Shown one piece after another: positions 1-64,000 of a stretch of DNA of 64,000 nucleotides. How positions within the stretch are numbered: the stretch's first letter is position 1; each line of letters starts with the position of its first letter. The translations under genes were made by a program, and so were the position numbers. The notes under the pieces are model-generated. The model did no database searches. It worked only from the letters and a program-made list of their open reading frames with translations, and had not been told where the DNA came from. The stretch is from a virus: positions 1 through 64,000 of the IMG/VR virus record IMGVR_UViG_3300031772_004865. The stretch is one strand, 5' to 3'.

Positions 1-186
1 AATAATGGCAACCCTATCCTTATAACAGATTATTGGCTTCATTCCTTTATACTTAGAAATAAGGGCATCCGTAGAAACCCCTACAATAAGGTAATTTCCT
101 AGTGCTTTAGCCTTTAGAAGCACATTTACATGCCCGTAATGCAATAAATCGTATGAACCTGCAGTATAAATTACTTTATTAATCAT
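1..186 (-). CDS. Cytidylyltransferase, TagD-like (partial, C-terminus beyond window)
   Basis: The first 62 residues of a nucleotidyltransferase of the HxGH superfamily, cut by the window edge. A GSYDLLHYGHVN segment near residue 10 gives the HxGH nucleotide-binding motif, followed by LGNYLIVGVSTD and a later YKDR, the order seen in glycerol-3-phosphate and choline-phosphate cytidylyltransferases. The family activates a phospho-alcohol with CTP to give a CDP-linked donor. It is the most distal gene of the visible operon and overlaps the end of the DUF2284-type gene by a few bases. An SDR reductase and a LicD-domain protein upstream suggest one glycan-modification pathway. The exact substrate cannot be read from this fragment. 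Confidence 0.85.
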   Translation of the reverse strand, partial: MINKVIYTAGSYDLLHYGHVNVLLKAKALGNYLIVGVSTDALISKYKGMKPIICYKDRVAII

Positions 187-667
187 AAAGAATTACTCCA
201 CATCTATAAAAAAATTTCTTCACAGGGAAATGAATGAACATCCCTAACTTATTTAATGTCTCTACCACATCTATTCCAGTCCCTTCAATAGGAATTATCC
301 TAAACTGAGGAAATTTACAAGGAACAGAACACTCTTTACATTGTTTACAACTGCCACCTCCGAGGGCGATTGAAAAATAGTGCCCTTTATTAAATAGATT
401 ATCTTTTTCTTTTAATAATACTTTATGTAATTCTAAGGAAGATGTTCTACCTATTTCTTTCCAGTTCTTAGGGTCGTCTACTACAAATTTCTCAATAAAT
501 ATCTTACCATAGGTATACTTCTTTAAAAGTTTTTTATAATATTCAAAGGTACCGATATTGGGTGGGCAGCAGCCGACTAATCCGTATCTTTTACAAGACC
601 GACAGGCTTCTACAACTTTTAAATTAAAAACTAAGTCTTTCTTTGGGTCGAAGTCTTTAGTTTGCAT
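179..667 (-). CDS. DUF2284-like cysteine-rich metal-binding protein
   Basis: A 162-residue protein with many cysteines: CRSCKRYG and a CCPPN box near residue 34, then a central GGGSCKQCKECSVPCKFP cluster. This arrangement matches the predicted metal-binding DUF2284/COG5423 family, usually thought to bind an iron-sulfur cluster or zinc; its reaction is unknown. The length agrees with the family. It follows the SDR gene by one base and overlaps the cytidylyltransferase start, so the three are probably co-transcribed. I am fairly sure of the family but cannot assign a role. Confidence 0.75.
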   Translation of the reverse strand: MQTKDFDPKKDLVFNLKVVEACRSCKRYGLVGCCPPNIGTFEYYKKLLKKYTYGKIFIEKFVVDDPKNWKEIGRTSSLELHKVLLKEKDNLFNKGHYFSIALGGGSCKQCKECSVPCKFPQFRIIPIEGTGIDVVETLNKLGMFIHFPVKKFFYRCGVILYD

Positions 668-668
668 T

Positions 669-1292
669 TTAAAGTTGCCCTCCTATAACAATTTCTGGAA
701 TAAACCGAATATTATTATACACCAAATAATAGATAGTTTCAACTACCTCTTCTTTTATAGTATCTAGTTGTCCTGGGCAAATAATAGTACTCCTAATATT
801 CTTATCCTTATATTCTGCATTAATGCACTGTGTTAAAGACCTCAAAGCAAATTTACTCATAGAGTATAAGGATTTGTTTGGTGCCCCTGTAATGGCTCTG
901 GTTGACCCTATATTGATAATATGTCCACCATTTTCTTGTTGTAGCATTTGTTTTATAACTAATTGGGTAAGTCCAAAAGCTCCACCTACATTAATATCAA
1001 AGATGGTATGGTAATCAAATTCAGTGTACTCTAAGAAAGGTTTAAGATTAACTATTCCTGCATTATTTATAAGAATATCTATTTGCCCGAATTTTTGAAT
1101 TGTTTTATCTATAAAATGTTTCCTATCCCAATAGTTAGTGATATCTCCACAGAATTGTAAATTGTTTCCGTTTTCCCAATCTCCGTTAGTACGACTAATG
1201 GTAGCGAAATTATAAAGTTCTTGAGATAGTTTATTATAAATGGCTAATCCTAATCCTTTTGTAGTACCACTAATTATTATCGTTTTAGGCAT
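669..1292 (-). CDS. Short-chain dehydrogenase/reductase (SDR)
   Basis: A 207-residue classical SDR with a Rossmann fold. Visible motifs are the N-terminal SGTTKGLG cofactor loop (8-15), NNAG (76-79), a Ser at 130, and the YxxxK pair Y143/K147 that with Ser130 forms the catalytic triad. It is slightly shorter than typical 240-250-residue members, losing C-terminal substrate-loop sequence. It is expected to reduce or oxidise a carbonyl/alcohol with NAD(P). Its position between a LicD-containing glycosyltransferase and a cytidylyltransferase suggests making or editing a sugar or alditol before CDP activation; that is inference. Confidence 0.85.
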   Translation of the reverse strand: MPKTIIISGTTKGLGLAIYNKLSQELYNFATISRTNGDWENGNNLQFCGDITNYWDRKHFIDKTIQKFGQIDILINNAGIVNLKPFLEYTEFDYHTIFDINVGGAFGLTQLVIKQMLQQENGGHIINIGSTRAITGAPNKSLYSMSKFALRSLTQCINAEYKDKNIRSTIICPGQLDTIKEEVVETIYYLVYNNIRFIPEIVIGGQL

Positions 1293-1426
1293 TTCTTATC
1301 TCCAGTAAATAGAACATACAATAATTTTTTAATCTTATTCTTAGAAAATTTACCAAATAATTCTTGTATCAATAAAATGAACATTAATACTATTCCAATG
1401 AACAATCCAATAAAAAAATTAATCAT
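1277..1426 (-). CDS. Small single-pass membrane protein
   Basis: A 49-residue reading frame whose ATG overlaps the TAA of the upstream phosphoesterase gene and whose end overlaps the SDR start. Residues 3-20 form a hydrophobic segment (INFFIGLFIGIVLMFILL) followed by a lysine-rich tail, so it is a likely one-pass membrane peptide. The overlaps on both sides argue that it is translated. I do not recognise it. Confidence 0.55.
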   Translation of the reverse strand: MINFFIGLFIGIVLMFILLIQELFGKFSKNKIKKLLYVLFTGDKKCLKR

Positions 1427-2009
1427 TCTTTTTACCTGATTTTAGCCAGTTAGAAAATGCACTAAAAATCTCATTATAATCTACAGGGAAATAAGACCAG
1501 GTCTCTACACTAAGGTCAACTATATATGATTTTTTCCCCAATTTTCTGAATTTTCCATACTTGCCATGAGTATGTCCAGTAAAATTAAAGAAAAAACTTT
1601 CTCTAGCATACTTTGGGTCATGAACTAAAAAGATATTCTTTCCTCCATAATAGATTTCTATATTTTTTATAGGAGTTTTACATCCATTGTTTTTATCATG
1701 AGAACCATCAATAAATATAATATTACCATGTAATAGAGGTCGAATAGTATCAAACTTTTTTCCTTCGGGAGCTTCGGTAGATTTTGTAAATCCCCAGTCT
1801 CCTAAGAAAAAGACAGTATCTTCTTCTTTAACTTTTGAGTTCCAATTATTAATTATAAATGAATTCATTTCTTCAGTTCGTTCTTTTTCAATAAATTTAG
1901 AAATCCAATTACCTTTTTTGTCCAAATCTCCTTCTTTTAAAAAAGGTCTGTTACAGTAACGAATTATATTAGAATGGGAAAAATGAGTATCTGAAATAAA
2001 ATAAATCAT
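1419..2009 (-). CDS. Calcineurin-like metallophosphoesterase
   Basis: A 196-residue member of the metallophosphoesterase superfamily. Metal-binding blocks appear in order: DTHFSH near residue 7, GDWGF, GSHDKN in place of the usual GNHD, HDP, and GHTHG near the C-terminus. The family cleaves phosphomonoesters or diesters using two metal ions. Compact members of this length occur in many phages with unassigned substrates. It overlaps the upstream endonuclease gene by four bases. The Asn-to-Ser change in the GNHD box is mild. Nucleotide versus protein substrate cannot be decided. Confidence 0.85.
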   Translation of the reverse strand: MIYFISDTHFSHSNIIRYCNRPFLKEGDLDKKGNWISKFIEKERTEEMNSFIINNWNSKVKEEDTVFFLGDWGFTKSTEAPEGKKFDTIRPLLHGNIIFIDGSHDKNNGCKTPIKNIEIYYGGKNIFLVHDPKYARESFFFNFTGHTHGKYGKFRKLGKKSYIVDLSVETWSYFPVDYNEIFSAFSNWLKSGKKND

Positions 2010-2635
2010 ATTATTTTTAGTAATTTTAATTTTTTCTGATTATATAATTTTATTTTAATTTTTGAATATAATTTTTTAAATAATTCGAATTTTGATTTAG
2101 CATCATCTCTCCACCAACCCTTAATCTCAATATAAATATTGCTTTCAGGTAAATAAAAATCGGGGGTATAAGTAGTCTTTCCTAAATCAAATGCTTTTGG
2201 CTCATATTGCCACTTAATTCTTCGTTTATCTAACCACTTGGCATACTTTACTTCCCAACCACTTCTCATCCAGATATTTTTATATTTTATTTGTTTTCCA
2301 CAAGGAAGTCCGATAGTTTTAAATTGATATTTTGTTGCACAAGACCTACATCTAATTGCTTCGGAATTAATTTTTCTTTTACAGTCAATACAATAATGCT
2401 GATAGAGATTTTCTCCATGTTTAAAATTAGAAGCATTTTCTCCTTTATTATATTTTCTAAAATGTTTTAAACAACTGAATTGGGCATTTCTTGAAAGTTT
2501 TTTTCCACAATAGATGCAGTATTTTCTTGGATGTTTTGTCTTAAAAATATAATTACATTTAGGACATCTAATACTTCTGAAATCTTTTAGTATTTTTTTA
2601 CAGTCAAGACACTTAGGAAGATTCTTTTTATTCAT
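2006..2635 (-). CDS. Putative homing endonuclease, PD-(D/E)XK type with zinc ribbons
   Basis: A 209-residue protein. The first 100 residues hold a series of CxxC pairs (CLDCKK, RCPKC, YCIYCGKK, YCIDCKRK, RCRSC) read as tandem zinc ribbons. The C-terminal part has WEVKYAKWLD followed by TYTPDFYLP and YIEIKG, the D...ExK core of a PD-(D/E)XK nuclease. A close paralogue lies at 34145-34825. The same kind of ribbon array is fused to HNH domains elsewhere in the window. Free-standing placement between unrelated genes fits a homing endonuclease that copies itself between phages. Confidence 0.75.
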   Translation of the reverse strand: MNKKNLPKCLDCKKILKDFRSIRCPKCNYIFKTKHPRKYCIYCGKKLSRNAQFSCLKHFRKYNKGENASNFKHGENLYQHYCIDCKRKINSEAIRCRSCATKYQFKTIGLPCGKQIKYKNIWMRSGWEVKYAKWLDKRRIKWQYEPKAFDLGKTTYTPDFYLPESNIYIEIKGWWRDDAKSKFELFKKLYSKIKIKLYNQKKLKLLKII

Positions 2636-2643
2636 TATTCCTC

Positions 2644-3252
2644 TTATTTTTTAGGATAGAGTATTTTATCAACGATTCCGTACTTTAAAGCATCTTCCGC
2701 AAAGAGCCACAATTGCCCGTTACGAATCTGAGTTAATTGCCTTTGATTTAGTTTGGTATATTTTTTCAATATTTCATTCATGTGTTTTTCTAATTTTATA
2801 ACAAAACCTGCTTGGTCTTTTATATTATTAACATTACCAGAAAGTAAATCCTGGGTAGAGTGCTGCATCCAAAATCCATTAGGAGTAATAAATCTCTTCT
2901 TTCCTACAATACTTATCATAGCAGCCATAGAACAGGCTTCTCCAGAGATAATGGTATGAACAGGAGCCTCTATAGATAGGATAGTATCTATTATAGAAAA
3001 TCCATAAGTTACCCAACCTCCAGGACTGTTTATTTCAAGAGAAATTGGTTCTGTTTTGCTTAAATAATTCATAGCTTTTAATTTGGAACATATCACATCG
3101 GCAGAAATATTACTAATTTCATCATAGAGTAAAATATAACGTTGATGATTTAAAATCCGATAATAAAATTCTTCAGACCATTTTCCTTCTTTATTATTGT
3201 ATTCTTTTTCTTGTTCTATAATTTCTTCGTCTTCGCCTTTATATCTTTTCAT
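2644..3252 (-). CDS. ClpP-like serine protease (copy 1)
   Basis: A 202-residue ClpP-fold protein. The nucleophile is Ser108 in GEACSMAAM and the catalytic His is H131 in WMQHS; the INSPGG loop is present. At the place where ClpP has the catalytic Asp (the RD of ERD), this protein has Asn178 in IRNGQLW, so the triad reads Ser-His-Asn. The start chosen has AAAGGAGGTAAC directly upstream; an in-frame ATG 54 bases earlier has no such site. A second copy lies at 6785-7339. Phage ClpP-like proteins often act in prohead maturation, but this gene is far from the structural block, so a host-directed or regulatory role is equally possible. Confidence 0.85.
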   Translation of the reverse strand: MKRYKGEDEEIIEQEKEYNNKEGKWSEEFYYRILNHQRYILLYDEISNISADVICSKLKAMNYLSKTEPISLEINSPGGWVTYGFSIIDTILSIEAPVHTIISGEACSMAAMISIVGKKRFITPNGFWMQHSTQDLLSGNVNNIKDQAGFVIKLEKHMNEILKKYTKLNQRQLTQIRNGQLWLFAEDALKYGIVDKILYPKK

Positions 3253-3262
3253 GTTACCTCCT

Positions 3263-5431
3263 TTATTTTTCTTCATACAATTTAAATACCCATTTTGCTT
3301 TTGCAAAATTATCTTTTAAAGGTGTTTTCCATGTATGATATAGAACTTCAAAAATGCTCTCAGGCTGTTGAGGAATTAACAATTCTTGATTTTTGAAGGT
3401 TATAGATTTTAAAGGAAGCACCTGGTCTTCCTTAATTTCTCCATCAATAGTATAGGTTAAATAATATTTACCATCTTCGGTCCAAGAGGTCCAAATATCT
3501 ATTTTTTGCTTTTTAGATGGAGACATAACATGTAATTGACCATTAAAGCCGAATCTTTTTGTTAATAATCCAAAAGAAGTTAATTTCTCACATATTTGGT
3601 CTAATTCTTGTAGGATTTTTTTCTTAGTATGATACTTACTTATATAAGCCAAATCGAGGTCATCATCATGAGAAATGAAATCATTATCTCTTACAATACC
3701 TAATAAAGTTCCATAGATAGGATAAAGTTGTAAATTAAATTGTTGTTTGAACAGTAGTTCCAATTCTTTTATTTCTATTACTTGTTTTATTTTATCTGAT
3801 TCCGATAATTTAGCAAAATCTAATGTACTTTTTATATTTTCTGGGTCAGTCAAATAATCCCATTCTTTTTTAGGAATTCTCCAATCTACTCCATATTGTT
3901 GTCTTAAAAACTCTTCAGGATTATTGGGTACTTTTATTTTTATATTTTTGAAATTAAATTCTTTTAATTCAAATTTTTCATATTTTAATTCATAAAGTTT
4001 CCCATAAGTATCATAACAATAAGTACAAGTATAATTTTCTTTATCATAAAATATAAAGAAATCAATTTGTATGTTTCTTTTTCTAAATCTAAATTCATAA
4101 CCCAATTCTATTTTCCCATAAGAATTTTCAAATTCAAATCCATTATCTATTAATTTTTCTATTAGTTGAGGAGAATAATCATTCACTTTTAATGCCATAT
4201 CAATATCTTCATCATGAATAATAAACTTATTTTCTCGGATAATACCTAATAAAGTTCCTGCGAAGGGAAAAACAGGGATATTTAATTCATTACAAACACT
4301 ATAAATATCTTTTAAATTTTCTAATGCATCTTCTTGATTGATAATATTGGTTATTATTTTACCGAATATTTTTTGTTCACTAAATTGAATATTGATTCTA
4401 CTTTGAAATCTAAGGTGTTCAGGAATATTTGGCTGGGTCAATAATTTTTTACACTCATTATAGGATTCTTGATACTCTCCTACATAATAAGAGCAAATAC
4501 TTTTTTCAAAAAGTAAATCATAGTCGTAAATATCCTTATTAATAAATAGTTTATCTTTGGGATAGGGAATTTCTAATCCTCTTTTTGCGAACATATATCC
4601 TTGTTGGTATTCTCCTCTACATCTACATAATCTAGCTATTCTATAAAGAGTCTCACTCCTGATTGGTCTAAATTCCCAAGCAGCAAGATACCCACTTTTA
4701 GCTAATTCTATATTCCCCAATTCTTCTTGGCAATAAGCCGAAGCATACATACTATAATATACTTCTTCCTCCCAACCCCCCATTTTTATTCTTTTTAAAT
4801 AATACTCTATTGCTTCTTCATACTTACCTGTATCTTTATAAGTTTGAGCAAGATAAAAATGATAGCGAGTACTATTGGGTTCTTCTTTTATTCCTTGTTG
4901 TAATAATTCTATATCTCTCTGAGATTTATTTTCCCTATTTTTTCCATCATCAAAACTATGCATAGTAATAGTATTTAAAGTACCTTCAGTTATTTTAGAT
5001 TTGGTATCTATATATTCATGAGTTACTCCAACATAATACCAATCTATCCTATTATTAATTAAAAGAATTTGGGCATAATCTAAACTACCATCATAATGTA
5101 AATAATAAGCATCTGTGGTAAGAATTTCTTTATTAAATTCTTTAGAAATAATAGGAAGCTCATCCGCATCAAGTAATAGTAGGTAATCTGTTTTGTTTTT
5201 AGCTATTTTCAATAATTCTGTCCGATTCCAACCAAAATTCTTCCATTCTTTAGAATAAATCTCACAATCTATTTTATTAATATTTGCAAAATTTTTAATT
5301 ATTTCAATAGTATTATCAGTACTTCCTGTATCGCAAATAATAATTTTATCTACTATACCTTTTACTGAAGAAAGACAACGTTCAATTATTTTTTCTTCAT
5401 TTTTAACAATCAGGGCTACACCTAAAGTCAT
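3263..5431 (-). CDS. Fused GT2 glycosyltransferase, TPR region and two LicD domains
   Basis: A 722-residue multidomain protein. Residues 1-160 are a family 2 glycosyltransferase (ALIVKNEE start, DTGSTDN at 35-40, LLDADE at 87-91 as the metal-binding DxD-type site). Residues about 165-345 form TPR-like helical repeats. Two LicD-type nucleotidyltransferase-fold domains follow, each with the family box GTLLGI(I/V)R then HD(E/D)D(I/L)D: 392-411 and 574-593. LicD proteins move a phospho-alcohol such as phosphocholine or ribitol phosphate from a CDP donor to a glycan. With the SDR and cytidylyltransferase downstream this suggests a surface or virion glycan pathway. The domain calls are strong; the substrate is unknown. 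Confidence 0.88.
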   Translation of the reverse strand: MTLGVALIVKNEEKIIERCLSSVKGIVDKIIICDTGSTDNTIEIIKNFANINKIDCEIYSKEWKNFGWNRTELLKIAKNKTDYLLLLDADELPIISKEFNKEILTTDAYYLHYDGSLDYAQILLINNRIDWYYVGVTHEYIDTKSKITEGTLNTITMHSFDDGKNRENKSQRDIELLQQGIKEEPNSTRYHFYLAQTYKDTGKYEEAIEYYLKRIKMGGWEEEVYYSMYASAYCQEELGNIELAKSGYLAAWEFRPIRSETLYRIARLCRCRGEYQQGYMFAKRGLEIPYPKDKLFINKDIYDYDLLFEKSICSYYVGEYQESYNECKKLLTQPNIPEHLRFQSRINIQFSEQKIFGKIITNIINQEDALENLKDIYSVCNELNIPVFPFAGTLLGIIRENKFIIHDEDIDMALKVNDYSPQLIEKLIDNGFEFENSYGKIELGYEFRFRKRNIQIDFFIFYDKENYTCTYCYDTYGKLYELKYEKFELKEFNFKNIKIKVPNNPEEFLRQQYGVDWRIPKKEWDYLTDPENIKSTLDFAKLSESDKIKQVIEIKELELLFKQQFNLQLYPIYGTLLGIVRDNDFISHDDDLDLAYISKYHTKKKILQELDQICEKLTSFGLLTKRFGFNGQLHVMSPSKKQKIDIWTSWTEDGKYYLTYTIDGEIKEDQVLPLKSITFKNQELLIPQQPESIFEVLYHTWKTPLKDNFAKAKWVFKLYEEK

Positions 5432-6609
5432 TTTATCTCCAATTTTTTAATTAAAGGTAAACAAATAAAAGATGTTCCTGCAGCAATAATTATTAATGGT
5501 TTTAATCCTATTAAAGGATAAAGCCAAGCTCCAGATAAGGTAGAAGCGGTTCCTGCTAAATTATTAATGGCACAAAGTAAGGCAAAAGAAGTAGCTTCTT
5601 TACCTGTAATAGTACTGGAAGCCATCAGAGTCATAATATTAAGAAAGACAAACATTCCTATAAAACTAAAGACGATACCATAAATTATACAAGAAACAGG
5701 AGTAAAATAAAGATAACATAAAGTAGTTACTGCTCCAACAAATACTGAATAGATTAAACATTTTCTTACATCTAGTTTCTTTCCAAATTTAAAATAAAGA
5801 ATTGACCCACCAATGCTTACAATAGAAGTGATTGCTCCTAATATCCCCATAAATGTGCCCGACCAATGAAAAGAATCTCTTTCAATAAACATTAATGGCG
5901 TACCGAATCCTGGAGCAAAATTATAAAGAAAAATAAATAAACACGCAAATAGAAATGATTTATTAGTAAATAATTTTCTATAAGACAAGATGGATGGTAT
6001 AAGAGTAGGAGGCTTTTGGGTTGATTGGGTTTCCCTTTTAGCACTACTCCTATATTTTACTATTATTCCCATGATAATCAGATAAATGGGTATTAATGCT
6101 AAATAACCTACTTTATAAGAATAATGGTCTGCTATATATCCTCCTACTAAACCTGTGATAATACCTGCGAAAGTAATAGAAGTCCATTGTATTGCTTGAA
6201 TACTACCACATTCATTGGCTTCCTTGCCTTCTACACACATAATACCATCATTGGCTACATCTCGAATAGTTGCATTAAAACTTCCTAAAGCCATTAAAAC
6301 AACAAGGATTGTTAAAGGTAAGAAACTAATTAATCCTAAATAGAAAGAAATGAGAACACTACCCAAAAGAGATAAGATTATCCAAGTTTTCTTACTTAAA
6401 TAATTATCGCAAAGAAATCCTTGAATTGGTTTTATCAACCAGGCTATTCCTGCAATGGTACTTAAATACATTATAGTAGACGGAGACAGGTGAAGTTTCT
6501 CTTTGAGATAAAAGAACAGACTTAATCCAGGAAGAGATTCAATCCCCTGTGTGAAATATACAGAAGCCGATAGTATATAAATCCAAAGAAGTTTATTATT
6601 TATCTTCAT
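5428..6609 (-). CDS. MFS transporter of the BT1 (folate/biopterin) type
   Basis: A 393-residue multi-pass membrane protein with about twelve hydrophobic segments. The N-terminus reads like the BT1 family: YFTQGIESLPGLSLFFYLKE, then WLIKPIQGFLCD, matching the family's xxQGxxxLPxLxxxYYLK and KPxxGxxSD landmarks. It is expected to sit in the host inner membrane and move a small organic solute. A start 21 bases upstream is possible, but the chosen ATG gives an overlap with the previous stop typical of this genome. Metabolite transporters are unusual in phages; the cargo cannot be read from sequence. Confidence 0.75.
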   Translation of the reverse strand: MKINNKLLWIYILSASVYFTQGIESLPGLSLFFYLKEKLHLSPSTIMYLSTIAGIAWLIKPIQGFLCDNYLSKKTWIILSLLGSVLISFYLGLISFLPLTILVVLMALGSFNATIRDVANDGIMCVEGKEANECGSIQAIQWTSITFAGIITGLVGGYIADHYSYKVGYLALIPIYLIIMGIIVKYRSSAKRETQSTQKPPTLIPSILSYRKLFTNKSFLFACLFIFLYNFAPGFGTPLMFIERDSFHWSGTFMGILGAITSIVSIGGSILYFKFGKKLDVRKCLIYSVFVGAVTTLCYLYFTPVSCIIYGIVFSFIGMFVFLNIMTLMASSTITGKEATSFALLCAINNLAGTASTLSGAWLYPLIGLKPLIIIAAGTSFICLPLIKKLEIK

Positions 6610-6784
6610 TTTTCTTTTTATTATAATCATCTATTAATTTTTTAAGATTTTCAACTAATACCTTATTAACTGTATCGTAAATTTCTGTATAAGAATAACC
6701 CGAATTCAATAATTCTTCCCAAATAAGTTCTAAATTAGGTTGAGGTTTAATTAATGCTTTTCTTAAATAATCTTTGAGGTTCAT
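6596..6784 (-). CDS. Small hypothetical helical protein
   Basis: A 62-residue charged protein with no recognised motif, predicted mostly helical and ending in a lysine-rich tail. It starts immediately after the ClpP copy 2 gene, and its end overlaps the transporter start. There is no signal peptide or membrane segment. Confidence 0.55.
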   Translation of the reverse strand: MNLKDYLRKALIKPQPNLELIWEELLNSGYSYTEIYDTVNKVLVENLKKLIDDYNKKKNEDK

Positions 6785-7339
6785 TTAAATTATCTTATCT
6801 ATTATTCCTTTTTCTAAACATTCTTCTGGATTTAACCATAGTTCCCCATTACGCAAGGTTTCTAAATCCCTATCTGTTAATTTAGTATATTTTTTTAAAT
6901 GGTCTTCTATCATTTTCCAACATTTCTTAATGAACTCTGCTCTATATTCTACTTTACCAGAATAATCCCCCCAAATTCCTCCAGCCATATCGTGCCCCAT
7001 CCAAAAAGAATTTTTACTCATTAATCTAGTTTTTCCTACAATAGAAATTAATCCTGCCATAGAACATACATCCCCTATTACTACGGTTATTACTGGACTT
7101 TTTAAAAGTTTAATTACATTAATTAAAGAAAATCCGTCTTCAACACTTCCTCCAGGACTAGTAAGATACAAATAAATAGGTTTGTGATTTAGTAAGTCCA
7201 AAGCAAACAATCCCTTAACCAGTTTTTCTATATTTTCTGGTTCTACTTCATCATATAGAAATAATTTTCTGTTTTTTAATAATAAATCTCCTACTTTTAT
7301 TTCAGCAGGTGTTTTTCTTTTTTTAGTTTTCTTTTTCAT
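6785..7339 (-). CDS. ClpP-like serine protease (copy 2)
   Basis: A 184-residue ClpP-fold protein related to copy 1. Ser93 lies in GDVCSMAGL, His116 in WMGHD, with a TSPGGS loop; the residue at the catalytic-Asp position is again Asn (N164 in LRNGELW). The start was chosen because AGGAGGGGATA precedes this ATG; an in-frame ATG 42 bases upstream lacks a ribosome site. Its first base overlaps the stop of the M50 protease gene (TAATG), so the two are translationally coupled. Two divergent ClpP-like subunits could form a mixed ring. Whether the Ser-His-Asn site is active is an open question. Confidence 0.87.
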   Translation of the reverse strand: MKKKTKKRKTPAEIKVGDLLLKNRKLFLYDEVEPENIEKLVKGLFALDLLNHKPIYLYLTSPGGSVEDGFSLINVIKLLKSPVITVVIGDVCSMAGLISIVGKTRLMSKNSFWMGHDMAGGIWGDYSGKVEYRAEFIKKCWKMIEDHLKKYTKLTDRDLETLRNGELWLNPEECLEKGIIDKII

Positions 7340-7917
7340 TATCCCCTCCTTAAAATTAAATGAATTAATAATGGTATACATAATATGTTTAGTACCATAA
7401 GAATTTTAAAACTTATTGCACATGCTTTAGAAAAAATCTCCAATCCTTTCTTATCTCCCCAAATTTTAATAAAAAGAGGTAAATAAACCACATATCCCCC
7501 ATCAAGACAGGGGGCAAGAGGAAGTGCATTTCCAATTCCTAAAATTAAAGAAAGATAACCAAAATACCACAAATAATAGTTAAACAATAATTTTCCTAAT
7601 AACATCACAATAGTTCCTATAAGTACATTAGTAGTTACTCCTGCCATAGCAATAAGAAATTTTTTACCATAAGGTAAATTAATAAAGTCATCTTTTTCAT
7701 TTGATGTATCGGTTTCTCCTTTTAATTTACAGTATCCTCCTAATAATAATGGACTGATATTATATCGAGTTTCTTTCCATTCAAAACTATAAATGGGTTT
7801 TCCGAAACCAATACTAAATACTAAAACAGGGCATCCTACTGATTTAGCGACAATTAAATGGGCTAATTCGTGGACTAATATGCAAAAGAAAAGACTTACT
7901 AAAAATAATATTATCAT
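7339..7917 (-). CDS. M50 site-2-type intramembrane metalloprotease
   Basis: A 192-residue membrane protein with the zinc-binding HELAH motif (16-20) inside the first membrane segment and a later NALPLAPCLDGG segment carrying the LDG third-ligand motif. This matches the minimal core of M50 proteases such as RseP and SpoIVFB, without PDZ domain. These enzymes cleave membrane-spanning substrates, often anti-sigma factors. It sits between peptide deformylase (4-base overlap) and ClpP copy 2 (TAATG overlap). A phage-encoded site-2 protease is uncommon; interference with host envelope-stress signalling is possible but is inference. Confidence 0.87.
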   Translation of the reverse strand: MIILFLVSLFFCILVHELAHLIVAKSVGCPVLVFSIGFGKPIYSFEWKETRYNISPLLLGGYCKLKGETDTSNEKDDFINLPYGKKFLIAMAGVTTNVLIGTIVMLLGKLLFNYYLWYFGYLSLILGIGNALPLAPCLDGGYVVYLPLFIKIWGDKKGLEIFSKACAISFKILMVLNILCIPLLIHLILRRG

Positions 7918-8537
7918 TTAGTCCTCCATTTACGGTCAAATATGGTTTTTCCGATAGTATGGTCATATTCGTGCAAAATCACAAAAGATTCTAGGTCTTG
8001 CATTAATCCTGTATTTTCCTTTAAATTTTCATCTAAATAATAAACAGTACAATAAATATATCTTAAAGTATCCACATAAATTCCAGGGAAACTAATACAT
8101 CCCTCATCTTTTACTTTTATAGGATTTGATTTTTCTATTATTTTTGCATTGATAATAATCATTTCATTATATTCTAATTTATCTTTATTCATTTTAGGGA
8201 TTTTAATGTAACTTATTTTTTTCTGAATTCCAATTTGGTTTCCACTAATTCCCAATCCACCATGAGATTCTAAGGTATCTTTTAATTTTTGTATGATTTC
8301 GATTATATTATCTTCTTTAGTTACTTCCAAACAAGGTTTTCTTAGTTGATTAATGTCGGTAATAATAGGTAATTTTTGCGACACTTCTTTTATAAAAATT
8401 GGTTTATAATTTTTTTCTTGCATCTTTTTTAAGGATTCTCTTTCTGATTTTGTTAAGTAACCATTTTCTTGTCTAACTTTTTGTTCAGCAAGATAAATAT
8501 CAAATTCTGATTGGTCTTTAAAAGTTTGTTTCATCAT
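7914..8537 (-). CDS. def: Peptide deformylase
   Basis: A 207-residue peptide deformylase with the three family motifs in order: GGLGISGNQIG (93-103, motif 1), EGCIS (145-149, motif 2 with the metal-binding Cys) and HEYDH (189-193, motif 3 with the two His ligands and catalytic Glu). The enzyme removes the N-terminal formyl group from nascent proteins using an Fe or Zn ion. An N-terminal extension of about 50 charged residues is longer than in bacterial enzymes. Phage deformylases are known, mostly in cyanophages and large phages. Here it is coupled to three protease genes. Confidence 0.92.
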   Translation of the reverse strand: MMKQTFKDQSEFDIYLAEQKVRQENGYLTKSERESLKKMQEKNYKPIFIKEVSQKLPIITDINQLRKPCLEVTKEDNIIEIIQKLKDTLESHGGLGISGNQIGIQKKISYIKIPKMNKDKLEYNEMIIINAKIIEKSNPIKVKDEGCISFPGIYVDTLRYIYCTVYYLDENLKENTGLMQDLESFVILHEYDHTIGKTIFDRKWRTK

Positions 8538-8560
8538 AATAAATCTCCTTTATTAATTTT

Positions 8561-8686
8561 TTATGATTCAATTGCATCTCTTTCTGCTTGTAATCCTTTT
8601 TCTAATTGTTTGATTTTTTCTTTGGCTTCACAAAGAGGACAGTTTTTTTCTTCATAGGTAATATCACAATCGTTACAATAATACAT
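8561..8686 (-). CDS. Tiny zinc-ribbon and coiled-coil protein
   Basis: A 41-residue frame with two CxxC pairs (YYCNDC and NCPLC) followed by a short heptad-like helix. AGGAGGTAAATAAA precedes the ATG, which strongly supports translation. It looks like a single zinc ribbon; partner unknown. Confidence 0.6.
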   Translation of the reverse strand: MYYCNDCDITYEEKNCPLCEAKEKIKQLEKGLQAERDAIES

Positions 8687-8691
8687 TTTAT

Positions 8692-8787
8692 TTACCTCCT
8701 AAAAAATTTTATTTCTAATATTCTTATTTCGATAATATATCTTATTGATAATATTATAATAATTAAACCTAAACCTATATATGTCAT
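8692..8787 (-). CDS. Small membrane peptide
   Basis: A 31-residue frame that is almost entirely hydrophobic (YIGLGLIIIILSI) with a basic end. GGGGGAAAATAAA lies upstream of its ATG, and its last codons provide the ribosome site of the next gene. Likely a one-pass membrane peptide of unknown role. Confidence 0.45.
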   Translation of the reverse strand: MTYIGLGLIIIILSIRYIIEIRILEIKFFRR

Positions 8788-8788
8788 T

Positions 8789-9214
8789 TTATTTTCCCCC
8801 TCTTTGATTCAAGATATGTAATTCTTTTTTCAATTTAATTAATTTTTTATATTTCCATATTGGTCTTCTATTTCCTTTTCCACATCCTTTTCCATTTAAT
8901 AATTTAAGAAGTTTAAGTAAAATTTTTTGTTGTTGTTTTTTAACTATAAAAGGAAGGGGCAATATTAATCTTAATTGTTTTGCATATATCGTTAATAAAT
9001 AACAAAGTTTTCTGTTTTTTTGGAGTTTTAGTTTACGAAGAGTTCCTTTTACAATTTTTTGAGCAAATTTCAATAATTTTTCATTAGTATTAGAAATAGT
9101 AATAATACAACTTATTCCAGGATTGGGGCGTTTTTTTTCATGTTTAAAGATTATGCTTAAGCAACCTTCGCCATCTATAAGAGCAGAAATCCAACCTTTT
9201 TGAAATTTTGTCAT
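8789..9214 (-). CDS. LAGLIDADG-family homing endonuclease
   Basis: A 141-residue basic protein with a single LAGLIDADG-like helix near the N-terminus (WISALIDGEGCLSI), followed by the alpha-beta pattern of the family and KQQQKI and LIKLKKE helices. With one motif it would act as a homodimer. It is free-standing, not inside an intron, and overlaps the upstream membrane-protein gene. It is probably a mobile gene inserted into the operon. Confidence 0.75.
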   Translation of the reverse strand: MTKFQKGWISALIDGEGCLSIIFKHEKKRPNPGISCIITISNTNEKLLKFAQKIVKGTLRKLKLQKNRKLCYLLTIYAKQLRLILPLPFIVKKQQQKILLKLLKLLNGKGCGKGNRRPIWKYKKLIKLKKELHILNQRGGK

Positions 9215-9651
9215 TATATTATTTTTCCCAAAATTAATAGACTAACTCCAATTATTATACTTTCCCAATAAGATACAGGCAAAAATAACCAAAACCGTTT
9301 GTGCCAATAAATTCTCCCTTTTTTAAAATTCCTCAATCCATAATGTTTTGATTCCACAAACCATAAAAAATCTTCTATTATCCAATACCAAAAGAATAAT
9401 CCCATTAAAGTAAGTTCTTTTTTTAAAGTAAAACTTATAAATAAAAATGGACTGTGGAATAACATTAAAAACATAAGAAGCATGTAAAAATGATACCCAG
9501 TTAATGGTTTATTAATAAGTAGGTTAATTAGACGATTATTTATTGTCCAACAAGGAAATCTTAAACCCCACCCCATTTTTCCTTCTGACATTAATTCCAT
9601 TTTAGCATGTAAGGTTGCTAATAAAATTAAATAAAGAATAATTATAATCAT
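9214..9651 (-). CDS. Multi-pass membrane protein, unknown
   Basis: A 145-residue protein with four hydrophobic stretches, rich in Trp and His (FWYWIIEDFLWFVESKHYG). The pattern of acidic and His residues near membrane helices could indicate an enzyme or metal site, but I do not recognise the family. The gene overlaps its neighbours on both sides. Confidence 0.6.
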   Translation of the reverse strand: MIIIILYLILLATLHAKMELMSEGKMGWGLRFPCWTINNRLINLLINKPLTGYHFYMLLMFLMLFHSPFLFISFTLKKELTLMGLFFWYWIIEDFLWFVESKHYGLRNFKKGRIYWHKRFWLFLPVSYWESIIIGVSLLILGKII

Positions 9652-10277
9652 TTTTTTATTTTTGGATAAGGTAATGAAGTTAAAAAAGAAAGTAGTTCTT
9701 TTTTTCTTTTTTTAGATTTACAAATTAATAAAATATATTTGTGTTTTCCTTGCATTAATACTTTTTCAGCTCCTTGAGATAGCAATTGTTTTACATGCTG
9801 TTTTTCATTACAATTTTTTCGTCTACCAAGACCTCTACGAGTAATTAGTTGCCCATTATATAAATATCTTGTTTCTGAATTAGTTTTTCCTAAATAAATA
9901 AAATTCAATGCCTGATAAATATAACCTGCATGAGAAAAATTAGCATCAGCATAACTTAATATTACTTCATAATTAGAATTTAATTTTAACCATTTGAAAG
10001 ATTGTGATAAACAATAAGATAAAATGTTTCTTTCTAATTTTTTAATCATAACAACTCTACTTAATTCGATTCCAATGTGTTGAGTTTCATTATGCCAAAT
10101 TGAAGTAAATGAAAATTGATTTGCTGGAATAGAATAAATAGCACATCCTATTAATTCATTATCATAATAAAAACCGAATCTATATTTTATTGCTTGGGGA
10201 ATTTTATGAGAATAATGATAAGTTTCTATTAAATTTTTTGCTATATTTTTATCAAAATTAATGATAATTTTAATCAT
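9648..10277 (-). CDS. Mom-like DNA-modification protein (copy 1)
   Basis: A 209-residue GNAT-like protein resembling phage Mu Mom, which converts adenine in DNA to a carbamoylmethyl derivative. Landmarks are HYSHKIP near residue 21, IELSRVVM, VILSYADANFSHAGYIYQALNFIYLG and the C-terminal PYPK. The SYAD and HxGYIYQALN segment is the most diagnostic part. A second member is at 16361-17200 next to DNA polymerase. The product would modify phage DNA against restriction. Family assignment is from remembered motifs; activity is inferred. Confidence 0.7.
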   Translation of the reverse strand: MIKIIINFDKNIAKNLIETYHYSHKIPQAIKYRFGFYYDNELIGCAIYSIPANQFSFTSIWHNETQHIGIELSRVVMIKKLERNILSYCLSQSFKWLKLNSNYEVILSYADANFSHAGYIYQALNFIYLGKTNSETRYLYNGQLITRRGLGRRKNCNEKQHVKQLLSQGAEKVLMQGKHKYILLICKSKKRKKELLSFLTSLPYPKIKK

Positions 10278-10278
10278 T

Positions 10279-10476
10279 TTAAAATAACCAAGATTTGTGA
10301 ATTAAATTATAAAGATTAGTTACTAATTGATGAATTTCTTTCATTTCAATACTAAATTTTAGTGATAAATCATAAATTTTATAAGCTGCGCCTATCATAC
10401 AAAAGGTTAAAATAACCATACTTATTCTTTGAATAATACCTATTATATAATATGTTTTTTGTAATTTTTCATTCAT
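10279..10476 (-). CDS. Small membrane protein
   Basis: A 65-residue protein with a hydrophobic segment at about 10-33 (YIIGIIQRISMVILTFCMIGAA) followed by an amphipathic helix. Likely a single-pass inner-membrane protein. No family recognised. It lies between the secreted protein gene and the Mom-like gene with one- to two-base gaps. Confidence 0.55.
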   Translation of the reverse strand: MNEKLQKTYYIIGIIQRISMVILTFCMIGAAYKIYDLSLKFSIEMKEIHQLVTNLYNLIHKSWLF

Positions 10477-10477
10477 C

Positions 10478-10714
10478 TTAGGGAACCTCTAAATTTTCTA
10501 AAAAGTATAAAGTTCCTTCTTTACTTATTATTAAAATATCCAAATCCCCATCTCCGTCATAATCAATCACTACAGGATAATTAAAAGAATAATTAAATCC
10601 AGGAACTAAATCTTTTAGTATATGTAATCTAAACTTTGGTGTTTTAGCACTTACAGATACTGGAAGTACTAACAAAATACTAATAAATATTAAAAATAAT
10701 ATTAATTTTTTCAT
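10478..10714 (-). CDS. Secreted protein with one FG-GAP/VCBS-like repeat
   Basis: A 78-residue protein that starts with a clear signal peptide (MKKLILFLIFISILLVLPVSVSA, cut after SVSA likely). The mature part contains one DYDGDGDLDILI calcium-loop repeat of the FG-GAP/VCBS beta-propeller type. A full propeller needs about seven repeats, so this is either a fragment or a small calcium-binding exported protein. Export from the host cell is the main prediction. Confidence 0.65.
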   Translation of the reverse strand: MKKLILFLIFISILLVLPVSVSAKTPKFRLHILKDLVPGFNYSFNYPVVIDYDGDGDLDILIISKEGTLYFLENLEVP

Positions 10715-10718
10715 TTTA

Positions 10719-10868
10719 TTATCCTAGATATCCACAATCTAAGCAAATATTATAAGTACATGCTTTTGGTGGGGCTCCATAATAACGAGTAACTTCTCGC
10801 CATCTGTGATTTAGTAAGAAACAATGAATTATTATTTTCCATTTTGCTAGTAAAAATTTATCTAACAT
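10719..10868 (-). CDS. Small hypothetical protein with C-terminal CxxC
   Basis: A 49-residue frame whose ATG overlaps the end of the SbcC-like gene. It is basic and aromatic at the start, with cysteines at the end (CTYNICLDCGYLG). The coupling to the upstream stop supports translation. Function unknown. Confidence 0.45.
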   Translation of the reverse strand: MLDKFLLAKWKIIIHCFLLNHRWREVTRYYGAPPKACTYNICLDCGYLG

Positions 10869-12321
10869 TACTCTCTCCATTTTTGCGTTCTACATTAATA
10901 TAATTTATTTCTTCCAAATCTTGTGGTACATTTTGATAAATTAGGCAAACTTGATAAGGCAATCCTTTTAAAATTTCTATAAGTTTAATTAAATTTATTT
11001 TATCTATAGAATTGATTCCTTCATCTATAAGAATAAGTCCTTCATTTATTCCTTCTTGTAATAGAATACCTAATTTAAAAATCACCCCAAGAAAAGTTTT
11101 CTGTCCATTACTTAATTGAGAATAATTAAGTTCCTGTCCATTATTATTGATTTTAATGAAATCTTTTTCTATACTAAATTCAATTGTCAAATTAAGTTCT
11201 TTTAATAAATCATTTATTATAATTGATAAATTTTGAAGCCATTCCTGTATGTAATAAGCAGAAAAGGAATCCAATACTTTAACTGAATCGGTGTAAAGTT
11301 GTACATCTTTAAGTGTATACTTATAGGCACTAAATTTTTGTGCTTCTTTTAATTTCATTAAATTTTCTTTTATTTTTTGTACATGTTTTTGTGTAGATTC
11401 ATACATAGCATTGTAGTTCTGCATACAATCTTCTTCATTAGTAATTAGGTTATTTATTTCTTTTATTTCAGATTCTATAATTTCTATTTCTTTTGCTTTA
11501 GCAGTTTCTACAGAAGTTAAATTATCTTTTAATTCATGACAAGTTCTTCCTAAAATAGGGCACAATCCTTTATTCAACTTTTTAATATCTTGATTTTTAA
11601 AATAAATTATTTTCTCTCTGGAAGAAATTTCACTTTTATAGTTACCGATTATTTTAGATTGTTCTTCACAATCCGCCTTTGCGGTATTTAAAGCTTCTTG
11701 CGCTTTTCTTAATCCCATTTCCAAAATCATTAGTCTTTTTTCTGATAAATTAAAAGAATAAAGACGTTTATTTACATTGTAAGTTTCTCGTTCTAGTTTT
11801 TTAGCTAAAAGAGACTGTCTTATTTTATTAAACTGGTCTGCAAAGAATTCCATTAATGCCTTACGAAGTGAAATAGTACCTAAATCCAAAAGATTAATAC
11901 CTTTCTTTTGGTCGATTAAATTATAAGTTCTAAAATGTTGAAAATCACAACCAAATAATTCATTAAGATGCTTTTGAGCAATTGTAGGATTATTAAATTG
12001 AACTTCAACTTCATTTTTATAAATTTTTAAAACATTGGGTATTGCTCTATAAATTCTATAATGTTCATTATTTAGTGAACATTCTATAATGACTGAACAT
12101 TCTTTTGTTCCTATTTTAATAAGGTCTTTTAAATTAATATCTCCGACTTCTCCAAATAATCCAAATAACAATGCTGATAAAATTGTAGTTTTCCCTGAAC
12201 CGTTGCCTGAAGAAGCAATATCATCATAATTAATTCCTGTAATTAAATTTATCTTATCAAAAATAATGGTTTGGTCTAAAAATAATTGGAAATTTTTAAG
12301 AATCAGTTTATTTATTTGCAT
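10858..12321 (-). CDS. SbcC/Rad50-like recombination ATPase (T4 gp46 type)
   Basis: A 487-residue SMC-like ATPase. The N-terminus has LKNFQLF and the Walker A GNGSGKTT at 39-46; the C-terminus has the signature LSNGQKTFLG, Walker B GLILIDEG and a D-loop. The middle is a short coiled coil with a cysteine pair C254/C261 (CPILGRTC) where Rad50 has its CxxC zinc hook. It works with the SbcD-like nuclease at 13462-14472 to process DNA ends for recombination-dependent replication. The size is close to T4 gp46. Three small genes separate the two subunits. Confidence 0.88.
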   Translation of the reverse strand: MQINKLILKNFQLFLDQTIIFDKINLITGINYDDIASSGNGSGKTTILSALLFGLFGEVGDINLKDLIKIGTKECSVIIECSLNNEHYRIYRAIPNVLKIYKNEVEVQFNNPTIAQKHLNELFGCDFQHFRTYNLIDQKKGINLLDLGTISLRKALMEFFADQFNKIRQSLLAKKLERETYNVNKRLYSFNLSEKRLMILEMGLRKAQEALNTAKADCEEQSKIIGNYKSEISSREKIIYFKNQDIKKLNKGLCPILGRTCHELKDNLTSVETAKAKEIEIIESEIKEINNLITNEEDCMQNYNAMYESTQKHVQKIKENLMKLKEAQKFSAYKYTLKDVQLYTDSVKVLDSFSAYYIQEWLQNLSIIINDLLKELNLTIEFSIEKDFIKINNNGQELNYSQLSNGQKTFLGVIFKLGILLQEGINEGLILIDEGINSIDKINLIKLIEILKGLPYQVCLIYQNVPQDLEEINYINVERKNGESNVR

Positions 12322-12572
12322 TTTTTTAATTCCTTACTCAAAAATTTTAAATAAGTAGTACTTAAATTGGTTATTAAAGCCATTAGTTCTTCCAACATGA
12401 TGTCAGTAGTATTTTTATTTTCTTTTTCAATTATACAATACCTATACTTATCGCATTTAGGAGAAGTCTTTTTAATTAATCCTGCACAAAAAATAACTCC
12501 ATTCTTAAATACTGCTTTAGAAGTACAAACACAATTCTTACAGGAGAAGTGTTTTTTCTTATTTAATTTCAT
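12312..12572 (-). CDS. Cysteine-rich hypothetical protein
   Basis: An 86-residue protein with a Cys-rich N-terminal half (FSCKNCVCTS, FCAGL, CDKYRYC) that could bind zinc or an Fe-S cluster, and a helical C-terminal half. The ATG chosen has AAGGAAAAG just upstream; earlier in-frame ATGs exist at 12587-12590. It overlaps the RNA ligase gene end. No family recognised. Confidence 0.5.
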   Translation of the reverse strand: MKLNKKKHFSCKNCVCTSKAVFKNGVIFCAGLIKKTSPKCDKYRYCIIEKENKNTTDIMLEELMALITNLSTTYLKFLSKELKKCK

Positions 12573-13230
12573 CTTTTCCTTTTTCATCATTTAAAATGGT
12601 CTTTTTAAAATAACAATTTCCTGCTTTATGATAAATTACTATTCCTTCTGGATTCATAAATCCAGGAGATGCTTTGCTTCCTGTAATTCTTAATTCATCT
12701 AATATACTACTTATAATAGAAGTATTAAACATTCCTTCATAAAGAATAGGTACAACAGAACAACAGTCAGGACAAAATTCTTCTTTTTCTTTTAAACAAT
12801 CAAAAGAAATGGGATTAACTTCATCTTGTTTTATCCATCTTTTAGTATTAAATAAAGAAAATCTTTTTTCTAATAATCCATAACCTCGTTGTATTCCTTT
12901 ACCCCAAAACTCTCCATAATGATAACCTTTACCTAATTTTAATAATTCTTCCTTATTTTCCATAACCCAATGCCAAAATCCATGATTATCAGTATGTTCA
13001 TCTAACCATCTATTTCGAGAACCAGCATAAATATTATTGTTTTCATTAATGTAAACTAATCCATTAGTTCCATCAATTTTTTCTGTAATAATAATATCTC
13101 TCGAAAGTCTTGCAATTTTAGAAAAAGTTTTAAATTCTGGAGAACATGTAGGGCATAACTCTTCATCAGTTGGTACTCCTTCTGCTTCCCATTCAGTTTT
13201 ACATTGATAACATACGTGATTTAATTTCAT
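12559..13230 (-). CDS. RNA ligase family protein with zinc-binding N-terminus
   Basis: A 223-residue covalent nucleotidyltransferase of the RNA ligase family. Motif I is EKIDGTNG with Lys51 as the expected AMP acceptor; GEFWGKGIQRGY, PEGIVIY and FKKT correspond to motifs III, IV and V. An N-terminal CYQC...CPTC pair forms a possible zinc knuckle. Such enzymes seal RNA nicks, for example when a phage repairs tRNA cut by a host anticodon nuclease. It lies between the SbcD and SbcC genes, which suggests nothing specific. HD-domain and cREC genes at 20.7-21.7 kb may be functional partners. Confidence 0.85.
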   Translation of the reverse strand: MKLNHVCYQCKTEWEAEGVPTDEELCPTCSPEFKTFSKIARLSRDIIITEKIDGTNGLVYINENNNIYAGSRNRWLDEHTDNHGFWHWVMENKEELLKLGKGYHYGEFWGKGIQRGYGLLEKRFSLFNTKRWIKQDEVNPISFDCLKEKEEFCPDCCSVVPILYEGMFNTSIISSILDELRITGSKASPGFMNPEGIVIYHKAGNCYFKKTILNDEKGKDEIK

Positions 13231-13475
13231 TTTAATCCTCCAATATACCTTTTACCACATTGATTACATTTTAAAATGGCAAGATTTATTCCATAATAAG
13301 TATCTTTTATTTTTCCTCCACAAAAACAATTCTTTCGGTCTACATTTTTATAATAACTTTCTTTTAATATATCTGCTTTTGTTATACCTAAATCATAAAC
13401 AATTCCATTTGAAAATTTCATACGAATTGGAAACAGTCCTAAAATTGTCAATAATAATTTTCTAATTGAGTTCAT
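13227..13475 (-). CDS. Small zinc-ribbon protein
   Basis: An 82-residue protein with a hydrophobic N-terminal stretch and a C-terminal zinc ribbon (CFCGG...CNQCGKRY). The gene overlaps the SbcD end by 14 bases and the RNA ligase start by 4. Function unknown; DNA or protein binding is possible. Confidence 0.55.
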   Translation of the reverse strand: MNSIRKLLLTILGLFPIRMKFSNGIVYDLGITKADILKESYYKNVDRKNCFCGGKIKDTYYGINLAILKCNQCGKRYIGGLK

Positions 13476-14472
13476 TTAATAATACCTCCTTAATTTTCTC
13501 ATCTACTTTATTTTTTCCTAACCAATTAATTAACGATTCTTTTAATGTTATGTTTTCGGATTTAACCACAACTAAATTATTTAAAATTATAAATTCTTTT
13601 TTCTCCCTAAATAAAACAAATTTATCCTGATACTTCTGATAATAAGGAAGGAAATTACGATAATTTTCATAATCTTTAAATACTATACGAACCTTAGTTT
13701 TAGCAGGTAATTGGTCTAATTTAGTTAAAAGGTCGGATAAGACTAAATTTGAAGGGGAATTTGCCTTGTTTTGGCTTGTTTTAGGCATGTTCTCGGCAGA
13801 AAGGTCATTTGCTATGACCTGATTTTGACTATTTTGAGGTAAAAGAAGAATTTCTTTATCTAAGTTGAATGAAATCATAGGGATAGGACTATTTAAGTCT
13901 ATAAATCTCCATTCAGGGCGGTCAGTTTCATAACCTAAGCAAACTCCTACTTTTTTAGGAATATCTAAGTCATCTTTAAAATCAACATATCTTATACTTC
14001 CTAATTGGCAAACAGAGGAATTATTAATTATTTCATGATTATGTCCATGACCTAAAATTACATATCTATATTGTTTTAAAGTTTGGGAATCTATAGTTCC
14101 TCCATAATTTTTAGAAGATTGATTAACAATGAAGTGTCCTACAAATAATTTATTTCCATCGTGGTATTCCTTTACCACATTTATGGTATCTTTGAGAATC
14201 CCAAAGTGATTTATAATACTTTCTGAATTTGTCGTACTCTCATGGCTATTGGCTGCAAGTAAGACAGTAGGTAGGTTTATTTTTTTGAGGAAAGTAGAAA
14301 GACAATCTAATTCTTTTGAGGTAGGAATAATTTTATCAAAGGAATCTCCAGCAATAACTAATTTATTGATACAATATTTATCTTTAATTATTAGTAATTC
14401 ATCAAAAATAGAATTAATTTCTTCAAGGTCGGACTCAATTATATGGAAATCAGAACAAAACATTAAATTCAT
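13462..14472 (-). CDS. SbcD/Mre11-like nuclease (T4 gp47 type)
   Basis: A 336-residue metallophosphoesterase of the Mre11 group: FCSDFH (6-10), AGDSFDK, ANSHES in place of GNHE, GHFI and GHGHNH give the two-metal site in order. It is the nuclease partner of the SbcC-like ATPase and should trim DNA ends. The GNH-to-NSH change keeps the metal-binding His. The C-terminal third is low-complexity (SQNQ...PKTSQN) then a small alpha-beta cap. It overlaps the neighbouring membrane-protein gene by one base. Confidence 0.85.
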   Translation of the reverse strand: MNLMFCSDFHIIESDLEEINSIFDELLIIKDKYCINKLVIAGDSFDKIIPTSKELDCLSTFLKKINLPTVLLAANSHESTTNSESIINHFGILKDTINVVKEYHDGNKLFVGHFIVNQSSKNYGGTIDSQTLKQYRYVILGHGHNHEIINNSSVCQLGSIRYVDFKDDLDIPKKVGVCLGYETDRPEWRFIDLNSPIPMISFNLDKEILLLPQNSQNQVIANDLSAENMPKTSQNKANSPSNLVLSDLLTKLDQLPAKTKVRIVFKDYENYRNFLPYYQKYQDKFVLFREKKEFIILNNLVVVKSENITLKESLINWLGKNKVDEKIKEVLLNELN

Positions 14473-14837
14473 TAAAGTCTTCTCCTTATTCGATTAGGTA
14501 ATACAGAATTTATAAAATATAACATTATGTTAGGTCTTTTGAAATTAAAACATCCTCTCATTTTATAAGGATAAAACCAATAGATTTCCCAAAATAAATG
14601 AAACATACAAATCAATGCTAAAATTGCTGAACTTATAATAAATAAATCATAAATAATAATTCCATAACTTAATCTCACAAAATCATTTAATAAAGCCAGA
14701 TTAATAAATTTACGAGACATTGATTTAGCAGTTTTTGCTTTTTTAATTTTAGCTGCTTGGATACTATATTTTAAAGCATCTCCAATAGAAGTTAATACTA
14801 ACAATCCACCTATTATATCTTTAATTAGTAGATTCAT
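14472..14837 (-). CDS. PQ-loop/SWEET-like small membrane protein
   Basis: A 121-residue protein with three hydrophobic helices and the segment YSIQAAKIKKAKTAKSMSRKFI, resembling the loop after helix 1 of PQ-loop/semiSWEET transporters (PQIxKxxKTKSAxxxS). A true PQ pair is not visible (IQ instead). AAGAGGAAAAG precedes the ATG. If the call is right, it would dimerise to form a small-solute channel; otherwise it is an unknown membrane protein. Confidence 0.5.
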   Translation of the reverse strand: MNLLIKDIIGGLLVLTSIGDALKYSIQAAKIKKAKTAKSMSRKFINLALLNDFVRLSYGIIIYDLFIISSAILALICMFHLFWEIYWFYPYKMRGCFNFKRPNIMLYFINSVLPNRIRRRL

Positions 14838-14997
14838 CTTTTCCTCTTTTTAGTCCAGGAATCCAATTATTAAAATCACATACCAAATAAAAATGCCCAT
14901 CCTCATCTTCTTTTTGCCTATAGAAGATACAAGATGGACAATTATCATTCCATTCTGGATTTACATTTATTTTAAATTTTTCACACCAAATCATCAT
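14821..14997 (-). CDS. Small zinc-binding-like protein
   Basis: A 58-residue frame with four spaced cysteines, including a CPSC pair, starting at tandem ATGs after AAAGAGGTAAAAATA. Its end overlaps the start of the PQ-loop-like gene. Acidic C-terminal half. Function unknown. Confidence 0.5.
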   Translation of the reverse strand: MMIWCEKFKINVNPEWNDNCPSCIFYRQKEDEDGHFYLVCDFNNWIPGLKRGKDESTN

Positions 14998-15048
14998 TAT
15001 TTTTACCTCTTTGGGATGGGGAGATTTTTTTCTACCCCATCATTATAA

Positions 15049-15249
15049 CTATTTAGTTTCAGGTTTGCGTTCTGCTTTTGCTTTTCTAATAGCAACTTTA
15101 TCTGTTTCGCAAAGTAATTGATTGCTACGCATCGTGGAAAGGAATTTCACTACTACTTTTAATGCTTTAACAACCGATTTTGCACCTGCATCTGTAGCTT
15201 CAGCCTCAATTACTTCTAAATCTTTTAAGGCACCTTCAACTGTTATCAC
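15049..15249 (-). CDS. Small alanine-rich helical protein
   Basis: A 66-residue protein, alanine- and valine-rich and likely helical (ALKDLEVIEAEATDAGAKSV), ending in a basic lysine/arginine tail. AGGAGG lies upstream of the ATG. Composition is unlike its neighbours, higher in Ala. A small DNA-binding or assembly role cannot be shown. Confidence 0.6.
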   Translation of the reverse strand: MITVEGALKDLEVIEAEATDAGAKSVVKALKVVVKFLSTMRSNQLLCETDKVAIRKAKAERKPETK

Positions 15250-15277
15250 GTTTGTATCCTCCTTTTTCCAGAATTCT

Positions 15278-15370
15278 TTATTTCTTAGTTACATTTAAAT
15301 AAACATAAGCTGCCAATCCTCCTATTACGATACCAACTATTACTCCAACTACTACTCCTAAATTAAACAT
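15278..15370 (-). CDS. Small glycine/valine-rich membrane peptide
   Basis: A 30-residue peptide with one hydrophobic segment containing spaced glycines (LGVVVGVIVGIVIGGLAAYVY) and a KK end. AGGAGG lies 8 bases before this ATG and only 2 bases before an upstream in-frame ATG, which decides the start. It may be a membrane anchor or small pore former. Confidence 0.55.
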   Translation of the reverse strand: MFNLGVVVGVIVGIVIGGLAAYVYLNVTKK

Positions 15371-15391
15371 TTGCATTACCTCCTTTCTTAA

Positions 15392-15589
15392 TTATTTTTT
15401 TCTCCTACTTTCTTTTTGTGCTAATCGTTTTTTTGTACTTGGTTTAACATAATATCTTCTCTCTTTTACTTCTCGTATTATTTCTTCTGATTCTCTTTTG
15501 AATTTTTTAAGCATATTTTCAAAGTTAGAATTGATTGGAATATTTTCTGGTAATTGAATCGGTTTTTTAAATTCTTTATTCTCTTCCAT
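15392..15589 (-). CDS. Ribosomal protein bS21-like protein
   Basis: A 65-residue basic protein aligning along its length with bacterial ribosomal protein bS21: NFENMLKKFKRESEE matches the FxxALRRFKRxxE helix, and RRYYVKPSTKKR matches the (R/E)xYxKPxxxRxR stretch, then a basic tail. bS21 sits near the anti-Shine-Dalgarno region of the 30S subunit and helps initiation. Phage-encoded bS21 homologues are known and are proposed to replace or compete with the host protein to favour phage mRNAs. The call rests on pattern alone, but the pattern is specific. Confidence 0.75.
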   Translation of the reverse strand: MEENKEFKKPIQLPENIPINSNFENMLKKFKRESEEIIREVKERRYYVKPSTKKRLAQKESRRKK

Positions 15590-15591
15590 TG

Positions 15592-16170
15592 TTACTCCTT
15601 TTTGAGTCCAGCAAAAGCTAATAATAAAGCATCTGCAATATTGTCATCAATAATTTTCTCTTCTACTACATTACTTATCCATCTCATTATTTCTTTTTTC
15701 TTATCTTTAGGTTTTGTACCCTTTCCTAAATGAGATTGAAATCCTACTAATTTACGTGCTGTAATAGGAAAGATTATTTTTCTTTCATTAAATCTATCAT
15801 ACAATTCGGCATAAGCAATTCCCTGTAATGCTCTCAAAAATCCAAAAGTAACTACATTCATCTTTAAAAATGAATTCTCTAATACTAATAACATCGTTAC
15901 TCCTTCGGGATTTGATAATTGTGTTTTTACCTCTTTTCTGATTAACTTTAAAAATGATTCTAAATGAGCATCGTATTTTTCATTTTTATCTTCTAAATCT
16001 TTTGGTAATGTAGGTAATTGTATTATAAATGTTTTTATCCATAATTTCTTTTTAAAAATAGAAATCATTGCGATTCCAGATTTAGTAGCAGTATCAATAG
16101 CAAGACAAAATATATTATCCTGAAGTTTAAATCCAAGATTCTTTTCAAGTTTCTTTAATGATTTAATCAT
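15592..16170 (-). CDS. RuvC-like Holliday-junction resolvase
   Basis: A 192-residue RNase H-fold protein. LAIDTATKSGIA (Asp26), LVLENSF (acidic residue in strand 4), a KKKEIMRW helix and the C-terminal DDNIADALLLA with two acidic residues give the four-carboxylate site of RuvC. It should cut recombination junctions to resolve replicating phage DNA. A RuvB-like motor is present at 44837-45856; no RuvA is seen. The gene lies directly upstream of the bS21-like gene. Confidence 0.85.
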   Translation of the reverse strand: MIKSLKKLEKNLGFKLQDNIFCLAIDTATKSGIAMISIFKKKLWIKTFIIQLPTLPKDLEDKNEKYDAHLESFLKLIRKEVKTQLSNPEGVTMLLVLENSFLKMNVVTFGFLRALQGIAYAELYDRFNERKIIFPITARKLVGFQSHLGKGTKPKDKKKEIMRWISNVVEEKIIDDNIADALLLAFAGLKKE

Positions 16171-16318
16171 TTTCTATTTGATTTAAAAATCTTTCTATTA
16201 ATTGTAATTTATTTCCTATTTCTATTAAAATATAACATAAATATCCATTAATTGTATATGTATCTTTTTCCCAAGAATCCCAAATTTTTACTTCTATTGT
16301 ATAATTATTTTGTGCCAT
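16163..16318 (-). CDS. Small hypothetical protein
   Basis: A 51-residue protein with an aromatic, beta-like first half and a helical end, whose stop overlaps the RuvC-like ATG. No motif recognised. Translational coupling to the resolvase gene is the main evidence. Confidence 0.5.
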   Translation of the reverse strand: MAQNNYTIEVKIWDSWEKDTYTINGYLCYILIEIGNKLQLIERFLNQIEND

Positions 16319-16360
16319 CTATCTTCCTTCTCTCTTTTGGATTTAATATTCATTTTTTTA

Positions 16361-17200
16361 TTATTGTGCTTTTCCTTTTTTGTTTATATTTAATCCTTTA
16401 ATTTCGTAAGAAGCATCATAATTAATATTATCTCCTTTTGGATAGGGCAATATTTTCCATTTAAGTGCTGCTCTCATTTCTTTCTTTTGTTTATAATTGC
16501 CAAGAAACATCAAATATCGGTGTTTTGGTGTAACTTTTATCGGTTCATAACCATTTTTTATAGCATTTTCTATACTTCCAGTACCTAATCTATTAAATAT
16601 TACTTTCCTATGATACATTTTTCCATCTTTTCTAAATTCAATATCCCCACAACCCATTCCAGTATATAACCAATTAAGTGCCTGATAAATATAACCATGA
16701 TGTCCTTGTCCACTATCAGAATAAGAAATAACTGTTATTGGTTGGGGCAATAACTTTAAACAAGAACTAACAAAAAAAGACAAAGTGTTTTTTGGTAATA
16801 ATTCGTTTACAATTAATCGGTTAAGTTCTATACACCGATAATTTCCTAGTAAATTATTTAAAGAATTATTTGCACTCATTCCAAAGGTACAAACTCCTTG
16901 CAAAATATTATTTTTATTATAAAGACCATAAGAATAAATGATAATAGCAGGAATTCTATGTGCATAGTGTTTATTTAAAAACCACTCATAAGTTAATTTC
17001 TTATCAATATTTTTAACAGAAAAATCTAATTTATTAAAATCATATACTTCTTCTTTACGTTCTTTTTTAATTGGAGCGGAGTTAGCGACTTGCACGCTAC
17101 TCTCGGAACTGGAAGTTCCGCATGTCTTTTTCGACACTTCCCCTGCGAATTTAGTTTTAAGTTTTAATAATTCTTCATCACTTAATTTAGATAAATCCAT
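16361..17200 (-). CDS. Mom-like DNA-modification protein (copy 2)
   Basis: A 279-residue protein with the same core as the 9648-10277 gene: KHYAHRIP, IELNRLIVN, VISYSDSGQGHHGYIYQALNWLYTG, a KHRYLMFLG segment and PYPKG. It differs by an N-terminal extension of about 60 residues (LSKLSDEELLKLKTKF helix, then a Ser-rich linker) and a C-terminal tail. Mu Mom family members modify adenine in DNA. Its single-base overlap with the polymerase gene places it in the replication operon. The Ser-rich linker is encoded by a locally GC-rich stretch around 17074-17155. Confidence 0.75.
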   Translation of the reverse strand: MDLSKLSDEELLKLKTKFAGEVSKKTCGTSSSESSVQVANSAPIKKERKEEVYDFNKLDFSVKNIDKKLTYEWFLNKHYAHRIPAIIIYSYGLYNKNNILQGVCTFGMSANNSLNNLLGNYRCIELNRLIVNELLPKNTLSFFVSSCLKLLPQPITVISYSDSGQGHHGYIYQALNWLYTGMGCGDIEFRKDGKMYHRKVIFNRLGTGSIENAIKNGYEPIKVTPKHRYLMFLGNYKQKKEMRAALKWKILPYPKGDNINYDASYEIKGLNINKKGKAQ

Positions 17201-20200
17201 TAAATTAATCCTCTTCTTTTAAGTTCTTCATTAATTTCTTTTTCGGTAAGATTATCCTGTTTCTTTGTTTTCTTTACTTTAATTTCTTTAATCAATCCCA
17301 AATCCCAGCCTAATGCTTCAAAAATATTCTCACACTTTCCTATAATAGTCTTATCTATCATTTTCTTCCAATTTATATTTTTTACATGGTCAAATTGTTC
17401 TTCGTTATACGCAAGTACATTTTTATCTATTTCTTTTTCACTTGACTTTTCTTCTTTTTCTCCAGTATCTTTATTCTTCATACTTCTTGTTGCTCTACGA
17501 ATTGCTTTTCCAAAAGGTTCTACATACAAATAATAAAATGTATCTCCTGCAACTTTATTAAATCCACATAATTCTTTTGAATATTCTAATGCTCTGGTAA
17601 AAATAGGAGGAGATTTATAAACTGTAGTATTACTTATTTTACAAGGGAATCCAATTTCTGTAATAGATACGGTCTTAATCGCTTCTTTTTGTGAAACGAT
17701 AAATTCTACAATCGCCTCTTGTGATTCATTATCGAGTATTTTATCTATTAATTTAGTTTGAAATTCTTGCATAAATTTACTGCTATCTTTTCTTTTTGCC
17801 TCAATTCCTTTTACTTCTATCTTTAATTTATTATCTTTGGTTCTTAATCTTCCTTTATAATGACAAAGTGCTACAATCAAAATCTGTTCATATTTCCCTT
17901 CATAATCGAATTCAATTCCTGTTTTTTCTTTATTATATTTTTCTTTTGCCCATTGTTGAACTAATTGATTACATAATTCTAAAGGATTTTCTTTTGCTAT
18001 TACCATAACTGAATCGGTATCCAAATAAATTACTTTTACACTACGCTTTCCTAATTCAATTTCAATGTAGTGTAACAAATCTCTAACTATTGAAGTAATC
18101 GCACTTGCTATATTTACATTATAAAGTCTAAAAACTTTTAATGCAGTTACTCCAAATAATGAATTCACTAATGCTTTTACTGCATCGTATTTCATTTGGA
18201 GGTCTTTTGCTTCAGGAGTTTCGGGGTCTAATGATTTAAGTTGTTTCTTTAAATAATCTTTTTTGATTATTAACTTCCTGGCTAATGTAGGTAATAAAGC
18301 ATTTGAATTTTGTTTAAAATAAACAGGATACTTTACTTCATTAGTTTCTCGGTCAGTAATATCGATTTTCAATTCATTTTTATTAATGGTTAAATTAGCA
18401 ATATCTAAACAAAAATCTATAATCGCCATTGGATAGGCAGAATTTCCAGAAATAAATACTTTCCCTTTTCTTCTCATAATTACAAAACCATTTTTAACGG
18501 TTGGACACCATACTATACCAGAATATAATACTTTCTTTTTTTGCGGAGAATATAAATTAGTATAATGTTCATTATTAAAATAAACATTTTTTCTTCCATC
18601 TTCTTGGGTAGAATATCCTAATAATACTAATAAATATTGAAATCTATCTCTTGCTAATTTATCTTTAGCATTGTAATTATTTTTGTTCTTATCTCCATCA
18701 CCTTTCATTAATTCTTTAAATAAAATATTTAATTGTCTAGTAGATAGTTCTTTTAACATCCATAAGGGAATAACTTTATAATTATCTTCTAACTGGATGT
18801 AAGTTGAATAAAGCCATTTTAAATTCCAATCTAACTCTCCTTTTCTAATTCCTTTTCTATCATATTTAGAAACATTCCATTTCAATTGTTTAAATAATAA
18901 ATCTATTTCCTTACAAAATACTGGATTGGCTTTAGAACTTTGACTAATATGATAAATATTACTTTTTACTCTACTATTGCCAAGTTCATTGTGTCCTTCT
19001 GTAATTATCCAAGCATGGATTTTTAATAATTCATCGGAAATAGGATAGTCTTTATTTCTTTTAAAGTTTGCAGAAAGAGGTAAAATAGTATGATATGTAT
19101 GAAAATCTTTAGCAAATGCGATTTGCCAAGAATCTTTTTTAGCTTTTTTATGATTATTATTAACAGTATATTTGTATAGAACTTTATGATTCCAAGTTAA
19201 TAATTGTTTAGTTTTACTATTTTCTAAACTATACATTTCCAAAATTTTAACTTTTTTAATATTTAAATATAGCATTTGTTGAAATTCAATTAAATTTCTT
19301 TCTACACTAAAGGTTGCTAATTCTTCTTTTTCTTGTAACTCATTATATTTTTTCCATCCATCTATAGAAAGAATTTCTGTATCTTCAGAATAGCATCCTA
19401 AATCAAGTTTATATAAATTTTCAAATCTTCCAGTATCACATTTTCTATAGGCTCCTTCGAACTCAATTTCTTCAATAAAATCTTCTCCATAATGTTTGGA
19501 AGGAAGTACTATTCCTTTTGATTTAGCTTCTGATAATAACATCATATCTAATACTTTCGAATTCCAAACAATATCTTCCCAAAGACATTTTCCCATTCTA
19601 CGAATTTCATCATAATAAGGGATAATCTTTTTTTCTTTCTCAATTCCAACCATTTTCTTGATGTCTTCTATGTTCTTCTCTTTTATTTCTTCAGTAATTT
19701 GACTAAAATCTGCTTTTTTATTTAAAGGAGTATTTAAGTATTTATGAGCAATAGAATCCAAAGCATAAGATACTTCTCCTTTATAAATTTTCTTAAATAA
19801 ATCCAAATAATCTAATATACTTATTCCTGTAGGATAAGGAATCTCGTCTTCTTTCCTACCGTATCTCATCTTACTTATTGGAGAAATTAATTCTGCTAAT
19901 TCTAAATTCCATAATCTTTTTATCCGAGCAGCCAAATAAGGATAATCAAATTGGACAAAATTCCAACCTAAAATAAGGTCGGGTTGAGTATCTTTAATAT
20001 AACGAATTGCATTTTTTAATAAATCATCTTCAGCCATTTCTAATTTATCTTGTTTGTAATCCAATTTTTCAAATATTAAATCTTCAAGATAATCTTTAAT
20101 AAACCAATTTCGGATGGTTTTTTCTAATGAATTATAAATAGAAATTGAAGTAATTGTTTTATCGGGATTAAGATAAGAAGGCAATTCTTTTGTTTGAATT

Positions 20201-20520
20201 TCAATATCAATAAATAAATATTTAGTTGGAGAAGGAAGAATTTCACTTACCTTATCAATCATGTAACGTTTTGGATAAATAACATCTGCCTCATAAGAAG
20301 TATCTGTTTTCCGTCTTTTTATTTCTCCAGGTTCTCTGCAAGTAATTTTCGATACTTTTTTTCCGTCGATTGTTTGATAAATTCCTTTCGGGTCCTCTTC
20401 ATAAAAATAAGGTTTAAAAATAGTATCCTGCATAATAGTAAGAGAACCATCCTTCTGTCTATTAAAAAGATATATCTTATTTCCTATATTGGCTATATTT
20501 TTTAAAGGATAATTAAGCAT
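17200..20520 (-). CDS. Family B DNA polymerase with an intein
   Basis: A 1106-residue precursor; after removal of residues 376-693 the polymerase is 788 residues. The exonuclease domain shows FIDIE (D105, E107) and WNFVQFD (N187, D192). Motif A is DLG-SAYP, split by the intein after Gly375; motif B is KALVNSLFG (782-790) and motif C YLDTDS (832-837). The C-terminus has a basic KKTKK tail. It is the main replicative polymerase of the phage. The neighbours are a zinc protein gene and the Mom-like gene, each overlapping by one base. Confidence 0.95.
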   Translation of the reverse strand: MLNYPLKNIANIGNKIYLFNRQKDGSLTIMQDTIFKPYFYEEDPKGIYQTIDGKKVSKITCREPGEIKRRKTDTSYEADVIYPKRYMIDKVSEILPSPTKYLFIDIEIQTKELPSYLNPDKTITSISIYNSLEKTIRNWFIKDYLEDLIFEKLDYKQDKLEMAEDDLLKNAIRYIKDTQPDLILGWNFVQFDYPYLAARIKRLWNLELAELISPISKMRYGRKEDEIPYPTGISILDYLDLFKKIYKGEVSYALDSIAHKYLNTPLNKKADFSQITEEIKEKNIEDIKKMVGIEKEKKIIPYYDEIRRMGKCLWEDIVWNSKVLDMMLLSEAKSKGIVLPSKHYGEDFIEEIEFEGAYRKCDTGRFENLYKLDLGCYSEDTEILSIDGWKKYNELQEKEELATFSVERNLIEFQQMLYLNIKKVKILEMYSLENSKTKQLLTWNHKVLYKYTVNNNHKKAKKDSWQIAFAKDFHTYHTILPLSANFKRNKDYPISDELLKIHAWIITEGHNELGNSRVKSNIYHISQSSKANPVFCKEIDLLFKQLKWNVSKYDRKGIRKGELDWNLKWLYSTYIQLEDNYKVIPLWMLKELSTRQLNILFKELMKGDGDKNKNNYNAKDKLARDRFQYLLVLLGYSTQEDGRKNVYFNNEHYTNLYSPQKKKVLYSGIVWCPTVKNGFVIMRRKGKVFISGNSAYPMAIIDFCLDIANLTINKNELKIDITDRETNEVKYPVYFKQNSNALLPTLARKLIIKKDYLKKQLKSLDPETPEAKDLQMKYDAVKALVNSLFGVTALKVFRLYNVNIASAITSIVRDLLHYIEIELGKRSVKVIYLDTDSVMVIAKENPLELCNQLVQQWAKEKYNKEKTGIEFDYEGKYEQILIVALCHYKGRLRTKDNKLKIEVKGIEAKRKDSSKFMQEFQTKLIDKILDNESQEAIVEFIVSQKEAIKTVSITEIGFPCKISNTTVYKSPPIFTRALEYSKELCGFNKVAGDTFYYLYVEPFGKAIRRATRSMKNKDTGEKEEKSSEKEIDKNVLAYNEEQFDHVKNINWKKMIDKTIIGKCENIFEALGWDLGLIKEIKVKKTKKQDNLTEKEINEELKRRGLI
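18442..19395 (-). mobile_element. Intein with LAGLIDADG homing endonuclease in DNA polymerase motif A
   Basis: 318 residues (376-693 of the precursor). The first residue is Cys376 (CYSEDTEIL), block B is TWNH (T442, H445), the endonuclease blocks are IHAWIITEGH (501-510) and LMKGDGD (605-610), and the C-terminal block runs through YSGIVWCP to FISGN with Asn693 and Ser694 as the +1 nucleophile. The usual His before the last Asn is Gly. Splicing restores DLGSAYP, the metal-binding loop of the polymerase, so the unspliced enzyme should be inactive. Confidence 0.92.
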
Positions 20521-20744
20521 TATTTCCCTTTATTGTATTCTTCAAACGCTTTATATAATCTTCCTTCTTTAGGTAATTTAGTCCAATCATTATTTATACT
20601 TAATAATAATTGTTTGCATTTATTATCACAATGTAAAGTTTCTTTAATCCCTTTCATTGAAAAACAATTAACCAATTCATTTGGGTCTATCGGTAAAATA
20701 TACTTCCCACAAACATCACAAATTGCTCCTGAACTTGTTATCAT
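20520..20744 (-). CDS. Small cysteine-containing hypothetical protein
   Basis: A 74-residue protein with CDVCGKY near the start and HCDNKCKQ in the middle, forming a possible zinc site. It overlaps the polymerase ATG by one base. Function unknown; a polymerase accessory role is only suggested by position. Confidence 0.55.
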   Translation of the reverse strand: MITSSGAICDVCGKYILPIDPNELVNCFSMKGIKETLHCDNKCKQLLLSINNDWTKLPKEGRLYKAFEEYNKGK

Positions 20745-20753
20745 TCTATCTCC

Positions 20754-21116
20754 TTATTTATAATCAATAATTAAATGAGCAGGAATCCAAATTGCATCCC
20801 TCCCATTATCTATTAATAAATTCATCATTTTATTTGCTCCAACGGGGTTCATGCTATGAATATAACAAAGTGTATCTACTTGTAAATTATTTTCAATAAG
20901 TTTTTTTATAAATTGATAACCTGTATTTTCTTCTGAAGAATCAACCCAATGACGACTATCCAAATCATAGTCAAGCATCATTACTTTAAATTCATTAAGC
21001 AAACATGATTCATACGCATCCTTAACATTATCAAAAATAAATAATTCTTGATTTTTAAATAATTGTTTAAATTTTTCTATTCTTTCAAAATTATCTTCGA
21101 GTATTAAAATTTTCAT
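20754..21116 (-). CDS. Receiver-like cREC (cyclic-phosphate processing) domain protein
   Basis: A 120-residue receiver-fold protein: KILILEDNFERIEKF at the start, MMLDYDLDS in strand 3, and YIHSMNPVGANKM near the end. The ED...R, DxDL and HSxNPxGA signature fits the cREC group, predicted to act on cyclic phosphate ends in RNA repair, rather than an ordinary two-component receiver. The ATG chosen overlaps the HD-domain gene's TGA (ATGA); a start 18 bases upstream is less likely. Together with RNA ligase it suggests RNA-end repair; the biochemical role is unproven. Confidence 0.7.
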   Translation of the reverse strand: MKILILEDNFERIEKFKQLFKNQELFIFDNVKDAYESCLLNEFKVMMLDYDLDSRHWVDSSEENTGYQFIKKLIENNLQVDTLCYIHSMNPVGANKMMNLLIDNGRDAIWIPAHLIIDYK

Positions 21117-21745
21117 TTTAATTCTAATCCACAATTACCACATTGAGTTGATAAATTATTTTTTAGTGGACCATCACATTGACATGGAATCCCATCAGTA
21201 TTATCTACAGGAGTTATTAAATCTTTAGTAGTTGCAATATAATCTGCGGTATAAACACAAAGTTCTAATAAGGTATAATCTTTTATCTCTTTTTTTATTA
21301 TTTGAGGAGTCCACAATCCCATGTGAAAACAAATACAATTATTTATTTTTTGTAGTATTTCATCATTAAATTCGTCGCTAATTATAAAATAATTATGAGC
21401 ATATACAGGATGATTTTCATAATCGGCATAAGTTATTTTAGGGTCTTCTTTTGGAGAAGGAACTTTAGCAATATCATGTAAAATAGTTGCAGATAAAACA
21501 ATATCTCTATCTATTCCTTTTATTCCCCATCCATCGCACAATCTATTGGCAATATAAATAGTTCTTTTTACATGAATTAATAATCCACTTTTTATGCAAG
21601 TACATGTTGGATGATATTTTCCTGTAGAAGAAGCCATTCCAATAAAAAAATAATTTGGAGTATTATTTAAAGTTGATTTGGTAAAATTTTTAATTTCTTG
21701 ATTTTGAATTAAATTAATTTCTTGTTCTAATACATTCTTATTCAT
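21113..21745 (-). CDS. HD-domain phosphohydrolase
   Basis: A 210-residue HD-superfamily protein. HVKRTIYIANRL gives the first His, ILHDIAK the His-Asp doublet, CFHMGLW a later His and YTADYIA the last Asp. HD enzymes hydrolyse phosphate esters of nucleotides or cyclic nucleotides. A C-terminal CQCDG...CGNCGLEL zinc ribbon is fused on. It overlaps the cREC gene by four bases, so the two products probably act together, perhaps on nucleotides or RNA ends. Confidence 0.8.
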   Translation of the reverse strand: MNKNVLEQEINLIQNQEIKNFTKSTLNNTPNYFFIGMASSTGKYHPTCTCIKSGLLIHVKRTIYIANRLCDGWGIKGIDRDIVLSATILHDIAKVPSPKEDPKITYADYENHPVYAHNYFIISDEFNDEILQKINNCICFHMGLWTPQIIKKEIKDYTLLELCVYTADYIATTKDLITPVDNTDGIPCQCDGPLKNNLSTQCGNCGLELK

Positions 21746-21987
21746 TTTATTTCTTTATCCTCTTTAAAATAATAATCATATAAACTATACTTAATATTAG
21801 AATATACACTATCAAAAGTTTGTTTATTTAATTGACAGAACTTATGTAAATTTTCAAAAGGAATAGTCATAGTTTCCTTCCCATAAGTAATTTGTAATGG
21901 TTTTTTCTCATCAATACATTTTTGAATAATATAACTACGAACAGAGGCAAATCCTTTATAAAGTTTTTTGATTTTAACTTTTTTCAT
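21742..21987 (-). CDS. Hypothetical basic protein
   Basis: An 81-residue lysine- and tyrosine-rich protein. The N-terminal half (VRSYIIQKCIDEKKPLQITY) resembles small beta-strand DNA-binding or conserved phage proteins, but no family is certain. It overlaps the HD gene by four bases. Confidence 0.5.
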   Translation of the reverse strand: MKKVKIKKLYKGFASVRSYIIQKCIDEKKPLQITYGKETMTIPFENLHKFCQLNKQTFDSVYSNIKYSLYDYYFKEDKEIK

Positions 21988-22130
21988 TTTATTTTAATTA
22001 TATATTTTTTAATTAAACATTCTATTATTAAACAAAATATGCCGAAATTAGAAATTCTAAAATCTATCCATAATTTTCCATTTTTAAAATAACTCTTAAC
22101 ATCTTTAAAATAAAAAGGTAATTTAGCCAT
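21984..22130 (-). CDS. Small hypothetical protein
   Basis: A 48-residue frame with a hydrophobic stretch (ISNFGIFCLIIECLI) and a basic end. Its stop overlaps the next ATG (ATGA) and its start overlaps the previous stop (TAATG), which supports translation. Function unknown; possibly membrane-associated. Confidence 0.45.
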   Translation of the reverse strand: MAKLPFYFKDVKSYFKNGKLWIDFRISNFGIFCLIIECLIKKYIIKIK

Positions 22131-22396
22131 TATAATCCTATCTGTAAACGTTCTTGAATAATTTTATAATCTTTATCTTCATGTAATCTATAGGTTAAAT
22201 AAGCAATAACATTTCTGTTATCTTGATTATTTTCTTGGAAATCTACTCTTAACAATTCTACTATATAACCTATATAATAGTTTGGCTCGTTAATTTGTTT
22301 ATTAAATAAATCAAATACATAATTTTTTACTGATTCTTTATAATTTTGGGCTTTTACCATTTGTTCTTGAGAAACTTCTATTCTATGAATAAACAT
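22130..22396 (-). CDS. Hypothetical protein
   Basis: An 88-residue, mostly helical protein with no cysteines and no recognised domain. Coupled on both sides by TAATG overlaps. Function unknown. Confidence 0.5.
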   Translation of the reverse strand: MFIHRIEVSQEQMVKAQNYKESVKNYVFDLFNKQINEPNYYIGYIVELLRVDFQENNQDNRNVIAYLTYRLHEDKDYKIIQERLQIGL

Positions 22397-22515
22397 TATT
22401 TCCTCTTTTTTAATTTAGGACAAAATTTTTGTTCACATAACTGTGCTTTATTTTTTGGATGTATACAAAAAATAGAATTATCATATTGACATTGTTTAAA
22501 ATTACATTTTTTCAT
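22396..22515 (-). CDS. Tiny cysteine-rich protein
   Basis: A 39-residue protein with five cysteines (CNFKQC, FCIHP, LCEQKFC) and a lysine-rich end, consistent with one zinc-binding knuckle. Coupled to the next gene by TAATG. Function unknown. Confidence 0.5.
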   Translation of the reverse strand: MKKCNFKQCQYDNSIFCIHPKNKAQLCEQKFCPKLKKRK

Positions 22516-22533
22516 TTTTAATTTACTCCTATT

Positions 22534-22698
22534 TTAATCTTTAAATGCTAATACAATTTTAGCACAATCAGATTTATTATATAAAGTATTGTACTTATCC
22601 ACTTCTAATGCTTTCTGTTTTGCTTCTATTTCATTTTCAGCAAATACATCTAACTCTGTTTTACCTACAACTTTATAAATATGTATATGATATTTCAT
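22534..22698 (-). CDS. Small hypothetical protein, DpnD/PcfM-like shape
   Basis: A 54-residue protein with a beta-strand start (YHIHIYKVVGKTELDVFAENE) and a helix (EAKQKALEV). The pattern of a strand, VxAxxxEEA and a helix recalls DpnD/PcfM-type small proteins, but the match is weak. GGAGGAATA lies before the ATG, and it shares a base with the RecA-like stop. Confidence 0.5.
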   Translation of the reverse strand: MKYHIHIYKVVGKTELDVFAENEIEAKQKALEVDKYNTLYNKSDCAKIVLAFKD

Positions 22699-23858
22699 TA
22701 TTCCTCCTGTTCGAATTCAATCCAATCTTTATACAAAGTTTCAATCTCAGAATTACTAGGTTTCCTAAATCCAAATTCATTATAAAAATTAGTTCTTACT
22801 TCCGTTTCTTCTGGTGCAGTTCCACTAATCTTTTTCTTTTCTAATCTGTAGCAAATTTCAAATCCTATCGGAAATGATTTATTTTTATCTCCTATTTTAA
22901 ATTTATAAGTAGGCGCATCTGCCTTTGTGGCACGATATGTCTTAATAATAAGTGTCGCCCAATGAGCAAGTGCTTTACCACCACTTAATTTTTCTAATTT
23001 TATGTATCCTCCTAAATCCATTCTTGATTGTCCTATTAAAATAAAAGTTACATTACCTTTATAATTTCCTGAAGCATCCATTCTAAAAAATTGACTTAAA
23101 CGTCTTGCCAATAATGCCATTGTATCATCGCCTGTGCTTTTTTCTTCGCCTTTCTTGGTTTCCTGTTCACCTTCAGGAGAAAGAGATTGTACTGAATCTA
23201 AAATTATTACATCGACTACCTTTTCTTTACTCATCTTAATTGCGGTATCTAATCCTTCTTCGGCATGGTCAAAATGACCAATTAATAATTTACTTCTATC
23301 TATTCCGCATTTATCTGCCCAAGAATTATCAAATGAAGTTTCCAAATCTAAATAAAGACAAGTCTTTCCTAATTTTTGAGCTTGAGCAATCAAATAAAGT
23401 GCTGTAGTACTCTTTGTTGAACCTTTGTTTCCCCAAATAACAGAAAATGCTCCTGCAGGGAATCCAGTAATCATTTTATCTAATTCAGGTATACCTGTAG
23501 GAATTCTTTCTCTTTCGGGTTCTTCAGAAGCAAAATGTATGATTTCATGTCCAAATTGTTTAGTTAATTCATTTATTGTTTTCTTTAGTTCAGGATTGAT
23601 AGAAATTTCTTTTTCAGGCAAATTTGCATCACTTTGTTCCATTATTGGGTCTATTTCTTCTTTTTGGCTATCTTCTTTGCGACTTTTTAATAATTTATGG
23701 CACAATGGAGGAGTTTTAATTAATTCTTTTTCCAAATTAATTCTTTCTAATTTACCTTCTTTGGCTTCTTGCAATCCTTTTTCTACTAATTTTTTGGATT
23801 CCTTAGATAAAGGAATTATTTTATTCTTCTTTCCTTTTGCACCTTTAGTTCTACTCAT
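22698..23858 (-). CDS. RecA/UvsX-like recombinase
   Basis: A 386-residue RecA-fold ATPase. RIPTGIPELDKMITGFPAG is the RecA entry motif; the P-loop is WGNKGSTKSTT, where the Gly before the invariant Lys is Thr. LYLDLETSFD, VDVIILDSVQSL (Walker B) and ILIGQSR follow. It should form filaments on single-stranded DNA for strand exchange and recombination-dependent replication with SbcCD and RuvC. The N-terminal 90 residues are a charged extension. The ATG follows GGAGGCAATA; a TTG twelve bases earlier is unlikely. Confidence 0.85.
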   Translation of the reverse strand: MSRTKGAKGKKNKIIPLSKESKKLVEKGLQEAKEGKLERINLEKELIKTPPLCHKLLKSRKEDSQKEEIDPIMEQSDANLPEKEISINPELKKTINELTKQFGHEIIHFASEEPERERIPTGIPELDKMITGFPAGAFSVIWGNKGSTKSTTALYLIAQAQKLGKTCLYLDLETSFDNSWADKCGIDRSKLLIGHFDHAEEGLDTAIKMSKEKVVDVIILDSVQSLSPEGEQETKKGEEKSTGDDTMALLARRLSQFFRMDASGNYKGNVTFILIGQSRMDLGGYIKLEKLSGGKALAHWATLIIKTYRATKADAPTYKFKIGDKNKSFPIGFEICYRLEKKKISGTAPEETEVRTNFYNEFGFRKPSNSEIETLYKDWIEFEQEE

Positions 23859-24102
23859 TATTGCCTCCAAGAATTCTTCTGCATAAAATATGATAGTTTC
23901 TTCCTTTTACATACTTATGACATCTTTTACAGGCAAGTTCATTTTCATCGGTATTATAAGTATTATGTCCTATTATTATGCAAACTAATTGCATAAAAGT
24001 ATCTTCTAAAACATATCTTCTGCACCATTTATTAAATCTATATCTTAATGCATTTTCCCAACCTGCTTTAGTAAATAAATCATAACCTTCTCTACTTGGC
24101 AT
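23851..24102 (-). CDS. Hypothetical protein with zinc-ribbon-like cysteines
   Basis: An 83-residue protein with an aromatic, basic N-terminus and ACKRCHKYVKG plus LCRR near the end. It overlaps the recombinase start by eight bases. Possible nucleic-acid binding; not recognised. Confidence 0.5.
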   Translation of the reverse strand: MPSREGYDLFTKAGWENALRYRFNKWCRRYVLEDTFMQLVCIIIGHNTYNTDENELACKRCHKYVKGRNYHILCRRILGGNNE

Positions 24103-24115
24103 TTTCTAACTCCTT

Positions 24116-24265
24116 TTATTTAACATCTCTTCTATTACCTACTATTTTATTTCCTAAATATTTAATAACATCTGTAAGTTTTAATAATTTATAATTACTA
24201 AACTTATTTAAATAGTATCCACTATACCAAATCAAATCTCCTATAAATATCCTTAATTTTAGCAT
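24116..24265 (-). CDS. Small hypothetical protein
   Basis: A 49-residue basic protein rich in Tyr, Leu and Lys, without known motifs. AGGAGAGGAATAAA precedes its ATG. It fills the space between two conserved genes. Confidence 0.45.
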   Translation of the reverse strand: MLKLRIFIGDLIWYSGYYLNKFSNYKLLKLTDVIKYLGNKIVGNRRDVK

Positions 24266-24277
24266 TTTATTCCTCTC

Positions 24278-24613
24278 CTAATCCCAAAGGTTTCCCATGT
24301 ATTTTATAAATAATTCCAATCCTTCTTGATATTCCTTTTTTTCTATTTCAGTTAAAATTCTCCCCTCATTTACCCAAATAAGATGTAATTTAAAAGCACG
24401 AATCATTTTATCTAATCTTTCATCTCGTTTTATTAGAGCAGTTTCATCATCGTATTTTTCGGCTAAATCAATAGGTATTCCATGTTGATATTTTTTAAGA
24501 TAAGTAATTCCTTCAGAAATTATTTCTGCTAAACAAATATCAAAATCCCAGGTATCTTCGTTAGCCCAACCTCTAATACCTCTTTGTATAAAATTACGTA
24601 TTTTTCTAATCAT
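24278..24613 (-). CDS. Conserved phage protein of unknown function
   Basis: A 111-residue protein with the pattern RNFIQRGIRGWANEDTWDFD...LAEIISEGITYL near the start and a helix LDKMIRAFKLHL. I recall this RGxRGWAxxDTW arrangement from many phages, always unassigned, often beside DNA-metabolism genes as here. It overlaps the nuclease gene upstream by four bases. Confidence 0.65.
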   Translation of the reverse strand: MIRKIRNFIQRGIRGWANEDTWDFDICLAEIISEGITYLKKYQHGIPIDLAEKYDDETALIKRDERLDKMIRAFKLHLIWVNEGRILTEIEKKEYQEGLELFIKYMGNLWD

Positions 24614-24945
24614 TTCTTCTCCTTTAATAATCTACAAAAATCAGCAAATGTTAGCATAATTAATTTGCCCTCTATCTCATTCTCTATAACATACAATGGT
24701 ATTTTGGTACTATTCAAAGGAACTTGATTTAATAAATCCTGCCAAACTTTCTTACTAAAGAATTTTCCTTTATGATTCTTACATTCACTATACACGTTTT
24801 TGGAAAGACAATCTCCTATTTCAGTATTCCTTTGTCCACCAGAAGAAGCCTTAGTAGGTCTTATAGGAGGATTTTCTTGAAAAATCTCCTGTAATTTTTC
24901 ACAAACAAATTCTTCTAATTGTTTACCTTTTTCTTTATTAGTCAT
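24610..24945 (-). CDS. Small PD-(D/E)XK nuclease-like protein
   Basis: A 111-residue protein with a helix GKQLEEFVCEKLQ, an RPTKASSGGQRNTEIGDC segment and YSECKNHKG, giving the E...D...ExK core of a PD-(D/E)XK nuclease. The length and order are like phage junction resolvases and RecB-like small nucleases. It lies between unknown and zinc-finger genes in the replication operon. The substrate is uncertain. Confidence 0.7.
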   Translation of the reverse strand: MTNKEKGKQLEEFVCEKLQEIFQENPPIRPTKASSGGQRNTEIGDCLSKNVYSECKNHKGKFFSKKVWQDLLNQVPLNSTKIPLYVIENEIEGKLIMLTFADFCRLLKEKK

Positions 24946-24946
24946 T

Positions 24947-25279
24947 TTAAATTATCTTTTTTTTAGTTAGTTCTCTTCTTTCATCCATTCTTCTTAATAT
25001 TTCAATCGGTAAATATTCGTTTAATAATGTGAATAAGTTTTCCAAATCTCCATGTCTGAATTGATTGGTATATCCACCTGGAAACTCTCTAACAACAGTA
25101 ATATATCCATTTTTCCATTTTGTTAATCTAATATTTTTATTTCTATATATTTCAATTCTTTGTTCTCTATCTGAATATTTATAACATTCTTTAGAACAAT
25201 ATTTTCTATCTGGATTATCAGTAAAAAAGGTTTTTCCACATTTGATTCTTTTACATTTAATTGGAATTTTAATTTTCAT
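24947..25279 (-). CDS. Hypothetical zinc-finger protein
   Basis: A 110-residue protein with an N-terminal zinc knuckle (KCKRIKCGKTFF, YCSKECYKY), then a beta-rich middle and a basic helix. Probably binds nucleic acid. It overlaps the primase-helicase start by one base. Confidence 0.55.
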   Translation of the reverse strand: MKIKIPIKCKRIKCGKTFFTDNPDRKYCSKECYKYSDREQRIEIYRNKNIRLTKWKNGYITVVREFPGGYTNQFRHGDLENLFTLLNEYLPIEILRRMDERRELTKKKII

Positions 25280-27165
25280 TATATTGGATTATTAGTTTCA
25301 TTTAATTCTTTATTAAAAAAATTAAATTTACAATTTATTCGTTCCGTTTGATTATGTCCAAGAGGGTCTCGCATTTTATCTATAATCCAATGACCTTCTA
25401 TTCCATCACTAGGATTATTATATTGATACCTTGCAGCAAATGAAGCAAATGATTTAATTAAATTCACAGCAAAATAATCATCGTTTTCTTTTAATTGAGT
25501 AAAAACAATGAGGATTCCACCTTTACGCCTCATTTCATCAGCAAGATGTTTAAATACTGATTGTGTCATTGCAAAGTCTTCCCCTGTGTACAACCAATCA
25601 ATTATGGAAAAAGAATTAGGCACAATTTCTATTTGGGTAGGATTATCAATTGATTCTTTTGAAATATAATAATCTTTTTGAGTTAATCCTAATTTTTGAG
25701 CTATTTTTTCGTGTCTACTGCCTGATTCCAAAGAAATGTAATAAGGCATTATCTCATCATTTAATTTTTTGGCGTTTTCTTTAATTTTTTTGATAATATT
25801 CATAGCAATATGTGTTTTTCCTTTACCTGTTGCAGTTCCTAATAAAACAATATCTCCACTATGAAAATTAGCCACATTACTAAAATAAGGTATTTCGTAT
25901 TTATATTCTGCAGAAAATTCTTGTGCCTCAGTAACCCATTCTATTTGTTGTTTTAGGTCATAACGACCTCTTCCTCTTCTAACTAATTTACCTTCTTTAT
26001 GTAATTTAGCTAAGTATTTATCTACAATTGCTCTTTTTAAATTAGTATGTTCCATTACATCTTTTGCAGAAATATCGCATTGCAATAATTTACAACATTC
26101 GTAAATCGCTTTTTCTTGAGTGGATTCTTCTGTTTCTTTATAACCTTCCAAACTTCCTATCATGCCTCTAATAGCATTTTGTGGCATGGGATTTTCTAAT
26201 AATTGAGTATTAAAAACACTTAAAGTAAATTCTACTTGCTCGGGAGTTAATTTATTAATAAGTATCCCCCCTAATTTAATAAAAGTATCATTACAACATC
26301 CTATTAAATTATTATTTTTGAGTTTAGGTAATTCTCCTTTTTGTTGTGTCAAATCTTCTGACATTTTTTCTGTTTCTACCCTATCTACCTTATTGAGAAA
26401 TAATAACTTAGATTTGACATTTTCAGGTACATTTTTTATGTCAGAACCAAGATTTACCCAAGTATAATTAAGATTATTAATCTTTGAAGGAGAACATAAA
26501 ATTTGACCTCCATCATTCCTAATATCAATAGTAACTCCAGCAATTTTTGAGGTTTGTTTTATTTCTTTATCATACTTAAAAATAAAATGCTTTCCATGTG
26601 GGGTATTTTGAATTAATGTTTTTGATGCAGTTAATTCTTTATAAATTTCTTCGTATTCTCCCGAAGGAGCAACTTTTAAATCAGCATCTATTACAGTAAT
26701 TCCACTAACTTCTCCTGTTCTAATACCTAAATTAAGACCACCTTCTATCCACTTTAAAATCTCCGATTTATCTTTATGAGTTTTATTGGTCCAATCTTTT
26801 TCTAAAGGAATTTTTCCATTTTTAGCAATTGGAAGGAAAGACCAACCATATTTTTGATATAATTCTAACTCTGGATAATTATCTAATTTTAAAGAATTAA
26901 TTAAAAAATCCATAACTTCTCCATCAGTCATTGGTTTATTTTCTAATAATCTAACAATATCGTATACATTTCCTTTCCAATTACATTGAAGACAATAAAT
27001 CTTATTATCAGTTCCTGGAATAGTTGTGGCAGTTGGTGATTTTCCTTTATATTTATGTTGACCAATATTAGGACAAGTAAATAGGATTTGTCCTTTCTTT
27101 TGGGTCTTCTCAAATTCAGGAAGTTTAATTTTTAAATATTCTAAAAATTTAGTAAAATCAATCAT
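25279..27165 (-). CDS. Primase-polymerase / replicative helicase fusion
   Basis: A 628-residue protein with three parts. Residues 25-75 are a zinc-binding primase head (C31, H37, C58, C61). Residues about 105-240 are a bifunctional primase/polymerase (PrimPol) domain: GWSFLPIAKNGKIP, GITVIDADL with D160 and D162, NTPHGKH, and DIRNDGGQILCSPS. Residues about 425-628 form a RecA-fold helicase with P-loop GTATGKGKTH (443-452). A winged-helix-like linker lies between. It should prime and unwind DNA at the fork with the family B polymerase. Complete length. Confidence 0.87.
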   Translation of the reverse strand: MIDFTKFLEYLKIKLPEFEKTQKKGQILFTCPNIGQHKYKGKSPTATTIPGTDNKIYCLQCNWKGNVYDIVRLLENKPMTDGEVMDFLINSLKLDNYPELELYQKYGWSFLPIAKNGKIPLEKDWTNKTHKDKSEILKWIEGGLNLGIRTGEVSGITVIDADLKVAPSGEYEEIYKELTASKTLIQNTPHGKHFIFKYDKEIKQTSKIAGVTIDIRNDGGQILCSPSKINNLNYTWVNLGSDIKNVPENVKSKLLFLNKVDRVETEKMSEDLTQQKGELPKLKNNNLIGCCNDTFIKLGGILINKLTPEQVEFTLSVFNTQLLENPMPQNAIRGMIGSLEGYKETEESTQEKAIYECCKLLQCDISAKDVMEHTNLKRAIVDKYLAKLHKEGKLVRRGRGRYDLKQQIEWVTEAQEFSAEYKYEIPYFSNVANFHSGDIVLLGTATGKGKTHIAMNIIKKIKENAKKLNDEIMPYYISLESGSRHEKIAQKLGLTQKDYYISKESIDNPTQIEIVPNSFSIIDWLYTGEDFAMTQSVFKHLADEMRRKGGILIVFTQLKENDDYFAVNLIKSFASFAARYQYNNPSDGIEGHWIIDKMRDPLGHNQTERINCKFNFFNKELNETNNPI

Positions 27166-27827
27166 TATTTTGCTCCTTTACTCATATTTTCTTCAGCCCA
27201 TAAGGGTTGGAGATTTTTCCAATTAAAACATTTATGCTGTTCGCTTAATTTAAATAAATCAAATAAAGCACATGGTTTAATATGGTCTATGTGCCATTTA
27301 CCCATGTTCTCCCACGTCATTCCTGTCTTAAATAGTTTCTGTAAATGTTGTTTTAAATGGTCAATAGAACAACCAATTAATTTCATAGTAACTTCAGATT
27401 TAATATTTCTTTTTAATGCATACCAAATTCTACTTCTTAAAACACGTCTTAATTTAAAATTAATATCGGTTTTCATTCTATTTTTTATATAACGATTAAA
27501 TTCTTTTTTATGTTTATTTTGATAAATTTTTTGTTGTTCTAAAAGTTTTTTTCTATGAATTTTATAATATAATTTACTTCGTTTTTTATTATATTCTTTT
27601 CTGTATTCATTAAAACATTCCTCAGAACAAAATTTTTGATTACCATTGTAAAGAATGAATTCTTTTTTGCAAATTAAACAAAATTTAAATTGTTTGGGTC
27701 TTGGTAAATATTGTTGTTTTATACATTCTCTACATCGACAAGTTAATCTATCTTTCTGATTTTTATCGCAATAGAATTCTTCTATAGATTTTATAATTTT
27801 ACATTTACTACAAATTTTATTTTTCAT
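27165..27827 (-). CDS. HNH endonuclease (free-standing)
   Basis: A 220-residue protein. N-terminal cysteine pairs (CSKCKIIKS, CRCREC, FCLICKKEF, FCSEEC) form zinc knuckles, followed by a lysine/arginine-rich helix and a C-terminal HNH core WHIDHIKPC...NWKNLQPLWAEEN. The HIDHIKP plus LQPLW pattern is common in phage homing endonucleases. It overlaps the primase-helicase start by one base and is probably a mobile gene. Confidence 0.8.
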   Translation of the reverse strand: MKNKICSKCKIIKSIEEFYCDKNQKDRLTCRCRECIKQQYLPRPKQFKFCLICKKEFILYNGNQKFCSEECFNEYRKEYNKKRSKLYYKIHRKKLLEQQKIYQNKHKKEFNRYIKNRMKTDINFKLRRVLRSRIWYALKRNIKSEVTMKLIGCSIDHLKQHLQKLFKTGMTWENMGKWHIDHIKPCALFDLFKLSEQHKCFNWKNLQPLWAEENMSKGAK

Positions 27828-27833
27828 GTTACC

Positions 27834-28400
27834 TTATTCTGCTCTTAACCAGTCTAAAAATAAATCTGCAATTAATTTAGTAACTTCTGCCAATGCCTCT
27901 GGAGATTTATCTTCTAATTGAATAGTTGAATTGCTTACTACCGCAGCAGCAGCATTTAAAGCATTACCACGTTGAATTTGTGCAGTTTTCTCAGGATTAT
28001 TATAATTTCCAGGAGTCCAAGTTGTTCTTTCTTTGCCTGTATCTTTTTCATCAATTACTTGTGTTTGTGCAGGATTCTTTTTATTACACATAAAACATTT
28101 TTTATACTTCCCATCTTTTAATTCTGCACCGCAATCTGTACAATTAAATCCAGTTGCAGTTTTAGTTTCTTCTTTTTTCTGTTCGAATTTAACTTTTTCT
28201 ATTTTAGAAACATTACGAAATACTCCATTCTTCACAAAAGTAATTTCAACTGTATCTCCTTTTTCTACCTTAGCCAAATCATCAAGAATTTCCTTATTAG
28301 TAGTATACCATTGGTCTTTGTCTCCTGCAATTTTGAATCCTTTTTTATTTGTTGCTTTGTAATCTATTACTACTGTAAGTGTTTCTGTTTTTTTCTCCAT
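27834..28400 (-). CDS. OB-fold and zinc-ribbon protein, candidate ssDNA-binding protein
   Basis: A 188-residue protein. The first 75 residues are beta-rich with an OB-like pattern (KGFKIAGDKDQWY, VEKGDTVEITFVKNG), then a CTDCGAEL...CFMCNKK zinc ribbon at about 92-115, a Pro/Thr linker and a C-terminal helix with an acidic end (TKLIADLFLDWLRAE). An OB fold beside primase, exonuclease and RecA genes fits a single-strand binding protein, but the family is not certain. Confidence 0.55.
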   Translation of the reverse strand: MEKKTETLTVVIDYKATNKKGFKIAGDKDQWYTTNKEILDDLAKVEKGDTVEITFVKNGVFRNVSKIEKVKFEQKKEETKTATGFNCTDCGAELKDGKYKKCFMCNKKNPAQTQVIDEKDTGKERTTWTPGNYNNPEKTAQIQRGNALNAAAAVVSNSTIQLEDKSPEALAEVTKLIADLFLDWLRAE

Positions 28401-28571
28401 TTATTCCTCCCTTAAATTAATATCAAATTCTTTTGACAATTTAACTATCTTACCTACTACCTCTGTAGTAAATTCATCTATATGGAAATAAATTTCTCCA
28501 TCTAAAGGTTTACCAGAAATAACCAGATAAACTTCATTATCATTATCTTTTACTATCTTTGCTTTGTTCAT
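28401..28571 (-). CDS. Small acidic hypothetical protein
   Basis: A 56-residue protein with alternating strands and a short helix, acidic overall. AGGAGGAATTT precedes its ATG, and its GGGAGG end provides the ribosome site of the OB-fold gene. Function unknown. Confidence 0.5.
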   Translation of the reverse strand: MNKAKIVKDNDNEVYLVISGKPLDGEIYFHIDEFTTEVVGKIVKLSKEFDINLREE

Positions 28572-28580
28572 AAATTCCTC

Positions 28581-28763
28581 CTATTTAATTGTATCACATC
28601 CAAAAGCCATTCCTTTATAAATATGATAATAATAATTTTCTTTATAAATTCCAGTTCCTCCACAAATCTTACATTCACTTTGAGGAATAGGTTTACCTCC
28701 AATCTTAGAACAACAATAACAAGAATATTTTAACACTTTTTTAATTACTTTTAATTTATTCAT
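28581..28763 (-). CDS. DnaJ-type zinc-finger small protein
   Basis: A 60-residue protein with CYCCSKIGG and CKICGGTGIY, the CxxCxGxG type of zinc knuckle found in DnaJ. Another such protein is at 47585-47830. It overlaps the exonuclease gene by eight bases. Likely a zinc-binding accessory protein. Confidence 0.55.
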   Translation of the reverse strand: MNKLKVIKKVLKYSCYCCSKIGGKPIPQSECKICGGTGIYKENYYYHIYKGMAFGCDTIK

Positions 28764-29496
28764 TTAATTTATAAAGTTTTCTAATTTCCTCTCTTATTGA
28801 ATTAAAAGGTATCTTACTAATATAGAGATTCTTTGGCATCAATTTATCCAATTCTTCTTTAATTGGTTGTTCGATTTCTTGAGGTAATTGTGTTAGGTCA
28901 ACAATTCTCTTTCTAATTTCAAATTCTGCTTCAGACGAAGGTTTGGTAAGTAAATTATCTGAAATATCTCCTTGAATCTTCTCAAGTAAAATTTTCATAG
29001 GAGTTTTTATATCTTTAAATTTTTTAGAAATTGGAGACCAAATTTTTGTATTAGGAAAAATTGCTAATTGTTCTAAATCTCTATCGCTTGAGCAAATAAC
29101 AATTTCTTTATCCTTATAATATCTACAAGCAACTGAAATAATATCATCCGCTTCAGAACCCCAAATCCTTACCCAATGAAACGATAAAGATTGTTCTAAT
29201 TTAGGAATGTAATTATTAAAATTTTCATATCGTTGATGCCACCATTCTGCACTTTCCTTTTCTTCACGTAAATCTTTTCTTTGTGCTTTATAGGAATGGT
29301 CAAGAGATTTGCGCCAACTTTTTCCGAAATCACATGCCATTATTATTATATCTTCCAAATCAATTTGTAATTTTTTGAGGTCTCCAATAAGCATACGAGT
29401 AAATGTATAAACTTCTGGTACTTGTTGAGTTTTTCGATAAGAAAAAATAGCTCGATGCATATAAAACCCTATATCCATTAAAATTACTTTATTCAT
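28756..29496 (-). CDS. 5'-3' exonuclease / flap nuclease (FEN-like)
   Basis: A 246-residue PIN-fold nuclease related to T4 RNase H and the 5' nuclease of DNA polymerase I. MDIGFYMHRAIF carries the first Asp; ACDFGKSWRKSLDHSYKAQR, GSEADDIISVA and ICSSDRDLEQL carry the remaining acidic cluster and the helical arch. It removes RNA primers and flaps at the fork. It overlaps an HNH gene upstream by eight bases. Confidence 0.85.
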   Translation of the reverse strand: MNKVILMDIGFYMHRAIFSYRKTQQVPEVYTFTRMLIGDLKKLQIDLEDIIIMACDFGKSWRKSLDHSYKAQRKDLREEKESAEWWHQRYENFNNYIPKLEQSLSFHWVRIWGSEADDIISVACRYYKDKEIVICSSDRDLEQLAIFPNTKIWSPISKKFKDIKTPMKILLEKIQGDISDNLLTKPSSEAEFEIRKRIVDLTQLPQEIEQPIKEELDKLMPKNLYISKIPFNSIREEIRKLYKLNE

Positions 29497-30178
29497 TTTT
29501 GGTATCTCTTTCTTTTATATTACATGGTTTGCAAGTTGTAAATAAATTATTCTTTCTACAATCTTTTCTATTCCTATTTTTATGATGTACTTCTAAATTT
29601 CTTCCATATTTTTTAAAATGTTCTTTTTTAGTCATACCACAAATAACACATTTATTGTGGTCTCTTTGACGAATTTCTTCTCTTAATTTAATAGTAAATT
29701 TTGAAGAATAAGGTTCAGTTCCTTTTCCATCTTTATATTGAGGATGATTTTTACCAGAATTGTTCATTATTCCAGTTTTGTATCTTCGTTTATTCTCACA
29801 AGAATGACATCGTTTAACATTATAATTAGTTAATTGTTTACCACAATCTATACACTTCGGTTTTCCACCTTTAAAATTTCCGTTATTTTTACCTATTAAT
29901 TTTATTCCAAACATACCATTCTTTTTACCTACATTTATTTCTTTTTCAATTAGAGTTCTACTTATCTTATCTTTAGTTATTTTAGTATGATGTTTTCCTT
30001 TATTCCAAGGAATCCATCCTATTTTACCTTTCATTGGATTGCTATTTGGATTTATTTTATATTGATAAATTCTTGCATGATGGCGACATCTTTTTGAAGT
30101 ATAGTCTTTTAATTCTATTCCACAGTCAATACAATGAGGCAAATGTTTTTCTTTTCCTATTACTTTTTTCTTTTTCAT
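29489..30178 (-). CDS. HNH homing endonuclease with zinc-ribbon array
   Basis: A 229-residue protein. CIDCGIELKDYTSKRCRHH and CIDCGKQLTNYNVKRCHSC are tandem zinc ribbons with NUMOD-like linkers (GKIGWIPWNKGKHH); the C-terminal HNH core is CVICGMTKKEH...LEVHHKNRNRKDCRKNNLFTTC with the HH pair. Paralogues are at 38224, 44245 and 61369. The ATG at 30178 is preferred over a TTG 12 bases earlier. Probably a mobile element in the replication operon. Confidence 0.8.
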   Translation of the reverse strand: MKKKKVIGKEKHLPHCIDCGIELKDYTSKRCRHHARIYQYKINPNSNPMKGKIGWIPWNKGKHHTKITKDKISRTLIEKEINVGKKNGMFGIKLIGKNNGNFKGGKPKCIDCGKQLTNYNVKRCHSCENKRRYKTGIMNNSGKNHPQYKDGKGTEPYSSKFTIKLREEIRQRDHNKCVICGMTKKEHFKKYGRNLEVHHKNRNRKDCRKNNLFTTCKPCNIKERDTKNE

Positions 30179-30179
30179 T

Positions 30180-30350
30180 TTATCCTTCAATTTCTATAGA
30201 ATTAACAATACACATTTTCTTCTCTATTTCCCATTTAATTATATGTACTAATTCTGCTAATTCATTTTCAGATAACAAACCTTGTCTATAATTAACTCTA
30301 ATTTTTAGAGTTTTAATAAATTTTTCTTTTCCTTCAAATTTTATAATCAT
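30180..30350 (-). CDS. Small hypothetical protein
   Basis: A 56-residue charged protein with a strand-helix pattern and no cysteine cluster. Its stop abuts the HNH gene start. No family recognised. Confidence 0.45.
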   Translation of the reverse strand: MIIKFEGKEKFIKTLKIRVNYRQGLLSENELAELVHIIKWEIEKKMCIVNSIEIEG

Positions 30351-30353
30351 TTT

Positions 30354-30812
30354 TTATCCTTGTGGCGGTATCGGTTTCTTCAAATAATTTAATTGTGATT
30401 GAACTGTCATGATTTTTTGTCCACAAACTTTACTATAAGCAGCAAATAAATTCGCAGTCCTTAAATAATCTAAATTATTTACTTTGGACATAGCTTTTGC
30501 TACTTCATCTGTCGGAGATTTCTTTCCACCTTTACCGTCATCTACTAAATTATTTTTGGCATTTAATAATTCCCTTGCTTCATTTACTTCTGAATAAGCA
30601 TCTGCAATCAATGAAATGATAGTTACTTCACTATGTAGCCCCGTTAATACATTTAGGGCGACTTTTAAATCTGCTTCTTCGGTTAATTGATTTCCTTTAA
30701 ATTGTGATTGATAATCTTCGATAGTATCGATGGTATCTTTAATTGTAATCATCAATTTATTAATTCCTTCAATTCCTTCTTCAAAATAATTTTTTAGGTC
30801 TTCATAACGCAT
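30354..30812 (-). CDS. Hypothetical helical protein
   Basis: A 152-residue all-helical protein rich in Leu, Glu and Ala, with a GKGGKKSPTDE linker at about residue 93. GGAGGTAAATA precedes the ATG. It overlaps the next enzyme gene by one base. Resembles small structural or recombination-associated coiled-coil proteins but is not assignable. Confidence 0.6.
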   Translation of the reverse strand: MRYEDLKNYFEEGIEGINKLMITIKDTIDTIEDYQSQFKGNQLTEEADLKVALNVLTGLHSEVTIISLIADAYSEVNEARELLNAKNNLVDDGKGGKKSPTDEVAKAMSKVNNLDYLRTANLFAAYSKVCGQKIMTVQSQLNYLKKPIPPQG

Positions 30813-31216
30813 TATTTACCTCCTGTAATTATAAAATCTCTTTCTTCTTTTTTTAAATAATTAGGTAAATCATTTAATTCTTTAGGAAGTAATCCTCGTT
30901 CAATTAATTCTTCTGTATGTATCATTGCTCCTACATTCCAAATCGCAGCAGCCAAATGGTCTTCATCTCTCTGTCCTTCTAAATGCTTATAAAGATGTCT
31001 TACTGCACTATCAAAATAACGAGATAATGGTTGACCTTTTTCCCAATTTCTATCTCCATACTTAACTGCTCCATTCTCAAAATGTTTAGCTAATCTTTGA
31101 AGCATAAGAGGACTAATTAAATCATATCTACCTTTTCCAATATTGGTATCCCTCACGCTACCAGTCTTGAATTCTTGCCTTTTTCCTGAATCTTTTACTT
31201 TATCAAATTTAGGCAT
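30812..31216 (-). CDS. dATP/dGTP diphosphohydrolase-like protein (PF18909-type)
   Basis: A 134-residue helical protein with GKGRYDLISPLMLQRLAKHFE, GAVKYGDRNWEKG, SAVRHLYKHLEGQRDEDHLAAAIWN. The KYGxRNWxxG...RHxxxxxxGxxxEDHLAAAxWN signature fits the phage family annotated as dATP/dGTP diphosphohydrolase N-terminal domain. The enzyme would lower dNTP levels or shift pools toward a modified nucleotide. The ATG with AAGGAGACAC upstream is used. Confidence 0.72.
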   Translation of the reverse strand: MPKFDKVKDSGKRQEFKTGSVRDTNIGKGRYDLISPLMLQRLAKHFENGAVKYGDRNWEKGQPLSRYFDSAVRHLYKHLEGQRDEDHLAAAIWNVGAMIHTEELIERGLLPKELNDLPNYLKKEERDFIITGGK

Positions 31217-31382
31217 GTGTCTCCTTATATTTTTCACAATTTTTGCATAATATTATAATATTTCTATCAAATTTATCTTTTCTTATTCTTAATAATTTTT
31301 TAAATTTCATACACTTCCGATTTAAAGAATTAAAAAATCTACAAAATGAACTTGGGTCTCCTTCAATAGCACAAAATAACAT
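31209..31382 (-). CDS. Small basic cysteine-containing protein
   Basis: A 57-residue frame, strongly basic with five cysteines including CKNCEKY near the end. Its ATG overlaps the TAA of the deoxyribosyltransferase-like gene (TAATG). Possible zinc-binding nucleic-acid protein. Confidence 0.45.
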   Translation of the reverse strand: MLFCAIEGDPSSFCRFFNSLNRKCMKFKKLLRIRKDKFDRNIIILCKNCEKYKETHA

Positions 31383-32026
31383 TATTTTTTCTCCTCTATT
31401 TTTTCTTCTTTAATTTCTTTTAATTTATACTTATCTCGAATGAACGTACATGCCTCATTAATACTGTAGAAAATTTCGCCCCCAGATTTCATAACTTCAT
31501 CAATTAATGTAGAATTTTCTTCTGTTTTAGGATGGTCTGGAAGAATTAAATAAATTGGTATATTAAATAGATAACATGTATGCACTTCATTTAATGTTCC
31601 TACGGTTTTTACATCTTTCGGATAATAAACAATAATAAAATCTGACCTAACTGTTGCCTCATAATCTCCCCAATACTGAAAATCAGTTAAATAATTTCCT
31701 TCTAATCTTGCTTTTTCATAAAGATAAATAAGTAATCTAATTTTATCTAATTTAAGAGTATCTATTTTTCCCCACCAAATCTTACTCATTTCTGTTGCAA
31801 AAATATCCCAATGTCCACCCTGTTTTAATCCAGTAATGTATTCAACTTGTTTACCTGATTCTTTACCTACTTTATTGGATTCCTGGTCAACAGGGTCATA
31901 GATTCCTAAATCAAAGGAAGTCAATTTTTCTGCAACTTCTTTTCTCCAAGATTTCATTTCTTTATTAGAAACAGATTCAATTGCTCCAGCCAAGTACGAA
32001 GTATATTTTAATCTTTTATTTTCCAT
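31382..32026 (-). CDS. Nucleoside 2-deoxyribosyltransferase-like protein
   Basis: A 214-residue protein with SYLAGAIESVS near the start, a central RLLIYLYEKARLEGNYLTDF, and SDFIIVYYPKDVKTVGTLNEVHTCY. The YLAGxI...DFIIVYxxxxxxxGTxxE pattern is that of the nucleoside deoxyribosyltransferase fold, which exchanges bases on deoxyribose or hydrolyses nucleotide bonds. Next to a dNTP hydrolase, a role in nucleotide salvage or making unusual nucleotides is reasonable. Confidence 0.72.
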   Translation of the reverse strand: MENKRLKYTSYLAGAIESVSNKEMKSWRKEVAEKLTSFDLGIYDPVDQESNKVGKESGKQVEYITGLKQGGHWDIFATEMSKIWWGKIDTLKLDKIRLLIYLYEKARLEGNYLTDFQYWGDYEATVRSDFIIVYYPKDVKTVGTLNEVHTCYLFNIPIYLILPDHPKTEENSTLIDEVMKSGGEIFYSINEACTFIRDKYKLKEIKEEKIEEKK

Positions 32027-32029
32027 TTT

Positions 32030-32230
32030 TTATCCTATTTTTGTTTTAATTTTGATAGTATCTCTAAATTTTTTATAATGTAATTGTTTTCTTCTAATCC
32101 AAAGACCACATATATCATTAGGAGAGGTATAAATATCTGTATTTCCTCTACTGTGTATTTGACATAAACAATTATCTTCTAATTTCTTATATTTTTTCCA
32201 GTATTTGCAGGTATTGCAAGTTTTTCTCAT
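32030..32230 (-). CDS. Small cysteine-rich protein
   Basis: A 66-residue protein with CNTCKYWKK, CLCQIH and CGLW cysteines, a possible zinc or iron-sulfur site, and a basic tail. One-base overlap with the protease gene. Function unknown. Confidence 0.5.
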   Translation of the reverse strand: MRKTCNTCKYWKKYKKLEDNCLCQIHSRGNTDIYTSPNDICGLWIRRKQLHYKKFRDTIKIKTKIG

Positions 32231-33105
32231 TAATAATTAACTCCTTCTAAAAAATTTCTAATAGTAAGTAAATCTATTGCTAATCCTAATGAACTTTCGG
32301 GAACAAATTTTGGTTCGGGAATAGGTTCTGGTTTTTTCTTTGCTACACTATAACCCATTACATTACTTGGTACTCCAATTAATTCTCCTTTTGAATTATA
32401 AAGTCCACCCCCTGAATTTCCGTAGGTAGTCGTGTTATCACTAATATAATATCCATCTTGTTTATTGCAAATTATTCCTTTTGAAATCGTTCTCCAAATT
32501 CCTAATGGACTTCCTATGGAATAAACTGTATCTCCTTTTTGTGGTTCTATTTCTGCTAAATTAACTACGGTTAAATTCTCATCTACTATAAAAATTTCTA
32601 ATAATGCTAAATCATGTTCTTCATCTGTTTTTATGATTTGAGCACCATAAGCGGTCATTCCTGCAATAGAATTTCTTTCGTCTTTTTTAGAATAAGCAAC
32701 TGTAACCCCCAATGATATTCCAATTTTATTTAATTTATCTATTTCAGCAATTACATGATAACACGTTAGAATATACATTCTATTTTCTGTTTTCTTTATT
32801 ACTGTTCCTGCGCCTTCTCCACGAAAAGTACTTACAGATACATCGCTATTTAATAATTTAATTAGGTCGGGTTGTTCGATTTTATTGGTTTGAATTTGAC
32901 CTAATAATTCAGTCTCATTATTAATAAGTTGATTATAACTATAATTTAAAAAAGTAATTTCACTTTCCAAAGAACTAACAGTATTAATCATATCCAATCT
33001 TAAACTTACCAATCCAATAACTAACCCAATTAAAGTACCAACTAAAACTACTCCTAATGTTATTCTTATTACTATTCTTGCTATTTTCAATAATAATTTA
33101 ATCAT
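32230..33105 (-). CDS. Membrane-anchored trypsin-like serine protease
   Basis: A 291-residue protein. Residues 5-33 are a hydrophobic anchor, followed by a short coiled coil. The catalytic triad of an S1/HtrA-like protease is visible: His117 in TCYHV, Asp165 in HDLALLE and Ser231 in GNSGGG. No PDZ domain follows. It is likely anchored in the inner membrane with the protease domain outside the cytoplasm. Phage-encoded proteases of this type are uncommon; the target is unknown. It lies two genes downstream of the M14 peptidase. Confidence 0.85.
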   Translation of the reverse strand: MIKLLLKIARIVIRITLGVVLVGTLIGLVIGLVSLRLDMINTVSSLESEITFLNYSYNQLINNETELLGQIQTNKIEQPDLIKLLNSDVSVSTFRGEGAGTVIKKTENRMYILTCYHVIAEIDKLNKIGISLGVTVAYSKKDERNSIAGMTAYGAQIIKTDEEHDLALLEIFIVDENLTVVNLAEIEPQKGDTVYSIGSPLGIWRTISKGIICNKQDGYYISDNTTTYGNSGGGLYNSKGELIGVPSNVMGYSVAKKKPEPIPEPKFVPESSLGLAIDLLTIRNFLEGVNY

Positions 33106-33308
33106 TACTTTCCTCCTGTAATTATATCATTTCTTGGATTTTCTTTTGCATATTCTGAAACTACAAATCTTAATAAACATTTTAATTCACAAAAATGATA
33201 GACTTCATTATCAAGTTCACTACCAAATCCAAAAGAAATAGTAATGGGAATTCCTAGATGTTTAGTGATAAGATTATCACCACAGGTATCACATTTAAAT
33301 ATTTTCAT
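33105..33308 (-). CDS. Small zinc-binding protein
   Basis: A 67-residue protein with KCDTCGDN at the start and HFCELKCLLRF in the second half, the C2-C2 spacing of a small zinc ribbon with a GFGSEL loop. Overlaps the protease gene by one base. Confidence 0.55.
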   Translation of the reverse strand: MKIFKCDTCGDNLITKHLGIPITISFGFGSELDNEVYHFCELKCLLRFVVSEYAKENPRNDIITGGK

Positions 33309-33414
33309 TTCTTCTCCTCTACTTTACAACTATCAGTTTCCTTATCATAACCTTTACATAATACACAAACTCATTTTGTTCCACATAACAATCTCTTATC
33401 CAGCAGTATATCAT
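33305..33414 (-). pseudogene. Short cysteine protein gene with probable one-base frameshift
   Basis: The ATG frame begins MIYCWIRDCYVEQNE and ends at a TAG after 31 residues. From about 33370 the next frame reads VCVLCKGYDKETDSCKVEEKK and ends in a TGA that overlaps the next ATG (ATGA), as intact genes do here. Joined, the halves would make a normal cysteine-pair mini-protein. I infer a one-base deletion near GAACAAAATGAG, or a sequencing error or programmed shift. Confidence 0.45.
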
Positions 33415-34148
33415 TTTATTTCCTTGAAATTTTTTAAAATACTATTTATAATTGCAATTCCCCCCTGTACCATCTTCTGCCCTTCCATTTTCTTAGGTAA
33501 TTCCAAAGCTAAAGAATATTTTATTCCTAATTTTTCTAAAAATCCTTCTACTCCAATATCATACTTGGGAGGAATAATAACTCCATTTTTTAATGGTGTT
33601 TTATAAATTGTTTTTGATTTAAGATAAGGAATAATATTATCATTTTCTATTAATGCTTTTTCTGCTATCAAAGGAAGATTTTCAGATTTATGTTCATAAC
33701 AATAAACTTCACTCTTTCCTGTATCTCCATGTATATCTAAAATTAAATCCGCAGTTCGTGGAAATTCTTCAAATAAAATAGCGAGTTCAGGTACTTTTGA
33801 ATTTTTCATAAAATGAGTATCATTGTTTGTTTCTTGTCTATTACCATTATTTCTATAATTTTTTTCATAACCATAAGGATTGCAAATTGGAAATACATAA
33901 TAATTAAAATCAGGAAACATTACAGGTTGTTTTAACCAATGTAATAAAACATTAATTGCATAATATTCTTCTCCATGATGCCCACCTGTTAAGATTACAG
34001 TTTTCTGTGCCATCTTAGAAACTAATTTCAATACTAACATTGGATAAATTTTATCATAAGAAACATATCCCATAATCTCAATTTTATATGGAAGATTAAG
34101 GTTGATTATTTCAGTTACGAGTTTGTTATATGACCTTACTGTTTTCAT
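33411..34148 (-). CDS. M14-type zinc carboxypeptidase / desuccinylase-like
   Basis: A 245-residue zinc hydrolase. TGGHHGEE (55-61) carries the HxxE ligands, ICNPYGYEKNYRNN matches the NPDG...R substrate region, DIHGD holds the third His, and LALELP gives the catalytic Glu. This order matches M14 carboxypeptidases and the related AstE/AspA acyl-aminoacyl hydrolases. It could trim peptides or peptidoglycan stems. An endonuclease gene separates it from the amidoligase, with four-base overlaps on each side. Confidence 0.8.
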   Translation of the reverse strand: MKTVRSYNKLVTEIINLNLPYKIEIMGYVSYDKIYPMLVLKLVSKMAQKTVILTGGHHGEEYYAINVLLHWLKQPVMFPDFNYYVFPICNPYGYEKNYRNNGNRQETNNDTHFMKNSKVPELAILFEEFPRTADLILDIHGDTGKSEVYCYEHKSENLPLIAEKALIENDNIIPYLKSKTIYKTPLKNGVIIPPKYDIGVEGFLEKLGIKYSLALELPKKMEGQKMVQGGIAIINSILKNFKEIK

Positions 34149-34825
34149 AATATCTTTAACGATTGTAATTTTATTTTATTTAATATATCTATTTTTATTT
34201 TTGGATATAATTTTCTAAATAAATTGAATTTATTTTGTGCGTCATCTCTCCAATAACCTTTTATCTCAATATAAGTATTTATTTTCGGAAGATAAAAATC
34301 TGGAGTATAAGTACAGTTACCTAAATCAAAGGTTTTAGATTCGTATTGCCATTTAATTTTGTTTTTATCTAACCACTTGGCATAAGCAACTTCCCATGTA
34401 CTGCGCATTAAAATATTCTTATATTTAATTCTTTTTCCATGAGTGGCAACTCTGCCAAACATTGTAGCATTTTTTCCTACTGCAAATTTATACCAACATT
34501 CCTGACATCTCGTATATTGGGTTGCAATTATTTTTTTACAATCTATACAATGATTAATAAGATGTTTTCTTCTTTTTTGATTCCGTAATGTTAAATCGGG
34601 TCTTTTTTTACCTTTCATAGGATTTTCATCTATTTCATAAGCACATTGTCGGCATCTTTGTTTTCCATATAAAAATGTACCCAAACTTATTTCATTTTTA
34701 TGACAAATAATACAATAATGTTTTGTTTTTCCTCTTTTATGAGCAAATTTATTAGAACAAATTTTACAATATCCTAATATAGACCATTTAGTTATTTCTT
34801 TTTTACAAATTTTACATTTTTTCAT
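34145..34825 (-). CDS. Putative homing endonuclease, PD-(D/E)XK type with zinc ribbons (copy 2)
   Basis: A 226-residue paralogue of 2006-2635. Zinc-ribbon pairs (CKICKKE, YCKICS, YCIICHK, CRQC, CIDCKK, RCQEC) precede MRSTWEVAYAKWLDK and the TYTPDFYLP...YIEIKGYW nuclease core, which is nearly identical to copy 1 in that region. It sits between amidoligase and M14 peptidase genes, which may have been neighbours before insertion. Confidence 0.75.
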   Translation of the reverse strand: MKKCKICKKEITKWSILGYCKICSNKFAHKRGKTKHYCIICHKNEISLGTFLYGKQRCRQCAYEIDENPMKGKKRPDLTLRNQKRRKHLINHCIDCKKIIATQYTRCQECWYKFAVGKNATMFGRVATHGKRIKYKNILMRSTWEVAYAKWLDKNKIKWQYESKTFDLGNCTYTPDFYLPKINTYIEIKGYWRDDAQNKFNLFRKLYPKIKIDILNKIKLQSLKIL

Positions 34826-35520
34826 TCTCGTTCCAATGATTCTTTTACAAAATTAAGAGTAAAATAAATTCTATCTTTTAGTTCTTTATAATTAAGTGTT
34901 GCTGTATATAGTCGAAATTCAAGAGTTCCATAATCAGACTTTTTTAAATGTGAAGCATTTAAACTCATATATTTTTCGTCAAGATAAGAATATCCACTAA
35001 AAGACCAATCTTCAGTATTAGTACGGAAATCATGTATTTGTTTTTCTGTTAATTTGGTAAGATTTTCTCTTGGTAGTAATTTACATGTCGATTCCATTCT
35101 ATTTTTATCTATTTTAAATCTTTTAATAAAAAATCTTTGCTTATGTACAAATTCTTTTATAATTTCTAATATTTGTTTATCGGTTAAATTTTTAACATTC
35201 ACATGAATATGTAAACCACATGTTTTTCCAATTTTAGCTCGATGTACTCGCAAAAGAGCCAATATTTCTTTAAGTTGAAGTAAAGTTTCTTCATTATAAT
35301 AAAGTTTGTTACTATCTTTTGGTTTTATTTCCAAACCATTTTCTAAACTTCCATCAAAATCTGTCCACCAACCCCGAAGGGTTCTGTTTCTTTCAATAAG
35401 TTTTTGACTATCTTTACTTATAGGTAATTCCACTTCGATTTCTGGAGCAAATCTAATAGATTCAATTTTAATTAATTTAATTTTATCTTTTTTATTTATT
35501 TTATTCTGTTTTCTTTTCAT
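34822..35520 (-). CDS. Amidoligase family protein (COOH-NH2 ligase)
   Basis: A 232-residue protein with APEIEVELPI, GWWTDFDGSLENGLEIKP, CGLHIHVNV and a C-terminal GTLEFRLYTATLN. The DxSL...E, GxHxHV and GTxEFR landmarks are those of the glutamine-synthetase-fold amidoligase family (Amidoligase_2). These enzymes join a carboxyl to an amine with ATP, for peptide tags or small peptides. The substrate is unknown; the M14 peptidase two genes away might reverse or trim the linkage. Confidence 0.75.
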   Translation of the reverse strand: MKRKQNKINKKDKIKLIKIESIRFAPEIEVELPISKDSQKLIERNRTLRGWWTDFDGSLENGLEIKPKDSNKLYYNEETLLQLKEILALLRVHRAKIGKTCGLHIHVNVKNLTDKQILEIIKEFVHKQRFFIKRFKIDKNRMESTCKLLPRENLTKLTEKQIHDFRTNTEDWSFSGYSYLDEKYMSLNASHLKKSDYGTLEFRLYTATLNYKELKDRIYFTLNFVKESLERE

Positions 35521-35762
35521 TATTTTTCCTGTCTTACTCTAAGAAAATTTCCCAAAGCACACGCTAAAGCGTAATCCATAATCATTATATTTGAATTTTT
35601 ATCCTTAAATGCCACATCCAAAATTAATAAATAAATAGTCATGTAAATAAACATAAGAAGGGAAGATAAATATTTTTGTTTTTTATTGGCAGAAAGATTC
35701 CATCCAGTATAAAGATAAGTTTCTATAGTGCCAAAAATAAATATTCCTAATATTTTAATCAT
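35520..35762 (-). CDS. Small membrane protein
   Basis: An 80-residue protein with two or three hydrophobic helices (ILGIFIFGTIETYLY, SLLMFIYMTIYLLIL, YALACALGNFLR). ETYLYTGW and the ALACALGNFLR end recall small conserved membrane proteins of phages and bacteria. Role unknown. Confidence 0.55.
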   Translation of the reverse strand: MIKILGIFIFGTIETYLYTGWNLSANKKQKYLSSLLMFIYMTIYLLILDVAFKDKNSNIMIMDYALACALGNFLRVRQEK

Positions 35763-36039
35763 TTTCTTTCTTTATTTTCTGTGCCAAGTTAATCAAGTCG
35801 TGGTCTATTCTGTGTAATTCTTGTAAATCTTCTTCTATTTGATTTTTAGTAAAACTTTGTACTTTATGTCTTATAAGAATACAATCCAATTCATCAATTA
35901 ATCCTTCTACTTCCATTACAATTTCTCCTATTCTTTTAGCATCATTATAAAATTCAACATAATTAGGATTGCAAGATTGATAAGGTATTCCTAATTTTTT
36001 ACAAATTTCGACAATAGTAGCACTAATATTTTTATCCAT
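35755..36039 (-). CDS. Hypothetical coiled-coil protein
   Basis: A 94-residue acidic helical protein with heptads in the C-terminal half (EEDLQELHRIDHDLINLAQKI). No family recognised. It overlaps the membrane-protein gene by eight bases. Confidence 0.55.
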   Translation of the reverse strand: MDKNISATIVEICKKLGIPYQSCNPNYVEFYNDAKRIGEIVMEVEGLIDELDCILIRHKVQSFTKNQIEEDLQELHRIDHDLINLAQKIKKEND

Positions 36040-36381
36040 CTATTCCACATCCCCATTTTGGTCGCATTTGAGGTCTTCATACTTCGCAATTTCATCATTA
36101 TAACTTGCACAAATATCTAACAAATCGTCGACTTCAATATTTAATCTTCTTTTAATTTCTACATAACATCTTATTAGTGCACCTGTCATGTCATTGTATT
36201 TTTGATAGTTTATTTTCTCTCCAGCAAAAAATTGACCTATAAAACATTCAATTACACTTTTATCAACTCCACAATGTTTAACATAAAAAAATATCTGATA
36301 ATTAAGTTCCCCTGCTGTTAATGCAGGTTCTCCATTTCTTAATTTCTCACGTCTATCTGATTTAGATTCAATGTAAGGCAA
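36040..36381 (-). CDS. Conserved phage protein (DUF6899-like)
   Basis: A 113-residue helical protein with REKLRNGEPALTAGELNYQIFFYVKHC, ALIRCYVEIKRRL and KYEDLKCDQNGDVE. The GELNYxI...YxxxxRR...YEDxKxxxNGDV pattern is one I associate with a widespread phage family of unknown function. The family name is from memory and should be checked. Confidence 0.6.
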   Translation of the reverse strand: MPYIESKSDRREKLRNGEPALTAGELNYQIFFYVKHCGVDKSVIECFIGQFFAGEKINYQKYNDMTGALIRCYVEIKRRLNIEVDDLLDICASYNDEIAKYEDLKCDQNGDVE

Positions 36382-36382
36382 T

Positions 36383-36766
36383 TTACTTTCCTCCTAATTC
36401 TTTTAATAAATCATCAAAAGTTTCTTTTCTTATTTGACCATCTTTATAAAAATTTTGCCAAAAATGTCTCCTCATTTGTCGAGAAATTCCTTGCTTCTGC
36501 ATTTTGGTATCTAAATATTGTAACATTTTTAGGCATCGTTGGAGGTCTTTTTTAATTTGATTATAATTATCGTATTGTTTTTTTTGTTTTTGAAATTCAG
36601 GGTCAAATTGTCTAAATAATTCTTTATAGAGTTTTAATAATTCCAAAAAATATGATTTCCCTAATGCTTGAAAAAATCTTACTAATTCATTTAACTTTCT
36701 TTTTTTCTTTAATTCAACCCTAAGATACCTTAATAATCCTAAATGTAATTGAACTATTCTAAACAT
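36383..36766 (-). CDS. Hypothetical basic helical protein
   Basis: A 127-residue lysine/arginine-rich protein with long helices and GISRQMRRHFWQNFYKDGQIRKETF near the end. The ATG chosen has AAAGGAGAGAA upstream; a longer frame runs into the preceding gene. The MRRxFWxxFxxxGxxRxxTF end looks conserved. It may bind nucleic acid. Confidence 0.55.
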   Translation of the reverse strand: MFRIVQLHLGLLRYLRVELKKKRKLNELVRFFQALGKSYFLELLKLYKELFRQFDPEFQKQKKQYDNYNQIKKDLQRCLKMLQYLDTKMQKQGISRQMRRHFWQNFYKDGQIRKETFDDLLKELGGK

Positions 36767-36914
36767 TTCTCTCCTTTGCTTCTTTTTCTTTAATCTCTCG
36801 GCACCTATCACATATTCCTACAGTAATTATCTTCCCTTCATGTTTGACTTGAATTGGTCTCATAACTGAAATGGGAAGTGATAATCCGCAAACTATACAT
36901 TGTTTAAATTGCAT
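36759..36914 (-). CDS. Small zinc-ribbon protein
   Basis: A 51-residue frame with QCIVCGLSL and CDRCREIK, the two halves of a zinc ribbon, separated by a beta hairpin. Its end overlaps the start of the basic helical gene by eight bases. Function unknown. Confidence 0.55.
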   Translation of the reverse strand: MQFKQCIVCGLSLPISVMRPIQVKHEGKIITVGICDRCREIKEKEAKERNV

Positions 36915-36917
36915 TAT

Positions 36918-37139
36918 TTATCCTTTTGTATAATTTTTATATCTTTTTTCAGGTTCAACGCATTTTAGGAGATAAATTGCAATTTCAATATGTTCTGGAA
37001 TTTGATATCTTAAATTCGTTAAAGTATCAGCATAATCTCGAAAATTCTTTAATGCTTCTTGAACTTGTTCATAAGTATATCCTGAAGTTTCAATACTAAT
37101 TACAATACCATTATAAATTAATTTTTTATTATCGTTCAT
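36918..37139 (-). CDS. Small hypothetical protein
   Basis: A 73-residue protein with a helix-rich sequence and no cysteine pair apart from one Cys. Its ATG overlaps the preceding stop (ATGA). Not recognised. Confidence 0.5.
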   Translation of the reverse strand: MNDNKKLIYNGIVISIETSGYTYEQVQEALKNFRDYADTLTNLRYQIPEHIEIAIYLLKCVEPEKRYKNYTKG

Positions 37140-37276
37140 TCTTTCTCCTTACAATTATCGCACTTATTTTTTTCTCTATACATACAAGGATTTAAAATAT
37201 TTTGTGGTTTATAAAATAAGCAATCCTCGCACAATTGTTCACTTACTTCTCTTTTCTTTTCTGGACAGTATCTCAT
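37136..37276 (-). CDS. Small cysteine-rich protein
   Basis: A 46-residue protein with six cysteines (YCPEKKRE, CEDCLFYK, PCMY, CDNCKEK), consistent with zinc or Fe-S binding. It ends in an ATGA overlap. The layout resembles the frameshifted mini-gene at 33305-33414. Confidence 0.55.
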   Translation of the reverse strand: MRYCPEKKREVSEQLCEDCLFYKPQNILNPCMYREKNKCDNCKEKE

Positions 37277-37277
37277 T

Positions 37278-37937
37278 TTAAAATTTCCATTTTCCAAATA
37301 ATCCTATTCTATTATCTCCACAATATCCTTTTCCATATCCTATCATTATATCAAAATTATCTGTAATATTATATCCGACTCCTAAATATGCTCCTAAATT
37401 AGTCAAAAATGCATTAGCATTAGCCTTGAAAAATTTAAAAAAATCTATACCTGCTCCTGCTTCAAATCCTGTTTTTTTCTCTCCTAAGCTTCCTCCTGCG
37501 GTTACAAAAGGTTTTAAATGAAATCCATAGGGTCTCAAATTTTTCTTTAGATTCTCAAAATCTTTTACTGTCAATTTCTTTAATATTGTTTTCTTATCAC
37601 TATCTAAAATTTCCATCGTTCCATCTTTTAAAATATGTAAATAATGGTCATTTAAACTTACTATTTCTTCTTTTCCATGCCAATCTAAGACAGGTTGAAC
37701 TCCTTGATGTCCTTGCCAATATCCATAACCAAAAATACCTAATGCAATTATTGCTATAACAATTGCTGTCTTAATAAAATGAGTTAATAATTTCATAGGT
37801 TGTAGGTCATAACTTAATTTATTTTTTATAGGTCTCGAATCGTAAGAAGATTGGGGAATTAAAGTTTTTTTCAATGCTAATAATTCTTTAACCTTATTAT
37901 CAATTTCTTCAGGTGTAGGTTTGATTTCTTCGGGCAT
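37278..37937 (-). CDS. Membrane-anchored protein with glycine-rich beta domain
   Basis: A 219-residue protein. The N-terminal 48 residues are charged, a membrane segment follows (FIKTAIVIAIIALGIFGYGYW, about 54-74), and the C-terminal part alternates strands and glycines (TAGGSLGEKKTGFEAGAG, LGAYLGVGYNITDNFDIMIGYGKGY), like outer-membrane or beta-barrel proteins. There is no cleavable signal peptide. Its location suggests a periplasmic or envelope-spanning role. Confidence 0.6.
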   Translation of the reverse strand: MPEEIKPTPEEIDNKVKELLALKKTLIPQSSYDSRPIKNKLSYDLQPMKLLTHFIKTAIVIAIIALGIFGYGYWQGHQGVQPVLDWHGKEEIVSLNDHYLHILKDGTMEILDSDKKTILKKLTVKDFENLKKNLRPYGFHLKPFVTAGGSLGEKKTGFEAGAGIDFFKFFKANANAFLTNLGAYLGVGYNITDNFDIMIGYGKGYCGDNRIGLFGKWKF

Positions 37938-37938
37938 T

Positions 37939-38016
37939 TTAATCTCCTCTTTTTCTAATATAAATCAAATATCCAATACAAATTATTACTATTACTACTT
38001 CATACCATTTAATCAT
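37939..38016 (-). CDS. Very small membrane peptide
   Basis: A 25-residue frame with one hydrophobic segment (EVVIVIICIGYLIYI) and a basic tail. Overlaps the previous stop. Too short to classify; translation is plausible from the spacing. Confidence 0.4.
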   Translation of the reverse strand: MIKWYEVVIVIICIGYLIYIRKRGD

Positions 38017-38216
38017 TTTACTCCTTTTAATAATCCAATATAGTAATCTAATGGTTTTAGTTCTTTTCTTTTTACTTCTTGTTTGGTATTTGGATTGATT
38101 TTATTTGGATGATTTTCTCTTTCTAATAAAAGTTTTTCATACCATTCAGTTAATTTATTTATTTTATTTTGATAACAAGATAAACTTCTTTCTTTACCTA
38201 TTCCTCGTTCAGCCAT
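38013..38216 (-). CDS. Small hypothetical protein
   Basis: A 67-residue basic helical protein with an Asn/Pro-rich middle. No motif. It sits immediately downstream of an HNH gene. Confidence 0.5.
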   Translation of the reverse strand: MAERGIGKERSLSCYQNKINKLTEWYEKLLLERENHPNKINPNTKQEVKRKELKPLDYYIGLLKGVK

Positions 38217-38223
38217 TTTGCTC

Positions 38224-39018
38224 CTAATTTAAAAGTGAGGCGTAAAGGTTCTTTTTTGAATTACCTTTATTATTAACATTATTTTGGTAAAGAACGACAT
38301 CTACGCCTCGATTAATTTTATTCCTTATTAGATTAGTATAAAATTCTTGCCAATAAGTTCTGTTATAGTTGGCTTTTACATTACAACTTAAACATAAAGT
38401 AATTAAATTATTTTCTTTACAATTTTGTTTATTGTAATCTATATGATGAACATGTAATATTTGACCATTAACTATCAAATGTTCCTCTTCAGTCATACCG
38501 CAGTTTTGACAAATGTGATTATCTCTTTGTCTAATAGATTCTTTCAATTCATCTGTAAATTCAATAGTATATGGTAAATAACTTCTCCCATCAATCCAAT
38601 TATGATTTAACTTTCCTGTTAAATGGATATCATACATAGGATTATTATTACCTTCCATTTGAATACTATGATATTTATCTGCACATTCTCTACATCTTAT
38701 TGCTTTATAATCTTGAATTTCTTTACCACATTCGCAAAAATGCTTCTTTAATGTTTCTCCTATTTTAAAATTGGCATTATTTTCTGGTATTTGAGACCAT
38801 TTAACATAGCATTTCCAACATCTCTTTGCATTATAATTATTTAATTCTTTATTGCAATCAATGCATTTAGGCTTACCTGTTTTAAAATTAGGATGAAATT
38901 TGCCTTTTACAATAATTTTTGCAATATTTTTTAAATAACATTGTTTACAATATTTACCTTCTTGATATTGAGCATGTCTACCTAACTCTTTTTTACAAAT
39001 TGAGCAATACTTTTTCAT
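38224..39018 (-). CDS. HNH homing endonuclease with zinc-ribbon array
   Basis: A 264-residue protein with tandem ribbons (CSICKKELGRHAQY, CIDCNKELNNYNAKRCWKC, CECGKEIQDYKAIRCREC) and a C-terminal HNH core CQNCGMTEEEH...LHVHHIDYNKQNCKENNLITLC. The last 90 residues are close to those of the 61369-62013 gene, including NRTYWQ(E/K)FY, which points to a recent duplication. It overlaps the phosphoesterase gene by four bases. Confidence 0.82.
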   Translation of the reverse strand: MKKYCSICKKELGRHAQYQEGKYCKQCYLKNIAKIIVKGKFHPNFKTGKPKCIDCNKELNNYNAKRCWKCYVKWSQIPENNANFKIGETLKKHFCECGKEIQDYKAIRCRECADKYHSIQMEGNNNPMYDIHLTGKLNHNWIDGRSYLPYTIEFTDELKESIRQRDNHICQNCGMTEEEHLIVNGQILHVHHIDYNKQNCKENNLITLCLSCNVKANYNRTYWQEFYTNLIRNKINRGVDVVLYQNNVNNKGNSKKNLYASLLN

Positions 39019-40034
39019 TTAATTTTTTCTCCTAAATCTACAAAATATATGAATGTAGTTACTCTTTGTTCATTAACCCCAAAAACTATTTGAATTGGTT
39101 CACTATGTTTTGCCATAGAATCAGATAAACTATCTCCTCCAACTGTCGACCCTCCTCTTATAACTCGCACATTATCACAATCACTAATTGCAGCGTGATG
39201 ATAATGACCATAGATAATTCCTTCAACATTGTATTGCCTTGCCCATTCATTTATTTTTACTCTACCAGCAGCAGAATCTACTTGTTCTGGGCATATATGT
39301 CTCATCAGAAATTTATGCCCCCTAATATCAAATACAATATGTTCTGTTTCCGCAAATTTAATTTGTAATTTCGGATTTTTTAGAACTAATTTACTCCAAA
39401 AATCTAATATTTCGTAAACCATTAAATCCCAATTACTCGCAACATCTGTATCTTTTGCTGTTCTTCCATGATTTCCTCTAATTCCTATTACTCGAACTGG
39501 TAAATTTCTTTTTAATAAAGATACTATTAATTTTGTAAGAACATCAATGACTAACATGACTTGGGCTGGAGGAGCTACTTCTTGTTCAAATGCTTGGGTT
39601 AGATAAATATTTTCTCCATTGCATAAATCTCCATTCAATAACAGAATTACTTCTTTAATAGGAACACCTTTACTAATATTATTATCCAGTAATTTTAAAA
39701 TTTGTTCACATAAACGATTGATTCTATTCCTAAAAATTTCTTCATTATAAATTATTTCTCCCTCTTGATTTTTTACGATTTTTCCAGCATGAAAATCTGT
39801 AAGTTGAATTACAAGTGTATCTCCTTTAATATCAATCTTACTTTGTGTTGCAGGTTTATAAGGAGTTACTTCTGCTAATTCTTCTTTTAAAGATTGAATA
39901 ATTAATTTAGATAAATCCACTTTTTCTTTTTTATTAGGTTTAATTTCTTTACTTTCTGTAAATTTAGAATAACAAGGTCTACATCTCATTGCTTGAGGAT
40001 GAATTTTAACTCCACAATCAATACATTTATTCAT
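39015..40034 (-). CDS. Metallophosphoesterase with N-terminal zinc ribbon
   Basis: A 339-residue protein. Residues 2-25 are a zinc ribbon (CIDCGVKIHPQAMRCRPC) of the kind found in the neighbouring homing endonucleases; then a phage metallophosphoesterase: LTDFHAGK, LLNGDLCNGE, GIRGNHGR, MRHICPE and YGHYHH in order. The family may act on nucleic-acid or nucleotide phosphates. The start with the better-spaced GGAG site is used. The ribbon looks acquired. Confidence 0.82.
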   Translation of the reverse strand: MNKCIDCGVKIHPQAMRCRPCYSKFTESKEIKPNKKEKVDLSKLIIQSLKEELAEVTPYKPATQSKIDIKGDTLVIQLTDFHAGKIVKNQEGEIIYNEEIFRNRINRLCEQILKLLDNNISKGVPIKEVILLLNGDLCNGENIYLTQAFEQEVAPPAQVMLVIDVLTKLIVSLLKRNLPVRVIGIRGNHGRTAKDTDVASNWDLMVYEILDFWSKLVLKNPKLQIKFAETEHIVFDIRGHKFLMRHICPEQVDSAAGRVKINEWARQYNVEGIIYGHYHHAAISDCDNVRVIRGGSTVGGDSLSDSMAKHSEPIQIVFGVNEQRVTTFIYFVDLGEKIK

Positions 40035-40054
40035 CTTAATCATCTCCTCTAATT

Positions 40055-40234
40055 TTATTTGAAAATCTTTGCTCCATAAAAAATAAATGTATTTACTAAT
40101 GCTAATCCTAAATTAATAATTGTTAGGCTCCACATACTTGGATTTTTTAAAGATAATATCAAACAACAAATCCCTGCAATTAAAAATCCTAAAACTGTTA
40201 TAGGTTGAACAAAAGTTAAAATAGTTTGTATCAT
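40055..40234 (-). CDS. Small two-helix membrane protein
   Basis: A 59-residue protein with two hydrophobic helices (TVLGFLIAGICCLILSL and TIINLGLALVNTFIFYGA). Its size and topology are compatible with a holin or membrane-anchored small protein, but no lysin lies nearby. The ATG was chosen after a GGAG nine bases upstream. Confidence 0.5.
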   Translation of the reverse strand: MIQTILTFVQPITVLGFLIAGICCLILSLKNPSMWSLTIINLGLALVNTFIFYGAKIFK

Positions 40235-40235
40235 T

Positions 40236-40436
40236 TTATTCTTCTCCAAAAAGTGAAGGATACAATTTCTTTATTCCAATTCCATAGATTTCACTTAATT
40301 TAACTAATTCTTCGTTAGTAGGCATAATCTTTCCAGTCTCCCATTTAGAAATTAAAGTATCAGATACTTTCATCATAGAAGCAACATCCCATTGAGTTAA
40401 TTTTTTTGATTTTCTATAAACTGATAAAAAATTCAT
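40236..40436 (-). CDS. Cro/C1-type helix-turn-helix regulator
   Basis: A 66-residue XRE-family protein: LTQWDVASMMKVSDTLISKWETGK is the DNA-binding helix-turn-helix. GAGGAGTAAC precedes the ATG. It is the first gene after the sigma-factor gene, behind a 165-base leader that contains the promoter-like element at 40564-40614, so it is well placed to control a transcription unit. Single-domain, Cro-like. Confidence 0.85.
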   Translation of the reverse strand: MNFLSVYRKSKKLTQWDVASMMKVSDTLISKWETGKIMPTNEELVKLSEIYGIGIKKLYPSLFGEE

Positions 40437-40563
40437 GTTACTCCTCAAAAAATCTTATTTGAATAAATTTGAACATAAAAAAACTTACAATCTTTAACAT
40501 TTATCATTATCTCATTTTGTTACTTCAAGCCTTTTTTGGCTCATCTTCATTCTCTTTGTCCTT

Positions 40564-40614
40564 CTATATACTATTAACGGAATTTTTGGCATTTTGTAAC
40601 ATTTATTTTTGTAT
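40564..40614 (-). promoter_or_regulatory. 51-bp element repeated upstream of the structured RNA
   Basis: On the minus strand this reads ATACAAAAATAAATGTTACAAAA, nine variable bases, then TTCCGTTAATAGTATATAG. The same blocks with the same spacing occur at 59152-59202 on the plus strand. It lies at the end of the sigma-factor gene (including its last three codons and stop) and in front of the Cro-like gene. The sequence does not fit an ordinary sigma-70 promoter well, so recognition by the phage sigma factor is a hypothesis. Confidence 0.6.
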
Positions 40615-41199
40615 CTTTTCTCTAATCCTTGCAACTATTCGAGATATAGTCATTTTTGTAACACCTAATTCTTCACCTATTTCCTCGTAACTAAGATTTA
40701 AGTTGCCTTGCTTTAAATTCCAAACTTCTTGTTCAATTTCTGTTAATTCAGGATAAAATTCTATTTTTACTTCTTCAGGAGTAGATATATTGTCTGCAAT
40801 ATTTACTTCTTCTTCTCCTTCATCATTTTCTACTGTCTTATAAATTGATTGTGTTTTAAAATGTTTATAAAATTCCATATCCATAAATTTTGGTTGCCAA
40901 TGTTGTTGTTCAAATCGACTATTTAGATAATGAGAAAATGGTGCTTTTGGTTTGAAATCATTTATCCATTCAATTATTTCTAAACTTAATTGTTGAATTA
41001 CATCATCTAATTCAACTTGTTTGGTATCTACTAATCTAAATTCAATACCTTGATATTTAAAACTTTGTTCAAAAAATACATACTTTGCTTTTTCCACAAT
41101 AGTTGGATAAAGTATTTTAAAAATCTGGTCTAAAATCTTTTTATCCTTTTTCTTTTTATATTGTTTTACTAATTGGTCTAATTCATTCAGTTTTTCCAT
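40603..41199 (-). CDS. Sigma-70-like RNA polymerase sigma factor
   Basis: A 198-residue protein with a region-2-like helical part (QVELDDVIQQLSLEIIEWINDF) and a C-terminal region 4 helix-turn-helix (LSYEEIGEELGVTKMTISRIVARIREKI). The size is that of compact phage or ECF-like sigma factors. It should direct host RNA polymerase to phage promoters of a later class. The 51-bp element that starts in its last codons is repeated before the structured RNA and plus-strand operon. Confidence 0.75.
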   Translation of the reverse strand: MEKLNELDQLVKQYKKKKDKKILDQIFKILYPTIVEKAKYVFFEQSFKYQGIEFRLVDTKQVELDDVIQQLSLEIIEWINDFKPKAPFSHYLNSRFEQQHWQPKFMDMEFYKHFKTQSIYKTVENDEGEEEVNIADNISTPEEVKIEFYPELTEIEQEVWNLKQGNLNLSYEEIGEELGVTKMTISRIVARIREKIQK

Positions 41200-41455
41200 T
41201 TTGTTCCTCCTTTAGTTTTTTTTGCCTTTCTATTTCATCTAAATTTAGGATTTTAAGTCCATTTTCTCTTAAATCTCCAACTATCAAATCTTTATCTTTT
41301 TCAGTTTCACCAAGATAGGTAACTTCTTCTTTATGTTTTTGTATGATTGTAATTAATTCTTTTTCAATACTATCTCCTGCTTTCTTTCCATTCTTCTGTG
41401 CGAGTTCTATCGCTTCTAAATATATTGAGATGTTCATTGCAAATAATTTATTCAT
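41183..41455 (-). CDS. Hypothetical protein
   Basis: A 90-residue helical acidic/basic protein without a recognised domain. It overlaps the sigma-factor start by 17 bases and the upstream gene by 8. Function unknown. Confidence 0.5.
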   Translation of the reverse strand: MNKLFAMNISIYLEAIELAQKNGKKAGDSIEKELITIIQKHKEEVTYLGETEKDKDLIVGDLRENGLKILNLDEIERQKKLKEEQNGKTE

Positions 41456-41633
41456 TTAGTTTTCCTTTTTTTCTTAATTCTTCTTCAAATTGTTGATGTT
41501 TTTGACAAGTTATCGGAATAAATAAATTTCCTTTTTCTATTTCAAAACTTTTTCTACAATTATTCTGGCATCTTTTATTCTTTTCATTTATATAAAAACA
41601 TTGATTTAATTTTTCCCACCAATAATCTCTCAT
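41448..41633 (-). CDS. Small cysteine-containing protein
   Basis: A 61-residue protein with CFYINEKNKRCQNNCRK and TCQKH, likely one zinc site. Overlaps neighbours on both sides. Confidence 0.5.
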   Translation of the reverse strand: MRDYWWEKLNQCFYINEKNKRCQNNCRKSFEIEKGNLFIPITCQKHQQFEEELRKKGKLNE

Positions 41634-41914
41634 TTCTCCTCCAAATCTTGTTCATAACTTTTTTTCGCTAATGGATTTTCGCAGTCTTCTTCCTTCCCAA
41701 AACAATTACATTTATCCTGCAAGCATCTACAAATTCCTTCATTATGGTATTCATAATAATAAGGACAAGGAAATAAATCCCATTCATATCCACAAAAATG
41801 CAATTCAAAACAAAATACCTTTTTCTCAATAATTAAATAATCACAGGAGTCTATATTTATCCATTTCTTACAATTATTACAATAAAATTGGTTTTTAGAT
41901 TGATTTAAAATCAT
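41630..41914 (-). CDS. Cysteine-rich small protein
   Basis: A 94-residue protein with about thirteen cysteines (YCNNCKKW, CFELHFCGYEW, CRCLQDKCNCFG). The arrangement suggests two metal sites. No family recognised. Four-base overlap with the HNH gene upstream. Confidence 0.5.
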   Translation of the reverse strand: MILNQSKNQFYCNNCKKWINIDSCDYLIIEKKVFCFELHFCGYEWDLFPCPYYYEYHNEGICRCLQDKCNCFGKEEDCENPLAKKSYEQDLEEK

Positions 41915-42186
41915 TTATTCCCCTTTTTCCGATTACATAAACGATGAGTAAACTGTAAGTTATTTAAATTATAGTTTCCACCTTTACTTTTAGGTATTAT
42001 ATGGTCAATATTTCTTCTTTTACCTAAAAAAGAATTACATAGAGGACAGAAATTTAACTTTTTATTATTTATTTCATACCAAAGTATAAGGCACTTTTTC
42101 AAAGTAATTATTCCTTTACTATAACCAAATTCAAGTGCTTTTCTTATAATTCTTTTATTATATTTTTCTATTAATTTATTTAACAT
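41911..42186 (-). CDS. Small HNH nuclease
   Basis: A 91-residue protein that is little more than an HNH domain: CPLCNSFLGKRRNIDHIIPKSKGGNYNLNNLQFTHRLCNRKKG, with CxxC, DH and LCN landmarks. No ribbon array. Such minimal HNH proteins can be mobile nickases or packaging-associated nucleases; its position away from terminase favours a mobile gene. Confidence 0.75.
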   Translation of the reverse strand: MLNKLIEKYNKRIIRKALEFGYSKGIITLKKCLILWYEINNKKLNFCPLCNSFLGKRRNIDHIIPKSKGGNYNLNNLQFTHRLCNRKKGNK

Positions 42187-42187
42187 T

Positions 42188-42349
42188 TTATTCCTTTTCT
42201 GCAAATAATTTTACTTGTTTCCAAATAATATTTGCTATCTCTTTTTTCTTAAAAGTATTACCTAAATCAATATGTAATAAATTAGCATAATCTTTTAATT
42301 GCGAAGTAGTCATTTCAAAATAAATGAGTTCTTTTGTTAATTTTTTCAT
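42188..42349 (-). CDS. Small SAP/Rho-N-like protein
   Basis: A 53-residue protein: MTTSQLKDYANLLHIDLGNTFKKKEIANIIWK has the helix-extended-helix pattern of SAP/LEM/Rho-N-like nucleic-acid-binding domains. GGGAGGAATAAA precedes this ATG; a longer frame upstream overlaps another gene. Possible DNA-binding protein. Confidence 0.5.
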   Translation of the reverse strand: MKKLTKELIYFEMTTSQLKDYANLLHIDLGNTFKKKEIANIIWKQVKLFAEKE

Positions 42350-42350
42350 T

Positions 42351-42515
42351 TTATTCCTCCCGATAACTTTGTATGCACTTATTACAAGTAAATGCTTTAT
42401 AATCAATTTCGGGGTCATCTCGCCATCTCAATGCTCTTCCTAAAAAGAATAATTTATACTTTCCACACATTATACAATATCTTAATCCGATTAGGGTAAG
42501 TAATTTATTTTTCAT
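42351..42515 (-). CDS. Small zinc-ribbon protein
   Basis: A 54-residue protein with YCIMCGKY and FTCNKCIQS, a zinc-ribbon pair separated by an aromatic/basic loop. Its GGGAGG end supplies the next ribosome site. Function unknown. Confidence 0.55.
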   Translation of the reverse strand: MKNKLLTLIGLRYCIMCGKYKLFFLGRALRWRDDPEIDYKAFTCNKCIQSYREE

Positions 42516-42525
42516 CTTTTATCTC

Positions 42526-43350
42526 CTATCCTACCAGTTTTTTGTAATTTTCTTTAATAGTTTTTTCATCTGGATTAATATAAATCATTGTGGTGGTTAA
42601 ACTTGCGTGCCCAAGCAATTTACTTACCGTATTAATATCTACTCCTTTATTATAAATTAAATTACGGGCGAAGGAATGTCTTATTAAATGACTGTAAATA
42701 TTTTTTCCTAAATATTTCTTTAATAATTTCATAATATAATGCACTTTTCCCAAGGTCAAATTAAAAGCATTTATTCCTTCTTCATTCTCACTAATAAAAT
42801 AATCTTGTATTTCTTTTTTGACTTTTTCTGGATAACAAATTATTCGTTCTTTATCCCCTTTCCCATAAAGTTTAGCTGAATTTTCCTCTAAATTAAAACT
42901 ACTTCTTTTAATAGTAAGTAATTCATTCTTCCTACAACCAGAATAATACATAAAATCTATTACTGCCCTTATCTTTGTCGGTGTCATTTTATTACTAAAA
43001 TAAGTAATTAAATATTTTTTTGCTTCTTCAATATCTTTTTCGGTTAAATACTCTGGTATCTTTTGTTCAGTTTTTATTAATTTAATTTTATACCACTCGT
43101 TTTGTTCTTTTGGAATTTGTAAAAAACCAGAATAATAACTTCTTCCTGCCAAAATAAATTGATTTCGGGATTTCAAAGAATACTTACTATTAGTTATAAA
43201 AAAATTAGTAATAACATCCTGCGATACTATTTCAATTTTCTGTTCTTCCATATAAGATAACCAAATTCTTATAATATTAAAATAATTTTTGCTCTGACCT
43301 CTTGCAGTAAGATAATCTAAATATTTATTTAATTGCTCTTGATTAGTCAT
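42526..43350 (-). CDS. Tyrosine recombinase / integrase
   Basis: A 274-residue XerD-like recombinase with all catalytic residues: R140 (SGCRKNE), K164 (YGKGDKER), H221 and R224 (HLIRHSFA), H248 (LLGHAS) and Y257 (MIYINP). An N-terminal SAM-like DNA-binding domain precedes. It cuts and rejoins DNA at specific sites. Whether it integrates the phage, resolves dimers or serves another inversion is not clear; no att-like repeat was spotted beside it. Confidence 0.87.
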   Translation of the reverse strand: MTNQEQLNKYLDYLTARGQSKNYFNIIRIWLSYMEEQKIEIVSQDVITNFFITNSKYSLKSRNQFILAGRSYYSGFLQIPKEQNEWYKIKLIKTEQKIPEYLTEKDIEEAKKYLITYFSNKMTPTKIRAVIDFMYYSGCRKNELLTIKRSSFNLEENSAKLYGKGDKERIICYPEKVKKEIQDYFISENEEGINAFNLTLGKVHYIMKLLKKYLGKNIYSHLIRHSFARNLIYNKGVDINTVSKLLGHASLTTTMIYINPDEKTIKENYKKLVG

Positions 43351-43744
43351 TTATACCTCTTTTTTCTATCATTTTTAAAGCGAATTTATCTGCTCTATTT
43401 TGAAAGTAATCATATTTATTTACAAAATTATTGGAGGTCATATATCCTTTAGTATAATCAATAGCGTGTCTTAATTCGTGCAATAATACAAAACTATAAA
43501 TTTGCCCCTTATTTTTAAAACTAAACTTTTCATTTCCCCAAGCAAGATGAATTAGTAATTCTTTAATTTTTTTAGTATTTATAAGATGATTTGAAATTTT
43601 GCTTTTTTTAAATAATGTTATTTTATTATTATCCAAATTAAATTTCCCATCGTCGTCTCCCAATTCCTGAATAACTAATTTAGTTTTTAATTTATATCTT
43701 TTCTTATAATACTTAAATAATTTCATTAAATTTTCTTTATTCAT
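43343..43744 (-). CDS. Small HExxH metallopeptidase-like protein
   Basis: A 133-residue basic protein with SFVLLHELRHAIDY, the HExxH zinc motif, and a later NRADKFALKMIEK that could supply the third ligand. The size and motif resemble SprT- or ImmA-like peptidases. ImmA proteins cleave phage repressors, which would be relevant given the integrase next to it and the Cro-like gene; this is speculative. Confidence 0.65.
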   Translation of the reverse strand: MNKENLMKLFKYYKKRYKLKTKLVIQELGDDDGKFNLDNNKITLFKKSKISNHLINTKKIKELLIHLAWGNEKFSFKNKGQIYSFVLLHELRHAIDYTKGYMTSNNFVNKYDYFQNRADKFALKMIEKRGIND

Positions 43745-43745
43745 T

Positions 43746-43964
43746 TTAGTCTCCTGACGGTATATCTTTTTCCGAAAGTCCTAAAATAATCATTAGTTCC
43801 CCAACATAAATTGCCATTGACAATACAAAGGTTCTCAAATATTGTGCATTGGTATCAGTATAATGTAAAATAAGAGTATTTAATAAGTGGTCTATTGATT
43901 CTACTACTTTATTAAAATCATCTAAATCTGAAATATGAATTGAAAGTGATTTTTTCCCTATCAT
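43746..43964 (-). CDS. Small hypothetical helical protein
   Basis: A 72-residue protein with two helices (FNKVVESIDHLLNTLILHY, LRTFVLSMAIYVGELMIILGL). Slightly hydrophobic; could be membrane-associated or an oligomerisation module. Unknown. Confidence 0.5.
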   Translation of the reverse strand: MIGKKSLSIHISDLDDFNKVVESIDHLLNTLILHYTDTNAQYLRTFVLSMAIYVGELMIILGLSEKDIPSGD

Positions 43965-43973
43965 TTTATTCTC

Positions 43974-44258
43974 CTAACAATTAACAAACCCATCTTCGTC
44001 CTTTTCCCCTTCAATCATATCCCTCAAATCATTTAATAACATCCTAACACTATCCAATTCCCCATAAGCCCCTAAAGTGCTTTTTTCATCACTTATTTGG
44101 TCGCAATCATCTCCACAATCTACGCATTTATGTTCAGGGTCTTTTTTAAATCCTAAAAATCCATAAACAAAAATTACTTCATTCTTATTAGAAGCACAAT
44201 AACGACGAATATTTTCGATAATATCTTTTAGTTCAGGACTTAAATTATTTTCTTCCAT
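43974..44258 (-). CDS. Hypothetical protein with a zinc knuckle
   Basis: A 94-residue acidic protein with CVDCGDDC in the middle and a helical C-terminus. The cysteines could bind zinc. It overlaps the HNH gene upstream by 14 bases. Confidence 0.5.
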   Translation of the reverse strand: MEENNLSPELKDIIENIRRYCASNKNEVIFVYGFLGFKKDPEHKCVDCGDDCDQISDEKSTLGAYGELDSVRMLLNDLRDMIEGEKDEDGFVNC

Positions 44259-44844
44259 TATTTACCTCCTGTAATAAAATTTTAAATATTTTAGTTTTAA
44301 ATTTATCTTTTGTTTTACCCACGTTATGAATATAAGAATGACAATTTCTACATAATGTTATTAAATTCTTAATTTCAAAAATTAATTGCCAATATCTGTT
44401 CTTATCTTTAATATGATGAACAATTAATCCTTTATTTTTACCGCATAATTGACATTCATAATTGTCTCTTTCTAATACTTTTTCTCTTACTTTTTGATAT
44501 TTGCCACTACAAAGAATAGAGGAATAATTATGTAAAACTAAATATCTTTCTGTAAATTTACTTTTACGAGGATTTTTCAAAACCGATTTTCTAATCTTAT
44601 CTTTTAAATTATTGGACATTTTAATTCCACTACGAGGATTTCCTTTTCCTTTATATTTTTTACTTCGTTCTTTAAGATTACAGTTATAACATCTTTTGTT
44701 TCCTAAATGAATTTCTTTACCACAGTTGATACAATATTTGTGTTTTTTATTTTGATGTATTAAATCCATATAACAATTCCAACACATTTTATATTTAGAT
44801 TTTGTTAATAATTTTTTACAGTATTTACAATATGATTTATTCAT
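44245..44844 (-). CDS. HNH homing endonuclease with zinc-ribbon array
   Basis: A 199-residue protein: ribbons CKYCKKLLTKSKYKMCWNC and CINCGKEIHLGNKRCYNC, a KGNPRSGIKMS linker, and HNH core CQLCGKNKGLIVHHIKDKNRYW...LITLCRNCH. Related to the genes at 29489, 38224 and 61369 but with a shorter array. It overlaps RuvB by eight bases. Confidence 0.8.
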   Translation of the reverse strand: MNKSYCKYCKKLLTKSKYKMCWNCYMDLIHQNKKHKYCINCGKEIHLGNKRCYNCNLKERSKKYKGKGNPRSGIKMSNNLKDKIRKSVLKNPRKSKFTERYLVLHNYSSILCSGKYQKVREKVLERDNYECQLCGKNKGLIVHHIKDKNRYWQLIFEIKNLITLCRNCHSYIHNVGKTKDKFKTKIFKILLQEVNNGRK

Positions 44845-45856
44845 TAATCTCCCTTAACAATAATTTCCCTTTTTCTGTAATTAATCTTCCTCTTGCTAAC
44901 CTACTTAAATATCCTTCAGAAATTAAAAAACTTTCCTGTAATGTTTGAAAATCTTGTTTAGTTTGTTGAGTTATTATAGCCAAAACTTCGACCCCCACAG
45001 GTTTATTTATTTCTGCCAAATGTTTCAATACAATTATATCATCTGTCGTAAGGGAATTTTTTACAATTCTATGGGCTTGTAAAACCTGATTGATATTTTT
45101 ACATACCATATAATCGTCGAATAAAGAAATAGAATTTCTTGGATTAAATCTGGTATTAACAGAAAGAATATCATAAATTTCTTCGGGAACATCTGCCTTA
45201 TAAGTTTGAGAATTATATTGTTTTAAAATTAATTTTATATCTTCTTTTTGATAATGCTCTAAATTTATTTGGCAACCACATCTATCTACCAAAGGACTGA
45301 ATTTCTTTTGAAGTGTATTTTTTTCTGTCGTTGCGCCTACAAAAATAAACGCCCTAACTTTAATATCTCCTAAAGGTAAAAGATAATCTTCCAATAAAGG
45401 ATACATAAATTCTGCCATTTCTTTTGGTAAAGAATGAATTTCATCAATAAATAAAATATGGTTTCCCCCTTCCTCATTTTCAATAAGAAAATCTTTTAAA
45501 TTTTCCATAGTAAAACTTCCACCAATATAAGTATGAATTTTAAAATCCAAATGATTAGCAAGTATATAAGCAAGGGTTGACTTACCTGTGCCTTGAGTTC
45601 CAGAAATAATAAAATGGACAAATTTTGTGGTCATTATCTTTTGAAGATTTAATCTTACCAATTCCTTTGCCCTATCTTGACCTATGTATTGTTCTAAATT
45701 TTGCGGTCTAAATTGATAGGTCATAGGTTTCACTTGATTAGAATGATAAATTTCCTTATCTTTTTCTTCTGATATAAGGTCTTTGTCGGTATCTTTTTTC
45801 TTCCCCCAAATCAAATCACCCATTCCAAAAATAAATGCTAATGCTTCGTCAAACAT
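44837..45856 (-). CDS. RuvB-like Holliday-junction branch-migration ATPase
   Basis: A 339-residue AAA+ protein. MTYQFRPQNLEQYIGQDRAKE is the RuvB entry, Walker A GTQGTGKST (86-94), Walker B ILFIDEIH, sensor GATTEKN, and a C-terminal winged helix ESFLISEGYLSRLARGRLIT resembling RuvB_C. RuvB drives branch migration with RuvA and hands over to RuvC. A RuvC-like gene is at 15592; no RuvA is seen, so it may use the host RuvA or act as a clamp-loader-like motor. The N-terminal 45 residues are extra. Confidence 0.82.
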   Translation of the reverse strand: MFDEALAFIFGMGDLIWGKKKDTDKDLISEEKDKEIYHSNQVKPMTYQFRPQNLEQYIGQDRAKELVRLNLQKIMTTKFVHFIISGTQGTGKSTLAYILANHLDFKIHTYIGGSFTMENLKDFLIENEEGGNHILFIDEIHSLPKEMAEFMYPLLEDYLLPLGDIKVRAFIFVGATTEKNTLQKKFSPLVDRCGCQINLEHYQKEDIKLILKQYNSQTYKADVPEEIYDILSVNTRFNPRNSISLFDDYMVCKNINQVLQAHRIVKNSLTTDDIIVLKHLAEINKPVGVEVLAIITQQTKQDFQTLQESFLISEGYLSRLARGRLITEKGKLLLREINE

Positions 45857-45873
45857 ATTATTTACTCCTTTTT

Positions 45874-45975
45874 TTATTTGATTATTTTTTGAAGCAAATC
45901 AATAATTATAGATAATTTAGAAGAAATTTCTATCAATCCTAATATAATCATTAACCAACCAATAAATTTTATCAT
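45874..45975 (-). CDS. Small membrane peptide
   Basis: A 33-residue frame, hydrophobic throughout (FIGWLMIILGLIEI) with an amphipathic end. AAAGGAG lies before the ATG. Possible membrane peptide. Confidence 0.4.
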   Translation of the reverse strand: MIKFIGWLMIILGLIEISSKLSIIIDLLQKIIK

Positions 45976-45988
45976 TTCATCTCCTTTA

Positions 45989-46117
45989 TTAAATTCTATA
46001 TTTTTTTATAACTTCTTGAATTTCTTTTTCTAATTTAGATTTATCTTCATAACTTATTATAAATTTTTCATTTAATTCTATTTCTGCTTCAAAATAGTCT
46101 AATCTTTTTATTTTCAT
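45989..46117 (-). CDS. Small hypothetical protein
   Basis: A 42-residue charged protein. AAGGAGATAAA precedes the ATG. No motif. Confidence 0.4.
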   Translation of the reverse strand: MKIKRLDYFEAEIELNEKFIISYEDKSKLEKEIQEVIKKYRI

Positions 46118-46126
46118 TTTATCTCC

Positions 46127-46327
46127 TTATGGCATTTGTGGTTGTTTTTCATAATCATAAATTAAACATTTTTGTTCGTCATTAACTTTATAACCTACAT
46201 CATAATCACTCATTCTTACCCAAATATCCCTGTTCTTATATCTTATTGATATTACTTTTATATCTTTAATAAATGTAACATTAAAATCCCCAAATTTTTT
46301 TCTTATTATCATTCTATCTTTTTTCAT
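46127..46327 (-). CDS. Small basic hypothetical protein
   Basis: A 66-residue beta-rich protein (GDFNVTFIKDIKVISIRY) with a basic first half. It overlaps the upstream gene by 14 bases. Unknown. Confidence 0.45.
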   Translation of the reverse strand: MKKDRMIIRKKFGDFNVTFIKDIKVISIRYKNRDIWVRMSDYDVGYKVNDEQKCLIYDYEKQPQMP

Positions 46328-46586
46328 AATCTTCTCCTTTTAGCTCTATAAATATATCTTTTTTAATTTCTATGGGTATTCCACGATAATTATTTTTTGT
46401 ATTATACCACGAATTATCCATAATCGGCTCAAGTTCCAATTCAGTAAATAATTTATCTTTTGTTTCTTTATTCATCAGGATTAGGTTAGGGTAATTATTA
46501 TTTTTTTGATAATAACCATTTATTTGACTATCCAAACAATCTAACATAGTTCCCATACCTTTGTTTCCTGCCTTAATTTTGGTCAT
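46314..46586 (-). CDS. Hypothetical protein
   Basis: A 90-residue alpha-beta protein with YPNLILMNKETKDKLF and YRGIPIEIKKDI. The pattern (a strand, MxxET, a helix, then a GIPI strand) resembles a small phage protein family seen near DNA genes, but I cannot name it. Confidence 0.5.
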   Translation of the reverse strand: MTKIKAGNKGMGTMLDCLDSQINGYYQKNNNYPNLILMNKETKDKLFTELELEPIMDNSWYNTKNNYRGIPIEIKKDIFIELKGEDYEKR

Positions 46587-46673
46587 TGTAGCCTTTTCCT
46601 TGCCTTTATCTTATAAAGGGGGTAATAATCTCTTATTTTACTTAATTTAGCCCAAATTACCCTACTTATTACC
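46587..46673. other. Short non-coding gap with repeats
   Basis: No gene is visible. On the minus strand the direct repeat AGTAGGGTAAT occurs twice, and GGGTAAT pairs with a distant ATTACCC. These could be protein-binding sites or a leader structure for the downstream genes; nothing else is supported. Confidence 0.3.
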
Positions 46674-46841
46674 CTACTTTGCTTTTCTTAATTGACTTGC
46701 TTGATAACATTCCTTTTCGTTTCCATATTCATCTATCAACAAATAATAAGTCATTTTTGGTAAAACTTCTACTTTTTTAACAAAATAAACTTTATCACTT
46801 CCTAAAAAATTAACTTTCTCTCCTTTAATATATCTACTCAT
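46674..46841 (-). CDS. Small hypothetical protein
   Basis: A 55-residue protein with a beta-rich, lysine-rich composition. GGAGATGAA lies upstream of its ATG. It abuts the repeat gap downstream. No motif. Confidence 0.45.
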   Translation of the reverse strand: MSRYIKGEKVNFLGSDKVYFVKKVEVLPKMTYYLLIDEYGNEKECYQASQLRKAK

Positions 46842-47440
46842 TTCATCTCCAATAATTTTACTCTATCATCTATTAATTGTAAAAATTTCTTTTTATTTTT
46901 AGTAAATCTTTCTATTTTTAAAATTAAATATTCTAATTTTCTTTGAAAACCTTTAAAAAAATCTTCTCGTTCTTGTGTCCAATCAATTACAGTATATTTA
47001 TCATTAATATAAAAATTATTTTCATTTTCGTATGTGTAGTTTTTTTCACCATTAATATCTGTTTCATATCCAATAGTCCATTCTAATCCTAAAGCAGTTC
47101 CCTCTGTAAAACTAATGTCCTCTTTTCTAAATATACATTTATTTCCCATTTTATCAAATATATAACAAGTAGATTGAAAATTATATACAATTACTTTTCT
47201 TATTTTGCTAATTCTTTCCTTATAATCTTCTAATTTCTTTTTAAATGCCCTTTCTACTTCATCTAAAGTTTTTGCAAATACTTGTTCTTCTCTATAAAAT
47301 TTTGCTATTCTTTCAGGTAAATCTATGGTAAATACCCCATTTTTTGCAGATACTTTAATTATTTTAGTAAAATAACCAAATTTATCTCCACTTTCCTTTA
47401 ATTCCTTTCCCAAATAAATGTTCTCTTTTTTAACTATCAT
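46838..47440 (-). CDS. Hypothetical protein
   Basis: A 200-residue charged protein with beta-rich and helical parts (WTQEREDFFKGFQRKLEYLI...). AAAAGGAGATACA precedes the ATG. It is the first gene after the terminator at 47460-47504. No recognised domain. Confidence 0.6.
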   Translation of the reverse strand: MIVKKENIYLGKELKESGDKFGYFTKIIKVSAKNGVFTIDLPERIAKFYREEQVFAKTLDEVERAFKKKLEDYKERISKIRKVIVYNFQSTCYIFDKMGNKCIFRKEDISFTEGTALGLEWTIGYETDINGEKNYTYENENNFYINDKYTVIDWTQEREDFFKGFQRKLEYLILKIERFTKNKKKFLQLIDDRVKLLEMK

Positions 47441-47459
47441 TGTATCTCCTTTTATTCAA

Positions 47460-47504
47460 ATAAAAAACCCGACTACCTATCATTGAGCCGATAGATAATC
47501 GGGT
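47460..47504 (-). terminator. Rho-independent terminator
   Basis: On the minus strand ACCCGA (47499-47504) pairs with TCGGGT (47467-47472), and inside it CTATC pairs with GATAG, followed by a TTTTTT tract (47461-47466). It ends the 58-47.5 kb transcription block before the 46838-47440 gene. Confidence 0.8.
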
Positions 47505-47584
47505 AAATGAATTTCTTAAATCTGCGCCCTAATGAGTTCTCTTTTTTAGTTCAGAGAAGTAATTAAGGACTTTATTTAATTATT

Positions 47585-47830
47585 TTATTCTTTTAATGTA
47601 ACTTCTTCTAATTGAAATTTTTGTTTTAGTAAAACTTTATGCCAAACTACTTTTACTTCTGCAACTTGTTTAGTATTTGAATGATAAGGATAATATCCTT
47701 TTTCATCAAAAGCAACATAACCATAACCTAAACAAGAAGGACAATTCAAATCTGCGGTATCTGTTTTTACTATTCCGCTTCCTTCACAGTCAGGACAAAC
47801 ATCAAAATCAATTAACTTTTTAATATTCAT
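47585..47830 (-). CDS. DnaJ-type zinc-finger small protein
   Basis: An 81-residue protein with VCPDCEGSGIV and NCPSCLGYGY, two CxxCxGxG knuckles forming one zinc site, then a basic beta tail. The type is found in DnaJ and phage accessory proteins. A related protein is at 28581-28763. Confidence 0.6.
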   Translation of the reverse strand: MNIKKLIDFDVCPDCEGSGIVKTDTADLNCPSCLGYGYVAFDEKGYYPYHSNTKQVAEVKVVWHKVLLKQKFQLEEVTLKE

Positions 47831-47847
47831 TTTTTCATCTCCTTTTC

Positions 47848-48009
47848 TTAATCAATAATATACGCCTTATAATCAATATGTTCTTTAGCGTATTCTAATT
47901 CTTTTTGAGTTAATTCACAATCGTTAAGCATATCAAACCACGAATAAATCTCAAATTGGCAATCCAATGCTTTTGCTACTTTGTTTAATACATAATCTTT
48001 ATCTACCAT
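47848..48009 (-). CDS. Small hypothetical acidic protein
   Basis: A 53-residue helical acidic protein. AAAGGAGAGTAAA precedes the ATG. No motif. Confidence 0.5.
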   Translation of the reverse strand: MVDKDYVLNKVAKALDCQFEIYSWFDMLNDCELTQKELEYAKEHIDYKAYIID

Positions 48010-48023
48010 TTTACTCTCCTTTA

Positions 48024-48251
48024 TTATTCTACTTCTATTCGTTTTCCACTTTTATCATCAATCATATAAAGTTTATCACTTGACATTAAATTACTTTGTG
48101 TTTTATAATCAATTCTTCTTACATAACAGGTATTACATTCTGAACAATGATAAGAAATATTATACCACTCTCCTCTATCATCTACATCATCTTCTATGAG
48201 AGTTACACAACCATTTTTCTCGTAACATTTTTCATTATGACAATTAAACAT
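48024..48251 (-). CDS. Small zinc-ribbon protein
   Basis: A 75-residue protein with NCHNEKCYEKNGC and HCSECNTCYV, a cysteine-rich ribbon. Function unknown. Confidence 0.55.
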   Translation of the reverse strand: MFNCHNEKCYEKNGCVTLIEDDVDDRGEWYNISYHCSECNTCYVRRIDYKTQSNLMSSDKLYMIDDKSGKRIEVE

Positions 48252-48252
48252 C

Positions 48253-48558
48253 TTACTCTCCTTTTTCTAATTTCTCAACTGCTTTTTCTATTCCTTTTAG
48301 GTGTCTTTTTAATTCAATTAGTATATCTTTTCTTATATCAAAATCTTCTCTAATAATACTTAAATCTAATTTATGTATTCTCCAAGTGCTACCATTATTA
48401 TCTTTTTCTTTTAGTTCTACATCAAATTCATTATCTTCTGCTGTATAAGGCACAAATAAATATAATTCTGTTTTATCCTCTGATAAAAAATAATCTGTCG
48501 TTCCTATTTGCCAAAAGGTTCTATCGCCCTCATAAGTTTCTCTTTTAAATAATTTCAT
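48253..48558 (-). CDS. Hypothetical protein
   Basis: A 101-residue protein with a beta-rich first half and a coiled-coil end (LIELKRHLKGIEKAVEKLEKGE). No family recognised. Confidence 0.5.
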   Translation of the reverse strand: MKLFKRETYEGDRTFWQIGTTDYFLSEDKTELYLFVPYTAEDNEFDVELKEKDNNGSTWRIHKLDLSIIREDFDIRKDILIELKRHLKGIEKAVEKLEKGE

Positions 48559-48572
48559 TTTAAGTTCCTTTC

Positions 48573-48737
48573 TTATTTACCTAATACAAAATTTCTATAT
48601 TCTTCTCTTGTTTTAAATTGAGGAATTTTTGCCCAATTACTCCCATTATTACACATTAAACAAACATAGGTAATAACTTTAGTATTGTAGTTTTTACAAG
48701 TAATACAACCTTTTTTTAATTCTAATACTTTTTTCAT
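48573..48737 (-). CDS. Small zinc-ribbon protein
   Basis: A 54-residue protein with GCITCKNY and YVCLMCNNG, a ribbon pair. Basic. Function unknown. Confidence 0.5.
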   Translation of the reverse strand: MKKVLELKKGCITCKNYNTKVITYVCLMCNNGSNWAKIPQFKTREEYRNFVLGK

Positions 48738-48929
48738 TTATAATTCCTTTCTTGTTATACTAATTCCCATAATTTTTGCGTCTTGTAATGCGTCTTTTAT
48801 TGTTCTATATCCTTGCTGTGATAATAATATAAAACTATTATGATATATCATTTTTTTATAATCAAATATCCTATAATCTTTATCACATTTACAACAACCA
48901 TTTTCAAGAATTATGCCTGTTTTTTTCAT
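48738..48929 (-). CDS. Small hypothetical protein with CCxC
   Basis: A 63-residue protein starting MKKTGIILENGCCKCDKDY, with no other motif. A longer frame upstream overlaps the neighbouring gene and has no good ribosome site. Unknown. Confidence 0.45.
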   Translation of the reverse strand: MKKTGIILENGCCKCDKDYRIFDYKKMIYHNSFILLSQQGYRTIKDALQDAKIMGISITRKEL

Positions 48930-48930
48930 T

Positions 48931-49092
48931 TTAATTTCTTTCAAATTCTGTAAAATTACAATCGTCATATTTATCTTTTAAAAAACTTAACACATCATCT
49001 CTATCTGGTATATTCATAAACATAGCAATAACACTACCATTACAAACAATACCATAAATTAAATCATCTTCATTAAAATTTATTTTTTTCAT
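48931..49092 (-). CDS. Small acidic protein
   Basis: A 53-residue acidic protein with a helical end (RDDVLSFLKDKYDD). It overlaps the upstream gene by four bases. Unknown. Confidence 0.45.
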   Translation of the reverse strand: MKKINFNEDDLIYGIVCNGSVIAMFMNIPDRDDVLSFLKDKYDDCNFTEFERN

Positions 49093-49388
49093 TTTACTTT
49101 AAATCCTCTTTTTTCTAAAATCTCACGATAAATTCTATAACACGCTTGGTTCTTATGTCTTTCTATTAATTCTATACAACCCTCTAAACCCAATTTCTGT
49201 ATCCATTCATTTAAGTAATTTTCTGCTTTTTTATAAATATCAAATTTAACTACTTCATCTAAATTCCTCACTTCCATTTTATAACTACATAAAAAGCAAT
49301 TCCTATACATTTCAGGTTCTTGTATAAGATTTATTTCTTCCACTTCAATTACTTCTCCACAATGTCGGCACTCTAATTTTATAAGCAT
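49089..49388 (-). CDS. Zinc-ribbon protein with helical tail
   Basis: A 99-residue protein: ECRHCGEVIEV and CFLCSYK at the start form a zinc ribbon, then a helical domain (KAENYLNEWIQKLGLEGCIELIERH). Function unknown. Confidence 0.55.
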   Translation of the reverse strand: MLIKLECRHCGEVIEVEEINLIQEPEMYRNCFLCSYKMEVRNLDEVVKFDIYKKAENYLNEWIQKLGLEGCIELIERHKNQACYRIYREILEKRGFKVK

Positions 49389-49389
49389 T

Positions 49390-49626
49390 TTAATTTCTTT
49401 TTAATACTGCTATTATATCCCCTTTATAATTTCCTGTATTTTTCGCATTATGCTTTACATAAATATCTCTATAACCTTGTCCAAATTGATTTACCATAGA
49501 TAATACTTTAACATTTTCTTGTCCATAAAATAATAGATAACATCTAATCGCTTTATATTCATCATAAGCATTATCGCTATTTCTATATCTTTCTTTAAAA
49601 TCATATCCTTTAATTTTTCTTGCCAT
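49390..49626 (-). CDS. Small hypothetical protein
   Basis: A 78-residue basic protein rich in Tyr and Lys, without cysteine pairs. Unknown. Confidence 0.5.
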   Translation of the reverse strand: MARKIKGYDFKERYRNSDNAYDEYKAIRCYLLFYGQENVKVLSMVNQFGQGYRDIYVKHNAKNTGNYKGDIIAVLKRN

Positions 49627-49628
49627 TT

Positions 49629-49784
49629 TTATTCCTCTCTTAAAGTTAATTCTCTTTCTATTTCTAATAATTCCAATAAAGCCCGATGTTTTTCTTTTGG
49701 TAAATAATCTAAAATTATTTTTCCTATCTTTTCGTGCATTTTCATTAAATAATTTGTATTTACTTTATTATAAATTCTTCTCAT
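49629..49784 (-). CDS. Small helical protein
   Basis: A 51-residue helical protein. TAAAGGAGAAAAA precedes this ATG, deciding against a longer frame. Unknown. Confidence 0.45.
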   Translation of the reverse strand: MRRIYNKVNTNYLMKMHEKIGKIILDYLPKEKHRALLELLEIERELTLREE

Positions 49785-49797
49785 TTTTTCTCCTTTA

Positions 49798-50859
49798 TTA
49801 AAAATTACCACTAACATTTAATCCATTAGCACTTATACTAATACTTTTTGTATTTCCTTTAGTATCTACCACTTTAGTAATAACAGGAGAATTACCAATG
49901 CTCTTTTCTAAATTAAATAATCTTGTATTTGTTTTTTCAATTAATTTTTCTTCGTATGATTTACCTATCTTTACAATTATCCTTACTCCTGCCTCATCTA
50001 CGCAACCTCTGGTAAAATTTTGGCTTACATAAGGCAATACTGTTAATCTTTTAGTATCTAAAATCCTAACCTCTACCTGCGCCTTAATCTGTGTGCGTTC
50101 AAGTTTTCCTACTCTATCATTCAGGTTATTTATTCTACTTTCGTGGTCATTCAAAATTTGTGAATGATTATTCACTATAACATTGGTATTATTTACTCTA
50201 TTATTTAAATAATTGTCGCCTACTATCCTATTATCTGTTTCTGTATTAATATTATTTTGCAAAGTATTATCTGCATTTTTTCTTTCAGAAGTTTCGGTAT
50301 TAATATTTCCTTGCAATAAATTATCTCCTGCGGTTCTATTATCTGTTTCTATGCCTAATAAATTAAATAAATTATTATCACCTAAAATCCTATTACTAAC
50401 CTCATCTATTAAAGAATTATTTAATTGAGTATCTGCATTTTGTAAATTAATAACAGTAGTCGGGTCAACATCTAATCCTCTATCGCCCTTATCTCCTTTA
50501 TCCCCTTTGTCGCCCTTTTCTCCTTGTATGCCTTGTTCTCCATTAAGACCATCTTTTCCGTCTAAACCATTCATTCCGTCAATACCGTTTAATCCGTCAA
50601 CTCCATTTAAACCATTTTCTCCATTAAATCCGTTAAGACCGTCTATTCCTGCTATCCCCTGTTCTCCTTTTAATTCAGGAACAGTAGTAATATTAACCCA
50701 ACTACCTACATCATTACCACCGTTTTTTATGCCTGTATTAATCAAGATGTAACCTTTATTTCCGTCATTATTATCTTTTACATTTTCGTAATTTCCCTCA
50801 CCAAACGCCAAAGATGTAAATAAAAATAATCCGATTACTACAAAAATTAACTTTTTCAT
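49798..50859 (-). CDS. Exported collagen-like and coiled-coil protein
   Basis: A 353-residue protein with a clear signal peptide (residues 1-20, ending AFG). Residues 60-128 are Gly-X-Y repeats (GIDGLNGFNGENG, then EKGDKGDKGDKGDRG), followed by coiled-coil repeats (Asn-rich, NTETDNRI and NNRVNN) and a small C-terminal beta domain ending in Phe. Collagen plus trimeric coiled coil suggests a trimeric surface fibre. It is encoded in the early-type block rather than the tail operon and would be exported from the host; a fimbria-like or receptor-masking role is possible. Confidence 0.75.
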   Translation of the reverse strand: MKKLIFVVIGLFLFTSLAFGEGNYENVKDNNDGNKGYILINTGIKNGGNDVGSWVNITTVPELKGEQGIAGIDGLNGFNGENGLNGVDGLNGIDGMNGLDGKDGLNGEQGIQGEKGDKGDKGDKGDRGLDVDPTTVINLQNADTQLNNSLIDEVSNRILGDNNLFNLLGIETDNRTAGDNLLQGNINTETSERKNADNTLQNNINTETDNRIVGDNYLNNRVNNTNVIVNNHSQILNDHESRINNLNDRVGKLERTQIKAQVEVRILDTKRLTVLPYVSQNFTRGCVDEAGVRIIVKIGKSYEEKLIEKTNTRLFNLEKSIGNSPVITKVVDTKGNTKSISISANGLNVSGNF

Positions 50860-50873
50860 TATTCCTCCTTATT

Positions 50874-51071
50874 TTATAAATCTGCAAATGCCTGTAAAAT
50901 TTCTTCGGTTATTTTTTCGTCTGCTTCTTTATTTCCCTCAATATCATAAATAGTATTATCAAAATAATCAGGGTTCGTATTATGCGTATGCTGTAAAGTA
51001 TATTCTTTTCCTTTGTATTCTACTGCATAAAATTCTTCTCTACTCATTAATTCAAAAATAGGTTTTTCCAT
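50874..51071 (-). CDS. Small hypothetical acidic protein
   Basis: A 65-residue acidic protein with a beta-hairpin-like middle (YAVEYKGKEYTLQHTH). It overlaps the upstream gene by one base (TAATG). Unknown. Confidence 0.5.
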   Translation of the reverse strand: MEKPIFELMSREEFYAVEYKGKEYTLQHTHNTNPDYFDNTIYDIEGNKEADEKITEEILQAFADL

Positions 51072-51235
51072 TATCCTCTCCTTTTTATAATATCAGTTAT
51101 TAAATCTTCCAAATCATACCAAACTGTATTACCATTTTTACAGTCAAACATTTTTTCGTTACCCATATACTCGGCAATACTCTCTAAAATATCTATTGCT
51201 TTTTCTCTTGCGATTTCTAATCCTTTTGGTTTCAT
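51071..51235 (-). CDS. Small hypothetical helical protein
   Basis: A 54-residue helical protein. It is the first gene after the promoter at 51256-51284, with AAAGGAGAGATAAA before the ATG. Unknown. Confidence 0.5.
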   Translation of the reverse strand: MKPKGLEIAREKAIDILESIAEYMGNEKMFDCKNGNTVWYDLEDLITDIIKRRG

Positions 51236-51255
51236 TTTATCTCTCCTTTACTTAT

Positions 51256-51284
51256 AGTATAACATATTTTAGGTCATTAAACCA
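51256..51284 (-). promoter_or_regulatory. Sigma-70-type promoter (extended -10)
   Basis: TATACT (51256-51261) preceded by TGT, 17 bases from TGGTTT. The -35 box is poor, but the extended -10 matches the four other promoters of this family in the window. Confidence 0.6.
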
Positions 51285-51287
51285 AAT

Positions 51288-51452
51288 TTATTTTTTTCTT
51301 GCCTTTGCTATTGCCTTTCCCCTGTCTTTCAAATCCAAATAATGCCTAATCTTAATTGCCCTATCCAAAGTGGCTAACATAGAATTTTTAAATGTTTTAC
51401 CTGCTCTTTTTTCTTTTAAAACCTGTATATATGCTAATTCAAATAAGTTCAT
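51288..51452 (-). CDS. Small protein of the MNLF family
   Basis: A 54-residue protein beginning MNLFELA with LDRAIKIRHYLDLKDRGKA. A paralogue at 55275-55433 starts MNLFNLAELE and shares DRAI(K/T)IRxxLD. Both are short helical and basic proteins in the early block. Function unknown. A start five codons earlier is possible. Confidence 0.5.
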   Translation of the reverse strand: MNLFELAYIQVLKEKRAGKTFKNSMLATLDRAIKIRHYLDLKDRGKAIAKARKK

Positions 51453-51463
51453 ATTTAATTTAA

Positions 51464-52060
51464 TCATTTTATTTTTAAGTATTTTATTGCTTTTAATAAT
51501 AAATCTTTATTATCATTAAAATTACCAAGTCCACGATTACATTTACCGCATAATAATCCTCTTATTTTTTTAGTTATATGATTATGGTCTATTCCTAATC
51601 CTTTATTTAAAGGTAGATTTCCACAAATTGCACAAACTCCTTTTTGATTTCTTAATATTTGATTATATTGTTTTATAGTAATTCCATAACGATACTGTAA
51701 TATATAATTTAACCTTTCTTCTTTATGTTTTTGACTATATTTTTTCATATATTCTTTAATTTCTTTTTTATTATTTTTTTGATATAATTGTTTTTCTTCT
51801 TTGTGTTCTTCTCTATATTTTTTATGATATTTATTTCTTTCTACCTTATGTTCTTGATAATATTTTTCGTTTTGTTCTTTATGAGTTTTCTGCCATTTTT
51901 TTCTTTGTTCTAAAATTTCTTTTTTATGAGTTAAACGATATATTTTCATATATTTTTTTATAAACTGATTATAACATTCTTTTGAACAATATTTGTTATT
52001 GTTATTCCCTTTTTTAATAAAAATTTTACTACAAATTTGACATTTAACTTGTTTTTCCAT
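51464..52060 (-). CDS. Endonuclease VII-like HNH nuclease
   Basis: A 198-residue protein. An N-terminal zinc knuckle (CQICSKIF, YCSKEC) is followed by a long basic repeat helix rich in HKEE and KKY patterns. The C-terminal domain resembles T4 endonuclease VII: YGITIKQYNQILRNQKGVCAIC, GIDHNHITKKIRGLLCGKCNRGLGNF, then a helix. T4 endonuclease VII resolves Holliday junctions; similar domains also occur in mobile HNH genes. Which applies here is open, because a RuvC-like enzyme is also present. Confidence 0.78.
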   Translation of the reverse strand: MEKQVKCQICSKIFIKKGNNNNKYCSKECYNQFIKKYMKIYRLTHKKEILEQRKKWQKTHKEQNEKYYQEHKVERNKYHKKYREEHKEEKQLYQKNNKKEIKEYMKKYSQKHKEERLNYILQYRYGITIKQYNQILRNQKGVCAICGNLPLNKGLGIDHNHITKKIRGLLCGKCNRGLGNFNDNKDLLLKAIKYLKIK

Positions 52061-52230
52061 TAAAAATTTATCCTTTCTTCTAATCCTGTCGCTAAATTTC
52101 GTATTCTTCCTTGCTTTATGCCCTCTTTTTCTGCCATTTCTAATATATATAATTCTGCTTCTTCTTTATCCTCAAACGCTTTACCTTTAATTTCTCCTGT
52201 CTTGGTAATTACTCCTGCGTGATATTTCAT
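52060..52230 (-). CDS. Small hypothetical protein
   Basis: A 56-residue protein with a beta-rich start and acidic helix (DKEEAELYILEMAEKEGIK). TGGAGTGAATAAA precedes the ATG. Unknown. Confidence 0.5.
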   Translation of the reverse strand: MKYHAGVITKTGEIKGKAFEDKEEAELYILEMAEKEGIKQGRIRNLATGLEERINF

Positions 52231-52231
52231 T

Positions 52232-52381
52232 TTATTCACTCCAATTTGATAATTCAAATCGCCATAAGAATTTATTTTTAAATCCTATTCTTTCTAACTT
52301 AAACCATAACCATTTAATACATAACCCTTTGTATTGCTTATACTTACCTATATTGAATTTTGTAATTTTTATTTTAAGCAT
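52232..52381 (-). CDS. Small basic aromatic protein
   Basis: A 49-residue Lys- and Trp-rich protein. The start is uncertain; upstream ATGs exist. Unknown. Confidence 0.35.
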   Translation of the reverse strand: MLKIKITKFNIGKYKQYKGLCIKWLWFKLERIGFKNKFLWRFELSNWSE

Positions 52382-52403
52382 CTCATTTTTTAAATTAAAA
52401 AAG

Positions 52404-52787
52404 TTAATAAGCACTTCTAACACTATTTATTCTACCTATACCCTCACCTATCGGGTCATCAGGGATTTCTTCATTGTCTATATTCTCATAAACTCTAATA
52501 CACGCCTTGCCTAATTCTTCTAATAATCTTACTTTTCTTCCTGTAACTTCTTTAGAAAAATCACTTGCAAATATACTACCTCTTAATCCACCGCCTAAAT
52601 AATTACAACCTGCGCCAAAATTAGTGGGTAATTGATATTCGCTTATATCCAATGCCATAGCAACATCTTTACCAGAAAAACCTAAATTACCACCCCTATA
52701 ACTTATATCACAAATAATACGCCCTATACCTAAATCTTCTAAATCATCATAGGTCTTTACTTTTTTTAAATCTTTTAATGTTATCAT
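52404..52787 (-). CDS. Hypothetical protein
   Basis: A 127-residue protein with GGNLGFSGKDVAMALDIS and NFGAGCNYLGGGLRGSIFASDF. Glycine-rich with alternating polar segments. AGGAGAAGATAAAA precedes the ATG. No family recognised. Confidence 0.55.
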   Translation of the reverse strand: MITLKDLKKVKTYDDLEDLGIGRIICDISYRGGNLGFSGKDVAMALDISEYQLPTNFGAGCNYLGGGLRGSIFASDFSKEVTGRKVRLLEELGKACIRVYENIDNEEIPDDPIGEGIGRINSVRSAY

Positions 52788-52805
52788 TTTTATCTTCTCC
52801 TTTTT

Positions 52806-53162
52806 TTATTCTGTTACAGTTTCAAACATTTTACCACATTTACTACACTCTAAATGATAATTTCTTGTAATTAAATCTATTATATCATATCCATTATTGA
52901 TAATTTCAGCATTACAACATTCACTTTTTAATTCCTCAACTCTCCATTCACCATACTGCAATAAATACTCTAATTGTTTCTTGGTAGTATCTATTTTCCA
53001 AAATTTAAAATAATCCCATATACTCAATTCATTATCTTTATCGTCTGTGCCTGTAAAATCAATATCGTGATAATCTGCTAATTCCTCTACTATATCTTCT
53101 AAAGTTTCAAATATTCTATTTTCTTTCGTGCCTACGCCCTGCAAATCAATTATTTTATACAT
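52806..53162 (-). CDS. Hypothetical protein with C-terminal zinc ribbon
   Basis: A 118-residue protein; the first part is acidic helical, and the end has SECCNAEI and LECSKCGKMF, a zinc ribbon. The regulatory or DNA-binding role is unproven. Confidence 0.55.
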   Translation of the reverse strand: MYKIIDLQGVGTKENRIFETLEDIVEELADYHDIDFTGTDDKDNELSIWDYFKFWKIDTTKKQLEYLLQYGEWRVEELKSECCNAEIINNGYDIIDLITRNYHLECSKCGKMFETVTE

Positions 53163-53165
53163 ATT

Positions 53166-53354
53166 TTACTCCTTTTTATTTCCATTATAAAAGTTTAATA
53201 ACTCTGCATTATTAAAAATATGGTCAGCATAATCCGTTCCAGAAGAAATATTAAAATCTTCTAATAATTCTTGATGTTTTTTTGAAGAAAACTCTCTATA
53301 TAAATTTACTAATTCTTGATATAATAAATTTAATTTAAACCATAATTCTTTCAT
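53166..53354 (-). CDS. Small hypothetical helical protein
   Basis: A 62-residue helical protein with no cysteine. Unknown. Confidence 0.5.
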   Translation of the reverse strand: MKELWFKLNLLYQELVNLYREFSSKKHQELLEDFNISSGTDYADHIFNNAELLNFYNGNKKE

Positions 53355-53368
53355 TTTATCCTCTCCTT

Positions 53369-54031
53369 TTATATTTCTGTTTCTAATGCTTTCTTGGCTT
53401 CTAAATATCCAAAATATCCACCTGTTTCTTGTTCTATCTGCTCTTTATCTTTATTATAAATTTCTTTTACAATACAATAACAATCTCCCTCTAAATATTG
53501 ACTGTAAATTTCTACTTCTTGCATTAAATATTTTTCTGCTTGAGATTTCTTAATTCCCCATTTTTTTAAATTCTCTTTTGTCAAATAAATAAACCCTACT
53601 TGTCCGCAATCCCAATCTTTATGCTGTCCAAATCTAAATGTTTTCATACTAATTCCGCTATGGTCATATAAATATAAAGGTAATATACATACTAATCCCA
53701 TTTCAATTTCTTCAAATAATTCTTGTATTGTATAGTTTCCGTCATTATCTTTACTTGATATTATATTTAATTCTTCTGCAAGAGATAAAACAAAATCTTC
53801 ATAACTACTATAATTATGCTTATCTCCTAAAGAATATCTGCTATGAAAACATATCATAGTAGAATAATTCTCATCTTCTCTTGGGTCTATCGGGTCATTA
53901 TCAAGAGTTAAATATCGTGCTTCAAATCCTGTTTTAGTCTTAACAATTTTTAAACTACTTTCAATAGGTTCAAAAGTAAATTCAAATCCTTGCTCATCTG
54001 TATATTGTGTAGTTACTGTTTTTTTAATCAT
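53369..54031 (-). CDS. Conserved phage protein of unknown function
   Basis: A 220-residue protein with ICFHSRYSLGDKHNYSS, LPLYLYDHSGISM and DWDCGQVGFIYLTKENL. The HxRYxLGDxHNY...LYLYDHSG...DxGQVGxIY pattern recurs in many phages and has no assigned role. It is a reliable marker of the phage early region. Confidence 0.7.
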   Translation of the reverse strand: MIKKTVTTQYTDEQGFEFTFEPIESSLKIVKTKTGFEARYLTLDNDPIDPREDENYSTMICFHSRYSLGDKHNYSSYEDFVLSLAEELNIISSKDNDGNYTIQELFEEIEMGLVCILPLYLYDHSGISMKTFRFGQHKDWDCGQVGFIYLTKENLKKWGIKKSQAEKYLMQEVEIYSQYLEGDCYCIVKEIYNKDKEQIEQETGGYFGYLEAKKALETEI

Positions 54032-54390
54032 TTTATACCTCGCTTTTTATTTAAGTGGTATTCTAATTCTTTTACACTAAATTTATTAAGGTTAATTTCT
54101 AACTTCTCAAAAAGAGGGTCTAATTTCTTAATCTCGGCAATTAATTTATCTTTTTCTGGTTCAGGCGCAGTTAAATCTGTTCTTTGTTTTTTAAGTGCCT
54201 TAATCCTATGCTCTAATTCAATTCTCTCTGGTGTTCCTGCTCTACATTGTAATTTAAGTTTTCTTAATGCTCTGATTTCTTTTTTTAATTCTTTAGGATT
54301 AGTAATTAAAGTATTCCCCTTTTTTATTTCTAATGCCTCATCACTTAATTTAGATTTATTTTTACTGCCTATCGGTCTACCTCTTGCCAT
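54028..54390 (-). CDS. AT-hook-like DNA-binding helical protein
   Basis: A 120-residue basic protein that starts MARGRPIGSKNK, an AT-hook-like RGRP motif, then long charged helices. The start at MARG follows AAAAGGAGTGTATATA. It may bind AT-rich phage DNA. It is the first gene after the promoter at 54413-54441. Confidence 0.6.
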   Translation of the reverse strand: MARGRPIGSKNKSKLSDEALEIKKGNTLITNPKELKKEIRALRKLKLQCRAGTPERIELEHRIKALKKQRTDLTAPEPEKDKLIAEIKKLDPLFEKLEINLNKFSVKELEYHLNKKRGIK

Positions 54391-54412
54391 TATATACACT
54401 CCTTTTAGTATA

Positions 54413-54441
54413 AGTATAACATAGAATAGTTACCAGAGCAA
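54413..54441 (-). promoter_or_regulatory. Sigma-70-type promoter (extended -10)
   Basis: TATACT preceded by TGT, 17 bases from TTGCTC. Same spacing and extended -10 as its siblings at 54657, 56567 and 57988. Confidence 0.65.
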
Positions 54442-54445
54442 ATTA

Positions 54446-54622
54446 TTATTGACAATGCTCGGTTATAATTGCTATTTCGTTTTTATGTATTTTGCCATAA
54501 CAACCACAATTCATTTCGGCTTTATGTCCACAATTTTGATATTTTCCGTCTTTTATCCAAACTTGTTTTTCATAGTCATAACTTAATTTTGTTTTATCTT
54601 TACTATAATAATTTCGGCTCAT
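54446..54622 (-). CDS. Small cysteine/histidine protein
   Basis: A 58-residue basic protein with NCGHKAEMNCGCYGKIH near the middle, a possible zinc site. It follows the promoter at 54657-54685. Unknown. Confidence 0.5.
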   Translation of the reverse strand: MSRNYYSKDKTKLSYDYEKQVWIKDGKYQNCGHKAEMNCGCYGKIHKNEIAIITEHCQ

Positions 54623-54656
54623 TTTCTCTCACCCCCTCTCTTTTAGTTTCTAATTA

Positions 54657-54685
54657 AGTATAACATATATCTTGTTAATTGTCAA
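54657..54685 (-). promoter_or_regulatory. Near-consensus sigma-70 promoter
   Basis: TTGACA (54680-54685), 17-base spacer ending TGT, TATACT (54657-54662). One of the best promoters in the window; likely a strong early promoter. Confidence 0.85.
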
Positions 54686-54749
54686 GTTTATTTTTTCTTT
54701 ATAACTTATTGTCTTACAATAACTTACAAGATTTAGAAAAAATAATTTT

Positions 54750-54827
54750 TTAATTATTTTTAATTTTTCTGGTCTGCTCATAAATTATAAAACTATAAAT
54801 ATAAAACCCTAATATAAGTAAAATCAT
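54750..54827 (-). CDS. Very small membrane peptide
   Basis: A 25-residue frame, hydrophobic first half (ILLILGFYIYSFIIY) and a basic tail. It begins just after the previous stop. Translation is uncertain. Confidence 0.35.
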   Translation of the reverse strand: MILLILGFYIYSFIIYEQTRKIKNN

Positions 54828-54828
54828 T

Positions 54829-55200
54829 TTAACCTTTACAATATAATTCTTTTTTTAATGTTTCGTGTCCGTCATCTTTAGAGTTTATATATATAGTAAC
54901 TAAATTTTTTGTATTACTAACTACTAATATAAGGTCAATATCCTCGCTATAATTTAACCTATAACAAATCTTTTCAGGTTCTTTAGTATCGGTTAAATAA
55001 TATTCAAAAATCTGGTCTGTCGCTAATTTTACGCCCTTAATAAATCTTAAAATTGCCTCAATGCCTATTGTCCTATATTTTAAATTGTCTAAACTATGAG
55101 AAGTCCACCGCCAATTTAATCCGTTTAATTGCTCGGTTATGGTTTTTAAACTGCGCCAATGTTCTGGTTCAGTATATACTTTTTTATGGTATCTTAACAT
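54829..55200 (-). CDS. Hypothetical protein
   Basis: A 123-residue protein with LNWRWTSHSLDNLKYR, YYLTDTKEPEKICYRL and a beta-rich end. It resembles an unassigned conserved phage protein. Unknown role. Confidence 0.6.
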   Translation of the reverse strand: MLRYHKKVYTEPEHWRSLKTITEQLNGLNWRWTSHSLDNLKYRTIGIEAILRFIKGVKLATDQIFEYYLTDTKEPEKICYRLNYSEDIDLILVVSNTKNLVTIYINSKDDGHETLKKELYCKG

Positions 55201-55274
55201 CTTGCTTTACCTCTCTTAAAATATACCCTCTAACTGCCTCGCCTTGCGCTTAACTCTGGTCTGGTCAATACTTA

Positions 55275-55433
55275 TTACCTGCCTTTTTTATATCTGTTTT
55301 CTAAAACCTTTTTATTTCTTGTCTGTATATCTAACCACTTGCGAATAGTTATTGCCCTATCTATAATCAAGGTCTGGCTCGGCTCTCGGTTTTCTCGCCT
55401 TAATTCCAATTCTGCTAAATTAAATAGGTTCAT
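55275..55433 (-). CDS. Small protein of the MNLF family (paralogue)
   Basis: A 52-residue basic protein starting MNLFNLAELELRRE with IIDRAITIRKWLD; paralogue of 51288-51452. The gene region is more GC-rich than most. Unknown. Confidence 0.5.
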   Translation of the reverse strand: MNLFNLAELELRRENREPSQTLIIDRAITIRKWLDIQTRNKKVLENRYKKGR

Positions 55434-55451
55434 AAATTACCTCTCTTTTTA

Positions 55452-55664
55452 TTAGATATTTTTATCTTTAAATTGTTTTAAAAATTTTTGTTTTTCTTTA
55501 CCTATAAAATTGTCCTCAATTATTCTCAACAAAACGCTTTCAAATTCGTAACTTGCAACTTCAAATCCGTTTTTGTGTAATACTGCCAAATGTCTAAATC
55601 CATATCTTGTATTTTCCCAATTACAAACTACATTGTAAACCTTATTTAAATTAAAAATTTTCAT
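55452..55664 (-). CDS. Small conserved hypothetical protein
   Basis: A 70-residue protein with a strand-rich first half (VYNVVCNWENTRYGFRHLAVLH). The ENTRxGFxHxAxL box is seen in phage proteins of unknown role. Unknown. Confidence 0.55.
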   Translation of the reverse strand: MKIFNLNKVYNVVCNWENTRYGFRHLAVLHKNGFEVASYEFESVLLRIIEDNFIGKEKQKFLKQFKDKNI

Positions 55665-55680
55665 TTCGCCCCTCTCTTTT

Positions 55681-55872
55681 TTATACGGTCTTTAATATCT
55701 CGCCTTTAACTGATAAATAACCCCTGTCAATTAAATTCTGCGCCTGTCTGCCATAACTACCCTGTAACGCCCACGCCTTGCCTGTCTTAATTAAGTGGCT
55801 AAATAATCTTAATACTTCTTGCCCTCTTAATTCCCCTTGCTCGTATGTTATTATTTTATCAATTAGTTTCAT
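55681..55872 (-). CDS. Small conserved phage protein
   Basis: A 63-residue protein with ITYEQGELRGQEVLRLFSHLIKTG and WALQGSYGRQAQNLIDRGYL. The YExGEL...LFxxLIxTGxAWxLQGxYGRxAxxLI pattern recurs in phage genomes with no known function. Confidence 0.65.
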   Translation of the reverse strand: MKLIDKIITYEQGELRGQEVLRLFSHLIKTGKAWALQGSYGRQAQNLIDRGYLSVKGEILKTV

Positions 55873-55945
55873 CTTAAATCACCCCCTTATATTATATGCC
55901 TTACCTTAAAATAGTTTAACCTTGCCCTTGCTATGGCTTAAATTT

Positions 55946-56500
55946 TTAATAAGTATCAAGTTTTAGCTCTATTCCGTCTATAAAATCTCTTTTAACGCCT
56001 CTGTCGTCAATAAACCACTCTCTTTTTTCTTGCCAAACTCTTATGTTATAGTCTGCCAAAAATTCATTTAACCTTGCCTTTGTAGTAACGGTTTTATATC
56101 CTCCCGAGTTTAATATAATTTTACCGCTTGTTATTTTTAAAATATCCGTTGTATATAATCTAACTGTAAAATCACCATTGTTATATTTTATCACCCTGCA
56201 AGACTTACTTATTAATTTACTGCTTAATATCCCTTGTTCTGCTAATTGCTTGGCTCTTGATACTTTTTTAAATTCATTAATATAGACTTGGAATTGTCCG
56301 ACTTCTTTTATTCCGTAAAAATAACCTGCCTTAACCTTTGTTAAAAATTGGTCAAAAGTTAAAGCCAATTCATCACTTGCCCCAAAACCGCTATTGTCCA
56401 CAAAAAAAGTTTCCGTCAATTCATATCCTAACGGAGTAACATCACCTATAACTTTACAACCCTTTACGCCCAAATCTTTGTCGCTTTTTGCTCTATACAT
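55946..56500 (-). CDS. Conserved phage protein of unknown function
   Basis: A 184-residue protein with FFVDNSGFGASDELALTFDQFL, GYFYGIKEVGQFQVYI and LYTTDILKI...IILNSGGYKTVTTKARLN. The LxxTDI...LNxGGxxTxTTxxRxN segment recurs in many phages; no role is known. It is the first gene after the promoter at 56567-56595. Confidence 0.65.
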   Translation of the reverse strand: MYRAKSDKDLGVKGCKVIGDVTPLGYELTETFFVDNSGFGASDELALTFDQFLTKVKAGYFYGIKEVGQFQVYINEFKKVSRAKQLAEQGILSSKLISKSCRVIKYNNGDFTVRLYTTDILKITSGKIILNSGGYKTVTTKARLNEFLADYNIRVWQEKREWFIDDRGVKRDFIDGIELKLDTY

Positions 56501-56566
56501 TTTTGCCCCCTTTGTTATTTACTTCTGCATTTTTCAAAGGATAAAATGCAACCCTTAATATACTAA

Positions 56567-56595
56567 AGTATAACATATATTCCTTACTTTGTCAA
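56567..56595 (-). promoter_or_regulatory. Near-consensus sigma-70 promoter
   Basis: TTGACA (56590-56595), 17-base spacer ending TGT, TATACT (56567-56572). The -35 box lies inside the end of the upstream gene, so this is an internal promoter for the 55946-56500 gene and those beyond. Confidence 0.85.
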
Positions 56596-56955
56596 GGTTA
56601 TTTTATTTATTATTTTTATGCGCTTAAATAAATTGACTATCTCTACCTTACCTATATTATATATAACGCCTTTATAATGCCTCTTAATATGCCTTAACGC
56701 CTCGCTTATGCTATGGCTCTTTAAATAACCTTTACTATCTTGGCTTATATTATATAATTGACTTGGCTCTATCTCTACTATATACAAAAATTTACTACCT
56801 CTTAATAACGCCTCTGGCTCTGGCTTGGTATAATAAAACGCCCTCTTTACATTAGTTATATTTTTATCATTAGAAGTAAAATAATTACTACCATAAAAAT
56901 CTGGCTTAATATAATCCTTTATATCTGTATTGCTATAATGATAAAGTTTAATCAA
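56584..56955 (-). CDS. Hypothetical protein, possibly ART-like
   Basis: A 123-residue protein with LYHYSNTDIKDYIKPDFYGSNYFT, RAFYYTKPEPEALL and YIVEIEPSQLY. The opening YHYSxxxIxxxIxPxxxGxN resembles some ADP-ribosyltransferase-fold phage proteins, but no complete catalytic set is visible. A conserved phage protein is the safer call. Confidence 0.55.
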   Translation of the reverse strand: MIKLYHYSNTDIKDYIKPDFYGSNYFTSNDKNITNVKRAFYYTKPEPEALLRGSKFLYIVEIEPSQLYNISQDSKGYLKSHSISEALRHIKRHYKGVIYNIGKVEIVNLFKRIKIINKITLTK

Positions 56956-56964
56956 TTTATACCT

Positions 56965-57210
56965 CTACTTTTTAAATATACTATATCCTGCCTCTGTAAT
57001 TAAATCTCTTATATCTTGCGGAATATAACTTAATAAATTTATATCTGCCTCTATAATAGATATAACTTCTTTTATTGCTTGTCTACATTTAAAAGAATAC
57101 TTATCCCCAAATAAATTATAATAAGGGTTATCTTTTAAGGTTATATCTTTAAAATCCTTGTTATCCCTTATAATTTTTATTGCTTCTCTTAAATCTTTTA
57201 TATTAATCAT
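56965..57210 (-). CDS. Small hypothetical helical protein
   Basis: An 81-residue helical protein (LREAIKIIRDNKDFKDITL). No motif. Unknown. Confidence 0.5.
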   Translation of the reverse strand: MINIKDLREAIKIIRDNKDFKDITLKDNPYYNLFGDKYSFKCRQAIKEVISIIEADINLLSYIPQDIRDLITEAGYSIFKK

Positions 57211-57221
57211 TTTATCCCCTC

Positions 57222-57632
57222 TTATTTATAAAATATTTCTTTAAAATACCTGTTACCCTCTTTATATATAGTAACTCCACCGTATACGCTTAACGCCTCT
57301 TTAATCTCGGCTCTTAAATTACTTCTTAAAACCTCTTTATAAATTCGGTTCGGCAATACTTCAATTTTATCTTGCTCATAGAATATAAATCCCTTGCCTT
57401 GCTCTTTATAATGTCCAGAGATAAAAAATAATGCCTCTTGCTTATGCCAATGTTTTAAGAATTGTAATTCTTTTAAGGCATAAGAATTGTTTTGTCCTTG
57501 CCCGTAAATAAATCTTAAAGGTAATACTTTTAAATAATCATAGTAAATCTTATTGGTATTTTTAGAATACCAAAAACCTCTTGCTTTAGTTTTACCTTGT
57601 GTTTTATCTTGTGGGATAAATACTTTAATCAT
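57222..57632 (-). CDS. Hypothetical protein
   Basis: A 136-residue basic alpha-beta protein with GFWYSKNTNKIYYDYLK and FISGHYKEQGKGFIFY. No recognised family. One of the first genes of the leftward operon. Confidence 0.55.
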   Translation of the reverse strand: MIKVFIPQDKTQGKTKARGFWYSKNTNKIYYDYLKVLPLRFIYGQGQNNSYALKELQFLKHWHKQEALFFISGHYKEQGKGFIFYEQDKIEVLPNRIYKEVLRSNLRAEIKEALSVYGGVTIYKEGNRYFKEIFYK

Positions 57633-57633
57633 T

Positions 57634-57960
57634 TTAATCGCCCTCTTTTAATGCGCCTTTGCTATAATATAATTGGCTCTCCAATTCTCTACCTCTTAAC
57701 CAATTAACCGCTAATTTATTAAGTGCTGTATTCTCTGCCTCTTTATCATTTAAAATGTTACCTAAATAAACAGACTTATGTTTTAATAAATGCGCTTGAT
57801 TAGTTCCCTCTAAAATAAATAATTGACTGTCAATAAATAATCCTGCTTCAATAATATCTTGCGGATTATAACCTCTTGCCCTTGCAAGTTCCCAATGGTG
57901 TAGAGTATCGCTTTTAAAATGTTTTAGGTCTTTAGTTATAATGTATTTTAATTCTCTCAT
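57634..57960 (-). CDS. Hypothetical protein, first gene of the leftward operon
   Basis: A 108-residue protein with HHWELARARGYNPQDIIEAGLFI and helical repeats. It is the first gene downstream of the near-consensus promoter at 57988-58016, so it should be among the earliest expressed. No motif to assign a role. Confidence 0.6.
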   Translation of the reverse strand: MRELKYIITKDLKHFKSDTLHHWELARARGYNPQDIIEAGLFIDSQLFILEGTNQAHLLKHKSVYLGNILNDKEAENTALNKLAVNWLRGRELESQLYYSKGALKEGD

Positions 57961-57987
57961 TTTATCCCCTCTCTTAACTTCTAATTA

Positions 57988-58016
57988 AGTATAACATAAA
58001 TAAAACCAAATGTCAA
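57988..58016 (-). promoter_or_regulatory. Leftward early promoter
   Basis: TTGACA (58011-58016), 17-base spacer ending TGT, TATACT (57988-57993): a near-perfect extended -10 sigma-70 promoter at the head of the minus-strand gene block. Confidence 0.87.
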
Positions 58017-58562
58017 GGTAAAATAATAAAATAAATTAACCTCTATAACTAATAAAAAATCTATGGTATAATACTATAAATAAAATGCCTATAATAAAAA
58101 ATAAATACTTGCTTGCTGGCGCAATTTATAAACGCCAAAAATATACCTTAAAAAACCGCTTTAGTTATAATACTAAATTATAAAACTACTACCTCATAAA
58201 TAACTATAACTTATTATAAATAAATAAGTTATAATCAACGGGTGGGGTTAGGATTAGCAAAAAAGGTCTTTTTGGCTCGGAAGATACCGACTGTAGGAAA
58301 CTATCGATTTAATAAAATATATCTCTTTTCGCCCCAATCATTTATATTTATTTTCCCCCATTATATTTCATTATTATTAAATCTATCTTATCGGTGATTA
58401 TTATATTCTATTATTTTTAATATAACATTTTGAATTTATTATAGTTAAATATTAAATATGGTAAAATCCCTTCGGTGAAATGCTCATGAGGGGCTCGGAG
58501 CCTGGTCGGTGGGTTATTTTTAGCAAAGATACTATAAGATAGTATTTAATTATCTTATTTTA
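58017..58562. other. Gene-free divergent region with inverted repeats
   Basis: No credible gene. A perfect 11-bp inverted repeat TATAACTTATT/AATAAGTTATA with a 7-base loop lies at 58205-58233. An imperfect hairpin AGCAAAAAA/TTTTTGGCT is at 58255-58276. CTCATGAG and GGCTCGGAGCC palindromes sit at about 58483-58502. TATGGTATAAT near 58063-58072 could be a weak rightward extended -10 promoter. The stretch is likely an operator or part of the replication origin. Confidence 0.5.
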
Positions 58563-58842
58563 TCTACCTTATTGAAATCATTAGAGTTAAGTCATTTCTA
58601 CCTCAATCTTATTAGTTTCTACCCTATTATATATAGGTAAGGAGAATTAGTAAAGGACTAAATTATACTTTCTACCTACTTCTACCTTATTTAGGGTAGA
58701 TACTAAATTAGCAATCTACCATTTCTACCTTTTAGAATCTACTCTATCTACCATTATTAATACCAATAGGTTATGATTTCTATCTTAATATCTACTAATT
58801 TATACCTATTCTTCTTTGCTTATTCTACTTTAGAAAGGTAGA
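58563..58842. repeat. TCTACC iteron-like repeat cluster
   Basis: Ten exact TCTACC hexamers within 280 bases: forward at 58563, 58597, 58618, 58671, 58681, 58715, 58724, 58747 and inverted (GGTAGA) at 58695 and 58837, plus TCTACT variants at 58738, 58791 and 58824. By base composition fewer than one is expected. Clustered short repeats in a gene-free divergent region are typical of initiator-binding iterons at a replication origin. Confidence 0.65.
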
Positions 58843-58935
58843 TGTCGTGCCGAGATGCTTCCTCCCAACCCTCCTTCATTTTACCATAAGATTTAAGATT
58901 GATTTATTCAGGAAGAAATACATGGTAAGAGTAAG

Positions 58936-58987
58936 GCGTAAAAGTTAGTTTTAGAACTTTTACGCTGTTACTTACGAAGTAAGTAAC
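58936..58987. repeat. Twin perfect inverted repeats
   Basis: GCGTAAAAGTT/AACTTTTACGC (11 bp, 8-base loop, 58936-58965) is followed one base later by GTTACTTAC/GTAAGTAAC (9 bp, 3-base loop, 58967-58987). A purine tract with GGGGG and GGGGGG runs (about 59013-59053) follows. This would suit a replication origin hairpin or a protein-binding site; there is no T-run on either side to make a good terminator. Confidence 0.7.
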
Positions 58988-59151
58988 TAATAACTTAGAT
59001 AGATAATGATAAGATAGGGGGTATGGGGGGAAGAGAAGAAGAAGGAAGAGAGAATTTCTTCATTAGAATGGTTTATTTTTTAGGCTAATATGGCAATTAT
59101 TTAAAATATTTATAGGAGTATTTGTAATCTATTAGTATTATTATAGATAGA

Positions 59152-59202
59152 ATACAAAAATAAATGTTACAAAAAAGGAATTTTTCCGTTAATAGTATAT
59201 AG
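59152..59202 (+). promoter_or_regulatory. Promoter-like element for the structured RNA
   Basis: The same 51-bp two-block element as at 40564-40614: ATACAAAAATAAATGTTACAAAA, nine variable bases, TTCCGTTAATAGTATATAG. It ends directly before the first stem of the structured RNA, so it is the likely promoter, perhaps read by the phage sigma factor. The ATACAAAAATAA part copies the last codons and stop of the sigma gene. Confidence 0.6.
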
Positions 59203-59690
59203 GGGCAGTTAATGCTTCAATGCCAATAATAATCCGAAAAGGAAAAAGGGGTTCACAGCGAATACTTGCTCCTAAATGTAGTTAAGATATTGGGTTATGT
59301 CTTTTTACCTGCTATTTTTATTGGCAGACAAGTCATCCTATAAGGTTATTGGATTGGGGTTTCCTGGTCGACTTATAGTGATGTAACTATGGGTGCTTAC
59401 TGATTATCGGGAGGCACCCGATTGATACTTCCTCCTAATTTGACTGCTTATTTAGCGATAAGCCTCGAATTAGGTTATTTATGACCTCGAAAGGTGAGTC
59501 GTGTCTATCTGGTTGCAACCAGGACAAGCCGAGTAGAAAAGATAAGGATTATCGTATAGACTAGAATGGTTTAGCTAACTATTTAATAAGATAATCCAAT
59601 TAATTTTCAACCAGCTTATTATCAAACGATAGTAAGTCTAAAGCTCAAGATAAAGTTCGAAAGGATTTTGTTTTGGGCTTTTTTATTTTA
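59203..59690 (+). ncRNA. Large structured non-coding RNA, about 490 nt
   Basis: Gene-free and visibly more GC-rich than the flanks, with many perfect stems in order: ATAGT/ACTAT (about 59376-59390); GGGTGC/GCACCC (59391-59396 with 59414-59419), mutually exclusive with ATCGGG/CCCGAT (59406-59411 with 59417-59422); CCTAATT/AATTAGG (59434-59440 with 59468-59474) enclosing GCTTAT/ATAAGC; ACCT-CGAA-AGGT; the palindrome CTGGTTGCAACCAG (about 59508-59521); GGATTATC/GATAATCC (59546-59553 with 59590-59597); and a terminator stem at the end. Neither frame pair gives a protein. Size and phage setting recall the GOLLD and ROOL ornate RNAs, but identity is not established. Confidence 0.75.
59640..59690 (+). 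terminator. Rho-independent terminator of the structured RNA
   Basis: AAAGCTCAA (59640-59648) pairs with TTGGGCTTT (59673-59681) with one G-U, followed by TTTTTTATTTTA. It closes the structured RNA before the leader of the structural genes. Confidence 0.75.
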
Positions 59691-59814
59691 TAGGGTTAAG
59701 GGAATTTTACCTCTTCCATAAATTGTAAGTTTAAAATGGGAACTTATTAACCCTACCACAAATCCTGCTTCCGTAGCCAGCCATAAAGTTGATATGCATA
59801 ATATCCGCAGCAGG
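59691..59814 (+). other. Second structured leader element
   Basis: TAGGGTTAA (59691-59699) pairs with TTAACCCTA (59747-59755); CCTGCT (59764-59769) pairs with AGCAGG (59809-59814) around an inner GATAT/ATATC stem. The element lies between the terminator and the first plus-strand gene and could be a leader, attenuator or second RNA. A T-rich tract follows the second stem. Confidence 0.55.
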
Positions 59815-59844
59815 TAAAACTTTTTTATTATTGTGGAAAATCAA

Positions 59845-59988
59845 ATGATTAAAAAATATGATTTTATAGATAGAATAATTTATTTAATTAAAAAAGAATT
59901 AGAAAAATCTCTTTCCGAAGAAGATACACTTGAAGAGATGAATAGATGTTTAGAAAAAACTTTAAATAAAATAGTAAGGGGAAAATAA
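59845..59988 (+). CDS. Small helical protein, first gene of the rightward operon
   Basis: A 47-residue charged helical protein, MIKKYDFIDRIIYLIKKELEK at the start. It ends two bases before the next gene. No motif. It may be a small structural or assembly protein given its neighbours. Confidence 0.5.
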   Translation: MIKKYDFIDRIIYLIKKELEKSLSEEDTLEEMNRCLEKTLNKIVRGK

Positions 59989-59990
59989 AA

Positions 59991-60353
59991 ATGTTAGAAT
60001 CAACTAATTTAATTATTAAACGAGGAGATTCTTGGAGTAGAACAATCTATTTCGAAGACGAATATAATGCTAGAATAAATATAACAGGGTGGATTATTTA
60101 TTTTTTAATAAAAGTGAAAATAGACGATTTAGATAATGCTACTGATGTAATTCCAGCAACAGTAACTTTTTCTAATCCTATCGATGGAGAAGCTACAATA
60201 CAATTAACTTCGACACAGACAAATGTTTTAGGTAATCGTTTATTTGGAATAAAAGTTATTACTGATAAAATGATAGGAATTACAAAAGAAGCGATTACTG
60301 TTTTGGAAGGTACTATTGTATTTACTGACCGAGTAGTCCAGGCGGTGTCCTAA
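59991..60353 (+). CDS. Tail/baseplate-type beta-sandwich protein
   Basis: A 120-residue protein with IKRGDSWSRTIYF, INITGWIIYFLIK and ATIQLTSTQTNVLGNRLFGIKVI. The RGDxW...ITGxxIxFxIK...GxxxIxLTxxxT pattern is that of the N-terminal sandwich domain of phage baseplate upper or tail-fibre proteins. Overlaps the next gene by TAATG. Confidence 0.65.
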   Translation: MLESTNLIIKRGDSWSRTIYFEDEYNARINITGWIIYFLIKVKIDDLDNATDVIPATVTFSNPIDGEATIQLTSTQTNVLGNRLFGIKVITDKMIGITKEAITVLEGTIVFTDRVVQAVS

Positions 60354-60598
60354 TGTCAGATAAGATTATATGTAAAATTTTCGACGAACCAAAAATAAAA
60401 GTAAAAATCTTCGATGAACCTAAAATAGTTATTAAATTTACTGAACAAGGTTTAAAAGGAGATAAAGGTGCAACTGGTCCTGCAGGAACTACAGACCATG
60501 CGTTATTATCTAATTTAGATTATGCTAATTCGGGGCACATTGGTTTCCAGAAAAAAATGATTTATGACCCAGATTACAAAACTTATTTAGTAGAATAA
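60353..60598 (+). CDS. Small fibre-associated protein with a collagen-like stretch
   Basis: An 81-residue protein with a repeated IFDEPKI segment, GLKGDKGATGPAG collagen-like triplets and TDHALLSNLDYANSGHIGFQ, a phrase recurring in phage fibre proteins. Likely a minor tail component. Confidence 0.6.
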   Translation: MSDKIICKIFDEPKIKVKIFDEPKIVIKFTEQGLKGDKGATGPAGTTDHALLSNLDYANSGHIGFQKKMIYDPDYKTYLVE

Positions 60599-60609
60599 AA
60601 AGATAATTA

Positions 60610-60634
60610 AGTTTCTTTACGAGACTAATTTTTT
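60610..60634 (+). terminator. Weak terminator or attenuator
   Basis: AGTTTC (60610-60615) pairs with GAGACT (60621-60626) with one G-U, five-base loop, followed by AATTTTTT. A short stem; partial termination before the collagen-like gene is possible. Confidence 0.4.
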
Positions 60635-60670
60635 GAATTTAATAATTTTTAGAAGAGGAGGAAAATCCAA

Positions 60671-61318
<648 letters not shown>

Positions 61319-61368
61319 TTAATTTTTAATAAATGAGGGAAAGACTTTCTTTCCCTCCCAAAAATAAA

Positions 61369-62013
61369 ATGAATAATAAAGGAAATTTAAAACATGGAGA
61401 AACACTAAAAAAACATTATTGTCTTGATTGTGATAATGAAATAAGTTATAACACATGGTCTTATGGAAAACAACGTTGCAGAAGTTGTGCAGCAAAAGAA
61501 AATTTAAAAAATCCAAAAAATCATTCAGGTTATATAAATGGTAAATTTAGCGACAATCCAAATCATTGTATAGATTGTAATAAAATAATAAGTCCAACTA
61601 CAAAACGATGTAAAAGTTGTAATACAAAATATTTACATAAAATTGGTATTCTAAATAGTAAAGATGAAAATAATCCAAATTTTGGTAATCATAAATTAGC
61701 AGGTAAGAATCATTGGAATTGGATAGATGGTCGTTCTTATGAACCTTATACTGAAGAATTTAATAAAGAACTTAAAGAATTAATTCTCAAACGAGATAAT
61801 TATGAGTGCCAAAACTGCGGTATGACTCAAGAAGAGCATTTAATAGTAATTGGTCGAATATTAACTATTCATCATATTGATTATGATAAGAAGAATTGTA
61901 AAGAAGAAAATTTAATTACAACTTGTCTTTGGTGTAATACTAGAGCAAATTTTAATCGAACTTATTGGCAAAAATTTTATATAAATAAACTTATAAAAAG
62001 AGGAATAAAATAA
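61369..62013 (+). CDS. HNH homing endonuclease with zinc-ribbon array (in the tail operon)
   Basis: A 214-residue protein with ribbons (CLDCDNEISYNTWSYGKQRCRSC, CIDCNKIISPTTKRCKSC), a GKNHWNWIDGRSYEPY linker and HNH core CQNCGMTQEEH...LTIHHIDYDKKNCKEENLITTC. Very close to 38224-39018. It sits between two fibre genes. A 9-bp hairpin GAGGGAAAG/CTTTCCCTC lies 12 bases upstream, and its 3' end carries the ribosome site of the next gene. A start 36 bases earlier is possible. Confidence 0.82.
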   Translation: MNNKGNLKHGETLKKHYCLDCDNEISYNTWSYGKQRCRSCAAKENLKNPKNHSGYINGKFSDNPNHCIDCNKIISPTTKRCKSCNTKYLHKIGILNSKDENNPNFGNHKLAGKNHWNWIDGRSYEPYTEEFNKELKELILKRDNYECQNCGMTQEEHLIVIGRILTIHHIDYDKKNCKEENLITTCLWCNTRANFNRTYWQKFYINKLIKRGIK

Positions 62014-62014
62014 A

Positions 62015-63226
62015 ATGTCCACTAAAAAAGTTCCCGTAACTGAAAATTTTCCTTTCCAGCAACCAGTAAAGGATAAAGACCTTAGTGCTCCTCCTGCAGC
62101 AACTAAAGGGCATCGTTACATTGTTGCAGCAACTGGTTCAGGGGATTGGACTGGTCATACTGGAGATATTGCAATTGGAAATGGTAGTGGATGGGATTTT
62201 GTTACAAAAGCAGAAGGATTAATTACTTGGATAGAGGATGAGAATCTTTATTATTATTTTGATGGTAGTAATTGGATAGTTTCTAATCCTTTTAATAAAA
62301 CTATTTCTGGAGAAATTATTGGATTAACAGATAAACCAACTCCATTAGATGCAGATGTTGCATTAATAGAAAGTGTAGCAGATACAAATGCAAAAAGAAA
62401 ATTAACTTGGCTTAATATAAAAAATACCCTTAAAACTTATTTTGATGGAATTTATAAAGCAACTTTTGCTTATACAGCAGAAGATGTAGCAAATAAAGAA
62501 AATACTACAATAGATACTAGTACCACAAAATATCCGACAGTTAATTTATTAAAAACAGGAATAGATGCTAGAGTAAAAAATAATGGTACAGTTAATCCTA
62601 CTAATTTATTAAGTAATGGGGATTTTGAAAATTGGAGTGCTGGAGCAAGTGCTGCTCCTGATAGATGGATATTTTATACTTCTGGAACAGGAACAATAGA
62701 AAGAGAAGCAAGTGTAATTAAGTTAGGAACTTACTCGGTTCAATTAAATGTAGCGTTAAATGACGTAGCCACGCAAATATATCAAAATGTTGCTACTGAA
62801 AAGGGCATTGCTTACTGGTTGGGTCGTAAAGCAACTTTAGGCATATGGGTATGGGCTTCGGTTGCAAGTAGAGTAACTGTAAAAATAAACTACGCAGGGG
62901 CGACCGATGAAACTACTTCTACTCCTCATTCTGGGGGTAGTGCTTGGGAATTTTTAACAGTAACCGCAACTATTCCTGCTGACGCTTCAAGAATATGGGG
63001 AGTGGTTTATGTTTCTACTGGTGCAGCTACAACAGTTTATGCAGATGGTGCAATGTTAGTAGAAGGTGAAAGTATATTTGCATTTAGTGAGGGAATAACT
63101 CCAATTCCTTTAGGAACAGCAGCAGCAGTTTTAACAGCAAATAAAGGTCCAGCAGGTTGTACAGCAGTTACTGGTTGGATAGCAATAAATATTGGGGGAG
63201 TTCAAAGATTCATACCTTATTGGTAA
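62015..63226 (+). CDS. Tail fibre / receptor-binding protein
   Basis: A 403-residue protein. The start (VPVTENFPFQQPV, KGHRYIVAATGSGDWTGHTGDIA, GSGWDFVTKAEG, YYYFDGSNW) is a DUF2793-like tail domain shared with 60671-61318. The middle is a linker with DNKRKLTWLNIKNTL-like text, and residues about 200-370 form a beta-sandwich carbohydrate-binding module (NLLSNGDFENWS, GTYSVQLNVA, YADGAMLVEGE). It probably recognises a host surface glycan. Confidence 0.78.
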   Translation: MSTKKVPVTENFPFQQPVKDKDLSAPPAATKGHRYIVAATGSGDWTGHTGDIAIGNGSGWDFVTKAEGLITWIEDENLYYYFDGSNWIVSNPFNKTISGEIIGLTDKPTPLDADVALIESVADTNAKRKLTWLNIKNTLKTYFDGIYKATFAYTAEDVANKENTTIDTSTTKYPTVNLLKTGIDARVKNNGTVNPTNLLSNGDFENWSAGASAAPDRWIFYTSGTGTIEREASVIKLGTYSVQLNVALNDVATQIYQNVATEKGIAYWLGRKATLGIWVWASVASRVTVKINYAGATDETTSTPHSGGSAWEFLTVTATIPADASRIWGVVYVSTGAATTVYADGAMLVEGESIFAFSEGITPIPLGTAAAVLTANKGPAGCTAVTGWIAINIGGVQRFIPYW

Positions 63227-63267
63227 ATTAAAGAAATATATATTACATTTAATATAGAAAAGGAATT

Positions 63268-64000
63268 ATGGATAATTTAAAACGAGAAGTAAAAAAAATT
63301 CGTAACCTAAAACAAAATCAAGGGAAGTCAGAAGAAGAATTGAATTCTCTTGCCAAAGAAAGTTTAGAGAAAAATGAAATTACAAATTCTTTAACTTTTT
63401 GTTTACCAGAAGAAAAAGAATTTGCTACTAATTTATTAAATAAATATTTATTAGAATCTTCTATAACTTCATTTTCAGAAAAAAATACTTTAAGGAATTT
63501 AATAGATTTAGAAATTTTATTAGAAAGAGTTAAAAAATTTATTAATAATGAACAAAGCAAAGCAAATCCGACTATTCCTTTACAATTTTTAGAACAAGTA
63601 ACTGAATTAACAAATCAAATAATAGAAATAAAAGAAGGATTAGGATTAGTATCAAAAAAAGACGGAAAGAACGACGCCTCAAAAGTAATAGATGATTTAA
63701 CAGAGAGATTTCATAAATGGATAAATAAACCAGAAAACCGAAGTAATTACGAATTTCAATGTCCTAAATGTGCAGAAATATTTTTAATTAGAAGAAGATT
63801 AGATAAAGAGAAAGATGAAGTTGTTGACCATCCTTGGTTTATTGACGGAGGTATTTTATTTAATAAAGCAATTTTTGAAGATTTAGAATTAGGAAAGATT
63901 TCAGAGGACCAAGCAGCACGTTTTTTAAATGCTACACTTGATTATATAAAATGGATTAGGCAAAATTATCCACTAAATCAAGATAAAAACGAAGAAACAG
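63268..64000 (+). CDS. Candidate terminase small subunit or structural protein (partial)
   Basis: The first 244 codons of a gene cut by the window end. The product is charged and helical, with a middle helix NQIIEIKEGLG, a cysteine pair FQCPKCAEIFLIRRR and a conserved-looking HPWFIDGGILFNKAIFEDLELGKISEDQAARFLNATLDYI. Position after fibre genes and size are compatible with a terminase small subunit, but no motif proves this. Confidence 0.5.
   Translation, partial: MDNLKREVKKIRNLKQNQGKSEEELNSLAKESLEKNEITNSLTFCLPEEKEFATNLLNKYLLESSITSFSEKNTLRNLIDLEILLERVKKFINNEQSKANPTIPLQFLEQVTELTNQIIEIKEGLGLVSKKDGKNDASKVIDDLTERFHKWINKPENRSNYEFQCPKCAEIFLIRRRLDKEKDEVVDHPWFIDGGILFNKAIFEDLELGKISEDQAARFLNATLDYIKWIRQNYPLNQDKNEET

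Follow-up and report, generated by a model that had tools for sequence, protein, structure and literature searches.

In SPO1-type Bacillus phages the host sigma factor reads the early genes and a phage sigma factor then opens the next class, and the promoters of phage sigma factors are usually not predictable from sequence. Phage 7-11 encodes the sigma factor SaPh711_gp47, whose late promoters have the consensus GTAAtg-(16)-aCTA (PMC8948821), and the sigma factor of phage phiEco32, phi32_gp36, serves middle and late promoters of the form tAATGTAtA (PMC8948821, PMC4331800). The two proteins are homologous, with 15% identity, and their promoters lie at similar genome positions with a different consensus (PMC8948821).

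Here we describe a locus for which 7-11 and phiEco32 appear to be the closest described case, and which combines a smaller, two-site regulon with a large structured RNA as a target and with a predicted recognition by the phage sigma. It lies in a 64,000-nt stretch of viral DNA, the whole of which we analyzed and refer to as the window, contained in a 77,390-bp virus record (G000). As in 7-11, there is a phage sigma factor with a region-4-like C-terminus, the candidate promoters are bipartite with a 16-bp gap, host sigma-70 promoters serve early genes that are transcribed opposite to the structural genes, and promoter positions are kept while the sequence has changed. Unlike 7-11, which has eight promoters, there are two here; a structured RNA is present, with none described in 7-11; one site overlaps the end of the sigma gene, and the matching extends to the start region. 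For 7-11, dependence on the sigma was measured, whereas here it is only predicted. PhiEco32 likewise has a phage sigma with its own promoter class serving middle and late operons, and a relative whose sigma reads a different consensus; however, its promoters are six single-element sites lacking a -35, and it uses an additional regulator, gp79. The SPO1-type cascade, with its many middle promoters and a second cascade step, is also unlike the two sites here.

The element at the center of this locus occurs in two copies, with 23 and 19 bases identical around a 9-base gap, and we think it probable that the phage sigma governs a minimal regulon of two promoters, for which the copies supply the -35 and -10 elements and the start region. 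The features concerned are given below by window position and strand.

40236 to 40436, minus strand: Cro-like helix-turn-helix gene, the first recognizable gene after P1
40564 to 40614, minus strand: copy 1 (P1), a promoter-type site overlapping the sigma stop codon
40600 to 40595, minus strand: -35 hexamer of P1, GTTACA, followed by a 16-bp spacer
40578 to 40573, minus strand: -10 hexamer of P1, GTTAAT, followed by the 7-base discriminator AGTATAT (40572 to 40566) and a predicted start at about 40565
40603 to 41199, minus strand: sigma factor gene, 198 amino acids, with region 4 by Pfam; region 2 is weak in relatives
57988 to 58016, minus strand: host-type early promoter, TTGACA-17-TATACT, with TG before the -10
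56595 and 54685, minus strand: early promoters of the same class
59152 to 59202, plus strand: copy 2 (P2), a promoter-type site
59166 to 59171, plus strand: -35 hexamer of P2, GTTACA, followed by a 16-bp spacer
59188 to 59193, plus strand: -10 hexamer of P2, GTTAAT, followed by the discriminator (59194 to 59200) and a predicted start at about 59201
59201 to 59690, plus strand: structured RNA from P2, fold z-score -7.0, with a terminator at 59640 to 59681
59991 to 64000, plus strand: start of the rightward structural block, which follows the RNA and contains tail and then terminase, portal-type, and capsid-type genes

The element reads ATACAAAAATAAATGTTACAAAA - 9 bases - TTCCGTTAATAGTATATAG, and the gap, TGCCAAAAA in one copy and AAGGAATTT in the other, differs at seven of its nine bases. 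The original prediction held that these blocks recur at the same spacing with no other copy, and this is borne out: a search over 27 positions with up to three mismatches returned exactly two sites in the window and in the whole 77,390-bp record, so that the scan for further instances of the two-block motif adds none, and it returned no site in shuffled sequence. The next best sites in G000 carry at least eight mismatches, which is the noise level, and the genome holds no graded family of weaker copies. As had also been claimed, copy 1 takes in the last codons of the sigma gene; a terminator search around this gene end found none. Identity in G000 runs 13-14 bases upstream of the -35 hexamer, into those codons, and this extra stretch could possibly reflect an A-rich upstream element or a local exchange. 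It extends beyond what a promoter needs, and in this respect it favors a different reading, in which one copy duplicates the other and their likeness is kept by recombination or gene conversion, with no need for a shared reader.

Distant relatives were reached in IMG/VR through the terminase and other conserved genes: G003 (105,887 bp), G004 (77,567 bp), G006 (86,231 bp), G008 (109,585 bp), G009 (104,368 bp), G010 (105,284 bp), and G011 (101,995 bp). Direct terminal overlaps of 97-127 bp indicate that G003, G008, G009, G010, and G011 are probably complete circles. The exact G000 pattern recurs in IMG/VR only in G001, a near-identical contig collinear with the window, in which copy 1 is unchanged and the sequence stops about 860 bp short of copy 2; pattern scans of IMG/VR gave nothing new beyond G001 and G003. 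Searches of GenBank phages by DNA and by terminase returned no relative, nor did a terminase search of bacterial genome contigs, and G007, a distant contig of other composition, was uninformative and was set aside.

A matched pair, with one copy at the 3′ end of the sigma gene and the other at the 5′ end of a structured RNA, is present in G000, G003, G006, G008, and G010, and its sequence differs between genomes while matching inside each one. As G008 and G010 are close relatives they are counted as one lineage, which leaves only four independent lineages. The G006 pair reads ACTTGACAAAAT-gagaaat-TGATATATACTTAGTAGT at the sigma stop and ACTTGACAAAAT-cgatttt-TGATATATACTTAGTAGT before the structured RNA, and that of G008 and G010 reads TTACTTAAAT-14 bases-AGTATACTTATAAGTAG, with upstream differences at one or two positions. 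When the G003 genome is scanned with its RNA-side sequence, the sole good match (24/27, next independent site 19) is at 101459 on the minus strand, at the end of an HNH gene directly 3′ of the sigma gene. Copy 1 overlaps the sigma stop codon in G000, G004, G006, G008, and G010; G004, whose contig lacks the RNA region, has this copy only. Exactly two copies were found in three circular-complete genomes. HNH homing-endonuclease-type genes are themselves dispersed in G000 (2006-2635, 34145-34825, 38224-39018, 61333-62013, and L004 beyond the window); copies within one genome share 75-85% DNA identity, and relatives have different copies at different places.

For uniform scoring, the RNA-side copy served as the query, using 10 bases at the -35 and 13 at the -10 and start and ignoring the spacer. 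The best other match in each genome is the site by the sigma gene, which scores 23 of 23 in G000 and G008, 22 in G006 and G010, and 20 in G003. The next independent site in a genome reaches 16-18, and shuffled genomes give 16-20 at best. The G003 copy exceeds the best of 60 shuffles by one point only, so its sigma-adjacent position carries part of the weight there. An unbiased hunt for bipartite repeats (an exact 13-mer with an upstream 10-mer) was swamped by other repeats; only in G000 and G006 did the pair rank near the top, and the hunt also picked up matched host-type early promoters.

The sites share an architecture of two hexamers separated by 16 bp (17 bp in G003), and in all five paired genomes P1 lies ahead of the leftward operon and P2 ahead of the RNA and structural genes, each on the right strand. 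Identity is 100% within genomes versus 72% between genomes for the -10 hexamer, 100% versus 33% for the seven-base discriminator, 92% versus 46% for the -35 hexamer, and 88% versus 31% for the four bases before it, whereas the middle of the spacer is at background (41% versus 44%). When every copy 1 is set against the copy 2 of its own genome, 74 matches out of 76 are obtained, compared to 64 for the best wrong pairing. Just past the predicted start, orthologous copy-1 sites are 72% alike versus 57% for the two copies in one genome, and the conserved first bases of the leftward transcript include a ribosome-binding site. A short stretch that tracks its distant partner, next to bases that track their orthologue, is the mark of one shared binding specificity. 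To judge from these alignments, the pattern is that of bipartite promoters that have evolved together with one common factor, and a recent duplication is disfavored. Duplication would have to be reconciled with four different matched pairs in four lineages and with an identity that ends at the predicted start, from which point the transcript resembles its orthologues; moreover, conversion would not spare a spacer within an identical stretch, and 10-20 bp is little sequence for homologous exchange. We consider it quite improbable, including in the form originally offered, a recombination-derived duplication that carried a promoter. The accompanying proposal of a promoter class is strengthened, as promoter-type sites open two transcription units and co-vary as a pair in relatives.

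The inverse orientation of the copies, together with a conserved integrase-family gene about 1.3 kb from the sigma gene, could also point to a site-specific recombination site of a phage tyrosine recombinase, bounding an invertible 18.6-kb segment. Divergent operons alone explain this orientation, however, and all five genomes show one and the same arrangement, none of them inverted. In nearly all copies, inverted arms around a short center are not beyond chance, and the would-be crossover region is the spacer, the part that differs; a tyrosine-recombinase core site was rejected on these two counts, and an invertible segment is very hard to credit. As a separate observation, the tyrosine-recombinase (integrase) gene near the sigma gene (42526-43350, minus strand) is conserved in relatives and suggests a temperate or recombining lifestyle.

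The sigma gene lies by copy 1 in all five paired genomes and is the only regulator gene found in all five; the comparison suggests that one factor reads both sites, most likely the phage sigma. Pfam Sigma70_r4 is above the cut-off in G000 and G001, and the relatives show a weaker region 4 together with region 2; an HMM built from the set was also used for detection. Orthologues are present in G001, G003, G004, G006, G008, and G010 and, outside G001, are 29-44% identical to the window's sigma, and no sigma gene was found in the complete genomes G009 and G011. The structure model is of modest confidence (mean pLDDT 69), and its best Foldseek matches are mostly sigma factors, none of which reaches E 0.001. 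A cysteine-rich, zinc-finger-like insert is found in the orthologues of G006, G008, and G010 and is missing in G000, G003, and G004; two sigma genes with the insert are the following.

L043, 9660 to 10388, plus strand: sigma gene with zinc-finger-like insert
L053, 14140 to 14850, minus strand: sigma gene with zinc-finger-like insert

A counterpoint to recognition by the sigma is that matching is strongest in the discriminator, a segment that classical sigma factors recognize weakly; two of the early promoters in G000 also have matching discriminators. This distribution would suit host sigma-70-type promoters with a shared operator, where a repressor or activator other than a sigma, Cro-like or unrecognized, binds the -10 and start of both sites and co-evolves with them. 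Start regions that by eye are partly palindromic in some lineages (e.g., TACTTATAAGTA in G008), the fit of the G006 promoters to sigma-70, and the Cro-like gene directly after P1 in G000, G004, and G006 would agree with such an operator. However, the pair is still matched in G003, G008, and G010, three of the five paired genomes, where the Cro-like gene is absent and the only HTH_3 similarity is region 4 of the sigma; Cro operators were rejected on this ground. No palindrome is common to all lineages, the -35 and its four preceding bases, which lie 35 bp from the start across an unconstrained spacer, co-vary too, and a repressor would not account for why G000 and G004 have lost the sigma-70 consensus. 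We regard a shared operator as unlikely. The Cro-like regulator, originally placed in the regulon, is not a constant member of it, and in G008 a SpoVG-like gene (PF04026, just below the cut-off) replaces it after P1.

Leftward beyond P1, the genes in G000 are the Cro-like gene, an exonuclease-like phosphoesterase, a primase, and a DNA polymerase B. A short ORF with a ribosome-binding site precedes the Cro-like gene (40500-40560, minus strand), likewise in G004 and G006; by eye it resembles the N-terminus of the G008 SpoVG-like protein and may be a remnant of a lost SpoVG or a leader peptide. Within the DNA polymerase B gene (17200-20520, minus strand), residues ~366-724 match unrelated phage genes, which suggests an intein or similar insert.

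The TTGACA-17-TATACT early promoters of G000 have counterparts in the early region of G001, G003, and G008. Relative to the host housekeeping consensus, the sites differ in G000, G003, G004, G008, and G010 and fit in G006 (TTGACA-16-TATACT). By their hexamers, the G000 sites (GTTACA-16-GTTAAT) are predicted to be poor sigma-70 promoters and the G006 sites good ones. The latter is the chief objection to a strict phage-sigma reading, as a dedicated sigma is then not required, at least in G006. G011, which has no detectable sigma, carries many TTGACA-16-TATACT-TATAGTAAGGAG promoter-like sites genome-wide (L071-L076), with a ribosome-binding site right at the predicted start; this one case agrees with a sigma taking over from TTGACA-16-TATACT promoters.

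The structured RNA measures 430-560 nt across genomes and has a terminator at its end. Rfam returned no match for the window, or for the RNA when searched again at a loose threshold. RNAs in relatives are as follows.

L016, 14080 to 14638: structured RNA, fold z-score -3.7
L047, 4560 to 4986, minus strand: structured RNA, fold z-score -5.2
L054, 13927 to 14482: structured RNA, fold z-score -6.7

The five RNAs fail to align end to end and share modules piecemeal, namely GGAYTGGG..CCTGGTCGA, a TACTGATTATCGGG hairpin, CGAAAGGTGAG, and CCGAAA..GGGTTCACAG; these modules are absent from the complete sigma-less genomes G009 and G011. It is uncertain whether the tail operon belongs to the P2 unit, since a strong terminator closes the RNA ahead of the first structural gene. 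In the structural block, 66-bp tandem repeats at 60953-61264 encode a collagen-like stretch of a tail-fiber-type gene.

In the two-promoter regulon that we favor, host polymerase would start at the early promoters at 54.7-58.0 kb and read leftwards over as much as ~17 kb to arrive at the sigma gene (40.6 kb). The protein made from this gene would then direct host core polymerase to P1 and P2. P1, embedded at the sigma stop codon, would open the next leftward (replication) operon, and P2 would open the structured RNA that heads the rightward structural operon. Promoter bases and sigma would diverge together between phages. We infer that the sigma is the reader, and likewise infer when each step occurs and where the transcripts begin. 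As a broader and more doubtful speculation, the sigmas of this group may read three elements, the -35, the -10, and the seven-base discriminator, with a specificity that has shifted by lineage from host-like (G006) to strongly diverged (G000), and may have kept only two target promoters, one of them in order to turn on a large structured RNA that either regulates late gene expression or goes along with it. The four lineages, with matched pairs beside their likely cognate sigma genes, would form a natural series for following how a sigma factor and its promoters change together, and a large phage RNA not described before gains from the pair a predicted start and a likely regulator.

Follow-up and report, generated by a model that had tools for sequence, protein, structure and literature searches.

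The late operon of phage lambda is headed by a promoter, a short untranslated transcript (the pR' leader, or 6S RNA) and the terminator tR', and is controlled by antitermination. Lambda N marks the transcription complex at nut sites, and RNA-borne nut and put sites act from a distance. GOLLD and ROOL RNAs frequently, though not obligatorily, lie near tRNA islands. Both are known to form RNA-only cages (PMC12286853), and in phage ICP1 a non-coding RNA of ~800 nt, located upstream of the lysis cluster, dominates the transcripts in abundance (PMC7567579). Here we describe a predicted RNA at the head of a phage late operon. From sequence comparison, we assign it to a new family among the large structured phage RNAs, unusual in its mosaic architecture; the family would be an undescribed addition to a small set.

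The locus lies in the window, which covers bases 1-64,000 of a virus record of 77,390 bases (the uncultured window phage, G000). The leftward genes on the left side include those for DNA polymerase B and a sigma-like factor, along with many for HNH endonucleases and a number of small early genes; rightward genes run from 59833 on to the terminase, portal and capsid genes. The two gene sets are separated by a gene-free stretch of ~1.8 kb, in which the original prediction had placed the RNA: neither strand holds an ORF of at least 40 aa between 58397 and 59833. HNH-like endonuclease ORFs are unusually numerous between single genes throughout the window (e.g. at 27165, 29489, 34145, 38224, 44245, 51464 and 61333) and in L003. 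Intein-like insertions (window 17200-20520 on the minus strand, L178 and L179) are present in the window's DNA polymerase B; two relatives, G007 and G009, carry them in the terminase, at different sites.

The plus strand of 59170-59700 has a fold energy of -161.3 kcal/mol, whereas its shuffles average -122.0 (z -6.8, with 0 of 100 shuffles folding as well); for the minus strand, z is -2.1. For 59203-59690, z is -6.96 and -2.46 on the plus and minus strands, respectively, and overall the RNA ranges from -6.5 to -7.0 on its own strand and from -2.1 to -2.7 on the opposite one. The control set comprised 122 windows of 488 nt from the two strands of the 77-kb record. Their median z is -0.09; the minimum, -3.3, belongs to a window that overlaps the RNA, and the second lowest value is -2.5. 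The RNA is a strand-specific fold outlier genome-wide, and its GC content is 0.365 against about 0.22-0.28 in the immediate flanks, so that both the high degree of structure and the GC enrichment that had been claimed for this stretch are borne out. Both of its boundaries, at about 59203 and about 59690, are predicted. The features of the locus are collected in Table 1.

Table 1. Features of the RNA locus; positions are those of the window unless a locus is named.
Feature	Position	Strand	Remarks
TCTACC/GGTAGA repeats, iteron-like cluster 5' of RNA	58563..58842	.	10 sites in 280 bp
Putative promoter block	59152..59202	+	copy at 40564-40614 (-), directly behind sigma-factor gene
Structured non-coding RNA, ~488 nt, predicted transcript	59203..59690	+	fold z, no ORF, homologues in G003, G007, G008, G009, G010
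Box A, ATGCY.ATAA..TCCGAAARGGRAA..GGGTTCACAG	59212..59258	+	local alignment to G003 (L028:14113-14159)
Hairpin CTGCTA..TTGGCAG, then ACAAG	59309..59332	+	G010 counterpart CTGCC..CGGCAGACAAGTCATC
Module B outer stem CATC-CTATAAG/CTTATAG-T-GATG around Box B	59334..59383	+	7 bp in window
Box B hairpin GGAYTGGGNNNNCCTGGTCGA	59351..59371	+	one copy per clade genome
Box B in tmRNA-type loci (n = 12)			L133, L107, L051, L061, L103, L132, L048, L098, L054, L146, L052, L041
Module P hairpin GGGTGC..(CTGA/TCGG)..GCACCC	59391..59419	+	11/11 pairs kept in G000, G007/G008, G010 (few sequences; one loop base placed by hand in G010)
Long hairpin CCTAATTTGA..TCGAATTAGG	59434..59474	+	minimum-free-energy fold; seen in window phage only
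Module C, CTCGAAAGGTGAG..CTATCTGGTTGCAACCAGG.CAA..GAGTAGAAAAG	59486..59544	+	G009 match; hairpin CUGGUUGCAACCAG/CUGUUUGCAAGCAG
Intrinsic terminator	59640..59690	+	19-bp stem and T-run at 59640-59681; outer stem common to G009, G007
Separate stem-loop behind terminator, GGGTTAAGGGAATTTTACC..AACTTATTAACCC	59693..59753	+	within 93% match over 92 nt with G007 (L076:973-1035)
First late-operon ORFs (51 aa; 120 aa, kept in relatives)	59833..60353	+	homologues open late side in G003, G007, G009, G010

Relatives were reached by way of the terminase, which led to G003; comparison of the G000 and G003 junctions gave Box A and Box B, and a Box B scan of IMG/VR contigs, with matches filtered by composition and context, gave G007, G008, G009 and G010. 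GC-rich Box B matches were set aside, as their neighbouring sequences repeat between contigs in the manner of homologous coding genes. Over the matched segments, the terminases of these four phages are 26-36% identical to that of the window. In all, five related uncultured phages carry mosaic homologues of the RNA in the same place, and the order is constant in the six phages (leftward early genes, TCTACC cluster, RNA, late operon), and in all six the late operon begins with, or has close to its start, a homologue of the ORF at 59991 in the window. A second terminase group brought ten new relatives, which show no Box B with up to 3 mismatches, barring chance-like matches in one; their loci are without a TCTACC cluster and the gap sequences read contain small genes. 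No further genomes were found with Box A, apical P or extended Box B patterns, the extended Box B is absent from 84,980 bacterial and archaeal genomes, and a terminase search of genome contigs and INPHARED returned no match.

Each relative has a different portion of the window's RNA in common with it. Box A is found in G003 (E 9e-5 in a comparison of 700 x 900 nt), whereas the stretch in common with G010 holds the CTGC hairpin, Box B and the next stem (73% over 96 nt, E 1.6e-11) and the one in common with G009 is module C (75% identity over 97 nt, E 1.5e-14); hairpin P is common to the window, G007, G008 and G010. Each module is common to just two to six sequences, and modules are shuffled between phages. 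Most of the RNA length is unalignable between phages and no full-length alignment is possible. The stem-loop behind the terminator is, as judged from the sequences, a swappable cassette; G008 and G007 are 97.5% identical around this element. Two further observations concern single relatives: in G008 (L095), another element of like format (stem-AAGGGATT..AACTT-stem) replaces the 59693-59753 stem-loop, and in G010 an HNH-like endonuclease ORF lies directly 5' of the RNA.

Covariation across relatives is clearest in module P, where all 11 pairs are kept in three divergent lineages and 4 of them changed on both sides (U-A to C-G; G-C to A-U; C-G, G-C and A-U at one pair; A-U to C-G), a count that relies on a hand-placed one-base loop insertion in G010, which the MAFFT alignment leaves shifted by one, and that rests, like the count for module B, on few sequences. 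In module B, Box B is flanked by stems of differing sequence in G003 (15 bp), G007 (15 bp), contig G011 (8 bp) and G009 (6 bp), while the outer stem of G010 is weak (4 bp, p 0.20, pairing interrupted). For the internal loop of this module, no structural name proved justifiable. The original prediction had further singled out two mutually exclusive stems, GGGTGC/GCACCC and ATCGGG/CCCGAT. Both exist in the window and the former is supported by comparison, but pairs of the latter are lost in G010, and the idea that it acts as a switch was rejected because G010 breaks the stem.

These comparisons bear on one alternative, that a GC-richer spacer folds by chance. The large unalignable part of the RNA would suit such an explanation, but a genome-wide, strand-specific fold outlier, compensatory pairs and a single Box B per genome all speak against it; the homologues refute chance folding, to which we give practically no credence.

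In Rfam release 15, the window has 0 matches at gathering thresholds and only unrelated weak families at E up to 10, and the homologous RNAs of the relatives match no family either. This holds for the GOLLD, ROOL, OLE and raiA covariance models as well as for group I and II introns, riboswitches and known sRNAs, in the window and in relatives. Whole-RNA blastn against INPHARED (window, G007, G009 and G010) gave chance-level matches only, with none in ICP1 for the window. The part of the original prediction that assigned the RNA to the GOLLD/ROOL class therefore falls, there being no useful model score, no tRNA in the 64-kb window and a length below that of most GOLLD RNAs. Its broader suggestion, of a large structured non-coding RNA, perhaps of a new class, stands: the RNA matches no Rfam family and has homologues with covarying base pairs.

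With up to 2 mismatches, Box B occurs exactly once in each of the six clade genomes, where a reversed control pattern has zero matches at the same tolerance. It sits inside the terminator stem in G003, G007 and G008 and is internal in G000, G009 and G010; in the window and G009 it lies some 270 nt upstream of the terminator, whose loop is plain, whereas in G007 it is carried in the terminator loop. Box B is thus kept once per RNA, but its place is not fixed. Short and conserved, the hairpin could be used as bait for a partner. In G011, Box B is found as a small hairpin between two genes.

Twelve loci of the phage permuted tmRNA type also contain Box B, immediately 5' of the tag. The eight loci run against Rfam (L051, L054, L098, L103, L107, L132, L133 and L146) all score as tmRNA_permuted (RF04321; 74-124 bits). 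In the tmRNA-type loci, Box B lies between the first PK1-region stem and the tag (in L133, as an insertion relative to the Rfam model), and its loop varies while its stem is fixed by the search pattern. Because the pattern fixes 17-18 bases, a collection of this size is expected to yield a few chance matches; a chance match in one conserved tmRNA lineage would be multiplied. A further GUUA in front of Box B is shared with the tmRNA loci, which argues against a chance match without excluding it. If the link is real, phage RNAs of different processes share a protein-binding module. The tmRNA-phage records with Box B have no match to the window terminase family, many of these records being fragments. 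One of the contigs with a permuted tmRNA also carries a predicted tRNA with a CUA anticodon (L103:7499-7573, minus strand; tRNA-Pyl according to ARAGORN).

Two readings take up the occurrence of Box B in tmRNAs. It might mean that the window RNA is a degenerate tmRNA, and the 12 tmRNA-type loci are what this idea has in its favour, but ARAGORN and Rfam detect no tmRNA in the window or in the relatives scanned, there is no tag, and the tmRNA phages are without a match to the window terminase, although many are fragments; the idea is largely refuted and we consider it next to impossible. Alternatively, the RNAs could form a new mosaic, trans-acting class, with exchangeable modules arranged around an obligatory Box B that would serve as the docking site of a protein also used on phage tmRNAs, and hence as a handle common to phage non-coding RNAs, a proposal that we find doubtful but worth keeping in view.

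The flanks of the RNA suggest how it may be made. The 51-nt block directly 5' of it is 86% identical to its copy behind the sigma-factor gene and includes an exact 19-mer, TTCCGTTAATAGTATATAG, for which 0.05 matches with up to 3 mismatches are expected by chance. Since it is repeated at this location, the block probably holds a promoter. The promoter-like element that had been proposed in front of the RNA is thus partly upheld, by the repeat but not by its hexamers, which are poor sigma-70 matches. A strong TTGACA-16-TATACT match (11/12) lies just 5' of the RNA in G009, in a region that aligns to G007 (E 1.7e-5), and the sigma-70-like matches of G007 and G003 are weaker. A scan with the promoter 19-mer matched only a fragment of a close relative.

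Further upstream, the TCTACC/GGTAGA cluster stands out against 28 sites in the other 63.7 kb of the window. Clusters are likewise present in G003, G007, G008, G009 and G010, and the cumulative G-C minimum falls within that of the window, at 58750. This array at the early/late divergence is a candidate replication origin or regulator-binding array. The RNA itself could then be part of the origin, as a transcript that opens or primes it beside the iterons, and both the iteron-like clusters in six of six phages and the skew minimum are in keeping with this. A skew minimum is, however, also expected where gene direction switches, and primers need no conserved folds of 450-560 nt that end in a terminator before late genes, which makes an origin function quite unlikely.

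At the 3' end, the terminator with a T-run foreseen by the original prediction is indeed present. It matches that of G009 at 82%, and its stem is homologous in G000, G009 and G007; G010 has no clear T-run terminator. In G003 and G009, AGGGAGGAC and GAGGAAAG, respectively, each followed by ATG, stand directly 3' of the terminator U-tract (the abutting sequence being AGGGAGGACTAATG in G003 and GAGGAAAGAATG in G009), so that the terminator and the ribosome-binding site of the first late gene adjoin without a gap. There being no space for a promoter in between, late transcripts probably arise by read-through of the RNA. The distance from terminator to first gene is 100-150 nt in G000, G007 and G008; promoter matches there are only weak, but a late promoter could hide in this gap.

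A leader with a terminator directly 5' of the late operon, as in the lambda pR'/tR' type, is a feature of the locus, and the conserved place at the late-operon head, together with the abutting terminators of G003 and G009, points first to a leader or termination-control role, which the original prediction had not considered; the job it suggests is control of the early-to-late switch. The simplest reading, and the one that we lean towards, tentatively and at a little short of even chances, is a late-operon leader with regulated termination, in which Box B would be a protein-binding handle. RNA polymerase would start at a promoter just 5' of the RNA, make the structured leader and stop at the terminator. 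At a later stage, a factor from the phage or the host would bind the nascent RNA and allow polymerase to continue past the terminator into the late genes. Box B is the strongest candidate for the binding site, since each RNA keeps one copy of it although the spacing to the terminator varies; there the factor would mark the transcription complex in the way that lambda N does at nut sites. The leader, once terminated, may in addition serve some separate function. A Pfam scan of ten proteins identified no antiterminator gene, and a length of ~450-560 nt and so many modules seem excessive for a simple leader.

In the main rival reading, the RNA acts in trans as a large 'ornate' phage RNA, in the manner of GOLLD, ROOL or the ICP1 transcript; it would adjoin the late operon by location only and accumulate as a finished, terminated molecule. 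Its own promoter region, strong terminator and complex fold would fit such a molecule, as would the presence of Box B in tmRNA, a trans-acting RNA, and the precedent of the abundant ICP1 RNA before the lysis cluster (PMC7567579). Against this stand the lack of an Rfam match and of a nearby tRNA, the G003 and G009 terminators, which leave no space for another late promoter, and the strong turnover of modules between relatives; we regard an ornate RNA as possible. Attenuation with a leader peptide is suggested by a 42-codon ORF with a good ribosome-binding site in the G003 RNA region (L028:14361-14489). The window's RNA has no such ORF and none was recognised in the other relatives' sequences as read, and attenuation thus appears very improbable.

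Compared with the lambda pR'/6S/tR' arrangement, the locus likewise has a leader and terminator at the late-operon head, with promoter and transcript being predicted here. It differs in being about 490 rather than about 190 nt long, far more structured and unrelated in sequence, in that no Q or N homologue was identified, and in the divergent iteron region that adjoins the RNA. Like GOLLD and ROOL (PMC12286853), the RNA is large, ornate and phage-borne; unlike them, it has no covariance-model match and no tRNA island, is built of mosaic modules and is placed at a late operon. With the ICP1 RNA it has in common a large ORF-less region before a late gene cluster, with no tRNAs nearby, but there is no sequence match, and the transcript is shown in ICP1 and predicted here. 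Finally, the RNA of the window is without the tRNA-like domain and tag of the permuted phage tmRNA (RF04321), but the two have in common the Box B hairpin, which in the tmRNA lies just 5' of the tag.
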